Positions 1 to 64,000 of a stretch of 64,000 nt of DNA are shown piece after piece. The position numbers were made by a program, and so were the translations under genes. Source of the DNA: Natrinema amylolyticum. Its GTDB lineage: Archaea; Halobacteriota; Halobacteria; Halobacteriales; Natrialbaceae. How positions within the stretch are numbered: the first letter of the stretch is position 1; each line of letters starts with the position of its first letter. Under the pieces are notes generated by a model. That model saw only the letters and a program-made list of their open reading frames with translations, made no database searches and had not been told where the DNA came from. The stretch is from positions 806,001-870,000 of the forward strand of contig NZ_JAIWPJ010000001.1 of NCBI RefSeq assembly GCF_020515625.1, in the 5' to 3' direction.

Positions 1-1298
1 GGGTCGGGAGCGAGGTGACGGCGGAGCTGGCACTGTCGGTCGGCCGAGCGGTCGCGTCGGAGGGATACGATCGCGTCGTCGTCGGCCGCGACGTCCGCGA
101 GAGCGGATCGATGCTCGTCGACGCGGTCGGCGCGGGACTGCGCGAGTGCGGGGCGGACGTGCTCACGGTCGGCGTCGAGTCGACGCCGACGGTCGCGCGG
201 GCGATCGACCACCTCGAGGCTGACGCGGGCGTCGTCGTCACGGCATCACACAATCCGGCAACGGACAACGGGATCAAGCTCTGGAATCCCTCGGGCAAGG
301 CCTTCGGCCCCGACCAGCGCGAGGCGATCGAGCGGCGGCTCCGCGAGGACGACTACGCGTTGGCCGAGTGGGACGGCGTCGGCGATCGGTCGCATCGGAC
401 GGGCGTTCGAGACCATCACGCCGAATCGATCCGGAACGCGGTCGACCTCGAGCGGTCACTGAGCGTCGTCGTCGATATCGGCAACGGTGCCGGCGGCGTG
501 ACGGCGGCGGTCCTGGACGATCTCGGGTGCCGAGTTCAGACGCTGAACGGGCAGGAAGACGGCTCGTTCCCCGGCCGGCCCAGCGAGCCGACCGAGGAGA
601 CCCTCGAGACCCTGTCGACGCTCGTCGCGGAGACGGACGCCGAGCTGGGAGTCGCACACGACGGCGACGCCGACCGAATGATGGCGGTCGACGAGACGGG
701 AACGTTCGTGCCGAAAGACGCGTTATTCTCCCTCTTCGCTCGGGACGCGGCGGGCGAGGGCGATCGCGTCGCCGCTCCGGTCGACACCAGTCTCGCCGTC
801 GACGACGTGCTGTCCGGCGTCGGCGCGTCGCTGACCCGGACGCGAGTCGGTGACGTCTACGTGGCGGAGCGGACGACCGAACCCGACGTCGTCTTCGGCG
901 GCGAACCGAGCGGTGCCTGGATCTGGCCCGCCGAGACGTGCTGTCCGGACGGCCCGCTGGCGGCCTGTAAACTGGTCGAACTGGTCGCCGAGGGGGAGTC
1001 GCTGTCCGACCTCGTCGCCGGGATCGATCGGTATCCGATCCGGCGAACGTCCGTCGAAGTCGCGGATAAAACGGCGGTTATGGCCGACGTGACCGACCAG
1101 GTTAGGGCCCGATACGACGAGGTCGACACGCTCGACGGCGTCAGAGTCGAGACCGAGGACGGCTGGTTCCTGCTTCGCGCCAGCGGGACACAGCCACTGA
1201 TCCGGGTGACCGCGGAGGCGCGGTCGGAATCAGACGCAGCGGAGCTGTTCGAGACCGCACAGGAACTCGTCACCGAGACGACTGCAATGGATGCCTGA
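1..1298 (+). CDS. glmM: Phosphoglucosamine mutase GlmM-type phosphohexomutase, 5' end cut by window
   Basis: Alpha-D-phosphohexomutase, probably interconverting glucosamine-6-P and glucosamine-1-P for UDP-GlcNAc synthesis in the cytoplasm. Seen: the catalytic phosphoserine loop TASHNPATDNGIK, the metal loop HDGDADRMM, the sugar loop GGEPSGAW, and a C-terminal phosphate-binding RASGTQPLIR. The frame is open to base 1 and reads VGSE before the GTG at 15, matching the usual GVVGSEVT start region of the family, so the true start lies a few codons outside the window. About 430 residues are visible against a usual 440-455. GlmS lies 1.2 kb away on the opposite strand, which supports an amino-sugar role over phosphomannomutase. 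A second paralogue is at 56746-58230. Confidence 0.88.
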   Translation, partial: VGSEVTAELALSVGRAVASEGYDRVVVGRDVRESGSMLVDAVGAGLRECGADVLTVGVESTPTVARAIDHLEADAGVVVTASHNPATDNGIKLWNPSGKAFGPDQREAIERRLREDDYALAEWDGVGDRSHRTGVRDHHAESIRNAVDLERSLSVVVDIGNGAGGVTAAVLDDLGCRVQTLNGQEDGSFPGRPSEPTEETLETLSTLVAETDAELGVAHDGDADRMMAVDETGTFVPKDALFSLFARDAAGEGDRVAAPVDTSLAVDDVLSGVGASLTRTRVGDVYVAERTTEPDVVFGGEPSGAWIWPAETCCPDGPLAACKLVELVAEGESLSDLVAGIDRYPIRRTSVEVADKTAVMADVTDQVRARYDEVDTLDGVRVETEDGWFLLRASGTQPLIRVTAEARSESDAAELFETAQELVTETTAMDA

Positions 1299-1381
1299 GG
1301 CAGCAGCGAGGAGTACCGAATCAGTTCGACAGCGGGACGACGTAGCAGACGGCGCTCGAGGCGGACGGCAGAACGAACCGG

Positions 1382-1588
1382 CTATCTGGCTTCCTTGGGA
1401 ATGAAATCGGAGGTCTTCATCTCGCGGTACGTCGCACAATCGGGACAGGCGTGGACGACGTCGCGGTTGTCACCGAAGACGCGGGCGAACTGACGAGTCA
1501 CCTGGTTCCCACAGTTGACACAGCGAGGGGCGCTCGTTTGCGATCGGGACGACATCGGCGTCCACTTCGCGGATTGATCCGTCGACAT
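1382..1588 (-). CDS. Small two-CxxC zinc-finger protein (DUF7563-like)
   Basis: A 68-residue protein with two zinc-knuckle pairs, CVNCG near residue 24 and CPDC near residue 50, separated by a basic/aromatic stretch. This resembles the haloarchaeal DUF7563 family of small putative zinc fingers; function is unknown, and nucleic-acid binding is only an inference. The start is taken as the ATG at 1588; a TTG precedes it in frame at 1591. A TATA-like CTATAGTAA lies about 27 bp upstream on this strand, fitting a leaderless transcript. It is transcribed towards the end of the glmM-type gene. Confidence 0.75.
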   Translation of the reverse strand: MSTDQSAKWTPMSSRSQTSAPRCVNCGNQVTRQFARVFGDNRDVVHACPDCATYREMKTSDFIPKEAR

Positions 1589-1609
1589 CAACAGCCCGTA
1601 CCGACAGAA

Positions 1610-1622
1610 CGGTATTTACTAT
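1610..1622 (-). promoter_or_regulatory. TATA-like element for the small zinc-finger gene
   Basis: On the minus strand this reads CTATAGTAAATAC and sits about 25-30 bp before the ATG at 1588, the spacing expected for archaeal core promoters of leaderless genes. Confidence 0.45.
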
Positions 1623-2498
1623 AGACAGCATAATCGACGGGATAGCCGTTAGTCAGTGATTTCGCCCGCAATGTCCCCGTGAGAAAGAGACTCCGAATAT
1701 AGAGAGTTTCGGCGCCTCGTTCGCGAGAAATAGAATGTTTCTCTCGAGTAATACGATATTACGCGGCCGTAATACCGGATACCGGCGGGGAACCGGGAGC
1801 CTCGAACAGGCGATTGGTGATCCGTAACGGTCATCTCGTTCCGCCGCCGACCGAAGCGATGGGACTACCGGCGACGGTGGGGGAGTCTCGCCGATGGCCC
1901 TCGCTACCGCCGGGGCAACCGCGACACCCGCCACCTCCGACGGAGCCGATACCACCCGAGCCAGTGTCCCGCTCGAGCGACGGTCCGTCACCGTCGAACG
2001 AACTGCCCGTATCTATCAGGTGTGCACTTTATACCACGGGGAATACCTAGCCTAACCGGAGGGTATCGGTCGATACCCACGAGTCCGGTGACATCCTCGC
2101 CGCGACTCGGTCGCACAGTGACCCTCCACGTTCGATTCCGACGTCGTTCGAGTACGGGTCGTGACGACCGACGCCGTGCGGACCAGGGCTACGGGGGTGG
2201 TCTCGGGTCCTGCGGCCTCGATGACCCTACTCGAGTCCGATCGTCGTCCGAGTCGACACACTCGAAACAGAGACGGCGAGCGACCGCTCTGATCGGGCTA
2301 CGGTTCGTCGTGGCGATCCGCTGCTGATCGTCCCCGTCTCCTGTGCACGAACCAGTGCCACGTCAGCACGCTCGAGAAGGCAGTTTATCGGCGGTCACTG
2401 ACCGAGGCCCACGATCAGCGACGGAGCGAGACGCGTGGTCGGCAAAAGAGAACGAGACTCGTGGTCTGCAAAAGAAAGCGCGACTGCGTCGGCCGCCC
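1623..2498. other. Geneless interval of about 0.9 kb
   Basis: No reading frame here looks like a haloarchaeal protein: the open frames are Pro/Arg/Ser-rich shadows with no recognisable domain. It contains a TATA-like TTTATACC at 2027-2034, a perfect 8-bp inverted repeat at 2061-2078, and a 26-bp imperfect tandem duplication (GTGGTCGGCAAAAGAG and GTGGTCTGCAAAAGAA) at 2435-2485 just past the glmS stop. Confidence 0.5.
2061..2078. promoter_or_regulatory. Perfect 8-bp inverted repeat, possible operator or hairpin
   Basis: GGGTATCG, a GT spacer, then CGATACCC. It lies 27 bp after a TATA-like TTTATACC on the plus strand, but no convincing gene follows within 400 bp. It could be the start of a non-coding RNA, an operator, or chance. 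Confidence 0.35.
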
Positions 2499-4310
2499 TC
2501 ACTCGACGGTGACGCTCTTCGCGAGGTTTCGCGGTTTGTCGATCGGTCGATCGAGGAGGTCGGCGGCGTAGTAGGAGACGAGCTGGAGCTGGACGTTCGC
2601 GAGCAGCCCCGCCAGATCGGGATCGGTCTCGGGGATCGCGAGGTGCTCGTCGGCGGCCTCGACGGCCGGATGCCCGTCGGGACAGACCGCGATCACGGGC
2701 GCGCCGCGAGTCTGTGCCTCCTCGGCGTTTTTCAGTGTCTTCTCGTCTTCCTGGCCGGTGAAGATCGCGAACACCGGCGTCTCGGGCGTGACCAGCGCCA
2801 GCGGGCCGTGTTTGAGCTCTCCGGAGGCGAACCCTTCGGCGTGCTCGTACGTGATCTCCTTGAACTTCAGCGCGCCCTCGAGCGCCACGGGGAAGCCGAG
2901 GCCGCGCCCGATGAAGAAGTACGACTGACTGTCGCTGTAGCGCTCGGCGATCGCCTCGGCGTCGGACTCGTCGAGGAGGGCTTCGATCTGACCGGGCATC
3001 GACTCGAGGTCCGAGAGGAGGGTCTCGAGATCGGCCGGCGGCTCGTCCTCCAGGTCGTCGACGATGCGCTGTGCCAGCAGCGTGAGCATGACGGCCTGCG
3101 AGGAGAACGTCTTCGTCGCGGCGACGCCGATCTCCGGGCCAGCGCGGATGAAGAGGGCATCGTCCGCCTCGCGAGCGGCCGTCGATCCGACGACGTTCGT
3201 CACCGTGAGCGTGTCCGCGCCCTCGGCCCTGGCCTGCCGGAGCGCGTTGAGTGTGTCGGCCGTCTCGCCGCTCTGCGTGACCGCGATCACCAGCGTGTCG
3301 TCGTCGATCGGTGGGGCCGAGACGCTGTACTCGTTGGCCAGGAGCGCGGTCGACTGGACGCCGGCCTGATTCAGCGTGAGCGAGCCGTAGAGCGCGGCGT
3401 GGTAGGAAGTGCCACAGGCGACGAACTGGACGCTATCGATATCGTCGAAGGTGCCCGGTTCGAAATCGGACAGGGCGATCCGCCCGTTCGTCGGATCGAC
3501 CCGCCCCTCGATCGCCTGGGCCAGCGAGGTCGGCTGCTCGGTGATCTCCTTGAGCATGAAGTGATCGTACTCGCCCTTGCCCGCCTGCTCGGGATCCCAC
3601 TCGACCGTCTCGGACGTTCGCGTGACCGGCTTCCCGTCGAGGTCCGTGAACTCGACGCCGTCCTCGTCGACGATGACGACGTCGCCGTCCTCGAGGTAGA
3701 CGACGCTATCCGTGTACTCGAGGAAGGCCGGGACGTCGCTCGCGAGGAAGTACTCGCCGTCCTCCATGCCGACGACGAGCGGCGAGCCCTGCCGGGCCGC
3801 GTAGAGGACGTGCTCGCCCGAGACCATCGCGGTGACGGCGTAGCTGCCCTCGAGTTCGTCGATGGCCTGCCGGAACGCCGCCTCGCTGTCGAAGCCGGCG
3901 TCGAGGTAGTACTGGACGAGGTGCGGAATGACCTCGGTGTCGGTGTCGCTCGTGAACTCGTAGCCGTCGGCCGCCAATCGATCCTTGAGGGCGGTGTAGT
4001 TCTCGATGATCCCGTTGTGGACGACCGCGACGTCTTCGCTCTCGTCGGTGTGCGGATGCGCGTTCGCGTCGGTCGGCGGTCCGTGGGTGCTCCAGCGGGT
4101 GTGGCCGATCCCGACCTCCCCCTGAAGGGGGTCGCCGATCGACTCCTTGAGTTCCTCGACCCGCCCGGAGCGTTTTTCGACGTTGATTCCCGACCCATTC
4201 TGGACGGCGACGCCGGCCGAGTCGTAGCCCCGATACTCGAGGTTCTCGAGTCCCGTCAGCAACGGCTCGAGGGCGTTGCCGTCGCCGACGCGGCCGATGA
4301 TCCCACACAT
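2499..4310 (-). CDS. glmS: Glutamine--fructose-6-phosphate aminotransferase (isomerizing)
   Basis: Makes glucosamine-6-P from fructose-6-P and glutamine, the first step to UDP-GlcNAc. Seen: the N-terminal nucleophile Cys2 in MCGIIGRVG, the glutaminase motif EYRGYDSAG, then two SIS sugar-isomerase domains (about residues 280-420 and 450-590) with VACGTSYHA, TQSGETADT and HAEGFASGELKHGP, and the C-terminal AKSVTVE typical of the family. Length is 603 residues, as expected for full-length GlmS. The start must be this ATG because Cys2 is the catalytic residue. It faces the glmM-type gene at the left edge across a geneless gap, so the two are not one operon. Confidence 0.97.
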   Translation of the reverse strand: MCGIIGRVGDGNALEPLLTGLENLEYRGYDSAGVAVQNGSGINVEKRSGRVEELKESIGDPLQGEVGIGHTRWSTHGPPTDANAHPHTDESEDVAVVHNGIIENYTALKDRLAADGYEFTSDTDTEVIPHLVQYYLDAGFDSEAAFRQAIDELEGSYAVTAMVSGEHVLYAARQGSPLVVGMEDGEYFLASDVPAFLEYTDSVVYLEDGDVVIVDEDGVEFTDLDGKPVTRTSETVEWDPEQAGKGEYDHFMLKEITEQPTSLAQAIEGRVDPTNGRIALSDFEPGTFDDIDSVQFVACGTSYHAALYGSLTLNQAGVQSTALLANEYSVSAPPIDDDTLVIAVTQSGETADTLNALRQARAEGADTLTVTNVVGSTAAREADDALFIRAGPEIGVAATKTFSSQAVMLTLLAQRIVDDLEDEPPADLETLLSDLESMPGQIEALLDESDAEAIAERYSDSQSYFFIGRGLGFPVALEGALKFKEITYEHAEGFASGELKHGPLALVTPETPVFAIFTGQEDEKTLKNAEEAQTRGAPVIAVCPDGHPAVEAADEHLAIPETDPDLAGLLANVQLQLVSYYAADLLDRPIDKPRNLAKSVTVE

Positions 4311-4973
4311 CGGCTACTCACCGACCGTCGGGCCGTTCGGTACGCTCGTGTGGCCCAGACACGGTATCAGTTCCCGCGGACGACGCGCCGCCGGCACGAT
4401 CTCTTACCGACGGTGGCAGGAGATGTGACGCGGTATCCCGCCGATCCATCGCAGTTGGTCGAGCTGGTAGACGGTACGCAACCATGAGAGAAATCCAACT
4501 CTCCCGAACCCATTACTATAGACGGACTACTGAACCCCGTAGTCTGCAGGTACTCGGTCGCTGACTCCCGATGACAGTGGTTTCGAGTATCGTATCCGAA
4601 CTGTCTTCCGTACGAGTACGTTACGCAGTCACCCGAGTAGAACCCCTCTCTCGTCGGTTTTCCGGACGGAAGGCGTTCGTCCGAAAAGTATGCGAAACGA
4701 ACAGCCGATCGACGCCCGCGTACGCCGCGTCGAACGGACGGTATCGGCTGCCAACAATCGGTAGGGAAGGGAAACAGACGACACGGAATGTCGCCGCACT
4801 GAGTGCGGCCGTTGAGCCGCCAGAGCGGTAGAGCGGTCCGTAATCGGATCGGCGTCAGGCACACACTCTGGCGGGTCGCTCTCGGACGGCCGCCGTCGGA
4901 CGGTCGCAGTCGGACGGGCGGCGGTGGTGGGCCGAACCGCCACACCTTTTGCAGTGGGGCGGGATGTACACGT
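4311..4973. other. Intergenic region between glmS and the DUF5786-like gene
   Basis: Divergent spacer of about 660 bp. The open frames are Arg/Ser/Thr-rich and not protein-like. Visible elements are TTACTATAGAC at about 4512 and a 6-bp hairpin GACTAC/GTAGTC near 4524-4543. It should hold the promoters of both flanking genes, but I cannot place the glmS TATA box with confidence. Confidence 0.4.
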
Positions 4974-5156
4974 ATGGGTTTTGGTAGCTACGACGAATCC
5001 GAACAACAAGAGCAGACTACGGATGACGAGGACGTAGAGGCGGTCAACGTCCACGAAAACGACCATCAGGGCGAGATGTCCTTCGAATCCGATGTCTCGA
5101 CGGACGAGCTGGTCGACCAGCTCGGCTCGATGAAAGACGACGAGTCCGAGGAGTAA
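4974..5156 (+). CDS. Small acidic DUF5786-like protein
   Basis: A 60-residue, extremely acidic protein starting MGFGSYDESEQQ and ending in an Asp/Glu-rich tail; it contains the block HENDHQGEMSFES. This matches the haloarchaea-specific DUF5786 family as I know it; function is unknown. The start is the internal ATG at 4974, because the upstream part of the open frame is Arg/Gly-rich non-coding sequence. A weak TATA-like CACCTTTT lies about 25 bp upstream, consistent with a leaderless mRNA. Confidence 0.8.
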   Translation: MGFGSYDESEQQEQTTDDEDVEAVNVHENDHQGEMSFESDVSTDELVDQLGSMKDDESEE

Positions 5157-5419
5157 GGTCTGTCTCCCCGCGACAGCGGTGACGGGGTCGGAATCGGCAC
5201 CCTCGATCGACGCGCCTCGAGACGACCCCCTACCCCGAAGCGGTTCGACTCGGTCGGAGATTCGCTTTTTCGCGTGCGCTCGAATACGACGGAGCAGCCC
5301 GAGGTACTCGGAGCGACGGCTCGGGCGCCACCGTTCGGACGCGGCGAGCAGTCGCTACTGGTCGGCGACTGGCGATAGGTAGGACGGCGGACAGGCGGCA
5401 GAACGGCGACCTCGGGCGG

Positions 5420-6211
5420 TCAGGAGAGCGTCGCGGTACAGAGTTCGCCGATCGCCCGTCGCAGTCGCTGGGAGACCGCAGACTTCGAGACGTCGAGTCG
5501 ATCCGCGAGTTCGTCCTGGGAGATGCCTCGCGGGACGTCGAAATACCCCTCTTCGTGGGCGACGGCGAGGAGTTCCTGTTGTTTGTCGGTCAGGGCGACG
5601 ACGCCGTCGTCCTCGTCGTCGGAGACGCGGAGATGATCGACCGTGACCGAGATGTCCCGCTCGCGACAGTAGTCATTGAACGCGACGAGTCGCTCGCGGT
5701 CGGGGAATCGAAGCTGAACGAGCCAGCCGTCCCGGGAACTCGAGAGGTCGAGCAGACGACCGCCGACGTCGGCGGTCTTCGAGGTGAACGTGACCGCGCG
5801 GTCGGTGAGCGTCACGCGATAGACTCGTCTGTCGGGGTAGCGATCGACGAGCACCGGATCGGTGACGGTCGGATCGACCTCAAGGCCGGTTTCGAAGGGC
5901 TCGAACTCGTCTCCGTAGACCGTGACGAAGACGAACGTCCGTCCCGGTTCAACGGTGGTCCAGTAGTCCGGTTCGATGGTGACGTCCGGCGCGCGTCGGA
6001 GGGTCGGGCGAAGGAACAGGGCCGAGTGATCGAGTCGGAGCTGGGCGACGATTCCGCCCTCGGCCTGCGACCGAATTCCCTGCCGATCGCTCTCGGCGGC
6101 GTCCGGGACGCCCTCGGGATCGGCGCCGGCCACTCCGGCGTTAGAGACGCTTTCGGCATCGGTCACGTCCTCGGCATCGGAGATATCGGTGCTCATCGGG
6201 CCATCCGCCAT
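5420..6211 (-). CDS. BAT-type helix-turn-helix regulator (HTH_10)
   Basis: Probable DNA-binding regulator, 263 residues. The C-terminal 55 residues form an HTH_10 domain: LTDKQQELLAVAHEEGYFDV, then SQDELADRLDVSKSAVSQRL. Residues about 50-200 form the N-terminal module that accompanies HTH_10 in bacterio-opsin-activator-like proteins without PAS or GAF sensors. The first 45 residues are low-complexity and acidic; an internal ATG six codons in (MSTDISD) is an alternative start. It lies 240 bp downstream of a much larger BAT-family regulator on the same strand. The target is unknown. Confidence 0.88.
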   Translation of the reverse strand: MADGPMSTDISDAEDVTDAESVSNAGVAGADPEGVPDAAESDRQGIRSQAEGGIVAQLRLDHSALFLRPTLRRAPDVTIEPDYWTTVEPGRTFVFVTVYGDEFEPFETGLEVDPTVTDPVLVDRYPDRRVYRVTLTDRAVTFTSKTADVGGRLLDLSSSRDGWLVQLRFPDRERLVAFNDYCRERDISVTVDHLRVSDDEDDGVVALTDKQQELLAVAHEEGYFDVPRGISQDELADRLDVSKSAVSQRLRRAIGELCTATLS

Positions 6212-6451
6212 CCGAATGGACGGCCGTCGTAATTACGACTTACCTCGAACGCACTCATTGAATGGCTCATTAGGAGCCGAGTACATCATCGTGGACGCTA
6301 TACACGGAATCGAATGCGGTCTCGGCGTCAATATTGATTCATCAATCAGCCAGTTGAGGTATCTCTGCGGTGTGGAAAGATAGAATTACCAGGGTTTTCA
6401 GCCCGGTAAGAGCTGAATACCGTTCGGAATCGTCCAGCGGACGTCGCCGCT

Positions 6452-9400
6452 TCAGTCCTCGGCCTCGTCAAACAGCAGCTCAAACAGTTTGCGCTGTGCG
6501 ATCCGGAGATGTCGACTGAACGTCGGCTGCGAGACGCCGATCGACTCGGCGACCTCCTCGCCGGTGCGCTCGCGAGGCCACTCGAAGAAGCCGCCGTGAT
6601 AGGCCGCCTCCAGCGTCCGCCGCTGTCGCTCCGACAGCTCCTCGGCGAGGGTATCGAACGGTCGGGTCGAACGCGGCGGTCGATCTAGCTCCCGGCGGGC
6701 GACCAGTTCCGTTCCCGGGTGGACCGCCTCGAGCGCGCGGAGGAACGCGCTCACGCCGATCGGTTCCCCGAGTTCGATCACGAGTCTTGTGCGATCGTCG
6801 ACCGGTACGACCGACCGGAGGACGCCGCCGTGGTCCGCGATCGTCCGCGCGACGGACGGCTCGGCGGCGTCGGTCAGACCGATCTCGAGGACGGTCTCGT
6901 CGGTTCCGCGGCCGACGATCGAGACCGAGTCGACCGCCGGCAGCGACTCGACGGTCTCGTGGGTCGCGTCCGCGTCGGACGCGGGGACCGAACAGAACAC
7001 CGTCGACCCGCCCGACGACCGCGGAATCACGGCCCGAACGTCGATTCGCTGGTCGAGCCGCCCCGCGATCGCAGCGAGCGGCTCCGACTCGTCTCGGAGG
7101 ACGACCTCGAGTTCGGTGATGCGATCGGCGAGGAGCGCGCGTTTCGTCTCGATCATCCCGATCGCCTCGCCGGCGACCGTCGCGAGGTGCTCGCAGGCGC
7201 GGCGGGTGGCGTCGTCGAACGCCGAAGGCCGTGCCGCGTACGCGGTCAGCGTTCCGTACCGGAGCGCGCCCGATTCGAGCGGGAGACTCAGCGCGGCCCG
7301 AAATCCCCGCTCGAGGAGCGGTCGCCGCCACTCCCGCTCCGCGTCGGGACCATCAGTCCGGCCGGTACCGGCGTCGTCGAGGGCATCGATGACGACCGGC
7401 TCGCGGGTCGCCGCCGCGTTCGCCGTCGGCGAATCAGCGTCCCGGTCGAGCGAGATCCGAGTCGAGTCGAGGAACTCGCCGTCGCGACCGGCCCACGTCT
7501 CGGGGACGATCCGCTGCCCCCCCTCGTCCGCGCGGCCGACCCAGGCGAGTTCGATCCCGTCGGCCGACTCGAGAGGTGTCAGGGAGACGAGCGCCTCACA
7601 GAGCCGTCGTTCGACCGCCTCGCGGGACGACGCGTCCAGAAGCGACCGCGCCGCGTCGCAGACCCCTTCCGTTCGCTCCGCGCGGGCCCGCAGTCGCTCC
7701 CGGTCGCGCTGACACGTATGGAGGGTATCGGCGCGCTCGAGCCCCTCGAGCGTCAGTGCGGCCGCGTCCGATAGGGTCTCGATCGGGTCCGTGTCCAGCC
7801 CGTCGAACGCCATTGGCTCCGTACTGGTCGCGAGAACGAGACCGCGATCCGCGATCGGGACGGTCAGGAGCCGTTCGGCCCGGAGGCCGGTGCGAACGAG
7901 GACGTCGTCGAGAGCCGCGCGCTCGTAGACGGTCGGCTCGCCGCTCTCGAGGGCGTCGGCCAGCGGAGTGTTCCCGAGATCGATCGCCGGTGGCTCGATC
8001 GATCCCTCGTCGTCGGCGGTCGTTCGGTCCGTCGCCGCCGTCACCGCCGCCGGGCGAAGGCGGTCGTCGTTGGCGAGATACCAGACGGCGATGTCAGCGT
8101 CGGTATACTCGCGGACGGCACCCGTGACGGCCGATCGAACGGCGGCCGGCGTCTCGGCGCGGCGGAGGCTCGCGACGGTTTCCGTGACAGTCGACAGCGC
8201 GGCGGCCCGAGAGCCGCGCCCGTCGCGGACCACACAGAGCGTTCGATCCGGATCGGGCAGCGGTGCGACGGAGACGTCGACCGGTCGGGGCCGGCCCGCG
8301 TCGGGCGCGAGCTCGCCCGTCACGGGCTCCATCCACCTGACGACGGGCGATCGCGCCCGCTCTCGGACCGTCGCGGCGAGGTCGTCGTCGAACAGGTCCG
8401 CGAGGTCGCGACCGACGACCGCGTCCGCCTCGACGAGTTCCAACAGGGCCGCGTTCGCCAGCCGAACCGTCGATCCCTCGAGGACGACGATGCCGTCGTC
8501 TAACGCGTCGATGACGCCCTCAAGGAGTTCGAGACGGTCCGACTCCGTCGTCGCCACGGGAGCCGCGGTATCGGGGGATCGCTCCCTCGCGTAGACGGAG
8601 ACGCCCTCGTCGCCGGGATGGACGGCGACGGAGAGGCGGCGCTCGCGGTCCGGCAGTGCCGTCTCGAACTCGACGAGCGAGCCCGTCGTTTCGGCCTCGC
8701 GGATCCGATCGGCGAGCGGTTCGCCGAGTCGATCGGGGAGCAGGTCCCAGACGACCGTCCCCGTCGAGATATCGTCATCGATCGGCCGATCGGCGATCTC
8801 GGTAACGAGCCGAATCGCCGTCGGATTCGCGTACCGGATCTCGCCGTGCGGACCGAGCGTGAAAAACGCGTCCGCGAGCCGATCGACTCCCGCTCGCGCC
8901 CCGTCACCGGGGGCCGACTCGGCTGCGGGCGCACTCGTCCGCGTGACGACGACTCCCTCGACGGCCGGATCCTCGAGACGGTTGGTACAGGTCAGTTCCG
9001 CGACCCGCCAGGTGCCGTCGGCGTGACCCAGCCGACCGGTGACCCGTTCGGTCGTCCCGATCGGAGCGGCGGCGACGGCGGCGAGCGTCTCGCGGATCGC
9101 CTCGCGATCGTCCGGATGGACGAGTCGAGTGATGGTCGTTCGCTCGAGTTCCGTCGGCGTGTACCCCAGTTCGGCCTCGACGGCCGGGCTCGCGTACTCG
9201 ATATCGCCGTCGGCGTCGAGCACCCAGACGACCGCCGCGGCGTGCTCGAGGATCGATCGGTGGCGCGGGTCCGAACTCGCCGCGGCCAGTCGGTACCGCT
9301 CTCGTTCGGCGGCGTTTCTGACGCGGGCGGTCAGCACCGCGTCGGACTCGTCCGGACCGACGACGTCGCTCGCGCCGGCATCGAGGGCTCGCGGTGCGTC

Positions 9401-9694
9401 CTCGGCGTCGGCGACGGCCACGATCGGTCGCTCGCCGGTGCGGGCCGCCAGCGCCTCGAACAGCGAGTCGGACGGCGGCGCTCCGTCGACCGCGGCCGCG
9501 AACGGACAGACGAGACAGTGGATCTCGCGAGCGGCGAGTCGGTCGAGCGCCCCCTCGAGCGTCCGCTCCCTGAGCAGCGACTCGCCGTCGAACGCTGCCT
9601 CGAGTGCGTCCATCGCGTCGTCGGCGGGGTCGGAGTCGCCGACGACCAAGACGCAGGGGGCCTCGCCGACGACCGTCGCGGTACTGTCGCTCAT
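6452..9694 (-). CDS. Large multi-sensor BAT-type regulator: pseudo-receiver, PAS x3, GAF x2, BAT, HTH_10
   Basis: A 1080-residue cytoplasmic sensor-regulator. Order by inspection: receiver-like fold about 10-130; PAS about 147-255 (VWVLDADGDIEYAS); PAS about 270-370 (FFTLGPHGEIRYAN); PAS about 388-490; GAF about 500-660; GAF about 680-850; BAT module about 870-1010; HTH_10 at the end (LSERQRRTLEAAYHGGFFEW then VAESIGVSQPTFSRHL). The receiver-like part has CLVCPFAA where a phospho-acceptor Asp would be expected, so it is probably not phosphorylated. There is no histidine kinase domain: ligand or redox sensing is presumably coupled directly to DNA binding. Signals and targets cannot be read from sequence. 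Confidence 0.92.
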   Translation of the reverse strand: MSDSTATVVGEAPCVLVVGDSDPADDAMDALEAAFDGESLLRERTLEGALDRLAAREIHCLVCPFAAAVDGAPPSDSLFEALAARTGERPIVAVADAEDAPRALDAGASDVVGPDESDAVLTARVRNAAERERYRLAAASSDPRHRSILEHAAAVVWVLDADGDIEYASPAVEAELGYTPTELERTTITRLVHPDDREAIRETLAAVAAAPIGTTERVTGRLGHADGTWRVAELTCTNRLEDPAVEGVVVTRTSAPAAESAPGDGARAGVDRLADAFFTLGPHGEIRYANPTAIRLVTEIADRPIDDDISTGTVVWDLLPDRLGEPLADRIREAETTGSLVEFETALPDRERRLSVAVHPGDEGVSVYARERSPDTAAPVATTESDRLELLEGVIDALDDGIVVLEGSTVRLANAALLELVEADAVVGRDLADLFDDDLAATVRERARSPVVRWMEPVTGELAPDAGRPRPVDVSVAPLPDPDRTLCVVRDGRGSRAAALSTVTETVASLRRAETPAAVRSAVTGAVREYTDADIAVWYLANDDRLRPAAVTAATDRTTADDEGSIEPPAIDLGNTPLADALESGEPTVYERAALDDVLVRTGLRAERLLTVPIADRGLVLATSTEPMAFDGLDTDPIETLSDAAALTLEGLERADTLHTCQRDRERLRARAERTEGVCDAARSLLDASSREAVERRLCEALVSLTPLESADGIELAWVGRADEGGQRIVPETWAGRDGEFLDSTRISLDRDADSPTANAAATREPVVIDALDDAGTGRTDGPDAEREWRRPLLERGFRAALSLPLESGALRYGTLTAYAARPSAFDDATRRACEHLATVAGEAIGMIETKRALLADRITELEVVLRDESEPLAAIAGRLDQRIDVRAVIPRSSGGSTVFCSVPASDADATHETVESLPAVDSVSIVGRGTDETVLEIGLTDAAEPSVARTIADHGGVLRSVVPVDDRTRLVIELGEPIGVSAFLRALEAVHPGTELVARRELDRPPRSTRPFDTLAEELSERQRRTLEAAYHGGFFEWPRERTGEEVAESIGVSQPTFSRHLRIAQRKLFELLFDEAED

Positions 9695-9932
9695 CCGATG
9701 GCTCCCCCGAGGACGAGCGTGGACTGGGCTGGTGCTGCACGCCCCGGATATCGGGTCATCCGATCGGCCGTCGGGTCGAGCGGGGTCGGAGTCACCGACG
9801 ACCGAGACGCGAGCGGACGAGCGAGACGAGTGGCCACGATAGGGCTCGAGTCACTCCCTCGCGGGGTAAGTATCGGGGTCGTATCGGCGCGTAGCACAGG
9901 ACTAGGCGTTCGGGGCGAACGGAACGACGGTT

Positions 9933-10355
9933 TCAGGGTTTTTCGCGAACGGTGAGGACCGGAACCGGTGCGTTTCGAACGATTTCCTCGGCGACGCTGC
10001 CCGAGATCAGGTGGTCGAGCCCGGATCGGCCGGCCGTCCCGACGATGACCATATCGACCGGGTTCGTCTCCGCGAAGTCGACGATCTGTTCTTGGGGAAC
10101 GCCGTGGCGGATGTCCGTCGTGACGTCGACCCCCTCCCGGTCCGCCGCTTCCTTGGCGTGTTCGGCGGCCGACGCGGCCTCGTCCTCCGGATCGGACCGC
10201 AACCGATCCTGTTTCTCCGTAGCCTGCGGGCCGTCCTCGGAGACCGACAGGACGTGCAGTGTCGCGTCGAGCTCCCGCGCGAGTTCGACTCCGTGATCGG
10301 TCGCTCGGTTCGCGGCGTCGCTCCCGTCCGTCGCGAGCAGTAGATCCTGATACAT
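9933..10355 (-). CDS. Universal stress protein, UspA family
   Basis: A 140-residue single-domain UspA protein. It starts MYQDLLLATDGSD and carries the ATP-binding signature G-x2-G-x9-G-S as GTAGRSGLDHLISGSVAEEI, so it belongs to the nucleotide-binding class. Such proteins usually dimerise and respond to stress; the specific role is unknown. It stands alone, 240 bp from the BAT regulator start and 146 bp from the ccdA-like gene end, all on the same strand. Confidence 0.95.
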   Translation of the reverse strand: MYQDLLLATDGSDAANRATDHGVELARELDATLHVLSVSEDGPQATEKQDRLRSDPEDEAASAAEHAKEAADREGVDVTTDIRHGVPQEQIVDFAETNPVDMVIVGTAGRSGLDHLISGSVAEEIVRNAPVPVLTVREKP

Positions 10356-10501
10356 CTCTGTCTCCTATTCGGGAGACGGCGGGATAGGTTCCGGACCTGC
10401 CGTTGCCTGCCGAATACCGTTCGACGGTCGCTCGAACGGTGCCGATGCGAACGCATCCGTAATCTGGCGAACGTGACGTGCAAAGTGCCGATCAGATCCG
10501 A

Positions 10502-11182
10502 TCAGAACAGACCGAAGACGTCGAGGACGACGACCGCGAGATAGAGCTGGCCGAGTCCGGCGATAACCATGACGACACCCGCAACGCGTTTCAGGGCGCC
10601 AGTGTAGGCCGCGAGTTGACCGGCAGCGACCAGTCCCATCCCAGTCGCGACGGTCAGCGAGACCATGAGGACGACAAAGCTCCCGACGTACGCCCCGAGG
10701 AGGACCGCTGCCGAGGTCGCGGGTACCGAGAGCGCACGGCCGACGACGCCGAAAAACACCGGCGCGACGCAGCCGGCCGCCGCCAGCGCGTAGCCCACGC
10801 CGAAGATCGCGAAGCCGAGCACGCTCGAGCGGCGTTTGGGGAGCGCGATCGACGCCGACGGGGCGCGGTCGAAGACGATCAGGAGCCCGAACGCGATCAG
10901 GGCGAGTCCGACGACGACTTCGAACCACGTGATCTTCGACAGGGTCGAGTAGCCGACCCAGAACGTCGCGCCGAGCAACGCACCGAAGGTGACCAACACG
11001 CCGAGACCGGCGACCAGCCCCCGGCTCAGCGCGCCGCCGAGCGACGCGCGATCGCCGTCGGTTTGACTGGCGTAAAAGCCCACGTATCCCGGAAGGAGCG
11101 GATACGAACACGGCGAAAAGAAGGTCGCGATTCCCGAGGTAAGTCCGAACGCGATCGAGGTGGCGAGCATCGTGTCGACCAT
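10502..11182 (-). CDS. ccdA: CcdA/DsbD-like thiol-disulfide membrane transporter
   Basis: Integral membrane protein of 226 residues with about six hydrophobic segments. It carries two cysteine-proline motifs, FFSPCSYPLLPGY near residue 23 and AAGCVAPVFFG near residue 135, the redox pair of the CcdA/DsbD transmembrane domain. The family passes electrons from cytoplasmic thioredoxin to extracytoplasmic thiol proteins, often for cytochrome c or copper-site maturation. The start is the ATG at 11182, one base after the stop of the TlpA-like gene, so SCO, TlpA and CcdA form a tight operon and the TlpA protein is the likely partner. An ATG 24 bp upstream lies inside the preceding gene and is less likely. 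Confidence 0.92.
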   Translation of the reverse strand: MVDTMLATSIAFGLTSGIATFFSPCSYPLLPGYVGFYASQTDGDRASLGGALSRGLVAGLGVLVTFGALLGATFWVGYSTLSKITWFEVVVGLALIAFGLLIVFDRAPSASIALPKRRSSVLGFAIFGVGYALAAAGCVAPVFFGVVGRALSVPATSAAVLLGAYVGSFVVLMVSLTVATGMGLVAAGQLAAYTGALKRVAGVVMVIAGLGQLYLAVVVLDVFGLF

Positions 11183-11183
11183 G

Positions 11184-11738
11184 TCAGTCCCCGTCCTCGA
11201 GGGCACGTTCGATGCCGGCGACCAGTTCGTCCGCGGACTTCCGACCGCCCTCCGACCACTGAACGCGTCCGGAGGAGTCGATCGCGACGGCGTAGGGGAT
11301 ACCGCCGGCGAGATACTGGGCGCTCAGTTCCGCGGTCGGATCGATACCGAGCAGCCAGTCCCCGTCGTGGTCGGTCCACCAGTCGACGACTTCCGCTTTC
11401 GTGACAGAGCGCCCGACCGCTTCGTTCGTGACCGACATGAACAACACGTCGTCACCGATTCGATCGTTCGCCTCGACGAGGGCGGGCATCTGCTTGGAAC
11501 AGGGGCCACACCACGTTCCGAAGAAATCGATGAACGTCGCTCGGTCGGACGCCGGTACTCGGACCTCGCCGGCCTCGCTCCCCGGCGCGTCGATCGTCTC
11601 GACCATGAGCGGGTCGGCGGTCGGTTCCGATTCCTCCGTTCCGTCATCGAGCGACGGTGGCCCACGTATCGCGACCGCTCCTGCGGCTCCGATGACGCCC
11701 AGACTGCCGACCCCAGCGAGGACGTCCCGCCTTCGCAT
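11184..11738 (-). CDS. TlpA/ResA-like extracytoplasmic thioredoxin, Tat signal
   Basis: A 184-residue protein with an N-terminal MRRRDVLAGVG, a twin-arginine-like signal followed by a hydrophobic stretch, then a thioredoxin fold with active site WCGPC (Cys77, Cys80) and a cis-Pro segment GGIPYAVAID. It probably reduces disulfides outside the membrane, re-reduced by the downstream CcdA-like protein. Its ATG abuts the TAG stop of the SCO gene, and it is followed by ccdA after one base, so co-translation is likely. Substrates may be the SCO protein next door or cytochrome/copper sites; that is inferred from context. Confidence 0.93.
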   Translation of the reverse strand: MRRRDVLAGVGSLGVIGAAGAVAIRGPPSLDDGTEESEPTADPLMVETIDAPGSEAGEVRVPASDRATFIDFFGTWCGPCSKQMPALVEANDRIGDDVLFMSVTNEAVGRSVTKAEVVDWWTDHDGDWLLGIDPTAELSAQYLAGGIPYAVAIDSSGRVQWSEGGRKSADELVAGIERALEDGD

Positions 11739-12437
11739 CTATGCCGTCACCACCGTTTCAAAGTCGTCGACGATCTCCGACGGCTTCCTGCTCGTCGCCT
11801 TCGGATAAACACGCTCGACGACCCCCTGCTCGTTGATGAGGAAGATGTAGGGGAAGTGTGGGAACGAGTACTCGAGTTTCTCGTAGTCATTGTCGTGTCG
11901 CTTCTCGAGCGGTAGTCCGAAATCGTCGGTGACGATCGCTTTGGCGTCCTCGTACTGCTCCGGTCGCAGGAAGTGCCAGTTCCCGGCGTCGAGGTCGATA
12001 CTCCGTTCGTTGGCGTACGTTCGGAGTTCCGATTCGGTGTCCCGTTCGGGATCGAACGTCATCGCGAGAAACGCGGCGTCGTCACCGTACCCCTCCTGGG
12101 CCGCGACCTCCTGTGCGCGTCGGAGCCGAAGGATCAACTGGGGACACATTCCGTCGGGGCACATCGTATAGAAGACAGTCAGTAGAACGGTCCGGTCGCC
12201 CTCGAACTGGTCAGTCGAAACGGTTTCGTCGGCGAGCGGATCGGGCACACTGACCGAGGGAAATTCGTCGCCGTAACTCGGATGTGAAGCCTCGCTCAGG
12301 TCCTGCTCCGGCGGGCCGAGAACGGCGTCGGGATGGCCCGCGTTCTCTCCGTTACCGCCGAGCGCCCCGCCGAGACAGCCGGCAACGCTGGTAAGTCCTG
12401 CAATTCCGGCTGCGCCGAGGTATGTCCGCCGGTCCAT
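11739..12437 (-). CDS. SCO1/SenC/PrrC-family copper protein, lipoprotein
   Basis: Copper-binding thioredoxin-fold protein expected to help metallate the CuA site of haem-copper oxidase. It starts MDRRTYLGAAGIAG with the lipobox-like VAGC at Cys21, so it is Tat-exported and lipid-anchored. The metal motif is CPDGMC (Cys93, Cys98), which has one residue more between the cysteines than the classical SCO CPDxC; the partner His is visible in SFPHFPYIFLIN. First gene of the SCO-TlpA-CcdA operon, and divergent from the P19-like lipoprotein gene across 129 bp that must contain both promoters. Confidence 0.92.
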   Translation of the reverse strand: MDRRTYLGAAGIAGLTSVAGCLGGALGGNGENAGHPDAVLGPPEQDLSEASHPSYGDEFPSVSVPDPLADETVSTDQFEGDRTVLLTVFYTMCPDGMCPQLILRLRRAQEVAAQEGYGDDAAFLAMTFDPERDTESELRTYANERSIDLDAGNWHFLRPEQYEDAKAIVTDDFGLPLEKRHDNDYEKLEYSFPHFPYIFLINEQGVVERVYPKATSRKPSEIVDDFETVVTA

Positions 12438-12566
12438 AAGTGAACCCTAGGACGGACCGATGAAAGGTTCGTTGGTTCGGTTGCCGAAGATCCGAACGAG
12501 CCGTCTGTGACCCGTTCGACCGACGAACCAACAGGCGTTTTGTCGCCGGAGTCCAAGCATTGTCCA

Positions 12567-13715
12567 ATGAATCGCCGGCGTTTCCTCCGCGGAACAGCGA
12601 CGATCGGAGCCGTCGGGACCGTCGGCACGGCCGGCTGTCTCGAGCGACTCGGGTTCGAAGAAGAGTCCGCGTGGGCGAACCCCCCGCTCGTCGAGAACCG
12701 CCCCGACGCCGTCTACCTCCCGGCCTCGCGCGAGGAGATGGCGACCTACGGGATGGCGGCCGACGGCGACTACGCCGCCGCGCTCTCCTATACCTTTCCG
12801 CACCGGTTCTGGACCGTCGAGGCCACCAGCGACGGGAAACAGCTCGTCGAGGTCGACACCGACGACAGCCACCACCTCATGGTCACCGTCTGGGACCGAG
12901 AGACCCACACCGTCCTTCCGGTGGACATGCGACTCGAGGTCCTGCAAGACGGCTCGCCAGTCGACGCGGGCGTCTCCTCGCCGTGGCCGATGCTCTCCCA
13001 GCGGATGGGCTTTCACTACGGCGACAACGTCCGGTTGCCGGGCGAAGGCGAGTACACGGTCCGCGTCCGGGCCGGTCCCGTCTCCCTCGAGCGAACCGGC
13101 GCGTTCGAGGGACGGTTTGAATCGGCAGGCTCGCTCGAGATCGACTTCGAGTACGTCCGATCGGACATCAACGGTCTCTCCTTCGAGACGCTCGACGAGG
13201 ATAAGTGGGGGAGCCGTGACGCCTTGTCGGTGATGCAACACGGCGAGGGCAGCAGCGGCCACGACGGTGATCACGGTGGGGGCAGTGACGGACACGACGG
13301 TGACCTCGGGCCGCCACCGACGGGACAGGGGCCGCCGGTCGCGGACATTCCGGGAGAGTCGCTCGGAACCGAGCGCAGCGGCGACGCGGCGATCACCGTG
13401 TTCGCGACCGACGCCGACCGGTTCACTGACGACGGCTCGTATCTGGCAATCTGTCCCAGAACGCCGTACAACGGCATCATCCTCCCGCTGACGTCCCTGT
13501 CCGTCGCCGTCGAACGCGACGGTGACGTCGTCCGGGAGGGGGCCCTCGCGGAAACGCTCGACGGGGCGTTCGGACATCATTACGGACTCGAGATCGACGA
13601 GCTCGCGGCGGGCGATCGCGTGACGGTCACCGTCGATTCGCCCCCGCAGGTGTCCCGTCACGATGGCTACGAGACGGCGTTTTTCGAGTTCGACGACGTC
13701 ACGTACACGGTCTAG
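12567..13715 (+). CDS. P19/Tp34-like metal-binding lipoprotein (DUF7350-type)
   Basis: A 382-residue exported protein. The start is the ATG of MNRRRFLRG, which gives a Tat motif and a lipobox TAGC at about Cys22; the 20 codons upstream look non-coding. Residues about 85-190 resemble the P19/Tp34 periplasmic iron/copper protein fold, with DDSHHLMVTV, MRLEVL and GFHYGDNVRLPG holding the His/Met ligands of that family. A His/Gly/Asp-rich linker follows at about 230-260, then a second beta domain. Divergent from the SCO-TlpA-CcdA operon, so a shared metal/redox function is likely. Haloarchaeal copies are annotated as iron-transport-associated; copper is equally possible here. Confidence 0.75.
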   Translation: MNRRRFLRGTATIGAVGTVGTAGCLERLGFEEESAWANPPLVENRPDAVYLPASREEMATYGMAADGDYAAALSYTFPHRFWTVEATSDGKQLVEVDTDDSHHLMVTVWDRETHTVLPVDMRLEVLQDGSPVDAGVSSPWPMLSQRMGFHYGDNVRLPGEGEYTVRVRAGPVSLERTGAFEGRFESAGSLEIDFEYVRSDINGLSFETLDEDKWGSRDALSVMQHGEGSSGHDGDHGGGSDGHDGDLGPPPTGQGPPVADIPGESLGTERSGDAAITVFATDADRFTDDGSYLAICPRTPYNGIILPLTSLSVAVERDGDVVREGALAETLDGAFGHHYGLEIDELAAGDRVTVTVDSPPQVSRHDGYETAFFEFDDVTYTV

Positions 13716-14183
13716 TCGTCGGCGACGCCGTGCAGTCCGAGGCCGATAGCCGAATCGGTAGTCGAGTCGAGACCCGTCTCTCCACTTCGGGTGCTGGACC
13801 GTTCGATCGTTTGCTCTCGCTGGTGTACACTACTGCTTCGACGGTACCGCTCGAGGACGTCGATGATACCACTCGAAGGTGCAATCGGTCAGTCGGCCGC
13901 TACTGGGGAGCAAGTGCCGGCGTGGAATCGCGTCTGCGGATCGAATCCGGGCCAATCGGACGGATTCGTCTCTGCGTTCAGGCCGGAAATAGCGGCTTTC
14001 GGATCGCCAACGGCAGCCAAACGGGATCGAACCGGCGGACGAACAGCCGACGGGAACACCGAACCCGCCTCGGTCGTTTCGCGGCGTAAATCGGATGCTA
14101 TAGCGATCGAACGATCGGAAGGGGGCGACGGCGATTCCGTACGGCTTCGATAACTATCGGGGACCATCGAATACGCTCGAGTG
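13716..14183. other. Intergenic, no gene seen (468 bp)
   Basis: Open frames here are Arg/Ser/Pro-rich and lack start context. The end of the interval has GATAACTAT at about 14150, a possible TATA element for the small zinc-ribbon gene at 14184. Confidence 0.4.
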
Positions 14184-14360
14184 ATGTCTCGCACAGGTCA
14201 CGCAGATATGGATGTCGGCTGCCCGGAGTGTGATACGACGGTCAGCGCCACCGTTCCGCCAGGACCGGGGATCCACCCCGAGAGCGATTCGAACCCGCTA
14301 CTGGGGAAGGAAACCCGGTGCCGGAACTGCGGTCACGAACTCGAACTCTATTACTACTGA
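14184..14360 (+). CDS. Small zinc-ribbon protein, 58 residues
   Basis: Short frame starting MSRTGHADMD, with two zinc pairs CPEC (residues 13-16) and CRNCG (46-50), ending HELELYYY. Such four-cysteine ribbons are common among haloarchaeal micro-proteins; function is unknown. GATAACTAT about 30 bp upstream may be its TATA box, and a GTG precedes the ATG directly. A hairpin with 8-bp arms follows at 14383-14402. The zinc pairs and acidic composition set it apart from the surrounding non-coding frames. It lies just left of the replication origin. Confidence 0.7.
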   Translation: MSRTGHADMDVGCPECDTTVSATVPPGPGIHPESDSNPLLGKETRCRNCGHELELYYY

Positions 14361-14382
14361 ACCCGACTGTCACTCCGGGATC

Positions 14383-14402
14383 GGCCAGTCCGTCGACTGG
14401 CC
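14383..14402 (+). terminator. Hairpin after the zinc-ribbon gene
   Basis: GGCCAGTC, a 4-nt loop, GACTGGCC: a perfect 8-bp stem 22 bp past the stop codon. There is no long T-run after it, so termination is a suggestion. Confidence 0.4.
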
Positions 14403-14431
14403 GACTGCGCGATATTCGATCATCGAACGCC

Positions 14432-14513
14432 GAGTGACGGTCGTGGACTGAGGAACGTGAGTGACGCTCGAGCGCTGAGTGATACGTCCCCGAGTGACGG
14501 CCCCAGAGTGGCG
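14432..14513. repeat. Five degenerate GAGTGACG repeats beside the origin
   Basis: GAGTGACG at 14432, 14459 and 14492, with variants GAGTGATA at 14477 and GAGTGGCG at 14506. Spacing is irregular (14-27 bp). No function known. Confidence 0.35.
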
Positions 14514-14581
14514 GAGTTCCGGAACGGACGTGAACGTCGCTTCATCGTGGGACCGCACGCATCGGAGCACAGTCGGACCCC

Positions 14582-14602
14582 CACACCGAGTTTCCGGTGA
14601 AA
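14582..14602 (+). repeat. ORB-like box 1
   Basis: CACACCGAGTTTCCGGTGAA; one mismatch (A for T) from the consensus in this orientation. Confidence 0.8.
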
Positions 14603-14645
14603 GTCGTCGACGAGAGAAACGCGTTGTGAGGATCGAGACGGGGAG

Positions 14646-14666
14646 ACACACCGTGTTTCCGGTGAA
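14646..14666 (+). repeat. ORB-like box 2
   Basis: ACACACCGTGTTTCCGGTGA; full consensus core. Confidence 0.85.
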
Positions 14667-14770
14667 TCACAACGGAATCAGCGGTCGACGGACCGGTCGA
14701 TCGGTCGGCTTTCGGTGACGCCGAACGGTTTCGGTAGCCGAGCCAGCAGCGATCAAAGCCGAATCGAGTC

Positions 14771-14792
14771 CACACACCGGGTTTCCGGTGAA
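14771..14792 (+). repeat. ORB-like box 3
   Basis: CACACACCGGGTTTCCGGTG; one mismatch in the core (G for T). Confidence 0.82.
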
Positions 14793-14875
14793 TTTGCTGT
14801 CCGACGTCGGCTGCAGAATACCGGAATCGAATCGGTCGATGAGAGATAAGTAACTGAATCGCCCTGAATCCCACC

Positions 14876-14896
14876 CACACCGTGTTTCCGGTGAAA
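14876..14896 (+). repeat. ORB-like box 4
   Basis: CACACCGTGTTTCCGGTGAA; full consensus. Confidence 0.85.
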
Positions 14897-15168
14897 TATC
14901 CCGGAGTCGTCGAACGATGACGGCCGAAGGTGACGACTCGAGAAATACGCGGGGGGATGAGACGGAGCGCGAGACACGAGAACGAATGCGAAACGAAACT
15001 CCGTACTGACGGCGGTCGAATTTCCGACGGCGCTCGAACTCCTCACGGCGATCGGACTGCTATGCTCGGACGAGTCAGCAGATCGGACTCGATGGATCAG
15101 ACTTGACGGATCGAACTCGACAGATCGAACGCGAGTGATTGCTCAGAGACACGGAGTACTCACTCGGA

Positions 15169-15190
15169 CACACACCGTGTTTCCGGTGGA
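15169..15190 (+). repeat. ORB-like box 5, nearest to the AT-rich element on the left
   Basis: CACACACCGTGTTTCCGGTG followed by GA; full core, isolated from box 4 by about 270 bp and lying about 55 bp left of the AT-rich stretch. Confidence 0.85.
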
Positions 15191-15244
15191 AGCGTTCGAG
15201 GAGGGGTCCCACTGCGGCCGAGTACACGATGACGTCTGCTATCC

Positions 15245-15345
15245 TACTCGGTTGATAGCTATCTGTTATAGATACACATAAGTAGTAGATATGAGTAGAG
15301 TCCACTAAGTGAATCAGAATATAGTTCTATAGGGATCAGATAGAG
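15245..15345. other. AT-rich putative duplex-unwinding element
   Basis: A stretch unusually rich in A/T for this genome (for example GATAGCTATCTGTTATAGAT and GAATATAGTTCTATAGGGAT), lying exactly between the left and right facing ORB arrays. No reading frame or TATA-gene pairing explains it. Confidence 0.75.
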
Positions 15346-15486
15346 GTGGCACTCGATACGGCCCTGACCGTTGTCGTCAGTGTCGGTCATCGATATCGGT
15401 CTCTGGCGACGCTATTCCCATGTCCGTCTGGCTTCCGACGACTACAACCTACGTTTCGACTGGAACGCATTTACTCTCTCACCCCG

Positions 15487-15508
15487 TTTCACCGGAAACA
15501 CGGTGTGT
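15487..15508 (-). repeat. ORB-like box 6, inverted orientation
   Basis: TTTCACCGGAAACACGGTGT on the plus strand, the exact reverse complement of boxes 2, 4 and 5. Confidence 0.85.
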
Positions 15509-15659
15509 GTTCGCGTCCGATCGATTCTCGAGACGTCCCGGTGAACGGAACTGCTCGAGTCCTCGCCCCGAATCGGTATCTCCCTTGTATACTCGCTACA
15601 GGCAGTCTCCGTCACCTCCCGTTTTCCGCTCGAGTCTCCGACGCCAAACGGAAGGGCTA

Positions 15660-15680
15660 TTTCACCGGAAACACGGTGTT
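15660..15680 (-). repeat. ORB-like box 7, immediately upstream of orc start
   Basis: TTTCACCGGAAACACGGTGT ends six bases before the orc ATG at 15686 and overlaps the space between a TATA-like GGCTATTT and the start codon, so bound Orc would cover its own promoter. Confidence 0.85.
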
Positions 15681-15685
15681 CGACT

Positions 15686-16891
15686 ATGTCGAGTTCCGGC
15701 GACGACCTGTTCACGCGCGACGACCCGATCTTCGAGAACAAGGAACTCCTCGAGATCAATCATCTCCCGGCGGAGGGCCGGATCGTCGGTCGGGACGACG
15801 AGATTTCGGAGCTCGCGAACGCCGTGAATCCGGCAATTTTCGGGCAGAGTCCGAGCAATCTCCTCATTTACGGGAAAACGGGGACGGGCAAGTCCCTCTG
15901 TGCTAAGTACATCTCGGAACGGGCCGTCCGGGTCGCGGGGGACGAGGACGTCACCTCCGCGTTCGCCTACGTGGACTGCGCACAGGATAACACGGAGACC
16001 CAGGCGGTCCAGACGATCGCCCACTCGCTGAACGAACCGGCGATCACCGACGTCCGGATCCCGGACAAGGGGCTCAGCACCTCGACGTACTATAAGCGCC
16101 TCTGGACGGTGCTCGACTCCCAGTACGACGTCGTCCTCGTGATCCTCGACGAGGTCGACAAGCTCGACGACGACGACATTCTCATGCAACTCTCGCGTGC
16201 GGGCGAGGCCGGCAAACTCGAGTCGTGCAAGATCGGCGTGATCGGAATCAGTAACAAGATCAAGTACAAGGACCGCTTGGACGAGCGGGTCAAGTCCAGT
16301 CTCTGCGAGCGGGAGTTCGTCTTTCCGCCCTACGACGCGAACCAGCTCCGAAACATCATGCAGGCCCGCAGCGACGCGTTCAAGGACGGCGTCCTCGAGC
16401 CCTCAGTTATCCCGCGAGCCGCGGCGCTGGCCGCCCGCGAACACGGCGACGCGCGGAAGGCGATCGATATCCTCCGATACGCCGGCGAGATCGCCCAGTC
16501 GAAGGGCAGCGAGACGGTTCGCGAAGAGTTCGTCGTTCAGGCGCGCGAGCGGGCCGAAACCGATCGGTTTCGAGAACTCATCCGCGGGTCGACGCCCCAC
16601 TCGCGATACGTCCTGCAGGCGCTCGCCGTCCTCTCGCTCAATACGGCCGACGAGGACGGGTTCAGGACGACGAAGATCTACGACGTCTACGAGGAAATCT
16701 GTCGACAGGAGAGCTCCGAACCGCTCTCGCTGCGACGAGTCCGCGACCTGTTGAAAGAACACGCCTTCCTCGATATCTTAGAGCAGACCCGCCGGAGCGG
16801 CGGGAGCGCGGAGGGAAGCTACACCGAACATCAGTTGCTCGAGGATCCGGACGTCGTCCGGACGGTGCTCGTCGAGACCGACGAGTCGTAG
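15686..16891 (+). CDS. orc: Orc1/Cdc6 replication initiator
   Basis: Cell-cycle AAA+ initiator that binds ORB sites and opens the origin. 401 residues: Walker A GKTGTGKS near residue 73, Walker B VVLVILDEVDKLDDD near 150, sensor 1 in GVIGISNKI, sensor 2 region with AAREHGDARKAIDILRYAGE near 255, and a C-terminal winged helix (about 295-395; TKIYDVYEEICRQ, LSLRRVRDLLKEHAFLDI). Full length for the family. The start is fixed by the short MSSSGDDLFTRDDPIF leader typical of haloarchaeal paralogues. It is flanked by ORB boxes at 15660 and 16968. The genome should contain other paralogues; this looks like one of the non-orc1-1 types, but I cannot assign the subfamily by eye. Confidence 0.96.
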   Translation: MSSSGDDLFTRDDPIFENKELLEINHLPAEGRIVGRDDEISELANAVNPAIFGQSPSNLLIYGKTGTGKSLCAKYISERAVRVAGDEDVTSAFAYVDCAQDNTETQAVQTIAHSLNEPAITDVRIPDKGLSTSTYYKRLWTVLDSQYDVVLVILDEVDKLDDDDILMQLSRAGEAGKLESCKIGVIGISNKIKYKDRLDERVKSSLCEREFVFPPYDANQLRNIMQARSDAFKDGVLEPSVIPRAAALAAREHGDARKAIDILRYAGEIAQSKGSETVREEFVVQARERAETDRFRELIRGSTPHSRYVLQALAVLSLNTADEDGFRTTKIYDVYEEICRQESSEPLSLRRVRDLLKEHAFLDILEQTRRSGGSAEGSYTEHQLLEDPDVVRTVLVETDES

Positions 16892-16967
16892 CGTGTGCCA
16901 GCGCTGACAGCGGACCGGACGGGTGCGGACGAGCAATCAGCACGCATTAGCCGGCAGCGCGCCGACA

Positions 16968-16988
16968 TTTCACCGGAAACACGGTGTC
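16968..16988 (-). repeat. ORB-like box 8, downstream of orc
   Basis: TTTCACCGGAAACACGGTGT, full consensus in the same orientation as boxes 6 and 7, 76 bp after the orc stop. Confidence 0.85.
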
Positions 16989-17040
16989 CCCGTTCGACGC
17001 GCGTCGGAGTCACCGACTCGGTCCGGTGCGCGCTCGGCGA

Positions 17041-17212
17041 CCGACGCACTCAGCAATCGCCAGGTCCGGCAATCGACATACCCAGCAACCGACGCGTTCA
17101 GCAACCGCTAGACCCGGCAACCGACGCGTTCAGCAACCGCTAGACCCGGCAACCGACGCGTTCAGCAACCGCTAGACCCGGCAACCGACGCGCTCAGCGA
17201 CCGCTCTCCCAG
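17041..17212 (+). repeat. 32-bp tandem repeat array downstream of orc
   Basis: Units beginning CCGACGCGTTCAGCAACCGC start at 17089, 17121, 17153 and 17185, exactly 32 bp apart. The last is degenerate and runs into the end of the M24 peptidase gene; a diverged copy starts at 17041. Each unit is itself two related 16-bp halves (CGACGCGTTCAGCAAC and CGCTAGACCCGGCAAC). It fills most of the 305-bp gap between orc and the peptidase gene. There are no spacers, so this is not CRISPR. Confidence 0.8.
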
Positions 17213-18342
17213 CCCCGCGACGTGTCGTTCAGGCGCTCGGCACCGTCGTCGGTCACAGCGACGAGATCCTCGATTCTGACCCCGAACCGTCCCTCGAGGT
17301 AGATCCCCGGCTCGACGCTAAAGACCATGCCGGGCTCAAGTTTGCGGTCGTTGCCGTCGACGATGTAGGGCGGTTCATGGACCTCGAGGCCGACGCCGTG
17401 GCCGGTCCGGTGGACGAATTCGTCGCCGTAGCCGGCCGACTCGATGACCGATCGGGCGGCGCGATCCACCGCACCGGCTTCGACGCCCGGCTCGACGGCG
17501 TCGATCGCGGCTTCCTGTGCCTGCCTGACGGTTTCGTGGACCTGTTCGTACTCTGCGGGCGGATCACCGACGACGATCGTTCGCGTCTGGTCGCCCGGAT
17601 ACCGACCCGTTCCGCCCTCGAGATCGGCCGCGACGAACGCGCCGAAATCGAGCACGATCGGGTCGCCGGCCTCGATCGCCCGCGAGCCGCCGTGATGGTG
17701 TGGCCGGGCCCCGTTCGGGCCGGCGGCGACGATCGTTTCGAAGGCCGGCTCCTCGCCACCGCGTGCGGCGAGCAGTCGGTCAATCTCCGCCGCCAGCTCC
17801 GATTCGGTCGTCCCGACGAGGTCGCCCCCCTGCTCGCGAATCTCGAGCGAGACCCGATCCGCGACCGCGCCGGCCCGCCGGAGGGCGTCGAGTTCGATGT
17901 CGTCCTTCCGGATTCGAAGCGGCTCGAGGACGGTGCTGGCGAGTCCGAATGCGGCGTCCGGGAGCAGTTCTCGGAGGTCCTGCGAGAACGTGGCCCACAG
18001 CCGGTCGTCGAGGAGGACGGTCGCCGGGTCGGCCCCGCCGAGGGAATAGCCCTCGAGGACCTCCGCGATCTCCTCGAGCGGGTCGTCCGCGTCGGTCCAG
18101 AGCCGGAGTTCCAGGTCTGCGATCGACAGTTTGGACAGTTCCGCCTCGTACATCGCCGGCGCGACGAGGGCCGGTTCGCCGGTCTCGGGGACGAACAGCA
18201 GCAGATGGCGCTCCGACGGCGACTCCTCGAAGCCGGTCAGATAGGTCAGGTTCGGACTCGGAAAGCAGACCGCCAGGTCGGTACCCTCGTCGGCGAGTCG
18301 TCGCTGACAGGCCGCGATTCGGCGCTCGAACGGCGATTCCAT
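17194..18342 (-). CDS. M24 family Xaa-Pro aminopeptidase/dipeptidase
   Basis: Metallopeptidase removing residues next to proline, 382 residues, cytoplasmic. The N-terminal creatinase-like domain (about 1-135) is followed by a pita-bread fold with the metal ligands in VLDFGAF, YPGDQTRT, GHGVGLEVHE, FSVEPGIY and VRIEDLV, so all five ligands are present. The start is the ATG of MESPFERRI at 18342; the frame extends 37 codons upstream into Arg/Cys-rich sequence that does not look coding. It converges on orc, and its 3' end overlaps the last 32-bp repeat unit. Confidence 0.93.
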   Translation of the reverse strand: MESPFERRIAACQRRLADEGTDLAVCFPSPNLTYLTGFEESPSERHLLLFVPETGEPALVAPAMYEAELSKLSIADLELRLWTDADDPLEEIAEVLEGYSLGGADPATVLLDDRLWATFSQDLRELLPDAAFGLASTVLEPLRIRKDDIELDALRRAGAVADRVSLEIREQGGDLVGTTESELAAEIDRLLAARGGEEPAFETIVAAGPNGARPHHHGGSRAIEAGDPIVLDFGAFVAADLEGGTGRYPGDQTRTIVVGDPPAEYEQVHETVRQAQEAAIDAVEPGVEAGAVDRAARSVIESAGYGDEFVHRTGHGVGLEVHEPPYIVDGNDRKLEPGMVFSVEPGIYLEGRFGVRIEDLVAVTDDGAERLNDTSRGWESGR

Positions 18343-18695
18343 GGGGGAGACTTCGCTCGAGCGAGAGATCAACGTTTGGTTGCGGTGACGTCGACACTGA
18401 CGGCGGCAGTTGCGGGAGTGCGTCGCTCCCACCTCGCACTCCACCCTTGACATAAGTTACCACGTCACTATCCGTTCGAATTCCAGCGCGTTTGGGCCCT
18501 GGAGCGCTCGATTCCAGGCGTGTTCGAATACAGGCGCGTTCGAAGGAGCAACCCTCGAGCAGCGACTGTTTCTGCGCTCGAACAGTCGCGATATTCGAAC
18601 AGTCGGGTTCCTGCGATTACTAGCGGGAACCTATTAACCCCCCGGCGGTCGCAAGCGGCGAAGCAACCCGTCGGGGCGCTGTGGTATTTCAGCGA
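18343..18695. promoter_or_regulatory. Divergent regulatory region before otsA with repeated motifs
   Basis: About 350 bp between the M24 peptidase and otsA. Near-repeats TTCCAGCGCGTTTG (18480), TTCCAGGCGTGTTCGA (about 18512) and ACAGGCGCGTTCGA occur in series. GAACAGTCG occurs at 18580 and 18597, with an inverted CGACTGTTT at 18563. CTATTAACC at about 18631 is a likely TATA element for otsA. The repeats look like operator sites; the regulator is unknown. Confidence 0.5.
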
Positions 18696-20408
18696 ATGCG
18701 AGTTACCGAGCGGTTGTCGTCGACGGCTGTACGGAATCGACAGCGACGGGCCGATGGCCGCGGCCGAACGGACGAAGGGTCCGGCTCCGACGGTCCAAAC
18801 TGTCCCGGTTCGCTGATCGTCGTCTCGAACCGGCAACCGTATCGTCACGAGTACGAAGACAAGGATGACTCCGCTACACCCTCGGACGCGGACTCCGACG
18901 CCTCGAGTTCCGACGGGAGCCCGCCGACGGGAGCGGACGGCGGTACCCGTTCGATGACCGAGACGCGGTCGATCACGGTCGACGAACCGGCCGGTGGCCT
19001 GACCGCTGGCCTCGATCCCGTGGTTCAGCAGACCGACGGTACCTGGATCGCCTGGGGCGACGGCGACGCGGACTTCGACGTCACGGACGAGCGAAACTGC
19101 GTCGCCGTCCCGCCCGACGAGGAGGCCTATACCCTCCGCCGACTCGACCTCTCCGACGAGGCCATCGACTCCTACTACTACGGGTTCAGCAACCGCGTGC
19201 TCTGGCCGCTCTGTCACGGGTTTCCGGACCTGATCGAGGACCGATCGAACGACTTCGAGTGGTACCGAACGGTCAACGAGCGCTTCGCCGAAGCGGTGGC
19301 CGACCACGCGACGGACGACTCTGTCATTTGGGTACAGGACTACCACCTCGCGCTCGCGCCGCGGATGATCCGGGAGTCGGTCCCCGCCGGGGCGACCGTC
19401 GCCCACTTCTGGCACATCCCGTGGCCGACGCCGGAGCTGTTCCGGCACTGCCCCGCCGGCGGCCGCATTCTCGAGGGGCTGCTGGGGAACGACCTGCTCG
19501 GGTTCCACGTCGAGCGATACGCCGATCAGTTCCTGCACTGCGTCGACCGATTCCTCCCGAACGCGACCGTCGACCGCGCTCGTCGAACGGTCCGCTACGA
19601 CGGACAGACGACTCGCGTCGTGGCGACGCCGATGGGCGTCGACGCCGAATCGTACGACCGAGAGGCGCGGTCGGTCGACCCGGACCGGCTCTCCGATCTG
19701 TTCGAGGAGTACGGCATCCCGCAGGGAGCGACGCTCGGCCTCGGCCTCGACCGACTCGACTACTCGAAGGGGATTCCCGAACGGCTCGCGGCGCTCGAGC
19801 GCTTCTTCGAGCGGAATCCGGGGTGGCGCGGCGAGTTCACGTTCCTCCAGAAGGCGACCCCCTCGCGCACGGAGATCGACACCTACGAGCAGTACGGGGA
19901 CCTCGTCCGCAGCGAAGTCAAGCGGATCAACCGCCGCTTCGGAACGGCGGACTGGCAACCGATCGTCTACACGGAGGACGTGCTCCCGCGGAAAGACCTC
20001 TGTGCGCTCTATCGGCGCGCGGACGTGATGGTAGTCAGTCCGCTGATGGACGGCATGAACTTGGTCGCACAGGAGTACGTCGCCGCGAGCGTCGACGGTG
20101 ACGACGCGCTACTACTGAGCGAGCGGACCGGTGCACACGATCGGCTCGGTTCACACGCGCTGACGATCGATCCGACCGACACCGACGGATTCGCGGCGCA
20201 ACTCGAGCACGCGCTCTCGATGTCGCCGTACGAACGGCGGCGGCGGATGAACACGCTCCGCCAGCGCGTCTTCAACGGCGATCTCGAGTCGTGGATGGAG
20301 ACCCAGTTCGACTGGATCCGGCGCGTTCACGGCGATCGCCGGCGCACCGAAACGAGTACGGACACCGATACTGACTCCGACTCCAGGGAACCGACCCCGC
20401 CAGTGTAG
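18696..20408 (+). CDS. otsA: Trehalose-6-phosphate synthase, GT20
   Basis: Joins a nucleotide-activated glucose and glucose-6-P to trehalose-6-P, for compatible-solute synthesis. Seen: LIVVSNRQPY near residue 40, the acceptor-loop GG in EPAGGLTAGL, VIWVQDYHLALAP, HFWHIPWPTPE, GVDAESYDREA, LGLDRLDYSKGIPERL, and VSPLMDGMNLVAQEYVA. About 55 Ser/Asp/Glu-rich residues are inserted between the first beta strand and the GG loop, and the C-terminal 25 residues are a Thr/Asp/Ser tail. The start is uncertain: ATG at 18696 or GTG at 18681, with about 40 non-conserved residues before the fold. The otsB start lies two bases after the stop. Confidence 0.93.
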   Translation: MRVTERLSSTAVRNRQRRADGRGRTDEGSGSDGPNCPGSLIVVSNRQPYRHEYEDKDDSATPSDADSDASSSDGSPPTGADGGTRSMTETRSITVDEPAGGLTAGLDPVVQQTDGTWIAWGDGDADFDVTDERNCVAVPPDEEAYTLRRLDLSDEAIDSYYYGFSNRVLWPLCHGFPDLIEDRSNDFEWYRTVNERFAEAVADHATDDSVIWVQDYHLALAPRMIRESVPAGATVAHFWHIPWPTPELFRHCPAGGRILEGLLGNDLLGFHVERYADQFLHCVDRFLPNATVDRARRTVRYDGQTTRVVATPMGVDAESYDREARSVDPDRLSDLFEEYGIPQGATLGLGLDRLDYSKGIPERLAALERFFERNPGWRGEFTFLQKATPSRTEIDTYEQYGDLVRSEVKRINRRFGTADWQPIVYTEDVLPRKDLCALYRRADVMVVSPLMDGMNLVAQEYVAASVDGDDALLLSERTGAHDRLGSHALTIDPTDTDGFAAQLEHALSMSPYERRRRMNTLRQRVFNGDLESWMETQFDWIRRVHGDRRRTETSTDTDTDSDSREPTPPV

Positions 20409-20410
20409 CG

Positions 20411-21259
20411 ATGACAGGGACCGAGACATCGCCCCGGCCGCTCGAGGAGTGTCTGCCGCGGCTCCGGACGACGCTCGAGGAAGCTCCCGGGCTGCTGGTC
20501 TGTCTGGATTTCGACGGGACGCTCGCTCCGATCGTCGACGATCCGGACGCGGCGGTCCCGACTGAGTCCAACCAGCAGGCGGTGACCGCGCTCACGGAGA
20601 CGCCGGACGTGACGACGGCGGTCGTCAGCGGCCGCGCGCTGGCGAACGTCCGCGAGCGGATCGACGGGCCGGCGATCTACGCCGGCAATCACGGACTGGA
20701 ACTCGCCCGCAACGGATCGATCGCCGTCCACCCGGTCGCGCGCAAGCGCGCCGCACGCGTCGAGCGGCTCTGTACGATCCTCGAGATCGCCTTGCGATCG
20801 GTGCCAAACTGTCGAATCGAAAACAAGCGCCTGACCGGGACGGTCCACCTCAGATCGGTTCCGGCGGCCACCGAGCCGATCGTTCGGCGGGTCACTCGCG
20901 AGGCCGTCGACCGCTTCGGCGGTGACGACCTCGAAGTTTCGACCGGGAAACGGATCCTCGAGATCGGGCCCGACTTTCCGTGGGGCAAAGGGAACGCGGT
21001 CGAGCTGATCGCCGCCGACGAGCCGCCCGGAACGGCCGTCGTCTACGTCGGGGACGACGTTACCGACGAATCGGCGTTTCGGGCCGTCGAACCGGACGGG
21101 ATCGGTGTCCGAGTCGGTGGCGACGATCCCTCGAGCGCGTCCTGTCGGGTCGGCTCTCCCGCTGACGTCGCGTCCTTTCTCTCGTGGCTCGAGTCGATTC
21201 GGGACGATCGCGTCGAGCGAGCGAGTGCGGCGTCGGCGACCCGACTCGAGGATCGGTAA
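20411..21259 (+). CDS. otsB: Trehalose-6-phosphate phosphatase, HAD superfamily
   Basis: Removes phosphate from trehalose-6-P to give trehalose. 282 residues; HAD motif I LVCLDFDGTLAP near residue 30, motif II AVVSGRAL, the cap-domain GNHGLE, motif III Lys in WGKGNAVELI, and motif IV VYVGDDVTDESAF. Translationally linked to otsA (2-bp gap), so the pair is a complete trehalose-forming operon. Followed by a G-rich tract that may end the transcript. Confidence 0.95.
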   Translation: MTGTETSPRPLEECLPRLRTTLEEAPGLLVCLDFDGTLAPIVDDPDAAVPTESNQQAVTALTETPDVTTAVVSGRALANVRERIDGPAIYAGNHGLELARNGSIAVHPVARKRAARVERLCTILEIALRSVPNCRIENKRLTGTVHLRSVPAATEPIVRRVTREAVDRFGGDDLEVSTGKRILEIGPDFPWGKGNAVELIAADEPPGTAVVYVGDDVTDESAFRAVEPDGIGVRVGGDDPSSASCRVGSPADVASFLSWLESIRDDRVERASAASATRLEDR

Positions 21260-21628
21260 CATGGCGCGGTCGCTAGACGAATCGGGAGCGATGACGCCGT
21301 CGACTCGTCCATCTCGCGTCCGTATTCGGTCATCGAGAGGGAAAACCGGAGATGGTCGGAGTGGGGGATGGGGTGGGGGAGGGGTGGAAGCCGAGCGCCG
21401 GCAGATAGCGGGCGAGCCCAGCGTGGAGGAGCAGAGTAGCCCGTACCGGGCTCGATCCGGGTTCGACGGTCGGGGGGTCCGTCTGGAGTCGCTCGGTCCA
21501 CCCGATCTGATCGTACGGACGCGCACCACTTAATGATACTGATGGGAATAACCAAAACCAACGATCAATCTCGAGCCGAAAGTATTAGTTACCACTGGAA
21601 ATATAGACCGGTACGAGAGTGAACGAGA
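21260..21628. other. Intergenic after otsB, with G-rich tract and promoter of the next gene
   Basis: 369 bp without a convincing gene. It holds the G-run cluster at 21363-21384 and, at the right end, AAATATAG at 21598-21605, about 25-30 bp before the GTG at 21629, a likely TATA element. Confidence 0.5.
21363..21384 (+). other. Putative intramolecular G-quadruplex motif
   Basis: Four G-runs of 5, 4, 5 and 4 bases with loops of 2, 1 and 1: GGGGG-AT-GGGG-T-GGGGG-A-GGGG. It sits on the sense strand 104 bp after the otsB stop. Confidence 0.6.
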
Positions 21629-21979
21629 GTGAAACTCCGCCAACCAACTGATTTCCTGATTCTCGAGGCGCTCGAGGATAAGGGACGAAATGTCGCAACG
21701 AACCTGGCCGCACACACGGGAAAGAGCCGAAAGAACATCAACACCAGACTGCCAGTGCTCGAGGATTACGGGCTCGTCCGGAAGATCGGTCCCGCCGAGC
21801 GATCCGGTCTCTACGAGATCACCTCGACGGGGAAAGCGGCGCTGGTGTACCGAGATCAGTACGACGAGGTCGACGACTTCGAAGCGCTCATCGAGGGGCC
21901 AAACGCCGGTACGAACCAGAACGGGGAGTCCCAGGCCAGTTTCGCCCGCGGTGAGAACGACGACGAAACCGACGAGTAA
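21629..21979 (+). CDS. Winged-helix transcriptional regulator (PhiH1-repressor-like)
   Basis: A 116-residue protein with one winged-helix domain in residues 1-70: FLILEALEDKGRNVATNLA, then KNINTRLPVLEDYGLVRKI and a wing YEITSTGKAALVYRDQYD. The C-terminal 40 residues are acidic and low-complexity. This pattern is common in small haloarchaeal regulators related to the PhiH1 phage repressor group; targets unknown. The start is GTG, supported by the TATA-like AAATATAG about 25 bp upstream. Confidence 0.85.
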   Translation: MKLRQPTDFLILEALEDKGRNVATNLAAHTGKSRKNINTRLPVLEDYGLVRKIGPAERSGLYEITSTGKAALVYRDQYDEVDDFEALIEGPNAGTNQNGESQASFARGENDDETDE

Positions 21980-22093
21980 CGTCACGGTCACCCAGTTTCG
22001 CCGACGACCGGTCGGTTCCGAAACCGGTCGTTCGGTTCTCGGTACCGGTCACAGCTGCCCGGTAGCGATCGGTTCACGACTGTGACCGGCGCC

Positions 22094-22849
22094 TCACGAG
22101 AAAAGTCCGCCATCATATGTCGCGAGTTCGCGGCGGGCACACGAGGAGAAGACGAGACTGAGTTTCTTGTCCAGTTTGTCCGACATCGGGGGACTCACCG
22201 TGCCGCACCGAGAACGGTCGCCTTCGTACGATGGATCCCACGCGTAGCTGCTGAGCATCGGCGTCGCGATCACGGCTCCACCGTCGCGGAACGCGACGCC
22301 GTGCTCGTGGTCTAATCCGAGGGCGTGACCGATTTCGTGGACGAGGACCTGAATGGTTCGCGTCGGTGCCGTGTTCGGCACGGTCCAGTGCGCGTCGTCG
22401 GTGATCGCTTCGTTGAACGGCTCGAGGTCGGCGATGTGTCGCGCTCCGCCGACCGAGGCGACGTGTGGAATGCCGTACCCGGTCGGTGCCTCCTCCATTC
22501 CCCCGTCCGTTATCAGCAGGTTCACGTCCGAAACCGGCTCGAGATCGCGTCGGCCGAGTTCGCCCGCAGCGACGGCCATTGGCCACTCTCCGCGAGCCGT
22601 GAGTCGAGCGGCGTCTTCGGTCGAGACCGAGACGGTCCCGCCGAAAGAGAGGTCGAGCGTCCAGTACTTGAGAGAAAGCATCTCCGTGAGATACTCATGG
22701 ATGCGGTCGGTGACTCCCTCGTACGTAGCGGCCCGCTCCGAGAGCCAGATCCGAACTGCGAGCGTCTCGCCGAAATCGTGCCCCGCGTATGCCAGCGTCC
22801 CGAGCGAGGCCATCGATCCGACTGACCCGAGGAATACGCGACGCTTCAT
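22094..22849 (-). CDS. Tat-exported zinc metallopeptidase (metzincin-like)
   Basis: A 251-residue protein starting MKRRVFLGSVGSMASLG, a twin-arginine signal, so secreted or surface-attached. The zinc site HEIGHALGLDH (His171, Glu172, His175, His181) is the extended HExxHxxGxxH form of metzincins/archaemetzincin-like peptidases. A Met-turn candidate is TPMLSSYAW downstream. Substrate unknown. Preceded on the same strand, 51 bp away, by a 108-residue hypothetical protein. Confidence 0.85.
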   Translation of the reverse strand: MKRRVFLGSVGSMASLGTLAYAGHDFGETLAVRIWLSERAATYEGVTDRIHEYLTEMLSLKYWTLDLSFGGTVSVSTEDAARLTARGEWPMAVAAGELGRRDLEPVSDVNLLITDGGMEEAPTGYGIPHVASVGGARHIADLEPFNEAITDDAHWTVPNTAPTRTIQVLVHEIGHALGLDHEHGVAFRDGGAVIATPMLSSYAWDPSYEGDRSRCGTVSPPMSDKLDKKLSLVFSSCARRELATYDGGLFS

Positions 22850-22900
22850 TCCTGACCTCGTATCGCTGTCCGCTGGTTCCCAGGGGCAAACATGGACAGT

Positions 22901-23227
22901 CTATCTCTCGTGTGACGCTGGGTCGTTCCGATCACTGTCGGCCGTCGGAACGATCGGTCTCGTTTCGGACGGCCTCGTTCGCGTATCGGCGATTCGGGCG
23001 GCGTCGTCGGAAACACGAATTTCGATGCCGGCCGGCAACTCGGTCGGCTCGATCGGGGTGAGCAAGAGCAACGCCTCTGCTTCGGTTTCGACCAGTACTC
23101 TGTCGGGCGTCCGCTGTCGCATGCAGAGCGTCCACACGCCCGTTCGAAGGCGTCTCCCGATCTGCCAGCCGGTAAAGTACCGCCCGTCCGACGCTTCGAA
23201 GAGGGACTCAAACGGTGACACGAACAC
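22901..23227 (-). CDS. Hypothetical protein, 108 residues
   Basis: I do not recognise a family. The frame has protein-like composition (GRYFTGWQIGRRL, LVETEAEALLLLTPIEP, LPAGIEIRVSDDAARI) and lies in tandem before the metallopeptidase gene. The start is GTG at 23227 or the GTG two codons later. A tail of about 25 residues is Thr/Ser/Asp-rich. Competing frames on both strands are longer but Arg/Ser-rich, so this frame is the best candidate, not a certain one. Confidence 0.5.
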   Translation of the reverse strand: MFVSPFESLFEASDGRYFTGWQIGRRLRTGVWTLCMRQRTPDRVLVETEAEALLLLTPIEPTELPAGIEIRVSDDAARIADTRTRPSETRPIVPTADSDRNDPASHER

Positions 23228-23474
23228 GACCCCCCACTACACGCGACGCGGCATTGAACTGCGGTCCCCGAACGGTCCTCGTCATTCCTGTTCGACCGAT
23301 ACGGTCCCGATCGCATCGATACTGGGATTCATATGGACTATCTTTAAGAAAACGTGACAGTCATTCAGATCTGAATACGCGATCGAAGGGCTATCGAACC
23401 CGGACGCGTCGCTTTCGTCATCGGTCTACGGACGTTTCGTCACCGGTTTACGGACGGACTCGAGGAACCGAGTG

Positions 23475-25559
23475 TCAGTTATGGCTGCCGCTCTCGAAGA
23501 ATTCGCCGAGAATCGCCTTGAGTCCCTTTCGAAGGTGTTGGTGCATCGTCGGCGGTGAGATGTCCATCGCCTCGGCGACTTCCTCGCCGGTGCTTTCCCG
23601 GGGCCAGTCGAAGAAGCCGCCGTAGTAGGCGAGTCGCAGCGTCGTGAGTTGGCGGTCAGTGAGTCGATCGAGGATCCGATTTCGTCGCTGAGCCGCCGTT
23701 CGAACCGGTCGATCGACCTCTCGTTTGGCGACGAGTTCGGTGTTCTCGTAGATGACGGTCAGCGCCTCCGCGATCTCTCGGACGTCGGCGTCCTGAGACA
23801 CCTCGACCAGACAGGTCCCGACCCCGCTCTCGACCGTGACGTCGCGGATCGTCGCCCCGTGGTTCGCGAGCGTCCGAACCCCGGACTTTGCCAGCCGCAT
23901 CTCGATCGTACAGCTCTCCTCGCCGTCGTGAATGAGCCGACACTCCTCGATAGAGTCGTGGTCACCGGCCTCCTCGAGAACCGTCTCGCCGTCCAGTCCG
24001 TCGACCGTCACGTACTGGAAGGTGCGCCCGTTGACCGTGGTGCCGGCCCACTCGAGCGAACAGGTGCAGTCGTACGCATCGGAGAGATCGAACGAGAACG
24101 TATCGCCGCCGTCGATCCGGAACTTGAGTTCGACGACGGTATCGGCGAAGAGCAGTTGTCGATTCTTCACGGCCATGATGGTGAAGCCGATCGTCTCGCC
24201 GAGCAGCCGGAAGCCGGCTCGTTCGCGCTCGCTGAAGGCGTCGTCGCGGCTCGCGAGGACGGTGAGTACGCCGTAGGTCGCGTCCTCGTGGGTGATCGGG
24301 ACGGCGATCGCGGATCTGACGTCGTCCTCGCGTGCGGCCTCCCGGAGCGGTTCGGGGACCGTCTCGTCCTCGAGAATGCGGTTCGTCGTTCGGATTTCAC
24401 CGGTTCGAACCGCCTGCGTGACCGGCCGCTCGTGGTCGACGGTGAGATCGCGGACGCAATCGAGATATGTATCGGCCTCCCCGGCACCGGTCCGGTAGGA
24501 GAGTTGGCCGTCGCCGGCCCGTTCAGCGATCCACGACCCGCAGTACAGGTCGGAATCGACGAGTTGCTCACAGACCTCGCGTTCGATCGCGTCCCGTGCG
24601 GGTGCCTCGACGAGCGTCTCGATCACCTGCCGGACGACCGCGTTGATCCGGTTGAGCGTCTCGAGTTGGTCCTGGCGCGAACGGAGCTGTCGCTCGCGCT
24701 CGACCCGCTCGGTGATGTCCCGGGCCAGCCAGACGACGGCGCGCCGGCCCTGAATCCGCTGGTCGATCGGTACGACCCGGGCCTCGAACCGTCGTCGCCC
24801 CTCGGTCGTCTCCGCATCGTACTCGACTGACTGGACGTCGTCGGTTCGGATCGCCCGGTCGATACAGTCCTGTAGCTTCGTGGCGACCTGGTCGGGGAAC
24901 GCGTCCTCGAGTTCGGCGCCGGGAAGGTCGTCGGCCGCCGTCGAGTACAGGTCGGCCGAGTCGGGACGGGCCTTCGCCTCGAGGTAGGTGCCGTCCTCGC
25001 CGATGACGAACGCTTCGTCGGGCAGCTCGTTGGCGAGAATTCGGTGGTATCGGCCGTCGCCCGACGACTGCTCGGGGTGAGATCGTATCGTTGCGATAAT
25101 CCGATCGATCGGCTTCTCGTCGCTGTCCGTCGGCACGTACTCGGTCGCGTCGGCCCTGAGAGCGACGGTCGCGAGTCGTTCGCTTCCCTCCCGTGGCGCG
25201 ACGATCGTCGGGACGCTCGCTAGCTTCGCGTGGACGCGCTGGAGGATCGTCTGTATTTCGCCGGGGCAGTCGAGTTCGAGGACGACGGCGCTCGGGACGG
25301 CCGACGCCGTCTCGCCGTCGGTCGTCGGTTCCGATCGCACCGGCGACGCGGCGTCCCCCTCGCCCGTCGGTCCCGTCTCGATACCCTCGTCTGTCGAATC
25401 GTCGGTGTCCGTTCCGAGTACGGACTCCAGATCCCCGGTCGTGGGGACCGTTCGAACGTCGTGTTCGGTTGCTCGCTCGAGTCGCGTCCGGAGATCACTC
25501 TCTTCCGCTCGAACGTCCGTTACGACGACGATCGGCCCGGATAGATGTGCAGCGGTCAT
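23475..25559 (-). CDS. BAT-type regulator: receiver-like, PAS, GAF, BAT, HTH_10
   Basis: A 694-residue sensor-regulator starting MTAAHLSGPIVVVTDVRA. Order: receiver-like region about 8-150 interrupted by a Thr/Asp/Glu-rich loop; PAS about 165-285 (YHRILANELPDEAFVI to VVWLARDITERV); GAF about 300-465 (LYCGSWIAERAG, SAIAVPITHEDATYGVLTVL); BAT module about 475-625; HTH_10 at the end (LTDRQLTTLRLAYYGGFFDW, VAEAMDISPPTMHQHL). The last 60 residues closely resemble the end of the 1080-residue regulator at 6452-9694, so the two are paralogues. The upstream 22 codons of the open frame are not conserved-looking. Confidence 0.9.
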   Translation of the reverse strand: MTAAHLSGPIVVVTDVRAEESDLRTRLERATEHDVRTVPTTGDLESVLGTDTDDSTDEGIETGPTGEGDAASPVRSEPTTDGETASAVPSAVVLELDCPGEIQTILQRVHAKLASVPTIVAPREGSERLATVALRADATEYVPTDSDEKPIDRIIATIRSHPEQSSGDGRYHRILANELPDEAFVIGEDGTYLEAKARPDSADLYSTAADDLPGAELEDAFPDQVATKLQDCIDRAIRTDDVQSVEYDAETTEGRRRFEARVVPIDQRIQGRRAVVWLARDITERVERERQLRSRQDQLETLNRINAVVRQVIETLVEAPARDAIEREVCEQLVDSDLYCGSWIAERAGDGQLSYRTGAGEADTYLDCVRDLTVDHERPVTQAVRTGEIRTTNRILEDETVPEPLREAAREDDVRSAIAVPITHEDATYGVLTVLASRDDAFSERERAGFRLLGETIGFTIMAVKNRQLLFADTVVELKFRIDGGDTFSFDLSDAYDCTCSLEWAGTTVNGRTFQYVTVDGLDGETVLEEAGDHDSIEECRLIHDGEESCTIEMRLAKSGVRTLANHGATIRDVTVESGVGTCLVEVSQDADVREIAEALTVIYENTELVAKREVDRPVRTAAQRRNRILDRLTDRQLTTLRLAYYGGFFDWPRESTGEEVAEAMDISPPTMHQHLRKGLKAILGEFFESGSHN

Positions 25560-25716
25560 TCTGTCTCCTCCCTGTTCCGTCCGATTACCGGCGAATTCAC
25601 CCGGTGGGACACTCCGTTCTACCAAGCAGGTTTCGGAATAAAAGCCTACTGGTCGTTACGCGACCGTTCGGGAGCTACCGTGCGATATCGCTCCGCTGAC
25701 TGTCGTACTGCGCGAC

Positions 25717-25968
25717 CTACAACTCGCCTCGATCCCGAAGCTCGGCGAGCAGGTCGTCGACGAGCGACTCGACGTCGTCGTAGGGGAAGTCACCACCGGA
25801 CGTCTTCGTGTTTAGCTCCATCGCAGTCATCGAGAACTCGCCGGACTCGAATTTCGTCCCGGGACCGTTCGGAAGCGCCGGGACGAGTTCCATCGGACCC
25901 GAGACCGGGTAGTCGGCGCCTTCGAAGGCGTCGATCAGTTGCGCTCGGAGTTCGGCTTCGTCTGCCAT
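25717..25968 (-). CDS. MTH865-like small protein
   Basis: An 83-residue protein, MADEAELRAQLIDAFEGADY to LLAELRDRGEL, with the family's central GTKFESGEFSMTAMEL block. The fold is EF-hand-like in the methanogen founder; biochemical role unknown. The start is the internal ATG at 25968; the 25 codons before it contain a Pro/Arg-rich stretch and are probably leader. Confidence 0.85.
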   Translation of the reverse strand: MADEAELRAQLIDAFEGADYPVSGPMELVPALPNGPGTKFESGEFSMTAMELNTKTSGGDFPYDDVESLVDDLLAELRDRGEL

Positions 25969-26130
25969 TACGTCTCGATTCGGTGCCGGAACCAATAACT
26001 TTGCAGGGAGTCGGGAACTGCGACCGACGGGCATATTCGCCACTCAGGCCGGGAAACGGCGAGCGAACCGAGACGAACGGCGTCCGACCGGCGATAGCAT
26101 ACCGAATCCGATACGTCCGCAGAACAGTAG

Positions 26131-26140
26131 AAACTATAAT
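26131..26140 (+). promoter_or_regulatory. TATA-like element for the RHH gene
   Basis: ACTATAATTA, about 27-36 bp before the ATG at 26167, in an otherwise GC-rich surround. Confidence 0.5.
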
Positions 26141-26166
26141 TAGTCAGCAGCGAGCAGTGTCGGGAC

Positions 26167-26556
26167 ATGGCGAAGGATACCGTCAGGTACCCCGACGACG
26201 TGGTCGAAGAGATCGACTCGCTCGTCGAAGACGGTATGTTCGAGAGTAAATCCGAGTTCTATCGCTTCTCCGCGGAGTACGTGCTCACCCTGATCGATTC
26301 CGATCACGAGGTGAAGACCTTCAACTTCGACGAGATCAAGACGGAACTCGATATCAGCGAGGAGGACCACGCCAAAGCGCTCGGGGCCGACGGTGGCACG
26401 TTCTTCCTCGACGCCGTCATCAACGTTCGAAAACACGGGCTTCGCGGCAACTACGAGGCCGCCGAACGGTTCATCGACACTCACTACGACGAGACCGATC
26501 AGGAGTGTATCATCCTCGAGGAACTGCTCGGTACCTACCGCGACGGGTCGGCGTAG
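26167..26556 (+). CDS. Ribbon-helix-helix (CopG-type) DNA-binding protein with C-terminal domain
   Basis: A 129-residue protein: the N-terminal 45 residues form a ribbon-helix-helix (TVRYPDDVVEEIDSLVEDG then SKSEFYRFSAEYVL), followed by an acidic helical domain (KTELDISEEDHAKALG, AERFIDTHYDETDQE). The architecture recalls the longer of the haloarchaeal CdrS/CdrL cell-division regulators, but there is no ftsZ nearby and I cannot confirm orthology. A good TATA element supports the start. Confidence 0.85.
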   Translation: MAKDTVRYPDDVVEEIDSLVEDGMFESKSEFYRFSAEYVLTLIDSDHEVKTFNFDEIKTELDISEEDHAKALGADGGTFFLDAVINVRKHGLRGNYEAAERFIDTHYDETDQECIILEELLGTYRDGSA

Positions 26557-26614
26557 TCGGTCCCGCGTCGCGTCGCTCCGAAACTTCTCGCTCGCGTTCG
26601 TCAGTTCAGGATCG

Positions 26615-28207
26615 TCAGTTCGGATCGAACGGCTCGCCGAGCGCCGCCAGATCGACGTTGTCGTCGACGAGCCGCGCCGCTCGGTCGTACGGCGTCGGGC
26701 CGGTCGCGTTCGGGTCCGTCGACGCCGCGGACGTCGCACGCGTCGGCCGATCGACGCCCGCCGTCGCCGCGACGTGCTCGAGAAACGCCGTTCTGACCGA
26801 GTCGTTGTCGAACAGGCCGTGCAGGTACGTCCCGAGTACCCGCCCGCGGGCCGCGCTCGAGTCACCGAGCGGGCGAGTCACGTCGCCGACGGCCGCCGTT
26901 CGCCCGGCGTGGATCTCGTAGCCCGAGGCGGGACCGTCGGCCCCCGATAGCAGCGGCGACGCGGTCCCGTCGACGGGAACCGTCGTCCGCTCGAGGCGTT
27001 TGTCGCCCTCGAAGCGGGTTTCGACGGGCAGGAGACCGAGTCCGTCGACGACGTCGTCTCCGCCCGTCCCCTCGAGCGCGGCGTTGGTGATCCGCTCGCC
27101 GAGCATCTGATAGCCGCCGCAGACGCCGACGATCGGGCCGTCGAAGGCCGCGAGCGCGTCGGCGAACCCGGCTTCGTGAAGCGCCAGGAGGTCGTCGACC
27201 GTGTTCTTCGTGCCCGGAATGACGACCGCGTCGGCGTCGACGTCCGCGAGCGGATCGTCGGTGAGGTCATCGTCGACCGGGACGTACACCACCGAGACGC
27301 CGGGTTCGTCGGCCAGTGCCTCGAGATCGGTCGCGTTCGAGATCCTGGGTAGCCGCGGAACGGCGATCCGGATCCGTCGGTCGGCGGGAACGCCGTCGTC
27401 CTCGCCGGCGACGCCTCGTTCTTCGGTCCCGGGGAGACCGACGCTGTCCTCCTCGGGGAGGCCCGGGTCGTCGTAGGGCAACACCCCCAGAATCGGGACG
27501 CCGGTCTTCGACTCGATCTCCTCGATACCGGGCTCGAGCAGCGACGGATCCCCCCGGAACTTCGTGATCACCGCACCGACGATGCGCTCGCGAATCTCGT
27601 CGGGGACGAGTTCGATCGTGCCGTAGAGGCTGGCGAAGGCCCCGCCGCGTTCGATGTCGACCAGCAGGAGGATGTCGGCGTCCGCGAAGTGGGCGGTCTC
27701 GACGTTCGCGAGGTCCCGGTCGTGGAGGTTGATCTCGCCGATGCTGCCCGCGCCCTCGGCGACGATCACGTCGTTGTCGGCCGCTAGTCTGCGGTAGGAC
27801 TCCGCGGCGGCCTCGCGTGCTCGCTCCCAGTACTCCTCGTAGTAGGTGCCGGCGGGCACGTGGTCGTGGGCCTCCCCTTGCAACACCAACTGGCTCTCGC
27901 CGTCGCCCCGGGGCTTGAGGAGCACGGGATTGCAGTCCGTGGTCGGCGTCATCCGGGCCGCTCGAGCCTGGACGAACTGCGAGACGCCGATCTCGCCCCA
28001 TCGGCCGCCGTTTCCGTCGTCCGACTCGACGCCCTGCCGGCCGTCCGCGTCCGGCCGAACGACGACGCGAGCGTTGTTGCTCATGTTCTGGCCCTTGAAC
28101 GGCGCGACGTCGATCCCGCGATCCGCGAGTAATCGACAGAGGCCGGCCGCGACCGTCGACTTACCGACGTGGCTCGCGGTTCCGGCGACGAGAAGCGTTC
28201 TGGTCAT
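26615..28207 (-). CDS. cobQ: Cobyric acid synthase (glutamine-hydrolysing)
   Basis: Amidates adenosylcobyrinic acid diamide to cobyric acid in cobalamin synthesis. 530 residues: an N-terminal dethiobiotin-synthetase-like P-loop domain ([38 protein letters not shown]) and a C-terminal class I glutaminase-like domain ([15 protein letters not shown] with the Cys nucleophile, [10 protein letters not shown] with the His). Length is slightly above the bacterial norm because of acidic loops. Cobalamin adenosyltransferase lies 2.4 kb away on the same strand, separated by an ABC exporter pair. Confidence 0.95.
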
Positions 28208-28306
28208 CCGCGTTGGGGGTACTCGAGCGGCGGGCAGTATCGTCCTATCGGTTCCGGCTGTTCCGAACGCTACGTTCGAATCGAGAGCGCGGCGCCTCCG
28301 GACGGC

Positions 28307-29791
28307 CTATTCCGTCCGATATCGCGCGTCCCAGCGCGGCCCGGCGCGACTCGAGAGGACGAGTCCGAGGATCCCCATGCCGATGCCGGCGAGCGCGAGG
28401 ACGGCGGCGAGTTCCGCGGACGGGGGAACGACGACGAAGCCGGCGACCAGCGTCGGCACGAGCGGGACGGCGACGCCGACCGTAAACGTCGCGAAGCGGA
28501 CGGCGTCGAAGAGGAACTCGTTGGGGTCGAAGCCGGCGATGTAGACGGTCAGGCCGTAGTAGTACAGCGCGTAGCCGGCCAGCAGCATCGCCCCGACGGC
28601 GGCGTCGACGAGCGTCGCGTCGAACCAGACGACGGCCGCGAGATAGGGCACGGCGACCGCCGGCGCGCCGACCAGGACGAACGCGATCCGTTTCGCGCGG
28701 AAGACGTCCGCGATCGAGACGGGATACGTGAGGTAGGCCTCGAGCGAATCGAACTGGGTCAGCCAGTTGTAGGTCGTAAACGCCGAGAGGCCGAGGACGC
28801 CGCCGAAGAAGATCCCGGGCGCGGGCGCGATGCCGGTGATCGAGTCGACGACGCCGACGAGCGCGGCCACGAGCGCGAGCAGGATGCTCGCGGAGACGAA
28901 CGGCTTCCAGACGCCGCCCGAGGAGCGCGCGAGGTCGAGCAGCGACTTCGTGACCAGCGGTGCGTTCTCGAGCGGGAGCGCCTCACTGAGTCGGGCGAAG
29001 CGGTCGGTGGCGGTCCGCGAGGGACGGCCGTAGGTCGGATCGTAGATCGCGAGCGAGCCCGCCACGAGGACGAGGGTCCCGACGGCCAGTCCGCCGGCGG
29101 TGACCGGAGATCCGGTAATCGGCACGAGGACGGACTGAAGCGCACCCAGCCCGCCGACCGCCCAGCCGCCGACGACGGCGAGCCCGATCCCGAGGCCGAT
29201 CGCCCACGGCGGCACGCCGCGCGTGCGGACGGCGATCAGGGCGACGGTCACGGCCATTCCGACGGTGAAAACGAGACAGAGCGAGAGCCAGAACAGGCCG
29301 ACCGAGAGCGGCGTCGTCGCAGACAGGCCGTCGACCGCGACGCTCCCGAGCGACATGGGCAAGACGAACGCGACCGCGTAAAACAGCCCGTCTTTCAGGA
29401 GGAACGCGCCCAGCAACCGCCGCCGCGAGAGCGGCAGCGTCGTCGACGACGAGAGCAACAGCGACAGCCGCCCGAAGACGTTCTCGAGCATGTCCGACCC
29501 GGCGAAGCCCGCAGTGCCGCTGTAGAGCCCGAAGCCGACGGCGAGGACGTGCAGGCCGCCGACGACCGTCCCGGGCGCGGTGCCGGTCTCGACGAGCGCG
29601 ACTGCTCCGCTCATCGCGAGGACGGCGATTACGAGCGGGAACAGCGCGAACCGCCAGCCGCCGAAGAGCTGGGTGTGCAGTCGCCACTCCTCGCGAAAGA
29701 GGATCGCGAGCAGCCGCGGGGTCGAGAGCCCGGGACCCGATCGGCTCGAGTCCGTCGCGCTCGCGCCGTCAGTCGCATTCGTTCCGGTCAT
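28307..29791 (-). CDS. ABC-2-type exporter permease
   Basis: A 494-residue polytopic membrane protein with about 12 hydrophobic segments, a hydrophilic N-terminus and no nucleotide-binding motif. Its ATG overlaps the stop of the upstream ATP-binding subunit by four bases (ATGA), so the two are co-translated and form one transporter. Substrate unknown; the position between two cobalamin genes does not itself indicate a cobalamin substrate, since uptake systems use a different permease class. Confidence 0.88.
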   Translation of the reverse strand: MTGTNATDGASATDSSRSGPGLSTPRLLAILFREEWRLHTQLFGGWRFALFPLVIAVLAMSGAVALVETGTAPGTVVGGLHVLAVGFGLYSGTAGFAGSDMLENVFGRLSLLLSSSTTLPLSRRRLLGAFLLKDGLFYAVAFVLPMSLGSVAVDGLSATTPLSVGLFWLSLCLVFTVGMAVTVALIAVRTRGVPPWAIGLGIGLAVVGGWAVGGLGALQSVLVPITGSPVTAGGLAVGTLVLVAGSLAIYDPTYGRPSRTATDRFARLSEALPLENAPLVTKSLLDLARSSGGVWKPFVSASILLALVAALVGVVDSITGIAPAPGIFFGGVLGLSAFTTYNWLTQFDSLEAYLTYPVSIADVFRAKRIAFVLVGAPAVAVPYLAAVVWFDATLVDAAVGAMLLAGYALYYYGLTVYIAGFDPNEFLFDAVRFATFTVGVAVPLVPTLVAGFVVVPPSAELAAVLALAGIGMGILGLVLSSRAGPRWDARYRTE

Positions 29792-30540
29792 GCGTCAAGT
29801 TGCTCGAGCGTGGGCGTGTCTCGCGCGCCTTCGCCCTCGACGCGGTCGAGGAAGATATCGAGCAGCGACTCGTCGTCGCCGTCCTCGAGCGAGCGTTCGG
29901 TCACGAGCTGACCGTCGGCGACGATGCCGACGCGGGTACAGATCTCCTCGGCGACGTCGATGTTGTGTGTCGAGACGAAGACGGCGTTGTCGCCGGCCGC
30001 GTAGGAGACGAGAAAGCGCTTGACCTGTTCCTGAACGAGCGGGTCGAGGTTCGCCAGCGGTTCGTCGATGAAGACTACATCGGGTTCGTGGACGAACGCC
30101 TGTGCGATCATCACTTTCTGTTGTTGCCCCCGGGAGAGATCGGTGTGCAGCGTGTCGAGTTTGTTCTCGAAGCCGAGCCGCTCGGCCCAGATGTCGGTCT
30201 GCGCCGCGATCCAGTCGGAATCGAGCTCCCGAACTTCGCCGACGAACTCGAGGTACTCGCGCGGCGTGAGAAAGCTCGGCGGCGATTCCTGTTCCGGCAG
30301 GATGCCGACCTTCCGGCGCGTCTCGATGGGGTCGGCGACCGGATCGGTCCCGAGGACGCTCACGTCGCCCGCATCCGGCTCGATCTGGCCGGTCAAGACC
30401 CGGATCGTGGTGGTCTTACCGGCACCGTTCGGGCCGAGAAAGCCGTACAGCTCTCCCCGGTCGACGTCGAACTCCATTCCATCCACAGCGTTGACGGATC
30501 CGTAGGACTTCCGCAGCCCGTCTACTCGAATGACACCCAT
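29788..30540 (-). CDS. ABC transporter ATP-binding protein
   Basis: A 250-residue ATPase of a DrrA/CcmA-like exporter. Walker A GPNGAGKTTT near residue 38, Q-loop region GILPEQESP, signature LSRGQQQKV, Walker B VVFIDEPLANLD, H-loop VSTHN. The start is the ATG of MGVIRVDGLRKSYG at 30540; the frame continues far upstream only as a shadow of the adenosyltransferase gene. Pairs with the permease gene that overlaps its stop codon. Confidence 0.95.
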   Translation of the reverse strand: MGVIRVDGLRKSYGSVNAVDGMEFDVDRGELYGFLGPNGAGKTTTIRVLTGQIEPDAGDVSVLGTDPVADPIETRRKVGILPEQESPPSFLTPREYLEFVGEVRELDSDWIAAQTDIWAERLGFENKLDTLHTDLSRGQQQKVMIAQAFVHEPDVVFIDEPLANLDPLVQEQVKRFLVSYAAGDNAVFVSTHNIDVAEEICTRVGIVADGQLVTERSLEDGDDESLLDIFLDRVEGEGARDTPTLEQLDA

Positions 30541-30638
30541 TGACTGCCGAGTCTTTCTCAGTATCTGATAATAACTGTGTTGATAGGGAAATAGTGACAG
30601 CCGGACCCGTGCGCGATAGAGCGCTCGCAGCGAGCCGG

Positions 30639-31328
30639 TCAGAACTCGGTTCCCCGTCGCGCCCGCTGGCCGTCGTCGATCGGATGTTTCACCTTCCGGA
30701 CGTTCGTGATCAGGTCCGCACGGTCCGCGAGGTAGTCGGGTTCCGTGTGACTCCCCGACAGCACCAGTTCGAGGTCGTCCGGCTTCGCGTCGATGAGGTC
30801 GTGCACGTCCGCTTCCGAGAGCAGGCCTCGGTCGGCGGCGTAGAGCACCTCGTCGAGGATCAGCATGTGGACCCCCGCCTCCGGCTCCGCGTCGAGATCG
30901 ATCGGTTCGCCGAGGTCGGTCTCCTCGGCCGCCTCGAGCAACTCGTGAGCGCGCTCGAGGCCGGCCCGCGCCTCGGCCTCGTGTTGGTCCTCGTCGCTCC
31001 CGTCTTCCATGCCGTGCCAGCCGTAGTGGCCAAGGTTCTCGTAGCTGATTCCCGGTAGGGCGGCGATGGCGTTGTACTCGCCGCGAACGGCGTCGACGCT
31101 CGAGGCCCCGCCTTTCATGAACTGGAGCATGTGGACGCGGTAGCCGTGGCCGGCGGCCCGCATCCCCATGCCGAGCGTGGCCGTCGTCTTCCCCTTTCCG
31201 TCGCCCCACCAGACCTGTACGAGGCCGAACTCCTCGGGGGCGGCAGGGTCGATCCGCTCGGCCTCGGGCGTTCGTCCCTGTCCGGGCGTGTTCTCGACCG
31301 TGGACTCGGACGTCCGATCGTCGCTCAT
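30639..31328 (-). CDS. cobA: Cob(I)yrinic acid a,c-diamide adenosyltransferase (CobA/CobO type)
   Basis: Transfers the adenosyl group from ATP to cobalt. 229 residues from the ATG of MSDDRTSES; a disordered N-terminus of about 35 residues, then VWWGDGKGKTTATLGMGMRA (P-loop), HMLQFMKGG, LILDEVLYAADRGLL, and LVLSGSHTEPDYLADRADLI, all typical of the CobA family. In-frame ATGs further upstream (31355) are possible but the added residues look like untranslated leader. Divergent from a winged-helix gene across about 130 bp. Confidence 0.94.
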   Translation of the reverse strand: MSDDRTSESTVENTPGQGRTPEAERIDPAAPEEFGLVQVWWGDGKGKTTATLGMGMRAAGHGYRVHMLQFMKGGASSVDAVRGEYNAIAALPGISYENLGHYGWHGMEDGSDEDQHEAEARAGLERAHELLEAAEETDLGEPIDLDAEPEAGVHMLILDEVLYAADRGLLSEADVHDLIDAKPDDLELVLSGSHTEPDYLADRADLITNVRKVKHPIDDGQRARRGTEF

Positions 31329-31461
31329 ACCCGTGCCCTCGGGCCGATCGCACATGTAGTTGCCCCATCGATTCGTCAGGTCGCGAATCGGTCCGTTTCG
31401 GTCCGGTGACACCATTAACCAAACGTGTCTTTAGTCCGCGCTCCTAACGTCGCTGCACCCA

Positions 31462-31821
31462 ATGTCACTCGAGTTCTCCTCGTCCGGCGAGACTCCCGGG
31501 TTCGAGTGCGTCATCGGCGCGCTCGACGACGAAGTGTGCCGGGAGATCATCGCGGTACTCGAGGAGCCGATGACGGTCGAGGACATCGCCGAGGCGACGG
31601 ATCGGCCGCTCTCGACGACCTACCGCAAACTCGACTGTCTGACCGACGCCGGACTCGCCGAGGAGGCCGTCGGCGTCCGTGAGGGTCGCCACCGGAAGTC
31701 GCGATACGTTGCCAACCTCGACGGGATTTCGATCGTCCTCGACGACGACAACGAGTTGCGCGTCGATATCGAGCGCTCGACGGAGTTCGGCATCTGGTCG
31801 GAACTCCAGCGAGAGTTCTGA
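31462..31821 (+). CDS. Winged-helix regulator, ArsR-like
   Basis: A 119-residue protein: VIGALDDEVCREIIAVLEEP, VEDIAEATDRPLSTTYRKLD, LTDAGLAEEAVGVREGRHRK, then a short beta tail. This is a standard winged-helix repressor fold without obvious metal-binding cysteines. Divergent from the cobalamin adenosyltransferase gene, which it might regulate; that is inference from position only. A hairpin follows the stop. Confidence 0.87.
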   Translation: MSLEFSSSGETPGFECVIGALDDEVCREIIAVLEEPMTVEDIAEATDRPLSTTYRKLDCLTDAGLAEEAVGVREGRHRKSRYVANLDGISIVLDDDNELRVDIERSTEFGIWSELQREF

Positions 31822-31852
31822 GGCGTGCTCTCTTCGAACAGCGAGAGAAGCC

Positions 31853-31870
31853 CGCCGTTTACGGCGGGCG
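31853..31870 (+). terminator. Hairpin terminator between convergent genes
   Basis: CCCGCCGTTTACGGCGGG: a 7-bp stem with a 4-nt loop, 32 bp past the winged-helix stop and just before the end of the oppositely oriented ADP-ribosylglycohydrolase gene, so it may serve both. Confidence 0.55.
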
Positions 31871-31876
31871 AGGACG

Positions 31877-32800
31877 TCACCGCTCGCTCGGCTCTACTTC
31901 GGCGAGTCGGTCCGCGAGTTCCCGCCGTTCCGCCCGTCCCGCCACGTTCGTCAGCCACCGCTCCGGCAGCGCGCCCGCGCCGAACCGCGCTCCCGCGACG
32001 GCACCCGCGACCGCGCCGATCGTGTCCGCGTCCCCGCCTTCGTTGACCGCACCGACGACCGCCGTCTCGAGATCCGACGCCGTCAGCGCGTGATAGAGCG
32101 CCGTCCGGAGCGTCTCGACGGCGTCGTTCTCGGGAACCAGACTATCGGGATCGACGTTTTCAGGTATCGGCTCGAGTCGGTCGACCAGTTCAGGTGGTGC
32201 ATCGTCGGAGAGCGCCGCGAGCGCGGTCTCGAGCGGGCGTTCATCCCCCTCGAGCACGGCGGCGATCGTCAGATTCAGCGCGGCACAGCCGTGGACGCAG
32301 CGCGGATCGGCGTGTGTCACCCGTGAGGACTCGCAGCTCACCCGCTCGAGTGCCTCGCGGTCGTCGGCGTAGGCGATCGCGAGCGGCGCACAGCGCATCA
32401 CGCTGCCGTTCGTCGCTTTCCGCCCCGGTGACTTCGCCGCTCTGGCGGCCTCGGCCGCCTCGAGCGGCGGAGTGCCGTCCGCGATGCGACGGAGCGCCTC
32501 GGTCGTCGTGCCGCCGATCCCGAACGGCCCGCTCTCGTACCAGTCGACCAGCCGCGCCGCGAAGTCGTCCCGATCGAACCCGTCGCACGCGAGGAGGCTT
32601 CGAGCGAGAATCGTCGCGAGTTCCGTGTCGTCGGTCACCGTCCCCGGTGGTTTACCGTGGGTCCCGTCGCCGACGAACGACTCGAGGGTACCGTGCTCGC
32701 GGGCGATTCGCTCGGCCGGCCAGCCCTCGACGGGACGGCCGAGCGCGTCGCCACAGGACAGGCCGAGGAGGGCGACCCTCGCACGGTCTCGATCGACCAT
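31877..32800 (-). CDS. ADP-ribosylglycohydrolase family protein
   Basis: Hydrolyses ADP-ribose-type N- or O-glycosidic bonds using a dinuclear Mg site. 307 residues; N-terminal LLGLSCGDALGRPVEGW, metal motif TVTDDTELATILARSLL, NGSVMRCAPLAIAY, and C-terminal AVNEGGDADTIGAVAGAVAGA holding the second metal cluster. All expected acidic ligands are present. The protein target (ADP-ribosylated protein, or a DraG-like role) is not shown by context. Confidence 0.93.
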   Translation of the reverse strand: MVDRDRARVALLGLSCGDALGRPVEGWPAERIAREHGTLESFVGDGTHGKPPGTVTDDTELATILARSLLACDGFDRDDFAARLVDWYESGPFGIGGTTTEALRRIADGTPPLEAAEAARAAKSPGRKATNGSVMRCAPLAIAYADDREALERVSCESSRVTHADPRCVHGCAALNLTIAAVLEGDERPLETALAALSDDAPPELVDRLEPIPENVDPDSLVPENDAVETLRTALYHALTASDLETAVVGAVNEGGDADTIGAVAGAVAGARFGAGALPERWLTNVAGRAERRELADRLAEVEPSER

Positions 32801-32877
32801 ATCGGCGGTACGGTCGGCTCCGCCTTCAGCGCTGTCCTGGCCGCGACGACGATGGTACGAATCGTCGCCGCCGAGCG

Positions 32878-34104
32878 CTACGTCCCGACGAGATCGGCGT
32901 CCGTCGGCCCCTGTCCGTCGAACTCCCGGACGTACTCGTCGAGTCGCTCGGGATCCGACGCGCCCGGCAGTCGCTCGTCCGCAGTGGAACAGTCGGCGTC
33001 GACCCCGAGCCGGTCGCAGACGAGGTCCGCAGTCGCCTCGGCCATCCGGCGGTAGGTCGTCAGCTTCCCGCCGACGACGCTACAGCAGTTCGCGACGCCC
33101 TCGTCGGCGTGATCGAGGAGATGAAAGCCCCGCGAGATCCCGCGGCCGCCGCGGGCGGCCTCCTCTGGTTCGTACAGCGGGCGGACGCCCCACCACGTCC
33201 TGACGCGGGGAGCGTCGGCCACCGGTGGAAGCATCGCGGCGCACTCCCGGACCGTTTCCGCGACCTCCCACTCGGCCCGCTCGTAGTCGTCCGGATCGTC
33301 GACCGGCACGCTCGTCGTGCCGAGGACGACCTCGCCGTCGTGGGGAACGATGATATCGCCGTCGTCGGGCTCGCGACACCGGTTGAGGACCGGCTCGATG
33401 CCGTCGTACTCGACCGAGATCATGACGCCGCGGGTCGGCCGCATCTCGACGGTGAGACCCGCCATGTCGGCGATATGACCGGCGTGGGGGCCGGTCGCGT
33501 TCACGACGTAGTTCGGCCGCACCGTTTCGTCAGCGTCGCCGCCGAGCGCGACCGCCGTCACCTGCTCGTCCTCGACGGTCACGTCCGTGACCGGTGCGTG
33601 CGTACGGATTCGCGCGCCGTGCTCGCGGGCATCGGCCGCGTTGGCGGCGACCAGCCGAGAGGGGACGACGACGCCGTCCGGGACCCACATCGCTCGATCG
33701 ACGTCATCGGCGAGGGTCGGGACCGCTTCGCGGGCGGCGTCTCCGCTGACGACCTCGGTCTCGATTCCCGCGTCCTCGCAGGCGTCGCGCTTCGCCTCGA
33801 AGTACGCCCGATCGTCGTCCGCGAGTTGGACGAAGAGCCCGCGGGTCTCTCGGACGCACGCGCCGCCGATTCGGCGCAGGATTCGGTTCTCCTCGAGACA
33901 CTCCCTGGCCTCCGGACCGTCGGCCTCGGCGTAGCGAGCCCCGCTGTGAAGCAGGCCGTGGGATCGGCCCGACGTGCCCGACGAGAGCCCCTCCCGGTCG
34001 ACCAGCGTGACGTCGACGCCTCTGCGCGCGAGGTCCCTGGCGATCCCCGCCCCGGTGGCACCGCCCCCGATCACGAGGGCGTCCGCGTCCGTTCGGCTGT
34101 CCAT
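32878..34104 (-). CDS. GlpA/GlpD-like FAD-dependent glycerol-3-phosphate dehydrogenase, short form
   Basis: DAO-family flavoprotein, 408 residues. N-terminal FAD dinucleotide fold ALVIGGGATGAGIARDLA, then RSHGLLHSGARYA, the substrate-domain VVNATGPHAGHIADMAG, and the C-terminal SVVGGKLTTYRRMAEATADL that is diagnostic of GlpA/GlpD. It stops about 30 residues after that block, so it lacks the roughly 150-residue C-terminal BFD-like iron-sulfur domain found in full GlpA. No GlpB, GlpC or glycerol kinase gene is adjacent. It could be a GlpA paralogue with another electron acceptor or a different 2-hydroxy-acid substrate. Confidence 0.8.
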   Translation of the reverse strand: MDSRTDADALVIGGGATGAGIARDLARRGVDVTLVDREGLSSGTSGRSHGLLHSGARYAEADGPEARECLEENRILRRIGGACVRETRGLFVQLADDDRAYFEAKRDACEDAGIETEVVSGDAAREAVPTLADDVDRAMWVPDGVVVPSRLVAANAADAREHGARIRTHAPVTDVTVEDEQVTAVALGGDADETVRPNYVVNATGPHAGHIADMAGLTVEMRPTRGVMISVEYDGIEPVLNRCREPDDGDIIVPHDGEVVLGTTSVPVDDPDDYERAEWEVAETVRECAAMLPPVADAPRVRTWWGVRPLYEPEEAARGGRGISRGFHLLDHADEGVANCCSVVGGKLTTYRRMAEATADLVCDRLGVDADCSTADERLPGASDPERLDEYVREFDGQGPTDADLVGT

Positions 34105-34261
34105 AGTCGATCGACGGCTCCCAGACGGACGTACCTTTCACCGGTGTGGTTCGGTGCTGTCACTGTGGCGTTCGGTGGGGCGATCAGTCGGCGAAAACGG
34201 GGACATCACGCGCCGAGGCTCGCAGCCGCGCCGCGATCGGTCCGCGAAGGGACCTCCAGCA

Positions 34262-34687
34262 TTACGGACTGTACTCTGGCGACTGGGCTTCGATCGTGTC
34301 GGCGACGTTCTCGAGTTCCTCGCCGATCGTCGCGACCAGGTCGTCGAGCGTCGCGATGCCCGCTAATTCGCCGTCGTCGTCGACGACCGGGAACCGGCGG
34401 ACGTTGTTGTCGCGGATCGCCTCCGAGATCGTGATCGGATCGTCGTCCTCGTGGACCGTTACCGGGTTTTCGGTCATCACGTCCTCGACCGACGCCGACC
34501 CGACGTCGTCGTGGTCGTGGATCGCGAGCGCCGCGTCGCGGTCGGTGAGCATTCCGATCGGTTCGTCGTCTTCGGTGACGACGATCGAGCCGACGTTTTC
34601 CTCCTCGAGCGTCGCCGTGATCTCCTCGAGCTGGCTGTCCGGACTCGTCGTGACGACGTCCTGGGGACCGAGTTTGCCGATGGACAT
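34262..34687 (-). CDS. Two-CBS-domain protein
   Basis: A 141-residue protein made of a CBS pair: VVTTSPDSQLEEITATLEEE with IGMLTDRDAA, then VEDVMTENPVTVHEDD with IRDNNVRRFPVVDDDG and IATLDDLVA. CBS pairs bind adenine nucleotides and sense energy status. Standalone, so its partner is unknown. It begins MSIGKLGPQDV. Confidence 0.93.
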   Translation of the reverse strand: MSIGKLGPQDVVTTSPDSQLEEITATLEEENVGSIVVTEDDEPIGMLTDRDAALAIHDHDDVGSASVEDVMTENPVTVHEDDDPITISEAIRDNNVRRFPVVDDDGELAGIATLDDLVATIGEELENVADTIEAQSPEYSP

Positions 34688-34789
34688 GGTTCGGTTCGAA
34701 CGACTCCGGGACTGCTATTCAAACGGGTCCTTTCACACGAAACTGATCGCGGTCGACCGCACGAAACTCGGCTCGTTACCCGCGTTTCG

Positions 34790-35809
34790 CTACCGATAAC
34801 CGAGCACTCGGAGCTTCTCCGTCACCTCCTCCTCGTCCATGCGAACGGACTCGACCGGTGCCTCTTCGACGATCCGTCTCCGGTCGTCCGCGTCGACGAC
34901 GTGCCAGGGAACGCGTCGCAGCGATTCGTTCGCTAGGTACTCGAAGTGCCCGTACTTGCGGCTCGTAAAGGGAAACAGCCGTTCGCCGAGGAGTTCGCCG
35001 TGATCGGCGGAGATGACGGATTTCCCGTCCACCTCTCGGATCAGCCGGTCGGCGTAGGGGAGGACGATCTCGAGGGTTTCCGCGTACGCTTGCCGCAGAT
35101 CGGTGACGTCGATATCAAACGCGTCGTCCTCGATGATCTCGTAGAGCTGTACGTTCAGCGCGCCGAACCGATCCCCTCGGCCGCCGCGGGACACCGACGA
35201 GAGATCGCGCTGGGATGCGATCCGCTGGTAGATCTCGAGCCCGGTCTCGCCGATGAGCGGGACGTGGGGCTGCAGGAAGTGAACGATCAGCCGTTTGTTG
35301 GGGTGTCGCTCGTGGGCCTCGAGCGCCGTCTCGACGACGGTTTCCGGGTCGATCACGTAACTGTCTGCCAGGAGATCGGGGTCGAAGATGTCGGCCGCGT
35401 CGACGGCCGCCGACTCCGCGACCGGCTCCGGCGGCACCGGATAGATCGCATGAAACACGTCGTCGTCGATATCGGCCGTGAAGGCGTTACCGCTGACGTA
35501 GACGGTGTCGTGGTGTTCTCTCTCCGCGAAGTTCGCGTCGATCCACCCCGGGCTGCTCGAGCCGGCGGACAACCGCGACTCGAGGCGCCCGTCGATCCAG
35601 TTCATCTCGGCGAAGAAGTCGTATCGACAGGCGTCGAGTACGAGGAGCGTGTCCCAGTCCTCGTCCATGACGTCGGTACCGCTCCCGTGGCGGAGTTCGA
35701 AGAGCTCTCGGTGGGCGGACCAGAGGTACTTACAGAGCTCCGTCCAGACGAGTTGTGGTTCCCGGATTCCCTTGCGAACGCTCTGTAACGAGTATTTCGT
35801 AAACGGCAT
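34790..35809 (-). CDS. Sulfatase/alkaline-phosphatase-like hydrolase
   Basis: A 339-residue protein related to haloarchaeal sulfatase-like hydrolases. Key metal-binding patterns of the alkaline-phosphatase superfamily are visible: DTLLVLDACRYDFF near residue 50 (Asp-Ala-Cys, where sulfatases place the modified Cys/Ser region), HFLQPHVPLIG, and VISADHGELLGE. There is no signal peptide, so it acts in the cytoplasm or is membrane-associated. Relatives often sit in cell-surface glycosylation clusters; none is nearby here. The start is the ATG of MPFTKYSLQ at 35809, ten codons into the open frame. Confidence 0.82.
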   Translation of the reverse strand: MPFTKYSLQSVRKGIREPQLVWTELCKYLWSAHRELFELRHGSGTDVMDEDWDTLLVLDACRYDFFAEMNWIDGRLESRLSAGSSSPGWIDANFAEREHHDTVYVSGNAFTADIDDDVFHAIYPVPPEPVAESAAVDAADIFDPDLLADSYVIDPETVVETALEAHERHPNKRLIVHFLQPHVPLIGETGLEIYQRIASQRDLSSVSRGGRGDRFGALNVQLYEIIEDDAFDIDVTDLRQAYAETLEIVLPYADRLIREVDGKSVISADHGELLGERLFPFTSRKYGHFEYLANESLRRVPWHVVDADDRRRIVEEAPVESVRMDEEEVTEKLRVLGYR

Positions 35810-36033
35810 TCCCACGCTAGACTGTGCCGGGAACGTCACATATAAAACGGGGGCGGGCTGCTGCTGGCGAGAATCCCGTCAGGTGTGTGAGACCGTTCGC
35901 GTGAAAACAGCGTCCTCGTAATCTAGAGCGAAGACCGAACGGGACCGATCCGGTACTACGGTCCGGCATCGTATACTCGTGAAACGGCGTTTCTACGGCG
36001 AGGTCGGGACTGTAACAGCGAACCGCCGACGGT

Positions 36034-36564
36034 TCACTGCTGTGCAGCGACGATCTCACCGAACTTCTCGCGGACCTTCTCGACTTTCGGGGCCGCGTGC
36101 ATCGTACAGTAGGCGTCGTTCGGGTTCTTCTCGAAGTAATCCTGATGCTTCTCCTCGGCGCGATAGAAGGTCTCGAGAGGCTCGAGTTCGGTCACGACGT
36201 CGTCGTCGTACTCGGAATCGAGGGCCTCGATGTAGGCCTCGGCCTGCCGTTGCTGCTCGTCGTCGTGGTAGAGGACGAGCGAGCGATACTGGGTTCCCAC
36301 GTCCGGCCCCTGCCGATTGAGCTGGGTCGGATCGTGCGTGGCGAAGAACACCTCGAGCAGGTCGTCGTACCCGATCGCGTCGGGATCGTACTCGACCTGG
36401 ACGACCTCCGCGTGGCCGGTGTTGCCCGAACAGACCTCGCGATAGGACGGGTCCTCGACGTGTCCGCCCGCGTAGCCGGAGGTGACCGACTCCACGCCCT
36501 CGAGTTCCTTCATCGCCGCTTCCGTACACCAGAAACAACCGCCGCCGAACGTGGCTCGTTCCAT
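36034..36564 (-). CDS. msrA: Peptide methionine-S-sulfoxide reductase
   Basis: Repairs oxidised methionine. 176 residues starting MERATFGGGCFWCTEAAM with the catalytic Cys in GCFW, then SGYAGGHVEDPSY, VCSGNTGHAEVVQVEYD, FFATHDPTQLNRQGPDVGTQ cut here for brevity, and EKHQDYFEKNP. All MsrA signatures are present. The 26 codons before this ATG in the open frame overlap an 80-bp palindromic element and are not coding-like. Confidence 0.96.
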   Translation of the reverse strand: MERATFGGGCFWCTEAAMKELEGVESVTSGYAGGHVEDPSYREVCSGNTGHAEVVQVEYDPDAIGYDDLLEVFFATHDPTQLNRQGPDVGTQYRSLVLYHDDEQQRQAEAYIEALDSEYDDDVVTELEPLETFYRAEEKHQDYFEKNPNDAYCTMHAAPKVEKVREKFGEIVAAQQ

Positions 36565-36605
36565 ACTCCGTCGTAGGGTGCGACCGAGGAAAGATGTGAC
36601 GGGTT

Positions 36606-36685
36606 TAGTAACCACTGAAAGTCGTTGCACATCTGATCGCACGACAGCGTTGCGATCAGTATGTGAATCGTTTCAGTGGCTACTA
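36606..36685. mobile_element. 80-bp near-perfect palindrome, MITE-like
   Basis: Left arm TAGTAACCACTGAAAGTCGT... and right arm, read in reverse complement, TAGTAGCCACTGAAACGATT...; the arms continue with matching CACAT and CTGATCGCA and enclose a loop of about 9 nt (CGACAGCGT). About 30 of 36 positions pair, with a one-base gap. It lies between msrA and the enoyl-CoA hydratase gene, both pointing away from it. The length, terminal symmetry and absence of coding content fit a miniature inverted-repeat element; a very stable hairpin with a regulatory role is the alternative. Confidence 0.6.
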
Positions 36686-36778
36686 TAGGCCAGGCGATCC
36701 CCGGCGGACCGACCGTCTCCCATTCGCGACCCGAATCGCGTGCGAAGGGATTTGGGGGTGGCTGACAAACGCCGGGGT

Positions 36779-37549
36779 ATGTCCTGGGACACAGTCAGAC
36801 TCGAGTGGGACGGCGACGTGGCGACGCTGACAGTCGATCGACCCGACGCGCTCAACGCGTTGAACGTCGAGACGCTCGAGGCGATGGGCGAAGCGATCGA
36901 GGAGGCCGCGGCCGAGGACGCACGCGTACTCGTCCTGACGGGTGCCGGCGACGCGTTCATCGCCGGTGCCGACATCAAGTATATGCGCGATCTCTCCCCG
37001 GACGCCGCCCAGGAGTGGGGCGACCTCGGCCACGACGTGGCCGACGCGCTCGAGGCGTTTCCCGCGCCGACGATCGCGGCGGTCAACGGCTACGCCTTCG
37101 GCGGCGGCTGCGAGATGGCACTGGCCTGTGACCTGCGCGTCGCCGGCGAGTCGGCGCTGATCGGTAACACGGAGATCGATCTGGGCATCATCCCCGGCTG
37201 GGGCGCGACCCAGCGGCTGCCGCGACTGGTCGGCGACGAGACGGCGCGGCGAATGATCTTCCTCGGGGAGCGCCTCGACGCCGACTCCGCCGCGGAAGCG
37301 GGGCTGTTCGGCGAGGTCGTCCCCGACGACGACCTCGCGGACGTCGTCGACGAGTTGGCCGACCGACTCGCCGCGAAACCGGCCTTCGCGATGCGGACCG
37401 CCAAACAGTCGATCAATCAGCGCCACGAGGGGCCACAGGGAAGCGGCCTCGCGTACGAGAAGCGCGCCTTCGCGAGCCTCTTCGGCACGCACGACCAGCG
37501 CGAGGGGATGGCGGCGTTCGTCGAGGATCGAGAACCGGAGTTCGAATAA
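36779..37549 (+). CDS. Enoyl-CoA hydratase/isomerase
   Basis: Crotonase-fold enzyme of 256 residues. Oxyanion-hole segments TGAGDAFIAGADIKYM and NGYAFGGGCEMALACDLRVA; the two catalytic glutamates expected for hydratases are present in GGGCEMAL and NTEIDLGIIPG. C-terminal FGTHDQREGMAAFVEDREPEF is typical. Probable beta-oxidation or amino-acid degradation step; could also feed the PHA pathway with hydroxyacyl-CoA, but the stereochemistry would need epimerisation. The start is the ATG at 36779 of MSWDTVRLEW, not the GTG further upstream. Confidence 0.93.
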   Translation: MSWDTVRLEWDGDVATLTVDRPDALNALNVETLEAMGEAIEEAAAEDARVLVLTGAGDAFIAGADIKYMRDLSPDAAQEWGDLGHDVADALEAFPAPTIAAVNGYAFGGGCEMALACDLRVAGESALIGNTEIDLGIIPGWGATQRLPRLVGDETARRMIFLGERLDADSAAEAGLFGEVVPDDDLADVVDELADRLAAKPAFAMRTAKQSINQRHEGPQGSGLAYEKRAFASLFGTHDQREGMAAFVEDREPEFE

Positions 37550-37652
37550 AACGGGGAACGTCGACTGACGGCCGCCGACCGCTAGCCGTTGACTACTATT
37601 CGCTGGCCACTGACCGCTGATTACTATCTACTGGCCGCTGACCGCCGACCGC

Positions 37653-38324
37653 CTATCGGTCGTCGACGCGCCACGTGAGCACGACGCCGTCGTCGAGTCG
37701 TTCGATATCCGCGAGCTCGAGCGTCGGAAACTCCGCGACGAACCCCTCGCCGTCGGCCAGCGTCGGGGCGTCGCGACCGCCGATGATCTTCGGGGCGACG
37801 AACACCCGGAGCTCGTCGACCAGGCCGGCCTCGAACAGCGAGAAGATGAGTTCGCCGCCGCCTTCGACCATTATTTGTTCGATCCCCTGCTCCTGTAGCG
37901 CCGCGAACGCTCGAAGGAGATCGACTCGGTCGTCGCCCGCGGTGAGCAACTCGGCGTGATCGGCGAGTTCCAGCCGCCGATCGACGGGCGCGGCCTCGCT
38001 CAGGCAGAGGTAGGTCGTCGCCGCGTCGTCGAGGATCGCCGCGTCCGTCGGCGTCCGTCCGCTCGAGTCGACGACGACCCGTGCGGGATTCGCCGATCGC
38101 CCCGCCTCGCGGCGCTGATCCCGCAAGTCGTCGTCTTTGACGGTCAGATGGGGGTCGTCGGCGAGCACGGTGCCGACGCCGACCGCGACCGCGTCGCTCT
38201 CGGCCCGCAGTCGGTCGACGCGCGCGAAATCGTCCTCGCCGCTGATCGCGAGCTGTTCGCGGCGGCGCGAGGAGAGTTTGCCGTCCGCGCTCGCGGCGGC
38301 GTTGACGATAACGTCCATACCCAT
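37653..38324 (-). CDS. arfC: 2,5-diamino-6-ribosylamino-pyrimidinone 5'-phosphate reductase
   Basis: Archaeal/fungal RIB7-type reductase of riboflavin synthesis, using NAD(P)H on the ribosyl side chain. 223 residues of one RibD_C domain: VIVNAAASADGKLSS, VGVGTVLADDPHLTV, NPARVVVDSSGRTP, IMVEGGGELIFSLFEAGL, and VFVAPKIIGGRDAPTL. A full-length standalone reductase, as is usual in archaea. The 100 bp after its stop contain a degenerate duplication (TACTATTCGCTGGCC and TACTATCTACTGGCC). Confidence 0.95.
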   Translation of the reverse strand: MGMDVIVNAAASADGKLSSRRREQLAISGEDDFARVDRLRAESDAVAVGVGTVLADDPHLTVKDDDLRDQRREAGRSANPARVVVDSSGRTPTDAAILDDAATTYLCLSEAAPVDRRLELADHAELLTAGDDRVDLLRAFAALQEQGIEQIMVEGGGELIFSLFEAGLVDELRVFVAPKIIGGRDAPTLADGEGFVAEFPTLELADIERLDDGVVLTWRVDDR

Positions 38325-38489
38325 GGTGTAGCAGCGCTCCTAAAGAAATCCCCGTCTCACCGTTCGTCTTCTCTTTCCCCGGGCGGCGAATCCCCGCTCT
38401 CGGGTGTGCTATACGCTCCTATATAGCGTTCAATACGAAACATATAAACGACTTATCCTGTTTCGCTGGACAGTTCGAACGCACAACAC

Positions 38490-39182
38490 GTGACGACCGC
38501 CAACTCCGCGTTCGACGACTCAGTATCGTTCGACCACCGGCACATCGACCTCGAGAACCGGGACGACGTCTACGTCGTGGGTGACGTACACGGCTGTCTC
38601 GACTCGCTCGAGGCGTTGCTGGACACGTTGGAACTCGGCGCGAACGATCTCGCCGTGTTCGTCGGTGACCTGGTCCGAAAGGGACCGGAGAGCAAGGCCG
38701 TTCTCGATCGCGTCAGGCGGTCGCCGCGGCTGGTCTCGGTCCGCGGCAACAACGAGCGAAAGCTGCTCGAGGGAGAGGCCTCGCTGCCGGCCCTCGATGC
38801 GGTCGACTACCAGTACTTAGAATCGCTGCCGGCGGCGATTTCGTGGGACGGCGGCCTCGTCGTTCACGGTGGGGTCGATCCGAGCCGAGCGCTATCGTCG
38901 CACTCGGGGGACGACGTGCTGACGATGCGGTCGCCGGACGGCGACGGCTACGACGGCCCGTTCTGGTTCGAGACCTACGAGGGGCCGCCGCGGGTCTTCT
39001 TCGGTCACACCGTTCTCGCGGAGCCGATCGAACGGGAGTGGGCAGTGGGGCTCGACACCGGCTGTGTCTACGGTGGGAGGCTGACGGCGTACGACGTTTG
39101 CCGCGGAGAGTCGATCAGCGTGGCCGGAACCGGCCACGTCGAGCGGTCGTCCGAGAAGATCGTCACGACCGATAACGAGTGA
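38490..39182 (+). CDS. Calcineurin-like metallophosphoesterase (PrpE/ApaH-like)
   Basis: A 230-residue serine/threonine-phosphatase-type metalloenzyme: VYVVGDVHGCLDSLEALL, AVFVGDLVRKGPESKAVL, SVRGNNERKLL, GLVVHGGVDP, and FFGHTV give the complete dimetal ligand set. Possible substrates are phosphoproteins or diadenosine polyphosphates. It ends 18 bp before ppk, so the two are probably one operon and a role in polyphosphate or nucleotide turnover is plausible. The start is GTG, with CATATAAAC about 30-40 bp upstream as a likely TATA box. Confidence 0.9.
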   Translation: MTTANSAFDDSVSFDHRHIDLENRDDVYVVGDVHGCLDSLEALLDTLELGANDLAVFVGDLVRKGPESKAVLDRVRRSPRLVSVRGNNERKLLEGEASLPALDAVDYQYLESLPAAISWDGGLVVHGGVDPSRALSSHSGDDVLTMRSPDGDGYDGPFWFETYEGPPRVFFGHTVLAEPIEREWAVGLDTGCVYGGRLTAYDVCRGESISVAGTGHVERSSEKIVTTDNE

Positions 39183-39200
39183 GATGCGGGGGATTCGGGG

Positions 39201-41771
39201 ATGAACGAACGAAACGCGACGGAGAACGACGACCGAGTATCGACGGACGAACAGACACCTGACTACACGGTGACCAACGACGCGGAGTTCTCGTTTCGGT
39301 CGTTACTTGACGAGGACAACGTGACCGACGCGGATGCCGACGCCGAGCGGAGCGCCCGATCCGACCAGGGCGACGAGACCGAAGGGACGTCCGAGTCGGT
39401 GTCGGAATCGACGACGGACGCTGAACTGATGGGGGAGACGGAGGCCGGACCGACGTGGGGACCCGAGCGGAGCGACTCGACCGCCGATTCCGACGATGCC
39501 GACGAGGCAGACGAGGCAGACGAGGCAGACGAGCGGACGACCGATGCGGAATCAGCTCCGGACGACGTCGATCCGGCAGCGGAAAGCGTGGTACTCGATC
39601 ACACTGGCGCGACCGCCGAATCCGAATCGGCGACGGATCCGGACCGAGACGCGTTACCGGTCGCCGCGTCCGCCGACACCCGGCCGGCGCAGCCGGACGT
39701 CGATCTGTCGGATCCGTCCTACTATCTGAACCGCGAACTCAGCGAACTCGCCTTTCAGCGCCGCGTCCTCCACGAGGTGCTCGACGAGGACAACCCGCTG
39801 TTAGAGCGCGTGAAGTTCCTCGCGATCGTCACCACGAACCTCGACGAGTTCTTCCGCAAGCGCGTCGGCGGGCTGAAACAGCAGATCGCGGCCGGCGTCA
39901 CGGAAGAGACGCCCGACGGACGCACGCCCTACGAGCAGTGGGAAGCCGCCCTCGAGGAGGCCCGGCCGCTGTTCGAACAGCAGGCCGAGTGTTACCGCGA
40001 GGAGATTCGCCCAGCACTGGCCGACGAGGGGATTCACATCGTCGACTACGACGACCTCACGGTCGTCGAACGCCAGCAGTTGCGCGAGTACTTCGAGAGT
40101 TCCGTCCTGCCGACCCTGACCCCGCTGACGTTCGACCCGGCCCACCCGTTCCCGTTCATCTCGAATCAGAGCCTCTCGCTCGCCGTGTTGACGCGGGAAC
40201 GACCCGGTGAGGAGTTGACCTTCTCCCGGGTGAAGATCCCGCGGAATCAGCTGCGGTTCGTCCAGTTCGGCGACGACACGCGGTACGTTCTCTTAGAGGA
40301 CATCGTCCGGGCAAACCTCGATCTGCTCTTCCCCGACGTCGAGGTCGTCGACACCGCCCTCTTCCGAGTGACGCGCAACGCAGAGGTCAGACGCGACGAG
40401 GAGGTCGCCGAGGACCTGATCGAGATGATCGAAGAGGTCATCGAGGAGCGGCGCTTCGCGACCGCCGTCCGACTCGAGATCGAGCGCGACGCGCCCGAGA
40501 GGGTCCGCGAGATCCTCACGCGCGAACTCGATCTCGACGATCGTGAAGTGTTCCACCTCGACGGCCCGCTGGATTACCGCGATTTCGCCGACCTGACCGA
40601 CCTCGATCGCCCCGACCTGAAGCTCCCCGAGTGGTCGCCCCAGCCGCATCCGCGACTGGGCCGATGCGATGACGCGACGAACGTCTTCGACGCGATCAGC
40701 GACGGGGACATGCTCGTCCACCACCCCTACCACTCCTTCGAGGGGACCGTCCAGCGGTTCCTCGAGGCGGCGGCCAACGACCCCGACGTGCTCGCGATCA
40801 AGGCGGCAATCTACCGAACCGCGAGCGATTCACAGATCATCGAGAGCCTGATCGAGGCCGCTCGCAACGGTAAGCAGGTCGCCGTCATGGTCGAACTCAA
40901 GGCCCGTTTCGACGAGGAGAACAACCTCGAGTGGGCGAAGAAACTCGAGGAAGAGGGGATCCACGTCGCCTACGGCACGATCGGCTACAAGACCCACACC
41001 AAGACCTCGCTGGTCGTCCGAGAGGAGGACGACGGAGTCCGGCTCTACTCCCACATCGGAACCGGCAACTACCACTCCGGGACCGCCAAGAGCTACGAGG
41101 ACCTGGGGCTGCTGACGGCCGATCGGGACATCGGACAGGACCTCGTCAGGCTGTTCAACTACTTCACCGGCCACTCGATGCATCGGGACTACCGGGAACT
41201 CCTCATCGCGCCCGGGAACATGCGCGATCGCTTCGTCGACCTCATCCGGGCCGAAGCCGAGCGCGCACGCGACGGCGAGGACGCGCGCATCGTCGCCAAG
41301 ATGAATCGGTTGGAGGACCCGGAGATGGTTCGGGAGCTCTACGAGGCGTCGATGGCCGGCGTCGACATCGATCTGATCGTCCGGGACATCTGCCGTCTCC
41401 GTCCCGGGCTCGAGGGCGTCAGCGACACGATCGACGTCTACAGCGTCGTCGGTCGCTTCCTCGAGCACTCGCGGATCTTCTACTTCCAGGCGGGCGGCGA
41501 CGAGCGCTACTACATCGGCTCGGCCGACTGGATGACCCGCAACCTCGACAATCGGGTCGAGGCGATCACGCCGATCGATGACCCGCGCCTCCAGCGTCGG
41601 CTCGAGGGCGTCCTCGAGACGCTGCTCTCCGACGATCAGAACAGGTGGGTAATGCGATCGGACGGAACCTACGATCGGTGTCGGCCCGCGGACGACGGGG
41701 CGACTACGAACGTCCACGAGACGTTTATGCGCTCCGCAGTAGACGACGCACAGCGCAACACCCGTCCGTAG
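39201..41771 (+). CDS. ppk: Polyphosphate kinase Ppk1 with long acidic N-terminal extension
   Basis: Reversibly polymerises phosphate from ATP into polyphosphate. 856 residues: about 170 residues of Asp/Glu/Thr-rich disordered extension, including a 9-bp tandem repeat (GACGAGGCA three times at about 39500) encoding DEADEADEADE, then the four-domain Ppk1 core from YYLNRELSELAFQRRV. The autophosphorylated His is expected at residue 618 in YSHIGTGNYHSGTAKSYEDL; the second conserved His is residue 756 in FLEHSRIFYF. The extension is longer than in bacterial enzymes and probably reflects halophilic adaptation or a targeting role. Preceded by the phosphatase gene; the AbrB-PhoU gene lies 750 bp downstream. 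Confidence 0.95.
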   Translation: MNERNATENDDRVSTDEQTPDYTVTNDAEFSFRSLLDEDNVTDADADAERSARSDQGDETEGTSESVSESTTDAELMGETEAGPTWGPERSDSTADSDDADEADEADEADERTTDAESAPDDVDPAAESVVLDHTGATAESESATDPDRDALPVAASADTRPAQPDVDLSDPSYYLNRELSELAFQRRVLHEVLDEDNPLLERVKFLAIVTTNLDEFFRKRVGGLKQQIAAGVTEETPDGRTPYEQWEAALEEARPLFEQQAECYREEIRPALADEGIHIVDYDDLTVVERQQLREYFESSVLPTLTPLTFDPAHPFPFISNQSLSLAVLTRERPGEELTFSRVKIPRNQLRFVQFGDDTRYVLLEDIVRANLDLLFPDVEVVDTALFRVTRNAEVRRDEEVAEDLIEMIEEVIEERRFATAVRLEIERDAPERVREILTRELDLDDREVFHLDGPLDYRDFADLTDLDRPDLKLPEWSPQPHPRLGRCDDATNVFDAISDGDMLVHHPYHSFEGTVQRFLEAAANDPDVLAIKAAIYRTASDSQIIESLIEAARNGKQVAVMVELKARFDEENNLEWAKKLEEEGIHVAYGTIGYKTHTKTSLVVREEDDGVRLYSHIGTGNYHSGTAKSYEDLGLLTADRDIGQDLVRLFNYFTGHSMHRDYRELLIAPGNMRDRFVDLIRAEAERARDGEDARIVAKMNRLEDPEMVRELYEASMAGVDIDLIVRDICRLRPGLEGVSDTIDVYSVVGRFLEHSRIFYFQAGGDERYYIGSADWMTRNLDNRVEAITPIDDPRLQRRLEGVLETLLSDDQNRWVMRSDGTYDRCRPADDGATTNVHETFMRSAVDDAQRNTRP

Positions 41772-42039
41772 CGCGGGGTGACTGCGAGACGAGAGCTGCG
41801 TGGCTCACAGTACCCGTTTCGTCGGCTCTTCTTCGGCGACCTCCGTGCTGTTTCGACACATCTGCTGTATTGACTGCTTTTCGATGGGAAACACCCTATT
41901 TCCCGGCGTACGGACACCGTTCGCGTCAGTGACGACGCTGATACGGAGCAACTACGACACGTATGGATCACTCAATATCACAATTAGCAGTCGCTTTGTA
42001 CGTGTCGTCGATTCGTATGTCCACGGACCTTCCAGACCC

Positions 42040-42267
42040 ATGAACGGATCCACCGGCGGTTACGGCGATCGGTCACCCCGACAGCGACTGGACGCGGCCA
42101 CGCGGTACTCGACCGACGAACTCGACCTCGAGTCGATCATCGTCCGATACGAGGACCGGCCCGATCGGTGTACGATCACACCGCGGGAGTGTTCCGACTC
42201 GGAGCGGATAACGACCTGGCTCTCGGCGGACGTCGGGGCCATCGTCGACCTCGCCGACGTTCGATAA
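42040..42267 (+). CDS. Small DUF7511-like protein
   Basis: A 75-residue protein with the block SIIVRYEDRPDRCTITPREC followed by ERITTWLSADVGAIVDL, which I associate with the haloarchaeal DUF7511 family of unknown function. The start is the ATG at 42040; the 80 codons upstream in the same frame are low-quality sequence. It lies between ppk and the AbrB-PhoU gene; the connection is positional only. Confidence 0.78.
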   Translation: MNGSTGGYGDRSPRQRLDAATRYSTDELDLESIIVRYEDRPDRCTITPRECSDSERITTWLSADVGAIVDLADVR

Positions 42268-42339
42268 GCCGTGATCGCTCTTTGACGCGAATCGCGCGTC
42301 ATCGATACCGTTCGGTTTCGATCGGATCGGTACCGATAC

Positions 42340-42514
42340 CCGGTCGATATTCTCATCTATATATCTCTATATACGTCAACCATTATCGATGTATATATAC
42401 TAACCAATAGAGGGCAAAAATACCGTAGATAGGCCCCATACTAGCAGAAATGGGCCGGTCTCTATCTCTCTATAGACTAGTGGATTTATATTGTTGCAGT
42501 CGGAAGCGGTTCGT
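42340..42514 (+). promoter_or_regulatory. AT-rich promoter region of the AbrB-PhoU gene
   Basis: Contains runs such as CTATATATCTCTATATACG and GATGTATATATACTAACC, an inverted GGCCCCA/TGGGCC pair at about 42433-42453, and the TATA candidate TGGATTTATATTG at 42481-42493, about 25 bp before the ATG at 42515. The AT density far exceeds what one core promoter needs. Confidence 0.5.
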
Positions 42515-43510
42515 ATGGAGACGCGAAAAGTGCAGGTCACAGGTGGGTCGACCTTCACCGTCTCGTTGCCGAAGACCTGGGCGACGGACAACGACGTCAG
42601 CAGCGGTACCACAGTCGAATTCTATCCCGAAGGGGACGAACTCCTTCTGACGCCCGAACGCGAAACTCGACGCCAGGAAGGGACCCTGGACGTCTCCGGA
42701 CTCAAGGACGAGGAACTGATGCGGGCCGTCATGACGATGTACGTCAGCGGGTTCGACGTCATCTCGCTCGAGGCGGGGCGGATCACGACCGAGCAACGCA
42801 GTGCGATCCGCGACGCGACCCAACGACTCGTCGGCGTCGAAGTGTTAGAGGAGACCAGTGACAGCGTAGTCATCCAGGACCTGCTCGACTCCTCGGAGCT
42901 CTCGATCGTCAACGCCGTCACGCGCATGCGCCTGATCGCCCAATCGATGCTCGAGGATGCGGTGACGGCGCTGATCGAGAACGACGACGACATCGCCTAT
43001 GACGTGATCGACCGCGACGACGACGTCGACCGCCTCTGGCTGGTCGTCTCGCGGATCTTCCGTGCGACGCTGCGATCTCCCCGCGCGGTCGAGGAGCTCG
43101 GCGTCTCCCGCGAGGCCTGTTTCGACTATCACTCGAGCGCCCGCCAGCTCGAGCGGATCGCTGACCACGCCGTCAAGATCAGCGACATCGCGCTCAAACT
43201 CGACGACCTCCCCGCCGACGTGGCCGACGCCATCCACGGCCTCCACGCCGAAGCCGCGACCGTCTTCGAGCAGTCGATGGACGCGCTGTTCGCCGACGAC
43301 GCCGACGAAGCCAACCGGCTCGGGCACGACGCGCTCGCGGCCGTCGTCGAGATCGACGAACACACCCGCCAGATCGACGATATGCTCCGCGACCTCGAGC
43401 CCGCACAGGCCCAGTCGCTGGGACTGATCGTCGACTCGCTGTCCAGAAGCGCCGACTACGGCGGCAACATCGCCGAGACGGCGCTCCAGAAGGCGGCACC
43501 GCGGCCCTGA
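42515..43510 (+). CDS. PhoU-domain regulator with N-terminal AbrB/SpoVT DNA-binding domain
   Basis: A 331-residue protein: residues 1-50 are an AbrB-like swapped hairpin (METRKVQVTGGSTFTVSLPK, GTTVEFYPEGDELLL), followed by two PhoU-type helical repeats with acidic metal-binding patterns (IDRDDDVDRLWLVVSRI, SARQLERIADHAVKISDIAL, IVDSLSRSADYGGNIAETAL). The AbrB-PhoU fusion is a known archaeal phosphate regulator design. Ppk and a phosphatase lie upstream, so control of phosphate/polyphosphate metabolism is the likely job. The start is the ATG at 42515, with TTTATA about 25 bp upstream (leaderless). Confidence 0.93.
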   Translation: METRKVQVTGGSTFTVSLPKTWATDNDVSSGTTVEFYPEGDELLLTPERETRRQEGTLDVSGLKDEELMRAVMTMYVSGFDVISLEAGRITTEQRSAIRDATQRLVGVEVLEETSDSVVIQDLLDSSELSIVNAVTRMRLIAQSMLEDAVTALIENDDDIAYDVIDRDDDVDRLWLVVSRIFRATLRSPRAVEELGVSREACFDYHSSARQLERIADHAVKISDIALKLDDLPADVADAIHGLHAEAATVFEQSMDALFADDADEANRLGHDALAAVVEIDEHTRQIDDMLRDLEPAQAQSLGLIVDSLSRSADYGGNIAETALQKAAPRP

Positions 43511-43623
43511 ATCGACGTCGAGACCGGAATCGAAATCGACGGACCCTGACTCGTTTTTCGTCGTATCAGTACTCGATAGACTCCGTGCCGGCTTTAACCC
43601 GCGCCGGAACGAAGGACGAGAGC

Positions 43624-44607
43624 ATGGAGTACACGCGCCTCGGCGAGACGGGACTGGAGGTCTCGCGGCTCTGTCTCGGCTGTATGAACTTCGGGACCGA
43701 CCAGCCGTGGATGGTCCACGACCGCGAGCAGGCCCACGCAGTGATCGACCGCGCGCTCGAACTCGGTATCACCTTCTTCGACACGGCCAACGTCTACTCG
43801 CACGGCGAGAGCGAGGAGATTCTCGGAACCGTCCTCGCCGATGCGGACCGCGACCGGTCGGAACTCGTCGTCGCGACGAAGGTGTACGGCCCGATGCACG
43901 AGGGACCGAACGGCGAGGGACTCTCCCGGAAACACGTCCTCGAGCAGGCCGACGCCAGCCTCGAGCGGCTGGGAACCGACTACATCGATCTCTATCAGAT
44001 CCACCGCTGGGACGACGAGACGCCGATCGAGGAGACGCTCTCGGCGTTCGACCGGCTCGTCGAGACGGGCAAGGTACGGTACGTCGGCGCGAGCACGATG
44101 CCGGCCTGGAAGTTCATGAAAGCGCTGCACGCGGCCGACGTCGACAACTACGAGCGCTTCGTCTCGATGCAGTGCGAGTACAACCTCGTCGACCGCCACG
44201 AGGAGGCGAACGTACTGCCGCTGTGTGCCGATCAGGACGTCGGGGTCATTCCGTGGTCGCCGCTGGCCGGCGGCTTCCTGACCGGCAAATACGAGCGAGA
44301 CGAGGATCGGGACTCGGGACGGGCCGCGACGGACGAATTCATGCAAAAACGGTTCACCGAGGAGAACTGGGCCGTTCTCGAGCGAGTCCGGGACGTCGCC
44401 GACGCCCACGACGCGACGCCGGCGCAAGTGTCGCTCGCCTGGTTGCTCCACCAGGACACCGTCGACGCGCCCATCGTCGGTCCGCGGACGATCGACCACC
44501 TCGAGGACAATATCGGTGCGCTCGAGATCGATCTCAGTCATAGGGACCTCGAGCGGCTGGCGGAACCGATCACGCCCGTCTGGAACCCCGATATCGGAGA
44601 CGTGTGA
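43624..44607 (+). CDS. Aldo/keto reductase
   Basis: NADPH-dependent oxidoreductase, 327 residues from MEYTRLGETGLEVSRLCLG. The catalytic tetrad of the family is visible: Asp and Tyr in FFDTANVYSHGESEE, Lys in VVATKVYG, His in LYQIHRWDDETPIEE. Nucleotide-binding C-terminal segments IPWSPLAGGFLTGKYERD and IVGPRTIDHLEDN follow. Substrate is not predictable. Standalone between phoU and rps8e. Confidence 0.95.
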   Translation: MEYTRLGETGLEVSRLCLGCMNFGTDQPWMVHDREQAHAVIDRALELGITFFDTANVYSHGESEEILGTVLADADRDRSELVVATKVYGPMHEGPNGEGLSRKHVLEQADASLERLGTDYIDLYQIHRWDDETPIEETLSAFDRLVETGKVRYVGASTMPAWKFMKALHAADVDNYERFVSMQCEYNLVDRHEEANVLPLCADQDVGVIPWSPLAGGFLTGKYERDEDRDSGRAATDEFMQKRFTEENWAVLERVRDVADAHDATPAQVSLAWLLHQDTVDAPIVGPRTIDHLEDNIGALEIDLSHRDLERLAEPITPVWNPDIGDV

Positions 44608-44710
44608 CGCGACGTGCGGCGGTAGTCGATAGGAAACGGGATCGACAGAGACACTCTCCGCTATCGGACGGTGCTGCCACGAATCGCGGTGACCCGAAAA
44701 TCAGTCCGCG

Positions 44711-45082
44711 TTAGTCGATGAGAACGGCGTTGACCTGACCGGTCTGTCCGGGACGGGAGGTGACGCGGGCCTGCCCTTCGCTCGTCTCGATGACTGCTCC
44801 CTTCGTGATGATGTTTCGGCGGATGTAGTTCGGGTTGGCGTCGTTCTCGACGACGTCCTCGATGTCCGCAGAGACCGTCTCGTCGCCCTTGTTGACGCTT
44901 GCAACGTCAGTCGAGAGTGCTCGAGTCTTCGTGACGTTTCCGCGAGCGTCGACGGTCCGGAATCGCTGTTCGCCGACCTCCGTCTCGGTCGGGAGTCGAC
45001 CGAGTTCGTCCTTGCGTCGCTTTCGAACGTTCTTCAGTCGGCCACCGGTTCGCTTGCGCGTAGAGCGTCCCTGATCTTGCAT
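44711..45082 (-). CDS. rps8e: 30S ribosomal protein S8e
   Basis: A 123-residue archaeal/eukaryotic ribosomal protein: MQDQGRSTRKRTGGRLKNVR, basic RKRRKDELGRLPTETEVGE, then IRRNIITKGAVIETSEGQA and a C-terminal SRPGQTGQVNAVLID. The start is the ATG at 45082; the frame continues upstream only through hairpin-rich non-coding sequence. Transcribed alone. Two GC hairpins lie within 140 bp upstream, belonging either to its leader or to the terminator of the preceding gene. Confidence 0.96.
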   Translation of the reverse strand: MQDQGRSTRKRTGGRLKNVRKRRKDELGRLPTETEVGEQRFRTVDARGNVTKTRALSTDVASVNKGDETVSADIEDVVENDANPNYIRRNIITKGAVIETSEGQARVTSRPGQTGQVNAVLID

Positions 45083-45137
45083 ACCCGGTAAAAATCCGGG
45101 CGTATACTTGAATGCACTGCTACGACCTTTTGCTCTG

Positions 45138-45158
45138 CGGGCGCGGCAAAGCCGCGCC
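45138..45158 (-). terminator. GC hairpin between the PQQ-propeller gene and rps8e
   Basis: GGGCGCGGC-AAA-GCCGCGCCC: a perfect 9-bp stem with a 3-nt loop, 124 bp past the stop of the upstream gene on the same strand and 56 bp before the rps8e start. Confidence 0.5.
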
Positions 45159-45199
45159 CTCGGCAAAACGTCGATGAAAAGCACTCCTCCCTCCGTTCC

Positions 45200-45216
45200 G
45201 GGCCGCTTCGCGGCCC
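45200..45216 (-). terminator. Second GC hairpin upstream of rps8e
   Basis: GGGCCGC-TTC-GCGGCCC: a perfect 7-bp stem, 66 bp past the PQQ-propeller gene stop. Either a terminator or part of a structured leader. Confidence 0.45.
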
Positions 45217-45281
45217 TCCACATCGGTCGTCGGCCCGCTCGCTCACTGTGTTCGCTCGCGGTGACTCGAAGTAGACCGCAC

Positions 45282-46751
45282 TCATTCGTCCGGAACCAGA
45301 CAGTAGGCGTGGCCGGGCTCCTCGAGCACCGTCTCCTCGTCGTCGTCGTAGTAATTCGAGAAGACGCCGCGCTCGGCGTAGTAGATCCGGTCGCCCCGCG
45401 GGATCGCACCGCTAGTGACGTGGCCGCGGTTTTCGACCCGCCAGCGCCGATCGCCGGTCGCTCGGTCGAGGGCGTACAGGTGCGTATCGTAGGATCCGAC
45501 GAGGATCGTCTCGGCCGTCGCGGTTATCGACCCGATGACCCGGCCGCCGACGTCCGCCGACCACAGTTCGTCGCCGGTCGCGGTATCGAGTGCGTACACG
45601 TGGTCGTCGTCGCTCCCGACGTAGACGACCCCCTGCCGGGGATCGATCGCTGGGTTCGACATGACGATATTGCCGGTCTCGAACGACCACTCCTCACTTC
45701 CGTCCGCGAGATCGAGTCGGTAGAACCGGCCGTCCCAGGAGCCGACGAAGGCCGCACCGTCGTAGGTCGGGATCGTCCCCTTGATCTGTGCGCCGAGATT
45801 GAATCGGCCACCTGCCATCGATTCGCCGTCGGGGCCGCCCCCGCCGCCGGCCTGGAACGACCAGGCGAACTCGAGCGAGGGGAACTCCCAGCAGTAGACG
45901 ACGCCGTCGTTCGAGCCGGTGACGAGCCGACCGGTCTCGCAGTCGATCGCCGGCGAGGGGTGGGGCATCCCCCAGAGGCGGTCGTCGCTCCAGGTCGGAT
46001 TCCCGGTCGCGGCGTCGAGCTCCCAGAGCGTGCCGCTGGCGGGATCGCTGTACTCGGCGAGCAGGTACAGGTTGCCGTCGATGTAGGCTGGACTCGAGCC
46101 GATCGCGATCGCGCCGCCGAACTCGCGCGCCGCCGTTCGCCAGATCACGTCGCCGGAGTCGATATCGACGGCGTAGCAATCGCCGTCGTAGCCGCCGATG
46201 TAGGCGGTGCCGTCGACGATCGCCGGCGTCCCGTGAAATCCGAGGCTCCTGGAGGCGCCGGTATCGATGCGCCAGCGGCGCTCGCCGCTCGGCGTGACGG
46301 CGTCGATCCGCCCGGTATCGCTCGCGATTAGGATCGTCTCCCCGTCCGGCGTCGGTCGGGGCGTCGACTTGGCCGCCGTGTGCCCGATGCGGTTAGTGGG
46401 GAACGACCAGTCGACGCGAACGTCGGAGGGAACGGTCTCGTCGGGATAGTAACCGTAGCGGCGCAGTCCGCGCCGAAACATCGAGATGTCCTCGTCCGCG
46501 GGCAACGGGACGTACCCGTCTCCGGTTTCGGCAGCGGCAGCGACGGTGGAACAGTCGGGCGGCGACCGATACTCCCGCCCGACGCAGCCGGCGAGACCGA
46601 TGGTCCCCGCAGTTCCCGCAGTACAGAGCAGCCGCCGTCTGGTCACCCGAGCGCCATCGGTTTCGCGACCGGTGCGATCGGAGTCAGCGACGGAGACGGA
46701 GACGGTGCGCTCGGGCCCGTCTTCGCGGCGGTCGGCGGCGTGCTCGCTCAC
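45282..46751 (-). CDS. PQQ-binding-like beta-propeller lipoprotein
   Basis: Exported protein, 489 residues from a GTG start (VSEHAADRRED). After about 35 hydrophilic residues comes a Tat-type signal VTRRRLLCTAGTAG with lipobox LAGC. The rest is a multi-blade propeller of repeats of the type YALDTATGDELWSADVGGRV (about eight blades), as in BamB and PQQ-like proteins. A Gly-rich loop QAGGGGGPDGESMAGG interrupts one blade. Probably a surface scaffold; no PQQ-dehydrogenase catalytic residues are evident. The start is four bases downstream of the malic enzyme stop, so they are co-transcribed; an ATG 12 codons upstream would overlap malic enzyme. Confidence 0.87.
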   Translation of the reverse strand: MSEHAADRREDGPERTVSVSVADSDRTGRETDGARVTRRRLLCTAGTAGTIGLAGCVGREYRSPPDCSTVAAAAETGDGYVPLPADEDISMFRRGLRRYGYYPDETVPSDVRVDWSFPTNRIGHTAAKSTPRPTPDGETILIASDTGRIDAVTPSGERRWRIDTGASRSLGFHGTPAIVDGTAYIGGYDGDCYAVDIDSGDVIWRTAAREFGGAIAIGSSPAYIDGNLYLLAEYSDPASGTLWELDAATGNPTWSDDRLWGMPHPSPAIDCETGRLVTGSNDGVVYCWEFPSLEFAWSFQAGGGGGPDGESMAGGRFNLGAQIKGTIPTYDGAAFVGSWDGRFYRLDLADGSEEWSFETGNIVMSNPAIDPRQGVVYVGSDDDHVYALDTATGDELWSADVGGRVIGSITATAETILVGSYDTHLYALDRATGDRRWRVENRGHVTSGAIPRGDRIYYAERGVFSNYYDDDEETVLEEPGHAYCLVPDE

Positions 46752-46755
46752 GCGT

Positions 46756-49011
46756 TTACTCCTGTTGGGCGTCGACGACCGCGACACCCGCCAGGTTCAC
46801 GATGTCCTTGACCTCGTCGCCCCGCTGGAGGACGTGGACCGGCTCGTCCATCCCGACCAGCATCGGGCCGATGGCGTCGGCACCGCCCAGTCGCTGGAGC
46901 AGCTTGTAGCCGATGTTGCCCGACTCGAGGTTCGGGAAGACCAGCACGTTCGCGGGCTCCTCCAGGTCGGAGAAGCCGTAGGTGCCCTGCAAGATATCCT
47001 CGACGACGGCGGTGTCGGCTTGCATCTCGCCGTCGACGGGGAAGTCGACACCGGGGTCGTCCTGCAGCATCGAGGCCGCCTTGCGGGGTTTGCGCGTCCC
47101 CTCGTTGTCGACGCTGCCGAAGTTCGAGTACGAGAGCAAGGCGGCGCGCGGTTCGATGTTGAACCGGCGTGCGAGCTTGCCCGTCTGTTTGGTGACCTCC
47201 GCAAGGACTTCCTCGTCGGGGTCCTGATTGACCGTCGCGTCGGCGACGAAGATGACGCGGTTCTTGAACGTCAGCATGTAGACGCCGGCCGCGTAGTCGA
47301 CGTCCTCGTCGGTACCGACGACCTGCAGCGGCGGGCGGAGCGCCGAGGGGTAGTGATGCGAGAGGCCGGTCAGCAGGGCGTCAGCGTCACCCTGTTCGAC
47401 CATCACGCTGCCGAAGTAGTTCGAGTCGCGTTCGATGAGTTCGCCGGCCTCGCTCCGCGTGATGCCCTTACGAGCGCGGAGTTCGTGGAGACGGTCGGCG
47501 TACTCCTCGTAGTCGCCGACGGACGGATCGGCGACCGTCGGATCGAAGTCCAGCCCGAGATTCGCGGCCGTCCCCTTTATCTCGTCCTCGTCGCCGATCA
47601 GGATCGGCAGGGCGATTCCCTGCTCCTGAATCTGGTAGGCCGCTCGAATCATCTTCTCGTTCTCGCCCTCCGCGAGCGCGACCGTCTTGGGGTCGCTCTT
47701 GGCCTTGTTGAGGACGACCCGCATCATCTCGCGGGACTTGCCCAGGCGGGCCTCGAGTTCCTCCTCGTACTCGTCTAAGTCGAGTTCGGTGCGAGCGGCG
47801 CCGGACTCCATTGCGGCCTCGGCGATCGCCGGCGCGACGCGGAAGAGCACGCGCGGGTCGACGGGCTTCGGGATGATGTAGTCGGGGCCGTACTGAATCG
47901 GTTCGTCGCCGTAGGCCTTGACGACCGCGTCGGGGACGTCCTGTCGGGCGAGTTCGGCCAGCGCCTCGGCACAGGCGACCTTCATGTCCTCGTTGATCTC
48001 GGTGGCGCGCACGTCGAGTGCGCCCCGGAAGATGAACGGGAACCCGAGGACGTTGTTGACCTGATTCGGGTAGTCCGAGCGGCCGGTGGCCATGATGACC
48101 GTGTCGTCGCGGGCCGCTTTCGCCTCCTCGTAGCCGATCTCGGGGTCGGGGTTGGCCATCGCGAAGACGATCGGGTTGTCGGCCATCGATTGGACCATCT
48201 CCTGATCGACGATGCCGCCGATCGAGAGGCCGACGAAGACGTCAGCGCCCTCCATCGCGTCCGCGAGGCCGCCTTCGGGGAGGTCCCGGGCGAACTGCTG
48301 TTTGTACTCGTTGACGTCGCCTTCCTCCGCGCGGGCCTCGGTGATGATCCCCGAGGAGTCACACATCGTGATGTTCTCCTTCCGGACGCCGAGCGACTCG
48401 TAGAAGCGGGCCGACGCGATCGCGCTCGCGCCGGCGCCGGAGAAGACGACCTCGAGTTCATCGAGATTCTTCCCGGCGATATCGGCGGCGTTTATCAGCG
48501 CAGCGCCGGAGATGATCGCGGTGCCGTGCTGGTCGTCGTGAAAGACCGGGATGTCGATCTCCTCGCGCAGGCGTTCTTCGATGGTGAAACAGCCGGGCGC
48601 TTTGATGTCCTCGAGATTGATCCCGCCGAAGGTTGGCTCCATCATCTTGATGGCCTCGACGAGCTTGTGGGGGTCCGAGTCGTCGAGCTCGATGTCGAAG
48701 ACGTCGATGTCCGCGAAGCGTTTGAACAGAACGCCCTTCCCTTCCATGACCGGCTTCGACGCCTGTGCGCCGATATCGCCGAGGCCGAGTACGGCCGAGC
48801 CGTTCGAGACGACGCCGACGAGATTGCCCTTTGCCGTGTACTGATAGGCGTCGGTCTCGTCCTCGTCGATCTCGAGACACGGCGCGGCGACGCCCGGCGA
48901 GTACGCGAGCGAGAGGTCGCGCTGCGTGTTCGTCGGTTTCGTGGTCGATATCTCGATCTTTCCCGCCGGATCGGTCCGATGGTACTCCAGTGCGTCTTCG
49001 TCTAGTCCCAT
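46756..49011 (-). CDS. maeB: NADP-dependent malic enzyme, MaeB type with phosphotransacetylase-like domain
   Basis: Oxidative decarboxylation of malate to pyruvate. 751 residues: the malic domain ([66 protein letters not shown]), an NAD(P)-binding domain ([28 protein letters not shown]), and from about residue 430 a PTA-like domain ([35 protein letters not shown]). The hybrid layout is the normal MaeB form, in which the C-terminal domain is usually a regulatory acetyl-CoA sensor. The start is the ATG of [11 protein letters not shown] at 49011, 11 codons into the open frame. Confidence 0.95.
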
Positions 49012-49161
49012 ACCGGGGACACTGCGGGCGACTACTAAAAACAATGTGAAGGTGACATTCGACGTCTGTCGAAATATACGGCTGTCCGGCTATCCACCGC
49101 TCCCCATGAGAAAAGATGACGATTCGACCGTTTTATACGCACCGCGGGAATGACGTGGGGT

Positions 49162-49629
49162 ATGGACGTCGCGCTTGGTGGGACCTTCGACCCCGTTCAC
49201 GACGGTCACCGACGGCTGTTCGAACGGGCGTTCGAACTCGGGGACGTGACGGTCGGGTTGACCAGCGACGAACTCGCGCCGAAAACACGAGACGTCGACC
49301 GACGGGTCCGATCGTTCGACGAACGGAAGGCGGACCTCGAGTCCGAACTCGAGTCGATCGCGGCCGACCACGACCGCGAGTTCGAGGTCCGGATGCTCGA
49401 ATCGCCGACGGGAATCGCGACCGAACCGCAGTTTGACTATCTGGTCGTCTCGCCGGAAACTCGCGAGGGCGGCGAGCGGATCAACGAGATCCGCCAGGAA
49501 CGCGGCCACGACCCTCTCGAGGTGGTCGTCGTCCCGCACCTCCTCGCTGACGACGGCGACATCATCTCGAGTACGCGGATCGTCAAGGGCGAAATCGACG
49601 AGCACGGAAACGTCACTGACGGCGACTGA
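49162..49629 (+). CDS. coaD: Phosphopantetheine adenylyltransferase, archaeal type
   Basis: Transfers AMP to 4'-phosphopantetheine in CoA synthesis. 155 residues from MDVALGGTFDPVHDGHRRLF, the nucleotidyltransferase GTFDPxHxGH signature; then GLTSDELAPKTRDVD, TEPQFDYLVVSPET, and the C-terminal DDGDIISSTRIVKGEID with the ISSTRI adenylyl-binding motif. An ATG four codons upstream (49150) is an alternative start. Confidence 0.95.
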   Translation: MDVALGGTFDPVHDGHRRLFERAFELGDVTVGLTSDELAPKTRDVDRRVRSFDERKADLESELESIAADHDREFEVRMLESPTGIATEPQFDYLVVSPETREGGERINEIRQERGHDPLEVVVVPHLLADDGDIISSTRIVKGEIDEHGNVTDGD

Positions 49630-49772
49630 CGCGGCCGCGGTCTCCCGAGTCAATTGCGACCGCCGTACGGCAATTCCCGATAGCTATCTGCTCATGTTGT
49701 TCGTTCTCGTATCGTATACTTATGCCGAATCAGTCCGTCACTGGGCGGTAAACGGTCGGGTGTACGACGCTG

Positions 49773-50081
49773 TTACCAGCGCGGCGGCTCGAGACCCGCC
49801 GACTCGAGCAACTCCTTCCAGCGGGATTGGATCGACAGTCGAGAGACGTCCGCGGCCTCGGCGACCGCACCCTGTGTGCGGCCGTCACCGGCGACGAGCG
49901 AGCCGGCATAGAGGCTGGCGGCCAGCACCGCTCGCTTCGAGCGATCGGACGCAGGAACGTCGGTGAGGAAGAGATCAACCGCACACGATCGCGCCTCCGA
50001 CGAGAGCTCTAAGCGCTCGGCGATCTCGGAGAGCTCCTCGAGCCACGGTTCGTACTCGATTCGATCGCGGGCGCTGTGCAT
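49773..50081 (-). CDS. TFIIB-like single cyclin-fold protein
   Basis: A 102-residue protein from MHSARDRIEYEPWLEELSEI. It matches one cyclin repeat of transcription factor B: LELSSEARSCAVDLFLTDVP, SKRAVLAASLYAGSLVAGDG, TQGAVAEAADVSRLSIQSRW. It lacks the zinc ribbon, B-reader and second cyclin repeat, so it cannot act as a full TFB; it may be a regulator or anti-TFB factor. Stand-alone cyclin-fold proteins of this kind are common in haloarchaea. An ATG nine codons upstream is possible. Confidence 0.87.
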   Translation of the reverse strand: MHSARDRIEYEPWLEELSEIAERLELSSEARSCAVDLFLTDVPASDRSKRAVLAASLYAGSLVAGDGRTQGAVAEAADVSRLSIQSRWKELLESAGLEPPRW

Positions 50082-50315
50082 ACTGCCGGGTATCGGGTCG
50101 GACGGCATAAACCTACGGTCGCGCTATCGCAGCACACCGCTCGGACGACATCGCACGAAACGGCTCGCCAATGATGCACTACGGTTGGCAACGTTCAGAT
50201 ACGAATATCTCGGGAATACGGCCGTTCTCGGCTGATTTCACTAGGAGACGACTACTAAACCATCCGTCGACCCAAGCGTAGAGACACCGTCGTTGGGGGC
50301 GGTTCGCACCTCTCT

Positions 50316-50489
50316 ATGAAAGAGCCAACCTGCAAACTCGTCTGTACCGGCTGCGGGCTCGAGATGCCGTACCGGGAGCGGTCGCTGGCCGAACAGGCTG
50401 CGGAACTACACCAGCTTCGCGACCCCGAGCACGTGACGTTCATCGTTCCGCCGGACTGGTCTCCGGAGGAACCAGTGAAACACTGTTAG
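50316..50489 (+). CDS. Small CxxC protein, 57 residues
   Basis: Frame MKEPTCKLVCTGCGLEMPYR to VPPDWSPEEPVKHC, with a CTGC knuckle at residues 10-13, single Cys at 6 and 57, and a helix RSLAEQAAELHQLRDPEH. Composition is haloarchaeal (acidic, few Arg). I do not recognise a family beyond small zinc-finger-like haloarchaeal proteins. It is 118 bp upstream of tRNA-Leu. Confidence 0.65.
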   Translation: MKEPTCKLVCTGCGLEMPYRERSLAEQAAELHQLRDPEHVTFIVPPDWSPEEPVKHC

Positions 50490-50606
50490 ATCCGCTCGAG
50501 TACGACCGACGGGTCGAACTCGTGGGCGGGCGGTTCGGCCAGCGGTCGGGGCGGCGCTAGCGCGGACCGACAGGTACTTACTCGATTCGTGAAAACTCGG
50601 TTGTGA

Positions 50607-50691
50607 GCGCGGGTAGCCAAGCTAGGCCAACGGCGCAGCGCTTAGGACGCTGTCCCGTAGGGGTCCGCCGGTTCGAATCCGGTCCCGCGCA
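50607..50691 (+). tRNA. tRNA-Leu, anticodon UAG
   Basis: 85 nt including the discriminator A. Acceptor GCGCGGG pairs with CCCGCGC; D stem GCC/GGC; anticodon stem CAGCG/CGCTG around the loop CTTAGGA (anticodon TAG at 50643-50645); long class II variable arm; T arm CCGG-TTCGAAT-CCGG. No intron and no encoded CCA. GTACTTACTC about 30 bp upstream may be its TATA element. The last 20 nt are repeated at 50785-50804. Confidence 0.95.
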
Positions 50692-50723
50692 TGTTTCTCC
50701 GAGCAATTACGCGAGGAGAAACA
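50692..50723 (+). terminator. Hairpin directly after tRNA-Leu
   Basis: TGTTTCTCC and GGAGAAACA form a perfect 9-bp stem around a 14-nt loop, starting at the first base after the tRNA. Confidence 0.55.
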
Positions 50724-50782
50724 TCGCCGACCAGTTCGAACGAGAGAAGACGCGCGCAACGGAGTGAGCACGTCTTCGCGTT

Positions 50783-50804
50783 GTTTGAATCCGGTCCCGC
50801 GCAT
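50783..50804 (+). repeat. Duplicate of the tRNA-Leu 3' end, putative att site
   Basis: GAATCCGGTCCCGCGCA recurs here exactly, extended leftwards as GTTTGAATCC against GTTCGAATCC in the tRNA. The tRNA copy ends at 50691. A partial 3' duplication of a tRNA is the usual scar of integrase-mediated insertion, but the enclosed segment is only about 113 bp, so any element has been lost or lies on the right. Confidence 0.65.
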
Positions 50805-51030
50805 TCAATCCTGCTCGAGTCTTGCGGTTTTCTTTCTGCACACAACCATGACGGCCAAGCAAAGGAACAGTGTGGCGTTCAAACCGAGAGCGGACGCACC
50901 AGTGAGTTTGATAGCTACGGACCCACAGGGTCAATCGGTCGAGTATGATTTTGATTCGCCTAGGGCGAAAGTGGTTCTGGAGGTATTGTCTGGACAGGTG
51001 CATCTCCAACAGACGGAACCGCTACAGATA

Positions 51031-51273
51031 CTATCCCCCTCGGCGGCGATCCCATGGCGCTGTCACCCGGACGTAGCAGATAACTCCGAGGAGGAGCAGG
51101 CTATAGAACTGCCACCGGGACCACGTAGCCCCCAGTGCCAGCAGTGTGACCAAGACAACCCACAGACCGACGACGAGCAGGTCTGCGACCAGCCGTCCCG
51201 CGATCATGACCTTTCGTCGGAGCGTTGCCTGCGTCAGTGGCGGAACGCTGTGCGTTGGTGGGTCGTCGGTCAT
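51031..51273 (-). CDS. Small membrane protein, two TM segments
   Basis: An 80-residue protein: a hydrophilic start MTDDPPTHSVPPLTQ, hydrophobic LVADLLVVGLWVVLVTLLAL and YSLLLLGVICYV, and a basic end WDRRRGG. A strong Shine-Dalgarno AGGAGGTG sits five bases before the ATG, which is unusual in this window and supports the start. It lies 73 bp downstream of the serine protease gene on the same strand, so it is probably in that operon. Function unknown. Confidence 0.65.
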   Translation of the reverse strand: MTDDPPTHSVPPLTQATLRRKVMIAGRLVADLLVVGLWVVLVTLLALGATWSRWQFYSLLLLGVICYVRVTAPWDRRRGG

Positions 51274-51346
51274 CGGCCACCTCCTGACGTGATTTTCGCG
51301 AGCAGCGAGCCGTTCGATACTGGGTAGAGTGGGGAGAGCATCACTC

Positions 51347-52459
51347 TCAGAAGTGGTAGCCGTACTGATCGGTGAGCTGATAGGCGGTCGTTCCCCAGAT
51401 GTAGTTCTGCCCCGGCCACCAGGTCCGAGCGTTGTTAAAGCCGGCGACGAGCACGCCCCGATCCGGGGCGGCGGGATCCGCCCGGAAGCTCACGGAGCCG
51501 CTGTCGCCGTCAGCCATGTCGCGTTCGTTACCCCATCGGAGCTGACCGTACCGGGGTGACTCCCCAGTGAGCGACGTGACGGCGTCGATTCCCTCGATCT
51601 GACCGGTCGTATGACCGGTTCGCGCACCGACTTTCTCGAGCGACTCACCACGGGCAACGAGGTCGGCCAGGCCCAGCCGGGTGAACTGACCGCGGACGCG
51701 CACTTCCGTCGGACCGGCGATCACGCTGTCGGGACGGTGCGGCCCGTCCGGGGCGACTGCGGCCACGTCCTCGATCGCATGGTCTGCGTAGACCCGACCC
51801 AAAGGGACCTCCTGTCCATTCTCGAGCGGGAGCACGAGTACGCCTTGTCCGGGTTCGGATCCCCGAAAGGTATGGCTGGCCGTTGCGAACAGCCTCCGCT
51901 CTGCGCTCGGATCATAGAGAGCCGGCGTGACCGTCGCCCTGCTGTCGTCCGCTCGGCAGGAGACGCCGCCGGGGACCCGGCCGTCGTCGACATTGGCGAC
52001 GCGCCTGAGCGGCCCGCCGTCCCGCTCGTTCGTCGCCGCCTCGCCCCGAACGACTCGATTGACGTCGTACGCGACCTCGTCTAGTACCGTCTCGAGGAAC
52101 GGGAGCGTCTGGTCGAAGTCCTGCGCGGAGATGTCGACCGTGATCGATGCGCCCGGTTCGGCGTAGTCGCCCGGAACGACCGCGCTGCCGAGGTAGCCGG
52201 TGATCCCGGACTGGGCGAGACGCCGGTTGAGTTCGAACGCCTTCCTGACCGCGGCGTACCAGTCGGCGGGAACACTCTTCGTTCGCTTCTCAATCGTCCA
52301 CGGATCGCTCGGATCGGGTCTGACGAGGGCGGTGATGACCGAGACCTCCCCACCAGCTGTGCCAACGACATCCTCGACGCCCAGCAGTTGAGCGACGCCG
52401 AGCGCGTAGCCGGCCGTGCCGACCGTCCGAAGGAATTCGCGGCGGCCGTTTCCGCTCAT
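51347..52459 (-). CDS. Tat-exported S1-family (streptogrisin-like) serine protease
   Basis: A 370-residue protein from MSGNGRREFLRTVGTAG, a twin-arginine signal. A middle segment of about 100 residues resembles a propeptide (SVPADWYAAVRKAFELNRRL, AYDVNRVVRGEA). The triad candidates are His196 in ATASHTFRG, Asp231 in HAIEDVAAVAP, and Ser320 in MADGDSGSVSF, the chymotrypsin-family GDSG; ARTGHTTGQIEG before it also fits bacterial secreted S1 proteases. Expected to be self-activating outside the cell. Its neighbourhood after tRNA-Leu suggests acquisition by transfer. The 20 codons upstream of this ATG are not coding-like. Confidence 0.8.
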   Translation of the reverse strand: MSGNGRREFLRTVGTAGYALGVAQLLGVEDVVGTAGGEVSVITALVRPDPSDPWTIEKRTKSVPADWYAAVRKAFELNRRLAQSGITGYLGSAVVPGDYAEPGASITVDISAQDFDQTLPFLETVLDEVAYDVNRVVRGEAATNERDGGPLRRVANVDDGRVPGGVSCRADDSRATVTPALYDPSAERRLFATASHTFRGSEPGQGVLVLPLENGQEVPLGRVYADHAIEDVAAVAPDGPHRPDSVIAGPTEVRVRGQFTRLGLADLVARGESLEKVGARTGHTTGQIEGIDAVTSLTGESPRYGQLRWGNERDMADGDSGSVSFRADPAAPDRGVLVAGFNNARTWWPGQNYIWGTTAYQLTDQYGYHF

Positions 52460-53058
52460 AGGGCGCTGGTTCTGGGATGGTAGTGGCGTCATCTCTCTTC
52501 TAGGGAGGCACGTACACACGCACCGCGGTACCCGCTTTCAGACGTGGTGATGTGCCCAGTTGTAATGGATATGATGACAGTTCTCAATATGTGAAAGTCA
52601 GACAGACAGTATTGATAGGAAGGGATAGCAGGTGCTCTGCGAAGAGACAATCGAGTACGAGCAGGACGAGACGTTCGACGGCGATTCTCACCGCAGACGG
52701 TTTTGTTCTTTCGAACGTAGAAATCCTGATTTCGGAAATCGTAATTTCCGTATCGTGCTGACCCGGGTTTGTGCGAGCGATAGCGTGACTTGGCCCACAC
52801 TCCTCTCTTCAAATAGCGACAAGGAATCTAGCCTCGGCCAGCCGACACCGTCATCACCTCTCGAGAGCAGTCACGATCGAAACTCGAGAGACCGCGTACT
52901 CGAGCGATACAACCCGACGACCGCGTTCGAGAGGCATTGAGCACCGCTCACCGGCGGGTGTGGTAGTGACTGACACCGACCAAGACCGAATGACGGGCGA
53001 AAGACGCGCGTCAGACGCTCCATAACGCTTATTCGCGCAGGACCGGGTTGTAGTATCA
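52460..53058. other. Intergenic, lower-GC, no gene called (599 bp)
   Basis: The left half (about 52550-52760) is clearly poorer in GC than the flanks and contains ATTTCGGAAAT with nearby GAAATCGTAATTTCC inverted matches. Open frames on both strands lack domains and start context. GCTTATTCGC at about 53029 may be the dacZ TATA element. Confidence 0.45.
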
Positions 53059-53871
53059 ATGGCCGGGTTAGACGACGTGTTCGGGGATATCTTTGCGAGT
53101 GTCGATGCCGTCGTGCTCTTTTCGCCGAGCGGCTCGTACTATGAGCGATTCACGGCCGTCGATGATCTCGACGTCGTCGTCATTGGAACCGAAAACGCCG
53201 TCGGCGCGGAGACGTTCGTCGAGCTTCCCCTCGAGTTCGGGGAGATCACCGATCTGATCCGCTTCGGCCTCGAGGGGGCCTTAGAACAGGGCGTGATCGA
53301 GGACGGTGACGACCTCGCGTGTGCGACGAGCGTCTTCAGCGACGAGATCGATACGGTCTCTCGCGTCCGTGCGGACGCGGAGACGCAGACGGGGATCTAC
53401 GATCTGTTCGTCAAGTCCCGGGCGGATCCGGAGGTCGTCAAGGCGGTCCTCGAGCTGGCGATCGAACTGGGCAAGAAGGGGCAGAAGGGCAAGCCCGTGG
53501 GTGCGCTGTTCGTCGTCGGCGACGCGGGGAAGGTGATGAACAAGTCGCGGCCGCTCTCTTACAACCCCTTCGAGAAGTCTCACGTCCACGTCGGCGACCC
53601 GATCGTGAACGTCATGCTGAAGGAGTTCTCGCGGCTCGACGGCGCGTTCATCATCTCCGATGCGGGGAAGATCGTTTCGGCGTATCGCTACCTCGAGCCG
53701 TCCGCAGAGGGGATCGACATTCCGAAGGGACTGGGTGCGCGACACATGTCCGGCGCTGCGATCACGCGGGACACGAACGCGATTTCGATCGTCCTCTCCG
53801 AGAGCGACGGTCTCGTCCGGGCGTTCAAGGCCGGTGAACTCATCCTGGAGGTCGATCCGGAGGCGTACTGA
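53059..53871 (+). CDS. dacZ: Diadenylate cyclase, c-di-AMP synthase
   Basis: Makes cyclic di-AMP from two ATP. 270 residues: an N-terminal domain of about 120 residues specific to the archaeal DacZ group, then the DisA_N cyclase domain with the DGA motif at Asp194-Gly-Ala (SRLDGAFIISDAGKI) and the RHxS-type loop at Arg228-His229 (GARHMSGAAITRDTNAISIV). In Haloferax the orthologue is essential and acts in osmotic homeostasis. The next gene, an MscS channel, starts two bases after its stop. The ATG follows a probable TATA by about 25 bp (leaderless). Confidence 0.95.
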   Translation: MAGLDDVFGDIFASVDAVVLFSPSGSYYERFTAVDDLDVVVIGTENAVGAETFVELPLEFGEITDLIRFGLEGALEQGVIEDGDDLACATSVFSDEIDTVSRVRADAETQTGIYDLFVKSRADPEVVKAVLELAIELGKKGQKGKPVGALFVVGDAGKVMNKSRPLSYNPFEKSHVHVGDPIVNVMLKEFSRLDGAFIISDAGKIVSAYRYLEPSAEGIDIPKGLGARHMSGAAITRDTNAISIVLSESDGLVRAFKAGELILEVDPEAY

Positions 53872-53872
53872 T

Positions 53873-54640
53873 ATGGTAGAGTGGCAGCCGTTCCTCAACG
53901 AACCGGCCGTCATAGCGGCGGCGGTACTGGCGCTTGGCCTCGTCGTCGGCTATCTCGTCGGTCGGCTCAACGAGGAGTTGCTCTCGGCCTCGGGCGTGCC
54001 GGAGGCCGTCGAGGGGACTCCCTTCGAGCGGACGGCCCAGTCGATCGGCACGTCGACGGTCGAGATCGTCGCGCGGCTGAGCTCGTGGTTCATCTACGGG
54101 ATCGCGGTGTTGACCGCGATCCATATCGCACAGTTGTTGGACACGGACGCCTTCTGGCTTCGCGTCACGGAATTCATCCCGCAGTTGTTCATCGCCGTCC
54201 TCGTGCTCATTCTCGGGTTCATCGTCGCGGACAAGTCCGAACTGATCGTCAGCGAGTATCTCCGGGGCGTCAAGCTCCCCGAGGTGTCGGTCATCCCGAA
54301 GCTCGTCAAGTACTCCGTCCTCTACGTCACGTTCATCATCGCGCTCGGGCAGGTCGGCGTCCACGTGCTGGCGCTGTTGATCCTGCTGACGGTCTACGCC
54401 GTCGGCGTCGTCATCGTCGGCACCGTCGCGTTCAAGGACTTCCTCGTCTCGAGCGCCGCCGGCATCTATCTGCTGCTCAACCAGCCCTACGGGATCGGCG
54501 ACGAGATCCGGATCGGCGATCAGACGGGGATCGTCCAGGAGGTCGACCTCTTCGTCACCAAGATCGAGGACGATTCCGAGGAGTACATCGTCCCGAACCG
54601 GAAGGTCTTCGAGGACGGCATCATCCGGATGCGAGACTAA
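53873..54640 (+). CDS. MscS-family mechanosensitive channel
   Basis: A 255-residue membrane protein with four hydrophobic helices (AAAVLALGLVVGYLVG, SSWFIYGIAVLTAIHIAQLL, LFIAVLVLILGFIVA, VLYVTFIIALGQVGVHVLAL) and an MscS-like pore and beta domain (FKDFLVSSAAGIYLLLNQPY, GDEIRIGDQTGIVQEVDLF, YIVPNRKVFED). It opens under hypo-osmotic tension. Tightly coupled to dacZ, so c-di-AMP control of its activity or expression is a reasonable inference. It converges on the uridine phosphorylase gene with only 19 bp between. Confidence 0.93.
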   Translation: MVEWQPFLNEPAVIAAAVLALGLVVGYLVGRLNEELLSASGVPEAVEGTPFERTAQSIGTSTVEIVARLSSWFIYGIAVLTAIHIAQLLDTDAFWLRVTEFIPQLFIAVLVLILGFIVADKSELIVSEYLRGVKLPEVSVIPKLVKYSVLYVTFIIALGQVGVHVLALLILLTVYAVGVVIVGTVAFKDFLVSSAAGIYLLLNQPYGIGDEIRIGDQTGIVQEVDLFVTKIEDDSEEYIVPNRKVFEDGIIRMRD

Positions 54641-54659
54641 CGCGGTCGGAGCAGAGCGG

Positions 54660-55493
54660 CTACTCGAGCGATAAGCCGGCGTGCCAGCGGTCGACGCCGG
54701 CCTCGCGTTTGACGGCGTCCATTTTCGCGAGGAGGTGGGTCGCGAGCGTCGCGGTCTCGGCGGCGCGGGACTCGCCCTCGGTGCGGAACTCGCCGGTCTC
54801 GCGGTTGGCGTAGACGGTACAGACCGCGCCCGCCCGGAGACCGTACAGGTTCGCGAGCGTCAGGATGGCGCTGGCCTCCATCTCGATGTTTTTGACGTTC
54901 GCCGCTGCGAGATCGTCGACCAGGTCGTCGGCTCCGGCGGCCTCGAACCCGTCGAAGCCGGGGCGTCCCTGGCCGGCGTAGAAGGAGTCCGAACTCATCG
55001 TGACGCCGGTGTGGTAGTCGTATCCGAGTCGCTCCGCCGCGGCGATCAGCGCCGAGACGACCTCGTGGTCCGCGGCGGCCGGGTAGTCCTCCCGGACGTA
55101 CTCCTCGCTGGTCCCCTCCTGGCGGACCGCGCCGGTGGTGATGACCAGATCGCCGACGTCCATCTCGGGCTGGATTGCGCCACAGGAGCCGACCCGAACG
55201 AACGCGTCGACGCCGACGCGGGCCAGTTCCTCGACGGCGATCGCGGCGGAGGGGCTGCCGATACCGGTCGAGGTGACCGAGATCGGCGTTCCCTCGTACG
55301 ATCCCGTCGCCGTCCGGTACTCACGGTGGTGGGCTCGGATCTCGTGATCGTCCCAGAAGGCGACGATCTTCTCGAGCCGCTCGGGATTCCCCGGGAGCAG
55401 CACGGTGTCCGCTACGTCCTCCGGACCGACCTCGAGGTGATACTGGACGTCGGCGTTCGGGTCTTCGCTGTCGTCGATATCGTCGCCGGTCAT
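54660..55493 (-). CDS. udp: Uridine phosphorylase-type nucleoside phosphorylase
   Basis: Cleaves a nucleoside with phosphate to base and ribose-1-P. 277 residues from MTGDDIDDSEDPNADVQYHL; NP-I family motifs VLLPGNPERLEKI, TSTGIGSPSAAIAVEELA, VRVGSCGAIQPEMDVGDLV, and KNIEMEASAILTLANLYGL with the ribose-binding Met-Glu. An Asp-rich N-terminal extension of about 15 residues. It is divergent from a DUF488 gene, apparently sharing one TATATA element, and lies near cytidine deaminase and a phosphohexomutase: a nucleoside salvage group. Confidence 0.92.
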   Translation of the reverse strand: MTGDDIDDSEDPNADVQYHLEVGPEDVADTVLLPGNPERLEKIVAFWDDHEIRAHHREYRTATGSYEGTPISVTSTGIGSPSAAIAVEELARVGVDAFVRVGSCGAIQPEMDVGDLVITTGAVRQEGTSEEYVREDYPAAADHEVVSALIAAAERLGYDYHTGVTMSSDSFYAGQGRPGFDGFEAAGADDLVDDLAAANVKNIEMEASAILTLANLYGLRAGAVCTVYANRETGEFRTEGESRAAETATLATHLLAKMDAVKREAGVDRWHAGLSLE

Positions 55494-55520
55494 TCGGTCC
55501 TGCGGTTCGGTCCGGCGCGG

Positions 55521-55526
55521 TATATA
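55521..55526. promoter_or_regulatory. Shared palindromic TATA box for two divergent genes
   Basis: TATATA within GGTATATAAC lies 26 bp before the ATG at 55552 on the plus strand and 28 bp before the ATG at 55493 on the minus strand. No other TATA-like sequence is present in the 58-bp gap. Confidence 0.65.
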
Positions 55527-55551
55527 ACTGCAGGGCGCCCGTAGCGAAGGT

Positions 55552-56064
55552 ATGGCTGACGCAGACGACCACGAGACCGCGAGGGCCGACGAGAGCGGCG
55601 ATACCGTCGGGAGCGAGGACGCTGACGGAAGTAGTGGATGCCTCACCGACACCTACGTCGCCGCGATCCAGCACGAACTGGTCGATCTGCCCGCCGATGC
55701 GACCCGGATCGGCGTCGTCCGGAAACCCACGTCGTGGTTTCACGGCACTGTCGACGAGAACCTGCCCGAACTCGGCCCGCCAGCGGACCTACTCGAGACG
55801 TTCCGCCAGCGCGAGGAGGACATGAAGATGCAGGGCCTCTGCGAGGAGGGCGCCCACAACGCCGCGTGGGACGAGGTGGGATTCGAGGACGCGTATCGGG
55901 AGCACCTCGAGGAGTCAGCCGACGCGCAGGCGGCGATCGACGACCTCGAGTCGCGCTTGGCCGCGGGCGAGTCGCTGGCGCTGGTCTGTTTCGAGAACAC
56001 CGAGAAGAAGCGGTGCCACCGGACGGTTCTCCGGGACGTGCTCTCGGACGGATCTTCGGAGTGA
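55552..56064 (+). CDS. DUF488-family protein
   Basis: A 170-residue protein; an acidic N-terminus of about 30 residues, then IGVVRKPTSWFHGTVDENLP, EEGAHNAAWDEVGFEDAYRE, and SLALVCFENTEKKRCHRTVL. The last block matches the Cys-x4-8-CHR end of DUF488 proteins, whose biochemical function is unknown (a Cys-based active site has been suggested). Leaderless, with a strong TATA box 26 bp upstream. Confidence 0.87.
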   Translation: MADADDHETARADESGDTVGSEDADGSSGCLTDTYVAAIQHELVDLPADATRIGVVRKPTSWFHGTVDENLPELGPPADLLETFRQREEDMKMQGLCEEGAHNAAWDEVGFEDAYREHLEESADAQAAIDDLESRLAAGESLALVCFENTEKKRCHRTVLRDVLSDGSSE

Positions 56065-56120
56065 TCGCGGCGAGCGGATCGACGGCCGTGTTTATCTTCC
56101 GTGATGAGAAACCGAACCGT

Positions 56121-56285
56121 ATGATCAAGAGTCCGCGGCTCTTCGGCGCGTTATTTCTGCTATTTCTCGGCTACTACGCCGTCAAATCGGGCTCGTTGGC
56201 GCTCATCCTCTTCGTCGGACTCGTCCCCGCGCTACTGCTGGCGCAGGTGATACTGGCCCGTCCCGAATCGGACAGCAGCGAGTGA
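56121..56285 (+). CDS. Small membrane protein, 54 residues
   Basis: MIKSPRLFGALFLLFLGYYA, then SGSLALILFVGLVPALLLAQVIL cut into two hydrophobic segments, and an acidic tail PESDSSE. It is 56 bp after the DUF488 stop. The frame continues upstream only as an Arg-rich shadow. Family not recognised. Confidence 0.7.
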   Translation: MIKSPRLFGALFLLFLGYYAVKSGSLALILFVGLVPALLLAQVILARPESDSSE

Positions 56286-56313
56286 CAGCCCCCGGTCTCA
56301 CACTCTTACTCGA

Positions 56314-56703
56314 CTATTCGAGCGTGTCCTGTGAGATCGTGTTCGGCAGGAGTTCGCCGAGGGTGTACTCGGTCACCTCGTCGTCCCCGTCGTCACAGAG
56401 CACGACGAGGTCGTCGTCGCAGAACTCGGAGAGGGTCTGGCGACACATGCCACAGGGGGTGACGCCGTCGCGGCGGTTCGAACTCACGGCGAGTCGCGAG
56501 AACTCGCGGTGGCCGTTCTTGACCGCCTCGGCGATCGCGACCTCCTCGGCGTGGAGGCTGTTGCTGTAGTTCGCGTTCTCGAGGTTGCAGCCGACGAAGA
56601 CCTCGCCGTCTTCGGTCTCGAGGGCGGCACCGACCCGGTAGTCAGAGTAAGGGACGTGCGCACGGTCCTGGACGTCTCGAGCGGCGTCGATCAAGTCGTT
56701 CAC
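56314..56703 (-). CDS. cdd: Cytidine deaminase
   Basis: Deaminates (deoxy)cytidine to uridine. 129 residues: VPYSDYRVGAALETEDG, catalytic zinc motif NSLHAEEVAIAEAV, and the second zinc half GVTPCGMCRQTLSEFC. Full length for tetrameric CDA. It follows the phosphohexomutase gene by 42 bp on the same strand and sits near udp, giving the route cytidine to uridine to ribose-1-P. Confidence 0.96.
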   Translation of the reverse strand: MNDLIDAARDVQDRAHVPYSDYRVGAALETEDGEVFVGCNLENANYSNSLHAEEVAIAEAVKNGHREFSRLAVSSNRRDGVTPCGMCRQTLSEFCDDDLVVLCDDGDDEVTEYTLGELLPNTISQDTLE

Positions 56704-56745
56704 GGGGATCGATTCGGCGAGGGGCCACCAAAGGATGTCGACTGC

Positions 56746-58230
56746 TCACCGACTCTTTTCGACCGCGGTCTCGATGACTGCGCGCGCTTCGGCGACGAGT
56801 TCGTCGACCGATTCGCTCTCGGCGTAGAGGCGCACGTAAGGTTCGGTGCCGCTCGGCCGGACGAGCAGCCAGGAGGCGTCCTCGAACTCGAGGCGGACGC
56901 CGTAGTCCGTGTCGACCGCCGCGTCCGGGAACGCCTCGGGGAGGTCCCTCTCGAGGGCGGCCATGGCGTCGGCTTTCGTGTCGTCCGGGCACTCGACGCT
57001 GACCTTTCGGTAGGGACGTTCGGTGACCGGTTCCCGGAGTCGAGCCGTGCTGCCGGCGTCGGCGACGAGTGCGGCGACGACGGCGGCGCTGGCGACGCCG
57101 TCGATCCAGCCGCCGAAGGCGGTGTGAATGTGTTTCCAGGGTTCGGCGGCGAAGACGATCTCCGTGTCGTCGCTTCCGGCGACGCGCTCGCGGGCGATTC
57201 CCTCGTGGAGCGCTCCCAGTCGGACGCGTTCGACTCGCCCGCCGGCCGCTCGGACCCGTTCGTCGATCCGAGCCGAGGCGTTGGGCGTCGTGACGACGAC
57301 GGGATCGCCGGCGTCGCTCGCCGCCGTGTAGTGGGCCGCGACGACTGCGAGGACGGTGTCCTCGTGGATGACCTCGCCGTCGGGACCGAGGACGACGAGT
57401 CGGTCGGCGTCGCCGTCGTGAGCCAGCCCGAGATCGAAGTCGGTACTCGCGGGTCCACCGTCCCGTGGTGGCGTAGCGCGACCGTTTTCTGCGCTCCTCG
57501 TCCCGTCAGAGGCGCGTCGCGCTTCGCTCCCGTCCGCGAGGAAGTCAATGAACTCCGAGAGCGTCTCGGGTGTCGGTTTGCTCCCGCGCCCGGGGAAGTG
57601 GCCGTCGACGGAGGCGTTGACCGCGACGACCGTCCCGCCGAGGCGCTCGAGGACCTGCGGGGTCGCGAGCGCGCCGACGCCGTTCCCGCAGTCGACGGCG
57701 ATCCGGAGCCCCTCGAGAGGGCCGCTCGAGGCCGACTCCCCGTCGGTTTCGATCTGATCACCGAACTGATCCCGAACGTATCCCTCGACGGCGGACCGAT
57801 ACTGATCGAGCACGTCGAGACGCTCGGCGTCGCCCCACTCGTCCCAGCGGGCGAGCCCGGCGTCGTCGCTCGCGACTCGATCGTCGATAGTCCGTTCGGC
57901 GTCGCTGTCGTACTCGACGCCGTCCGCGAAGAGTTTGATGCCGTTGTCCTCGGGCGGGTTGTGGCTCGCGGTGAGCATCACGCCCCGTCGCCCCTGCGAG
58001 GCGAAGGCGAGCGCCGGCGTCGGTACCTGCCCGATGCGGCGGACATCCGCGCCGGCGCTCTCGAGGCCGGCCTCCATCGCTGCGGCGAGCGCCGGGCCCG
58101 TCTCCCGACCGTCGCGACCGACGACGACCGTTTCCCCGGGTTCGCCCGCGGCCTGGCCGACGGCGAGCGCCAGCGACGGCGATACGTCCTCGACTGGACC
58201 GCGGATCCCTGCGGTCCCAAAGAGCGTCAT
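56746..58230 (-). CDS. Phosphohexomutase/phosphopentomutase-type alpha-D-phosphohexomutase
   Basis: A 494-residue member of the GlmM/ManB superfamily from MTLFGTAGIRGPVEDVSPSL. Phosphoserine loop TASHNPPEDNGIK, metal loop HDGDADRLVVLGPDG, sugar loop EPWKHIHTAFGGWIDG, phosphate loop RPSGTEPYVRLY. About 40 residues longer than usual owing to Ser/Arg/Asp insertions (around residues 120-160 and 230-260). The sugar loop reads AEPWKH where GlmM proteins usually have GEQSGH, so the substrate may differ. The downstream cdd and nearby udp make phosphopentomutase (ribose-1-P to ribose-5-P) a plausible alternative; this is inference. Confidence 0.87.
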   Translation of the reverse strand: MTLFGTAGIRGPVEDVSPSLALAVGQAAGEPGETVVVGRDGRETGPALAAAMEAGLESAGADVRRIGQVPTPALAFASQGRRGVMLTASHNPPEDNGIKLFADGVEYDSDAERTIDDRVASDDAGLARWDEWGDAERLDVLDQYRSAVEGYVRDQFGDQIETDGESASSGPLEGLRIAVDCGNGVGALATPQVLERLGGTVVAVNASVDGHFPGRGSKPTPETLSEFIDFLADGSEARRASDGTRSAENGRATPPRDGGPASTDFDLGLAHDGDADRLVVLGPDGEVIHEDTVLAVVAAHYTAASDAGDPVVVTTPNASARIDERVRAAGGRVERVRLGALHEGIARERVAGSDDTEIVFAAEPWKHIHTAFGGWIDGVASAAVVAALVADAGSTARLREPVTERPYRKVSVECPDDTKADAMAALERDLPEAFPDAAVDTDYGVRLEFEDASWLLVRPSGTEPYVRLYAESESVDELVAEARAVIETAVEKSR

Positions 58231-58316
58231 ATCCACCCGTTCCGCGAGGAACCACTTAGAAACATTGCACTCGCCGCTGTCCCGACGCGAACGCCCGTCT
58301 CGGCCGACAGAAACAG

Positions 58317-58955
58317 CTATTCGGCGGGCAAGTCGTCGATCAGCACGACTGCCTCGCCGTCGATCACGGTCGCGTCGTCGTCCTCGTCACGGACGAGCGT
58401 CTCGAGTCGGTACTGCTCGTTGCCGAGGTCTTCGACGATTTCGACGCGGGCCGATACCCGGTCGCCGATCCCGACGGGGCCGCTGAACTCGAGGTCCTGG
58501 GAGAGATAGATGGTGAGTCCGGGGAGTCGGGCCAGGGCGGCGCTGATGAGTCCGGAGACGAGGGTCCCGTGGACAATGCGCTCGCCGAAGCGGGTCTCGG
58601 ACGCGAAGTCATCGTCGAGGTGGAGCCGGTTCGTGTCGCCGCTGACGGCGGCGAACGCCTTGACGTCCGCGTCGGTGAGCGCCTTTTCGAAGGTGACGGT
58701 GTCGCCGACGCTGATCCCCTCCGGATCGTCGACGGTGCGATCGAACTGCCAGTCGAGGTCGGAGTAGTCGACCGACGGAATCGGCGGGGCGATCCTGTTG
58801 GTCTCCGCGTCTGAGTCGCCGTTGGTCGGCGGAAGCATCGCGGAGACGGCCGCACGGTTCGCCGCGGTCGCCGTTCGAAGAAAGCCTCGCGTCATAGCCG
58901 ACCACGCGTTCGTCATGGCAGCGAGGTTATCTTCGCCAGCGTTCTGGTGGGACAT
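58317..58955 (-). CDS. phaJ: MaoC-like (R)-specific enoyl-CoA hydratase
   Basis: Hydrates trans-enoyl-CoA to (R)-3-hydroxyacyl-CoA, the PHA monomer. 212 residues; an N-terminal helix region of about 70 residues (VSAMLPPTNGDSDAE), then a hot-dog domain with the hydratase 2 motif AVSGDTNRLHLDDDFASETR and IVHGTLVSGLISAALAR, giving the Asp-His catalytic pair. Divergent from phaR-phaP-phaE-phaC across 267 bp; the same order is known from Haloferax mediterranei. An internal ATG (MTNAWSAMT) is a possible start. Confidence 0.9.
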   Translation of the reverse strand: MSHQNAGEDNLAAMTNAWSAMTRGFLRTATAANRAAVSAMLPPTNGDSDAETNRIAPPIPSVDYSDLDWQFDRTVDDPEGISVGDTVTFEKALTDADVKAFAAVSGDTNRLHLDDDFASETRFGERIVHGTLVSGLISAALARLPGLTIYLSQDLEFSGPVGIGDRVSARVEIVEDLGNEQYRLETLVRDEDDDATVIDGEAVVLIDDLPAE

Positions 58956-59222
58956 CTATGAGCGGCTAGGCGTGGTGTGTATATGACTTCTTTGGCTTGT
59001 CCAAGAGCGTTTTACCGGTTAAATAATTCGGTAATTGCCTATTAGATGGCCTATACTGTGCGATTCTCCCGCTTTAACTGAACTGTCACGTTCACAATTC
59101 GGTCCCGATCATCGTTCATTCTACCGGACGGTCCGGTGGACTGATCCAAACCGTACCATCTCATGGCATTAGATGGCATCTAGTGGAAAGGCTTATTATG
59201 TCCGCGATCCAATGTACTGTTG
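58956..59222. promoter_or_regulatory. Divergent phaJ/phaRPEC control region
   Basis: AT-enriched gap with ATTAGATGGC at 59041-59050 and again at 59168-59177, a perfect palindrome ACCGGAC-G-GTCCGGT at 59123-59137, and GCTTATTATG at about 59189-59198, 25-30 bp before the phaR ATG. These are candidate PhaR operators and a TATA element. Confidence 0.6.
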
Positions 59223-59543
59223 ATGACGGACGACTCCGACCGATCGACCTGGTTTCCGCCTGCGATGTTCACAGAGCAGATGCAGGAAGCGGGCGAGCAG
59301 GTCGCCGAATCCCAGCAGGAGATGATGAAACAGTTGCTGCAGGCCACGTCGGCGAACCCGCTCGAGAACACGTCGGCCTTCGGGCCCATGAACATGGGCA
59401 CCGCGACGTTCAAGGCCCGTGTCCAGAGCGGCGGTCGGATCAGCATTCCCGGACCCGAACGGGAGGCCCTCGACATCGAGGAGGGCGATATCGTCCAGAC
59501 GATCGTCGTCCCCGTCAAACGCGACCGAGAGGATCAATCATGA
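59223..59543 (+). CDS. phaR: AbrB-type regulator of the PHA granule locus
   Basis: A 106-residue protein: residues 1-55 are a helical, Gln/Met-rich region (FTEQMQEAGEQVAESQQEMM), residues about 60-100 an AbrB/SpoVT hairpin (TATFKARVQSGGRISIPGPE, ALDIEEGDIVQTIVV). In haloarchaeal PHA loci the first gene encodes such a regulator of phaP and granule assembly. It ends ATGA overlapping the phaP start. A TTG precedes the ATG. Confidence 0.9.
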   Translation: MTDDSDRSTWFPPAMFTEQMQEAGEQVAESQQEMMKQLLQATSANPLENTSAFGPMNMGTATFKARVQSGGRISIPGPEREALDIEEGDIVQTIVVPVKRDREDQS

Positions 59544-60025
59544 CTCAGAACCCATTCACCGCAGTACTCGACGCACAGCGCACCGCACTCGAACAGTCCC
59601 AGAGCCTGACCCACGACGCCCTCGAGGCACAGCAGACCTCGATCAGCGCCTTCGCTGACGCCATCGAGACCTCGAGCTCGCTCGCCGAATCCAACGCCGA
59701 GCTGACCAAGGGCGCAATTCACGCCTACTTCGACGCCCTCGAGGCGTCCCTGCCCGAGGAGGCAGCCGACTTCGCCGAACTCCGCGAGCTCGTCGACGAC
59801 GGCTTCGACTCGGCCACCGAGGCCCAGTCGCAGTCGATCGACGCCTACCTCGAAGCGCTCGAGGAGTCGGAAGTCGCCTATGAGGAGTTCGCCCAGAGCT
59901 ACGCTGAGGTCGTCGACACCTCCTTCGACGCGGCCCTCGAGGCCCACGAGCAGGTCGAGGAGAACGTCGACGTCGTCGCCGAAAACGTCGAAGAGGCCGC
60001 CGACGAGTTCGACGTCTCGGCGTAA
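59540..60025 (+). CDS. phaP: PHA granule-associated phasin
   Basis: A 161-residue, almost entirely helical, acidic protein (MTQNPFTAVLDAQRTALEQS, AYLEALEESEVAYEEFAQSY, VEENVDVVAENVEEAADEFD) with heptad-like spacing. Phasins coat PHA granules and control their size. Translationally coupled to phaR by a 4-bp ATGA overlap and followed after 43 bp by phaE. Confidence 0.9.
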   Translation: MTQNPFTAVLDAQRTALEQSQSLTHDALEAQQTSISAFADAIETSSSLAESNAELTKGAIHAYFDALEASLPEEAADFAELRELVDDGFDSATEAQSQSIDAYLEALEESEVAYEEFAQSYAEVVDTSFDAALEAHEQVEENVDVVAENVEEAADEFDVSA

Positions 60026-60068
60026 ATCCGGGCTCAGCTTTTTTATCGTACACCGACAATTTTCACCC

Positions 60069-60617
60069 ATGTCAGATTCACAACCCCCGATGCAAGACTG
60101 GAACGCGTTCGCCGAACAGTGGAACGAGCAGTTTCTCGAGGCGCTCGAGGACAATATGGAAGCCCAGGCGCAGTTCGTCGAGAGCTGGTCCGAGACCGTC
60201 GGCGAGGTCAGCGAGGACAACGAGATCTCCGACGGCGTCGAGGGATACGCCCGCGCCTACGAGACGTGGATGAACGCCTCCCAGCAGATGGTCGACCGGA
60301 TGAACGACCAGCTCGAGGGCGAGGACGTCGACGTCGAGGAGTTCCGTGACATCTGGCTGAACACTGCCAACGAGGCGTTCAAGGACGTCATGTCGACGAC
60401 CGCCTTCGCCAAGATGACCGGCGAGACCGTCGGCGATGTCCTCGAGATGCAACAGCAGGCCGACGAGGCCGCTCAGGAGACGCTCCGCTCGCTCGGCTTC
60501 GCGACCCAGGACGACGTCGTCGAGATCGGTGACCGCCTCGTCGAACTCGAGCGTCGCCAGCACGACGTCGAGCGGAAACTCGACCGCGTTCTCGACCACC
60601 TCGAAGACGAGTCATGA
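60069..60617 (+). CDS. phaE: PHA synthase subunit PhaE (class III, haloarchaeal type)
   Basis: A 182-residue helical protein, shorter than bacterial PhaE (about 350). [60 protein letters not shown] and a C-terminal coiled coil [20 protein letters not shown]. It forms the active synthase with PhaC. Its stop overlaps the phaC ATG by four bases (ATGA). Confidence 0.93.
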
Positions 60618-62188
60618 ACAACCCCTTCGCAACCACACTGAACATGCAACGGCAGGCCTGGGAGGCGACCGCCGACCTGGCCGAGAAGACCCGAATCGCC
60701 CCCGATCGAACCGAGACCGTCGAGAACATCGAGGTCGGACAGACGCCCAGTGAGGTCGTCTACGAGGAGAACAAGCTCGAACTCCTCCACTACGAGCCGA
60801 TGACGGAGGAGCAACACGACATCCCCATCCTCATCGTCTACGCGCTGATCAACAAGCCGTACATCCTCGATCTCCAGCCCGACCGCTCGGTCGTCCAGAC
60901 GCTGCTCGAGGCCGGCTTCGACGTCTACCTGATCGACTGGGGCGAACCCTCGAAACTGGATCGGTCGCTGTCGATCGACGACTACGTCAACCGGTATATC
61001 GACAACTGCGTCGACGTCGTCCGCGAGCGCTCCGGACAGGACTCGATCAACATCCTCGGCTACTGCATGGGTGGCACGAAGTCGGCCATGTACGCCTCGC
61101 TGTATCCCGAGAAAGTCGAGAACCTGGCGCTGATGGCCTCGGGACTGTGCTTCGACGACAGCGGTGGCGTGCTCGAGCTCTGGGGCGGCGAGGAGTACTA
61201 CGACCCCGAAGTAGTCACCGAAACGTTCGATAACGTCCCCGCCGGATTCTTAGACGTCGGCTTCGCGCTGATGGACCCCATCGCGAACAACGTGACGAAG
61301 TACGTCCGGTTCTACGACAACATGGAGGACGAGGACTTCGTCGAGAACTTCGCCCGGATGGAGCGCTGGCTCGACGAGGGCATCGACATGGCCGGCGAGG
61401 CCTACGAGGAGTTCATCCGCGATATCTACCAAGACAACCAGCTCTACGAGAACGAACTCTACCTGGGCGGCGAACACGTCGACATCAGTAACATCGACAT
61501 GCCCGTCCTCCAGATCGTCGCAGAGTACGACCACCTCATCCCGCCGGAGGCCTCGAAACCGTTCAACGACGTGATCGCCTCCGACGACACCGAGATCCTC
61601 GAGTTCGCGACGGGCCACATCGGGATGTCCGTCTCCTCGCGGAGCCACGACGAACTCTGGCCACAGGTTTCCGAGTGGTTCGAGGAGCGCTCGAACGGTA
61701 CTGAGACCGGATCCGAACCGGAGACGCCCGAACCCGAGGCGGCGGATGCCGCTCTCGCCGAGGACGTCGAAGGCGACGAGTCGGGCACCGACGACCTCGC
61801 GGACGGCGGCTCGAGCGTGGAGATCGACTCGAGTCCCGACTCCAACGCGGACCTCGACGTCGAGACGACCGACCGTTCGGACGAGGAAATCGCCGAGCGC
61901 GGCGAAGACGATATCCAGGAAGAACCGGCAGAGCCCGGCGAGATGACCGTCGACGAGGACGTCGTCGAAGAAGTCGCAGGCGAGGAGGCCGCGTCCGAAA
62001 TCGAGTCCGAGACCGACGATCTCACCGATCTCCGGGGCGTCGGTCAGGCGTACGCCGAAGATCTCACTGCGGCCGGTATCGAGACCTTCGACCAGCTCGC
62101 CGCAGTCGACGTCGCCGAACTCGCCACCGAGACCGGCATCTCGCCGAGCCGACTCGAGGACTGGATCGAACAGGCCCAGGAGCGGTAG
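60614..62188 (+). CDS. phaC: PHA synthase catalytic subunit PhaC, class III, with C-terminal HhH-like domain
   Basis: Polymerises (R)-3-hydroxyacyl-CoA. 524 residues: an alpha/beta-hydrolase core about 50-350 with the lipase-like box GYCMGG (Cys151), Asp306 in EYDHLIPPE and His335 in GHIGMSV as the triad, plus [10 protein letters not shown]. Residues about 360-465 are an acidic Ser/Asp/Glu linker. Residues about 468-522 ([40 protein letters not shown]) form two helix-hairpin-helix-like motifs. Haloarchaeal PhaC proteins are known to need their long C-terminal extension; what this domain binds (DNA, PhaR/PhaE, or the granule) is not known. Confidence 0.95.
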
Positions 62189-62319
62189 GCCGGTTCACTC
62201 TCGGTCCAGTCAACGGTCTCGACGGGACGGAACCGCGATCGCTTCCGATTGATATCGACGATCGAATTCGATCGGCGGTGACTGAGGCCGAGGGATCTCG
62301 ACCGTCGAGCCGAACTGGG

Positions 62320-63117
62320 TCACCGTTGCGCTTCGAACGCCTCGAGCCCGCGCCGGAACGCCTCGGTGTGGACGCCGTATTCCGAGCGCCGGTCCTCGAG
62401 AACGGTAGCGTACCGCTCGACGTCCTCGTCCGGGAGATCAGCGGCGAGTACGCACTCGACGTAGCCGTCGAGGGCCGTTCGGAGGGTCGTCGCGTAGTGA
62501 TCGTACGCGGCGTCGATGCGCTCCGCGTTGTCGTCGACGGCCTCGAACAGCGCGCGGTAGACGGTCGCGGCGGCGAGATACCGCTCTCGAGTGCGATACC
62601 GTTGGGCGAGGTCGAAGAAGTGCGAGAAGTCGATGGCGCTCGTAACGAGGGAATCGTCTCGAGCGTGTCGGTCGAACAGCGTCTCGACTGCCGTACGGTA
62701 CTCGTCGATCGATCGATGCTCTTCCCCGAACCGTGCGAGGAACTGCTCGCGGAGAGTCGGGTTCTCGGCGAGCGCGTCTCGGACGAACGCCCGCAGGTCG
62801 TCGGGCGGGACTGCACCGAGTACCGCGTCGACGCGCTCGCTCTCGACCTCTGGCGGATCGCAAACGACGTCTAGGAGTACCGCGACGATGTGCTTGCACT
62901 CACCTGGGCCCGTATACGGACACGAACACCGCGCATCGATATCGTCTCCGTCAAACTCGACGACGACGTCGTACACGTCGGAGCCGCGGACCACGGCCGT
63001 GACGAGATCGTCGAACCGGTCGAGTCGCCGGAGTCGACCGTCGTCGTAATAGCTCTGTCCGCGTTCGAACACAGGGTCGGTACAGCGCTCTCGAACGGAC
63101 GCTTCGTCGAGATTCAT
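62320..63117 (-). CDS. SWIM zinc-finger protein
   Basis: A 265-residue protein. The N-terminal 90 residues hold a SWIM domain with ARCSCPYTGPGECKHIVAVL (CxCxnCxH) after VFERGQSYYDDGRLRRL; the remainder is helical with repeats such as LRAFVRDALAENPTLREQFL and RYLAAATVYRALFEAVDDNA. SWIM domains bind DNA or proteins; this bacterial/archaeal type often accompanies SNF2 helicases, none of which is adjacent. Function unknown. Confidence 0.9.
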   Translation of the reverse strand: MNLDEASVRERCTDPVFERGQSYYDDGRLRRLDRFDDLVTAVVRGSDVYDVVVEFDGDDIDARCSCPYTGPGECKHIVAVLLDVVCDPPEVESERVDAVLGAVPPDDLRAFVRDALAENPTLREQFLARFGEEHRSIDEYRTAVETLFDRHARDDSLVTSAIDFSHFFDLAQRYRTRERYLAAATVYRALFEAVDDNAERIDAAYDHYATTLRTALDGYVECVLAADLPDEDVERYATVLEDRRSEYGVHTEAFRRGLEAFEAQR

Positions 63118-63407
63118 GATCGTTATCGGTCGGGTTCTAGCGCTACCGATGTCCTCGTCCGGTACTCGAGAGCTTCAACGCCAAACGTTCGTCGGAGAGA
63201 CACCACCGAATCGATATCCGACAACCGGTTTTCGCGTGGTCGGTAGCCGTGGGTCTCCCCCTCGAGCAGTTTTCGGCGGTCTCCAATCGAGACGGCCTCG
63301 CGGCGACGTTCGAAGACGACACCCGTTCACGGATGGACTCGAGCAGCGTATTACTACCGGCACCAGCCCCGAATTCGTCGCCGTACCGAACGAGTTACAC
63401 CACGGAC

Positions 63408-63833
63408 TCACAGGACGACGGTTTCGAGTCCCTCGAGGGCCTCGAACCCCTCGAAGTCCGGGTCCCCGGAGTAGAGCGTGTGACAGTCGTCGTGGATCGC
63501 TGCGGTCGCGAGGTGGATCGCATCGGCGTAGGAGAGTTCCCGTTCACCGGGCTCGTAGTACTCGAATCGGAGTTCGGCCGCGTACTCTCCGATGTCGTCG
63601 ATCAGCGGGATACTCTCAATGTGTTCGTAGTCGCGGATCGCTCGAATCGCTTCGTCCGCCGTCGCCTCGTCTTCGACGCTCCGAATTCGATACGAGACCT
63701 CCGCGAGAACGGTCGGAGCGATGAGCCCGCCTTCGTCGGCCGAGTTGGCTCGTTCGATGGTTGCCTCCGCGGTGGCCGCGTCCTCGCCGTCGAAAACGAA
63801 CTCCAGCCACACCCACGAGTCGAGGAAGATCAC
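63408..63833 (-). CDS. vapC: PIN-domain toxin, VapC-like
   Basis: Putative ribonuclease toxin of 141 residues from a GTG start overlapping the antitoxin stop (GTGA). PIN acidic residues in VIFLDSWVWLEFVFDG, LAEVSYRIRSVED, SYADAIHLATA and LYSGDPDFEG. The ATG further upstream (63866) would lie within the antitoxin gene and is unlikely. Coupling to the upstream gene supports a toxin-antitoxin pair. Confidence 0.87.
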   Translation of the reverse strand: MIFLDSWVWLEFVFDGEDAATAEATIERANSADEGGLIAPTVLAEVSYRIRSVEDEATADEAIRAIRDYEHIESIPLIDDIGEYAAELRFEYYEPGERELSYADAIHLATAAIHDDCHTLYSGDPDFEGFEALEGLETVVL

Positions 63834-64000
63834 GACTGTTCCTCGCGACGATCGTGCGAACTCCACGTGGCCTTCGATTCCCGACGCATCTTCTCGAGGT
63901 CGACATCGTGTCTTGAGAGCGTCTTCTGGACATCGCGAAGCCGTTCCATCGCCGGCCTTTTCGGTCGGATTTCGAGTCCACCATCGTCGCCGAGCACGAA
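63830..64000 (-). CDS. vapB: VapB-like antitoxin, N-terminus cut by window end
   Basis: The open frame runs off the right edge. The visible 56 residues start VLGDDGGLEIRPKRPAMERL, the end of an AbrB/MazE hairpin with a PRP-like linker, then a charged helical tail VQKTLSRHDVDLEKMRRESK that would bind the toxin. The stop overlaps the toxin start. Confidence 0.75.
   Translation of the reverse strand, partial: FVLGDDGGLEIRPKRPAMERLRDVQKTLSRHDVDLEKMRRESKATWSSHDRREEQS

Follow-up and report, generated by a model that had tools for sequence, protein, structure and literature searches.

Origins of replication in haloarchaea characteristically combine an orc/cdc6 gene with an adjacent AT-rich stretch that is surrounded by inverted ORBs (Wu et al. 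2012, PMC3528665), with each Orc pairing with its own box (PMC3528665). Origins were already predicted on pHTUR04, pNMAG01 and pHALXA01 in that work (PMC3528665). In Natrinema sp. J7-2, oriC5 and oriC6 were cloned as ARS-3 in the plasmid pFJ3, which gave ~39 transformants per ug against ~2000 for the best J7 origins, that is, about 50 times less (PMC5350488). The oriC2-cdc6E origin of Haloarcula hispanica carries an ORB-rich element, oriC2D, downstream of orc that serves titration, and oriC2 plasmids transform wild-type cells poorly (PMC3936714).

The locus described here was found in a chromosomal contig of a Natrinema genome, in a window (the whole stretch of DNA analysed) of 64 kb. It resembles the pHTUR04, pNMAG01 and pHALXA01 origins in its inverted ORBs, its AT-rich stretch and the adjoining orc/cdc6 gene, and its Orc belongs to the same family, whereas it differs from the origins of Wu et al. 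in the alternating GT tail of its boxes, in having an ORB fixed at the orc start codon and in its chromosomal site. The oriC1 origins of haloarchaea share the general architecture and the GAAAC core but belong with a different Orc clade. The likeness to H. hispanica oriC2 is one of layout, in the ORBs on both sides of orc that suggest titration control; eleven ORBs lie downstream there compared to one box here.

The J7-2 oriC5/oriC6 pair is assigned to this locus on the evidence of the primer matches, the intergenic layout and the length of the gene. The two predicted origins flank a gap as long as the orc gene described here. In N. gari L047 a site for the ARS-3 reverse primer, with a single mismatch, was found 190 bp past orc, and the best match of the forward primer, which has six mismatches, lies at the expected distance upstream. 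Five ORBs and one ORB were predicted for oriC5 and oriC6 respectively, compared to seven and one here. The conservation of the boxes and the history of the segment, both given below, are not described in the J7 work (PMC5350488). The primers of J7 ARS-1, ARS-4 and ARS-2 were also found to map to Orc loci of the genome studied here (C3 577 kb, C1 1698 kb and C3 188 kb respectively), and the published ARS strengths can therefore be assigned to Orc families.

Architecture of the locus

An AT-rich stretch and an intact orc1/cdc6 gene are flanked by eight boxes of almost the same sequence, five of them forward and three reverse (Table 1), so that at least two opposed ORBs surround the AT-rich element. 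Six of the boxes have the sequence CACCGTGTTTCCGGTG exactly (read on the other strand, TTTCACCGGAAACACGGTGT) and the other two differ from it by one mismatch. The order of five forward boxes, AT-rich stretch and three reverse boxes had been proposed in an earlier sequence-only reading and was confirmed by the box scan, the shuffles and the GC profile. That reading also had the reverse boxes flanking orc, which is correct with the amendment that two of them lie upstream of the gene and one downstream.

Table 1. Features of the origin-initiator module, in window positions.
Feature	Position	Strand	Remarks
Whole 2.8-kb origin-initiator module	14362..17193		missing as a unit in seven genus-mates
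Box 1	14584..14599	+	one mismatch; other-strand tail contains GGGGG
Box 2	14649..14664	+	exact
Box 3	14775..14790	+	one mismatch
Box 4	14878..14893	+	exact; fits the Ori-Finder 2 Halobacteriaceae ORB expression
Box 5, inner left	15173..15188	+	exact
AT-rich stretch, presumed unwinding element	15245..15349		34-36% GC
Box 6, inner right	15490..15505	-	exact
Promoter-like element	15644..15657	+	directly upstream of box 7; CCAAACGGAAGGGC here; putative promoter role
Box 7	15663..15678	-	exact; its end lies 7 nt short of the orc start codon; proposed autoregulatory site
orc1/cdc6 initiator gene	15686..16891	+	401 aa; AAA+, lid, winged-helix
Box 8	16971..16986	-	exact; 3' of orc; proposed titration site

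The GC content falls to 36% at 15250-15349, with a 100-bp minimum of 34% at ~15245, in surroundings of ~60-65%, and the sign of the local G-C skew flips near this stretch. By a naive rule the AT minimum lies inside the innermost box pair in just 22 of 50 loci; the cause is an additional forward box that many relatives carry ~65 bp upstream of the inner reverse one. The spacing of this extra box is kept across genera; the locus in the window is without it. The module is bordered by a small gene (14186-14361) on one side and an aminopeptidase gene (17194-18453) on the other, and no Rfam match was found in the locus. The interval from box 8 to the aminopeptidase gene holds a tandem array with a 16/32-bp unit (CGGCAACCGACGCGTTCAGCAACCGCTAGACC) at window positions 17035-17203.

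The orc1/cdc6 gene, which adjoins the boxes, is intact and encodes a protein of 401 aa with AAA+, lid and winged-helix domains. By sequence, its nearest match among solved structures is Cdc6 homolog 1 (entry 2qby). The box at the orc start codon is present in 54 of 56 family loci with at most two mismatches and in the other two with three, and in all 56 relatives it lies between the start codon and a promoter-like motif. The consensus of this motif in the relatives is CCAAACAGTAAAG, kept upstream of the start-codon box, and no such element was found around the boxes in general. An Orc bound at this box would cover the start region of the putative promoter, so the placement suggests that Orc represses its own gene. 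No precedent for autorepression through a start-codon box was met in a limited literature search, and the fixed box between promoter-like motif and start codon looks new; it offers a simple, testable model of feedback control of an archaeal initiator. At least one box was also observed downstream of orc in most relatives, as here, where it may titrate excess Orc.

Possible use of the origin in Natrinema

The locus is best read, with a probability of about 0.87, as a self-contained orc1/cdc6-dependent origin, a plasmid-type module on a chromosome. Its Orc would bind the boxes that flank the AT-rich element, open that element and load MCM, upon which replication would start in both directions. 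The link of the origin to orc1/cdc6, which had been claimed from the DNA alone, is well supported by the architecture, by the strict linkage of Orc and box and by the position of this Orc as the sole Orc-type initiator of nine plasmids (see below).

The strongest alternative agrees on the identity of the module and differs on its use here, as it holds that the origin is dormant or vestigial, with an intact sequence that rarely fires in Natrinema while other origins dominate. We consider this possible, if less probable than an active origin. A dormant origin has a precedent in oriC4 of Haloferax mediterranei (PMC4595724), and the weak ARS activity of the J7 counterpart (~50-fold) together with the seven genus-mates that are without the module would fit an origin that is weak or dormant in this genus.

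GC, AT and purine skew, computed along the 2.05-Mb contig C1, gave a mixed signal, which would be in keeping with dormancy. With 150-kb windows, three of four measures place a skew switch at C1 821 kb within the top 0.3-0.9%, at best within the top 0.3% of C1 positions; with 250-kb windows the switch is unremarkable. It takes the form of a maximum, the reverse of the sign that is usual in bacteria.

The absence of the module from part of the genus also speaks for dormancy. Orc and boxes are missing in seven of the 29 genus genomes, all of which keep the flanking gene order on contigs of 3.66-4.36 Mb, and junctions of only 132-365 bp (n=7) were found where the 2.8-kb module would sit. The module-free genomes fall into at least two groups within Natrinema in gene trees of moderate support, and at least two losses are therefore likely; the origin has probably been dispensable in this genus and was probably lost at least twice. 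The junction of one genome (G073) holds a possible relic, TTTTCACCGAAAACTCAGTGTCC, which is three mismatches from the box and resembles box 8; from the shuffle rate, the probability of finding such a match anywhere in the seven junctions was estimated at ~1%. Against dormancy, exact boxes and an orc frame without interruption are preserved in all 22 origin-bearing genomes of the genus, which suggests continuing selection. Natrinema species that carry the module and those that do not provide natural knock-out pairs in which the function of an extra origin can be studied.

History of the segment

The segment that carries the module was found in different states among related genera. It is chromosomal and without the origin in the outgroup genera, chromosomal with the origin in most Natrinema, and an independent replicon of ~160-240 kb with the origin in the sister genera. 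The contig of the window, C1, is chromosomal in character (2.05 Mb, 24 tRNA genes). On the 172-kb plasmid pHTUR04, orc has the same neighbours in the same order (Tat protein, orc, peptidase, trehalose synthase), and the plasmid aligns at the nucleotide level over 80 kb with C1 715-850 kb, compared to 0.7-5.4 kb for control windows, with some pieces of the segment moved by rearrangements. The coordinates in three genomes (G100, G102 and G099) agree with named plasmids of 200-241 kb.

We slightly favour a history in which the module was inserted into a chromosomal segment in the ancestor of Natrinema and the sister genera. With its own origin the segment could then leave as a replicon with core genes in several genera, while in Natrinema it would have stayed unsplit on the chromosome and its origin would have been lost more than once. 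Such a course, with acquisition of an origin followed by natural splitting of a chromosome, looks new. The nearest counterpart is the split of a laboratory genome of Haloferax volcanii, a case that its authors call without precedent in prokaryotes (PMC6063281). In both, a segment with its own origin becomes a separate replication-competent element, but here the event is deduced from natural genera and the split appears to follow the insertion of an origin module.

The reverse history, in which an independent replicon came first, was fused into the Natrinema chromosome and then lost its redundant origin in some species, is rather unlikely. It draws on the many plasmid-borne relatives of this Orc, among them the members from Salinibaculum and Halostella, which branch next to the group in the Orc tree and are plasmid-borne as well. 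It is opposed by an outgroup genome (G010) where much of the segment content is found in largely the same order between 2.29 and 2.53 Mb of a 3.67-Mb contig; the site there is without the module, and the genome has its own Orc of the family on another contig. The genes for peptidase, trehalose synthase, glmS and DHODH also lie on large contigs in most of the other outgroup genomes tested, with a looser grouping in some, which again argues against a replicon that was independent at first.

Four sister-genus genomes have a single DHODH match, which lies on the small replicon. The two marks of a chromosome-derived secondary replicon, outgroup collinearity and the sole copy of a core gene, were thus found for pHTUR04 and for DHODH in the four genomes; they refer to the sister-genus plasmids and not to the window itself. 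It is possible that the segment in Natrinema was split and then re-fused. Related genera appear to present three stages at one site (no origin, origin, own replicon) and a later loss, which bears on the reasons for multiple origins in archaea and on the way in which second chromosomes form. A further state was observed in a single-contig genome of 5.1 Mb (G017), which carries the segment without the module on its chromosome (its own C1) at ~2.65-2.75 Mb and has two genus-mates with the Orc on smaller contigs; it could be a possible re-fusion or an unsplit relict.

Linkage of Orc and box, and type of the box

The association between this Orc and its box was surveyed in 68 related loci and, separately, in 125 genomes of the same family by cross-tabulating two listings. 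All 38 loci whose Orc has at least ~77% identity carry box clusters, and the remaining 30 (52-57% identity) have none, apart from one stray box. At least one exact box was found in each of the 79 family genomes with this Orc type, and in three of the 46 genomes without it, as a single copy each. Nine complete plasmid records, those of pNMAG01 and pHALXA01 among them, have no Orc-type match other than an Orc of this type, which implies that these plasmids are replicated by the module unless they also carry a Rep-type origin. No phage record was found to encode a relative of the Orc.

It is very improbable that the boxes mainly regulate orc and titrate Orc while initiation takes place elsewhere. 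The start-codon box and the box downstream of orc do have the most conserved placements, but five boxes lie far upstream, across the AT-rich element, and the nine plasmids have no Orc-type initiator locus besides the module. That the boxes are a chance cluster or an unrelated repeat has a negligible probability and nothing was found in its favour, as nine matches with at most three mismatches occur in the window against a chance expectation of 0.57 per 64 kb (0 of 100 shuffles reached nine), the ninth, at 12908, being a stray with two mismatches; all eight copies with no more than one mismatch in the whole 4.7-Mb genome fall at this locus rather than being scattered without relation to orc, the reversed pattern as control gave two genome-wide matches at up to two mismatches, and box and Orc are linked over the 125 genomes.

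Judged by its letters, the box is an ordinary haloarchaeal ORB with a GT-repeat tail instead of a G-run, a type already present in published motifs. Five of the eight boxes fit exactly the Halobacteriaceae ORB expression of Ori-Finder 2, TT[TC]CACC[GCT]GAAAC[GA][AC][GA]G[GT]G[GT] (PMC4164010). A G-run of at least four directly after the core is found in box 1 only, and the core hardly varies among 288 boxes from relatives, in which an alternating GT tail takes the place of the G-run of oriC1-type boxes. The near-invariant core and, at the level of the consensus, the missing G-string that the sequence-only reading had noted are thus borne out. Its suggestion of a different origin and initiator pair holds in that the pair is distinct from oriC1, and fails in that the box is still of a published ORB type. 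The pair is also not lineage-specific, since relatives of the Orc with 73-98% identity occur in Natrialbaceae, Haloarculaceae, Haladaptataceae and other haloarchaea and are mostly plasmid-borne (those of 73-92% identity in the three named families on plasmids of 63 to 1023 kb). The locus is an ordinary kind of origin, neither oriC1 nor lineage-specific, in a segment with an unusually readable history.

Identity with oriC1 was rejected, as the oriC1-like Orc of this genome, with boxes of the form TCCA..GAAA..GGGG (TCCACTCGAAACGAAGGGG), sits at C3 ~188 kb and belongs to another clade of the Orc tree, in which the deep branches are poorly supported. This gene (C3:187797-189323) has a long acidic low-complexity insertion between its ATPase motifs, and its boxes lie around the gene. 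The repeat finder gave a different inverted box for each of six other Orc loci of the genome that were put through it, in agreement with the published view of one box for one Orc (PMC3528665). Two different Orc genes in opposite orientation, ~0.8 kb apart, were observed at C4:266-269 kb.
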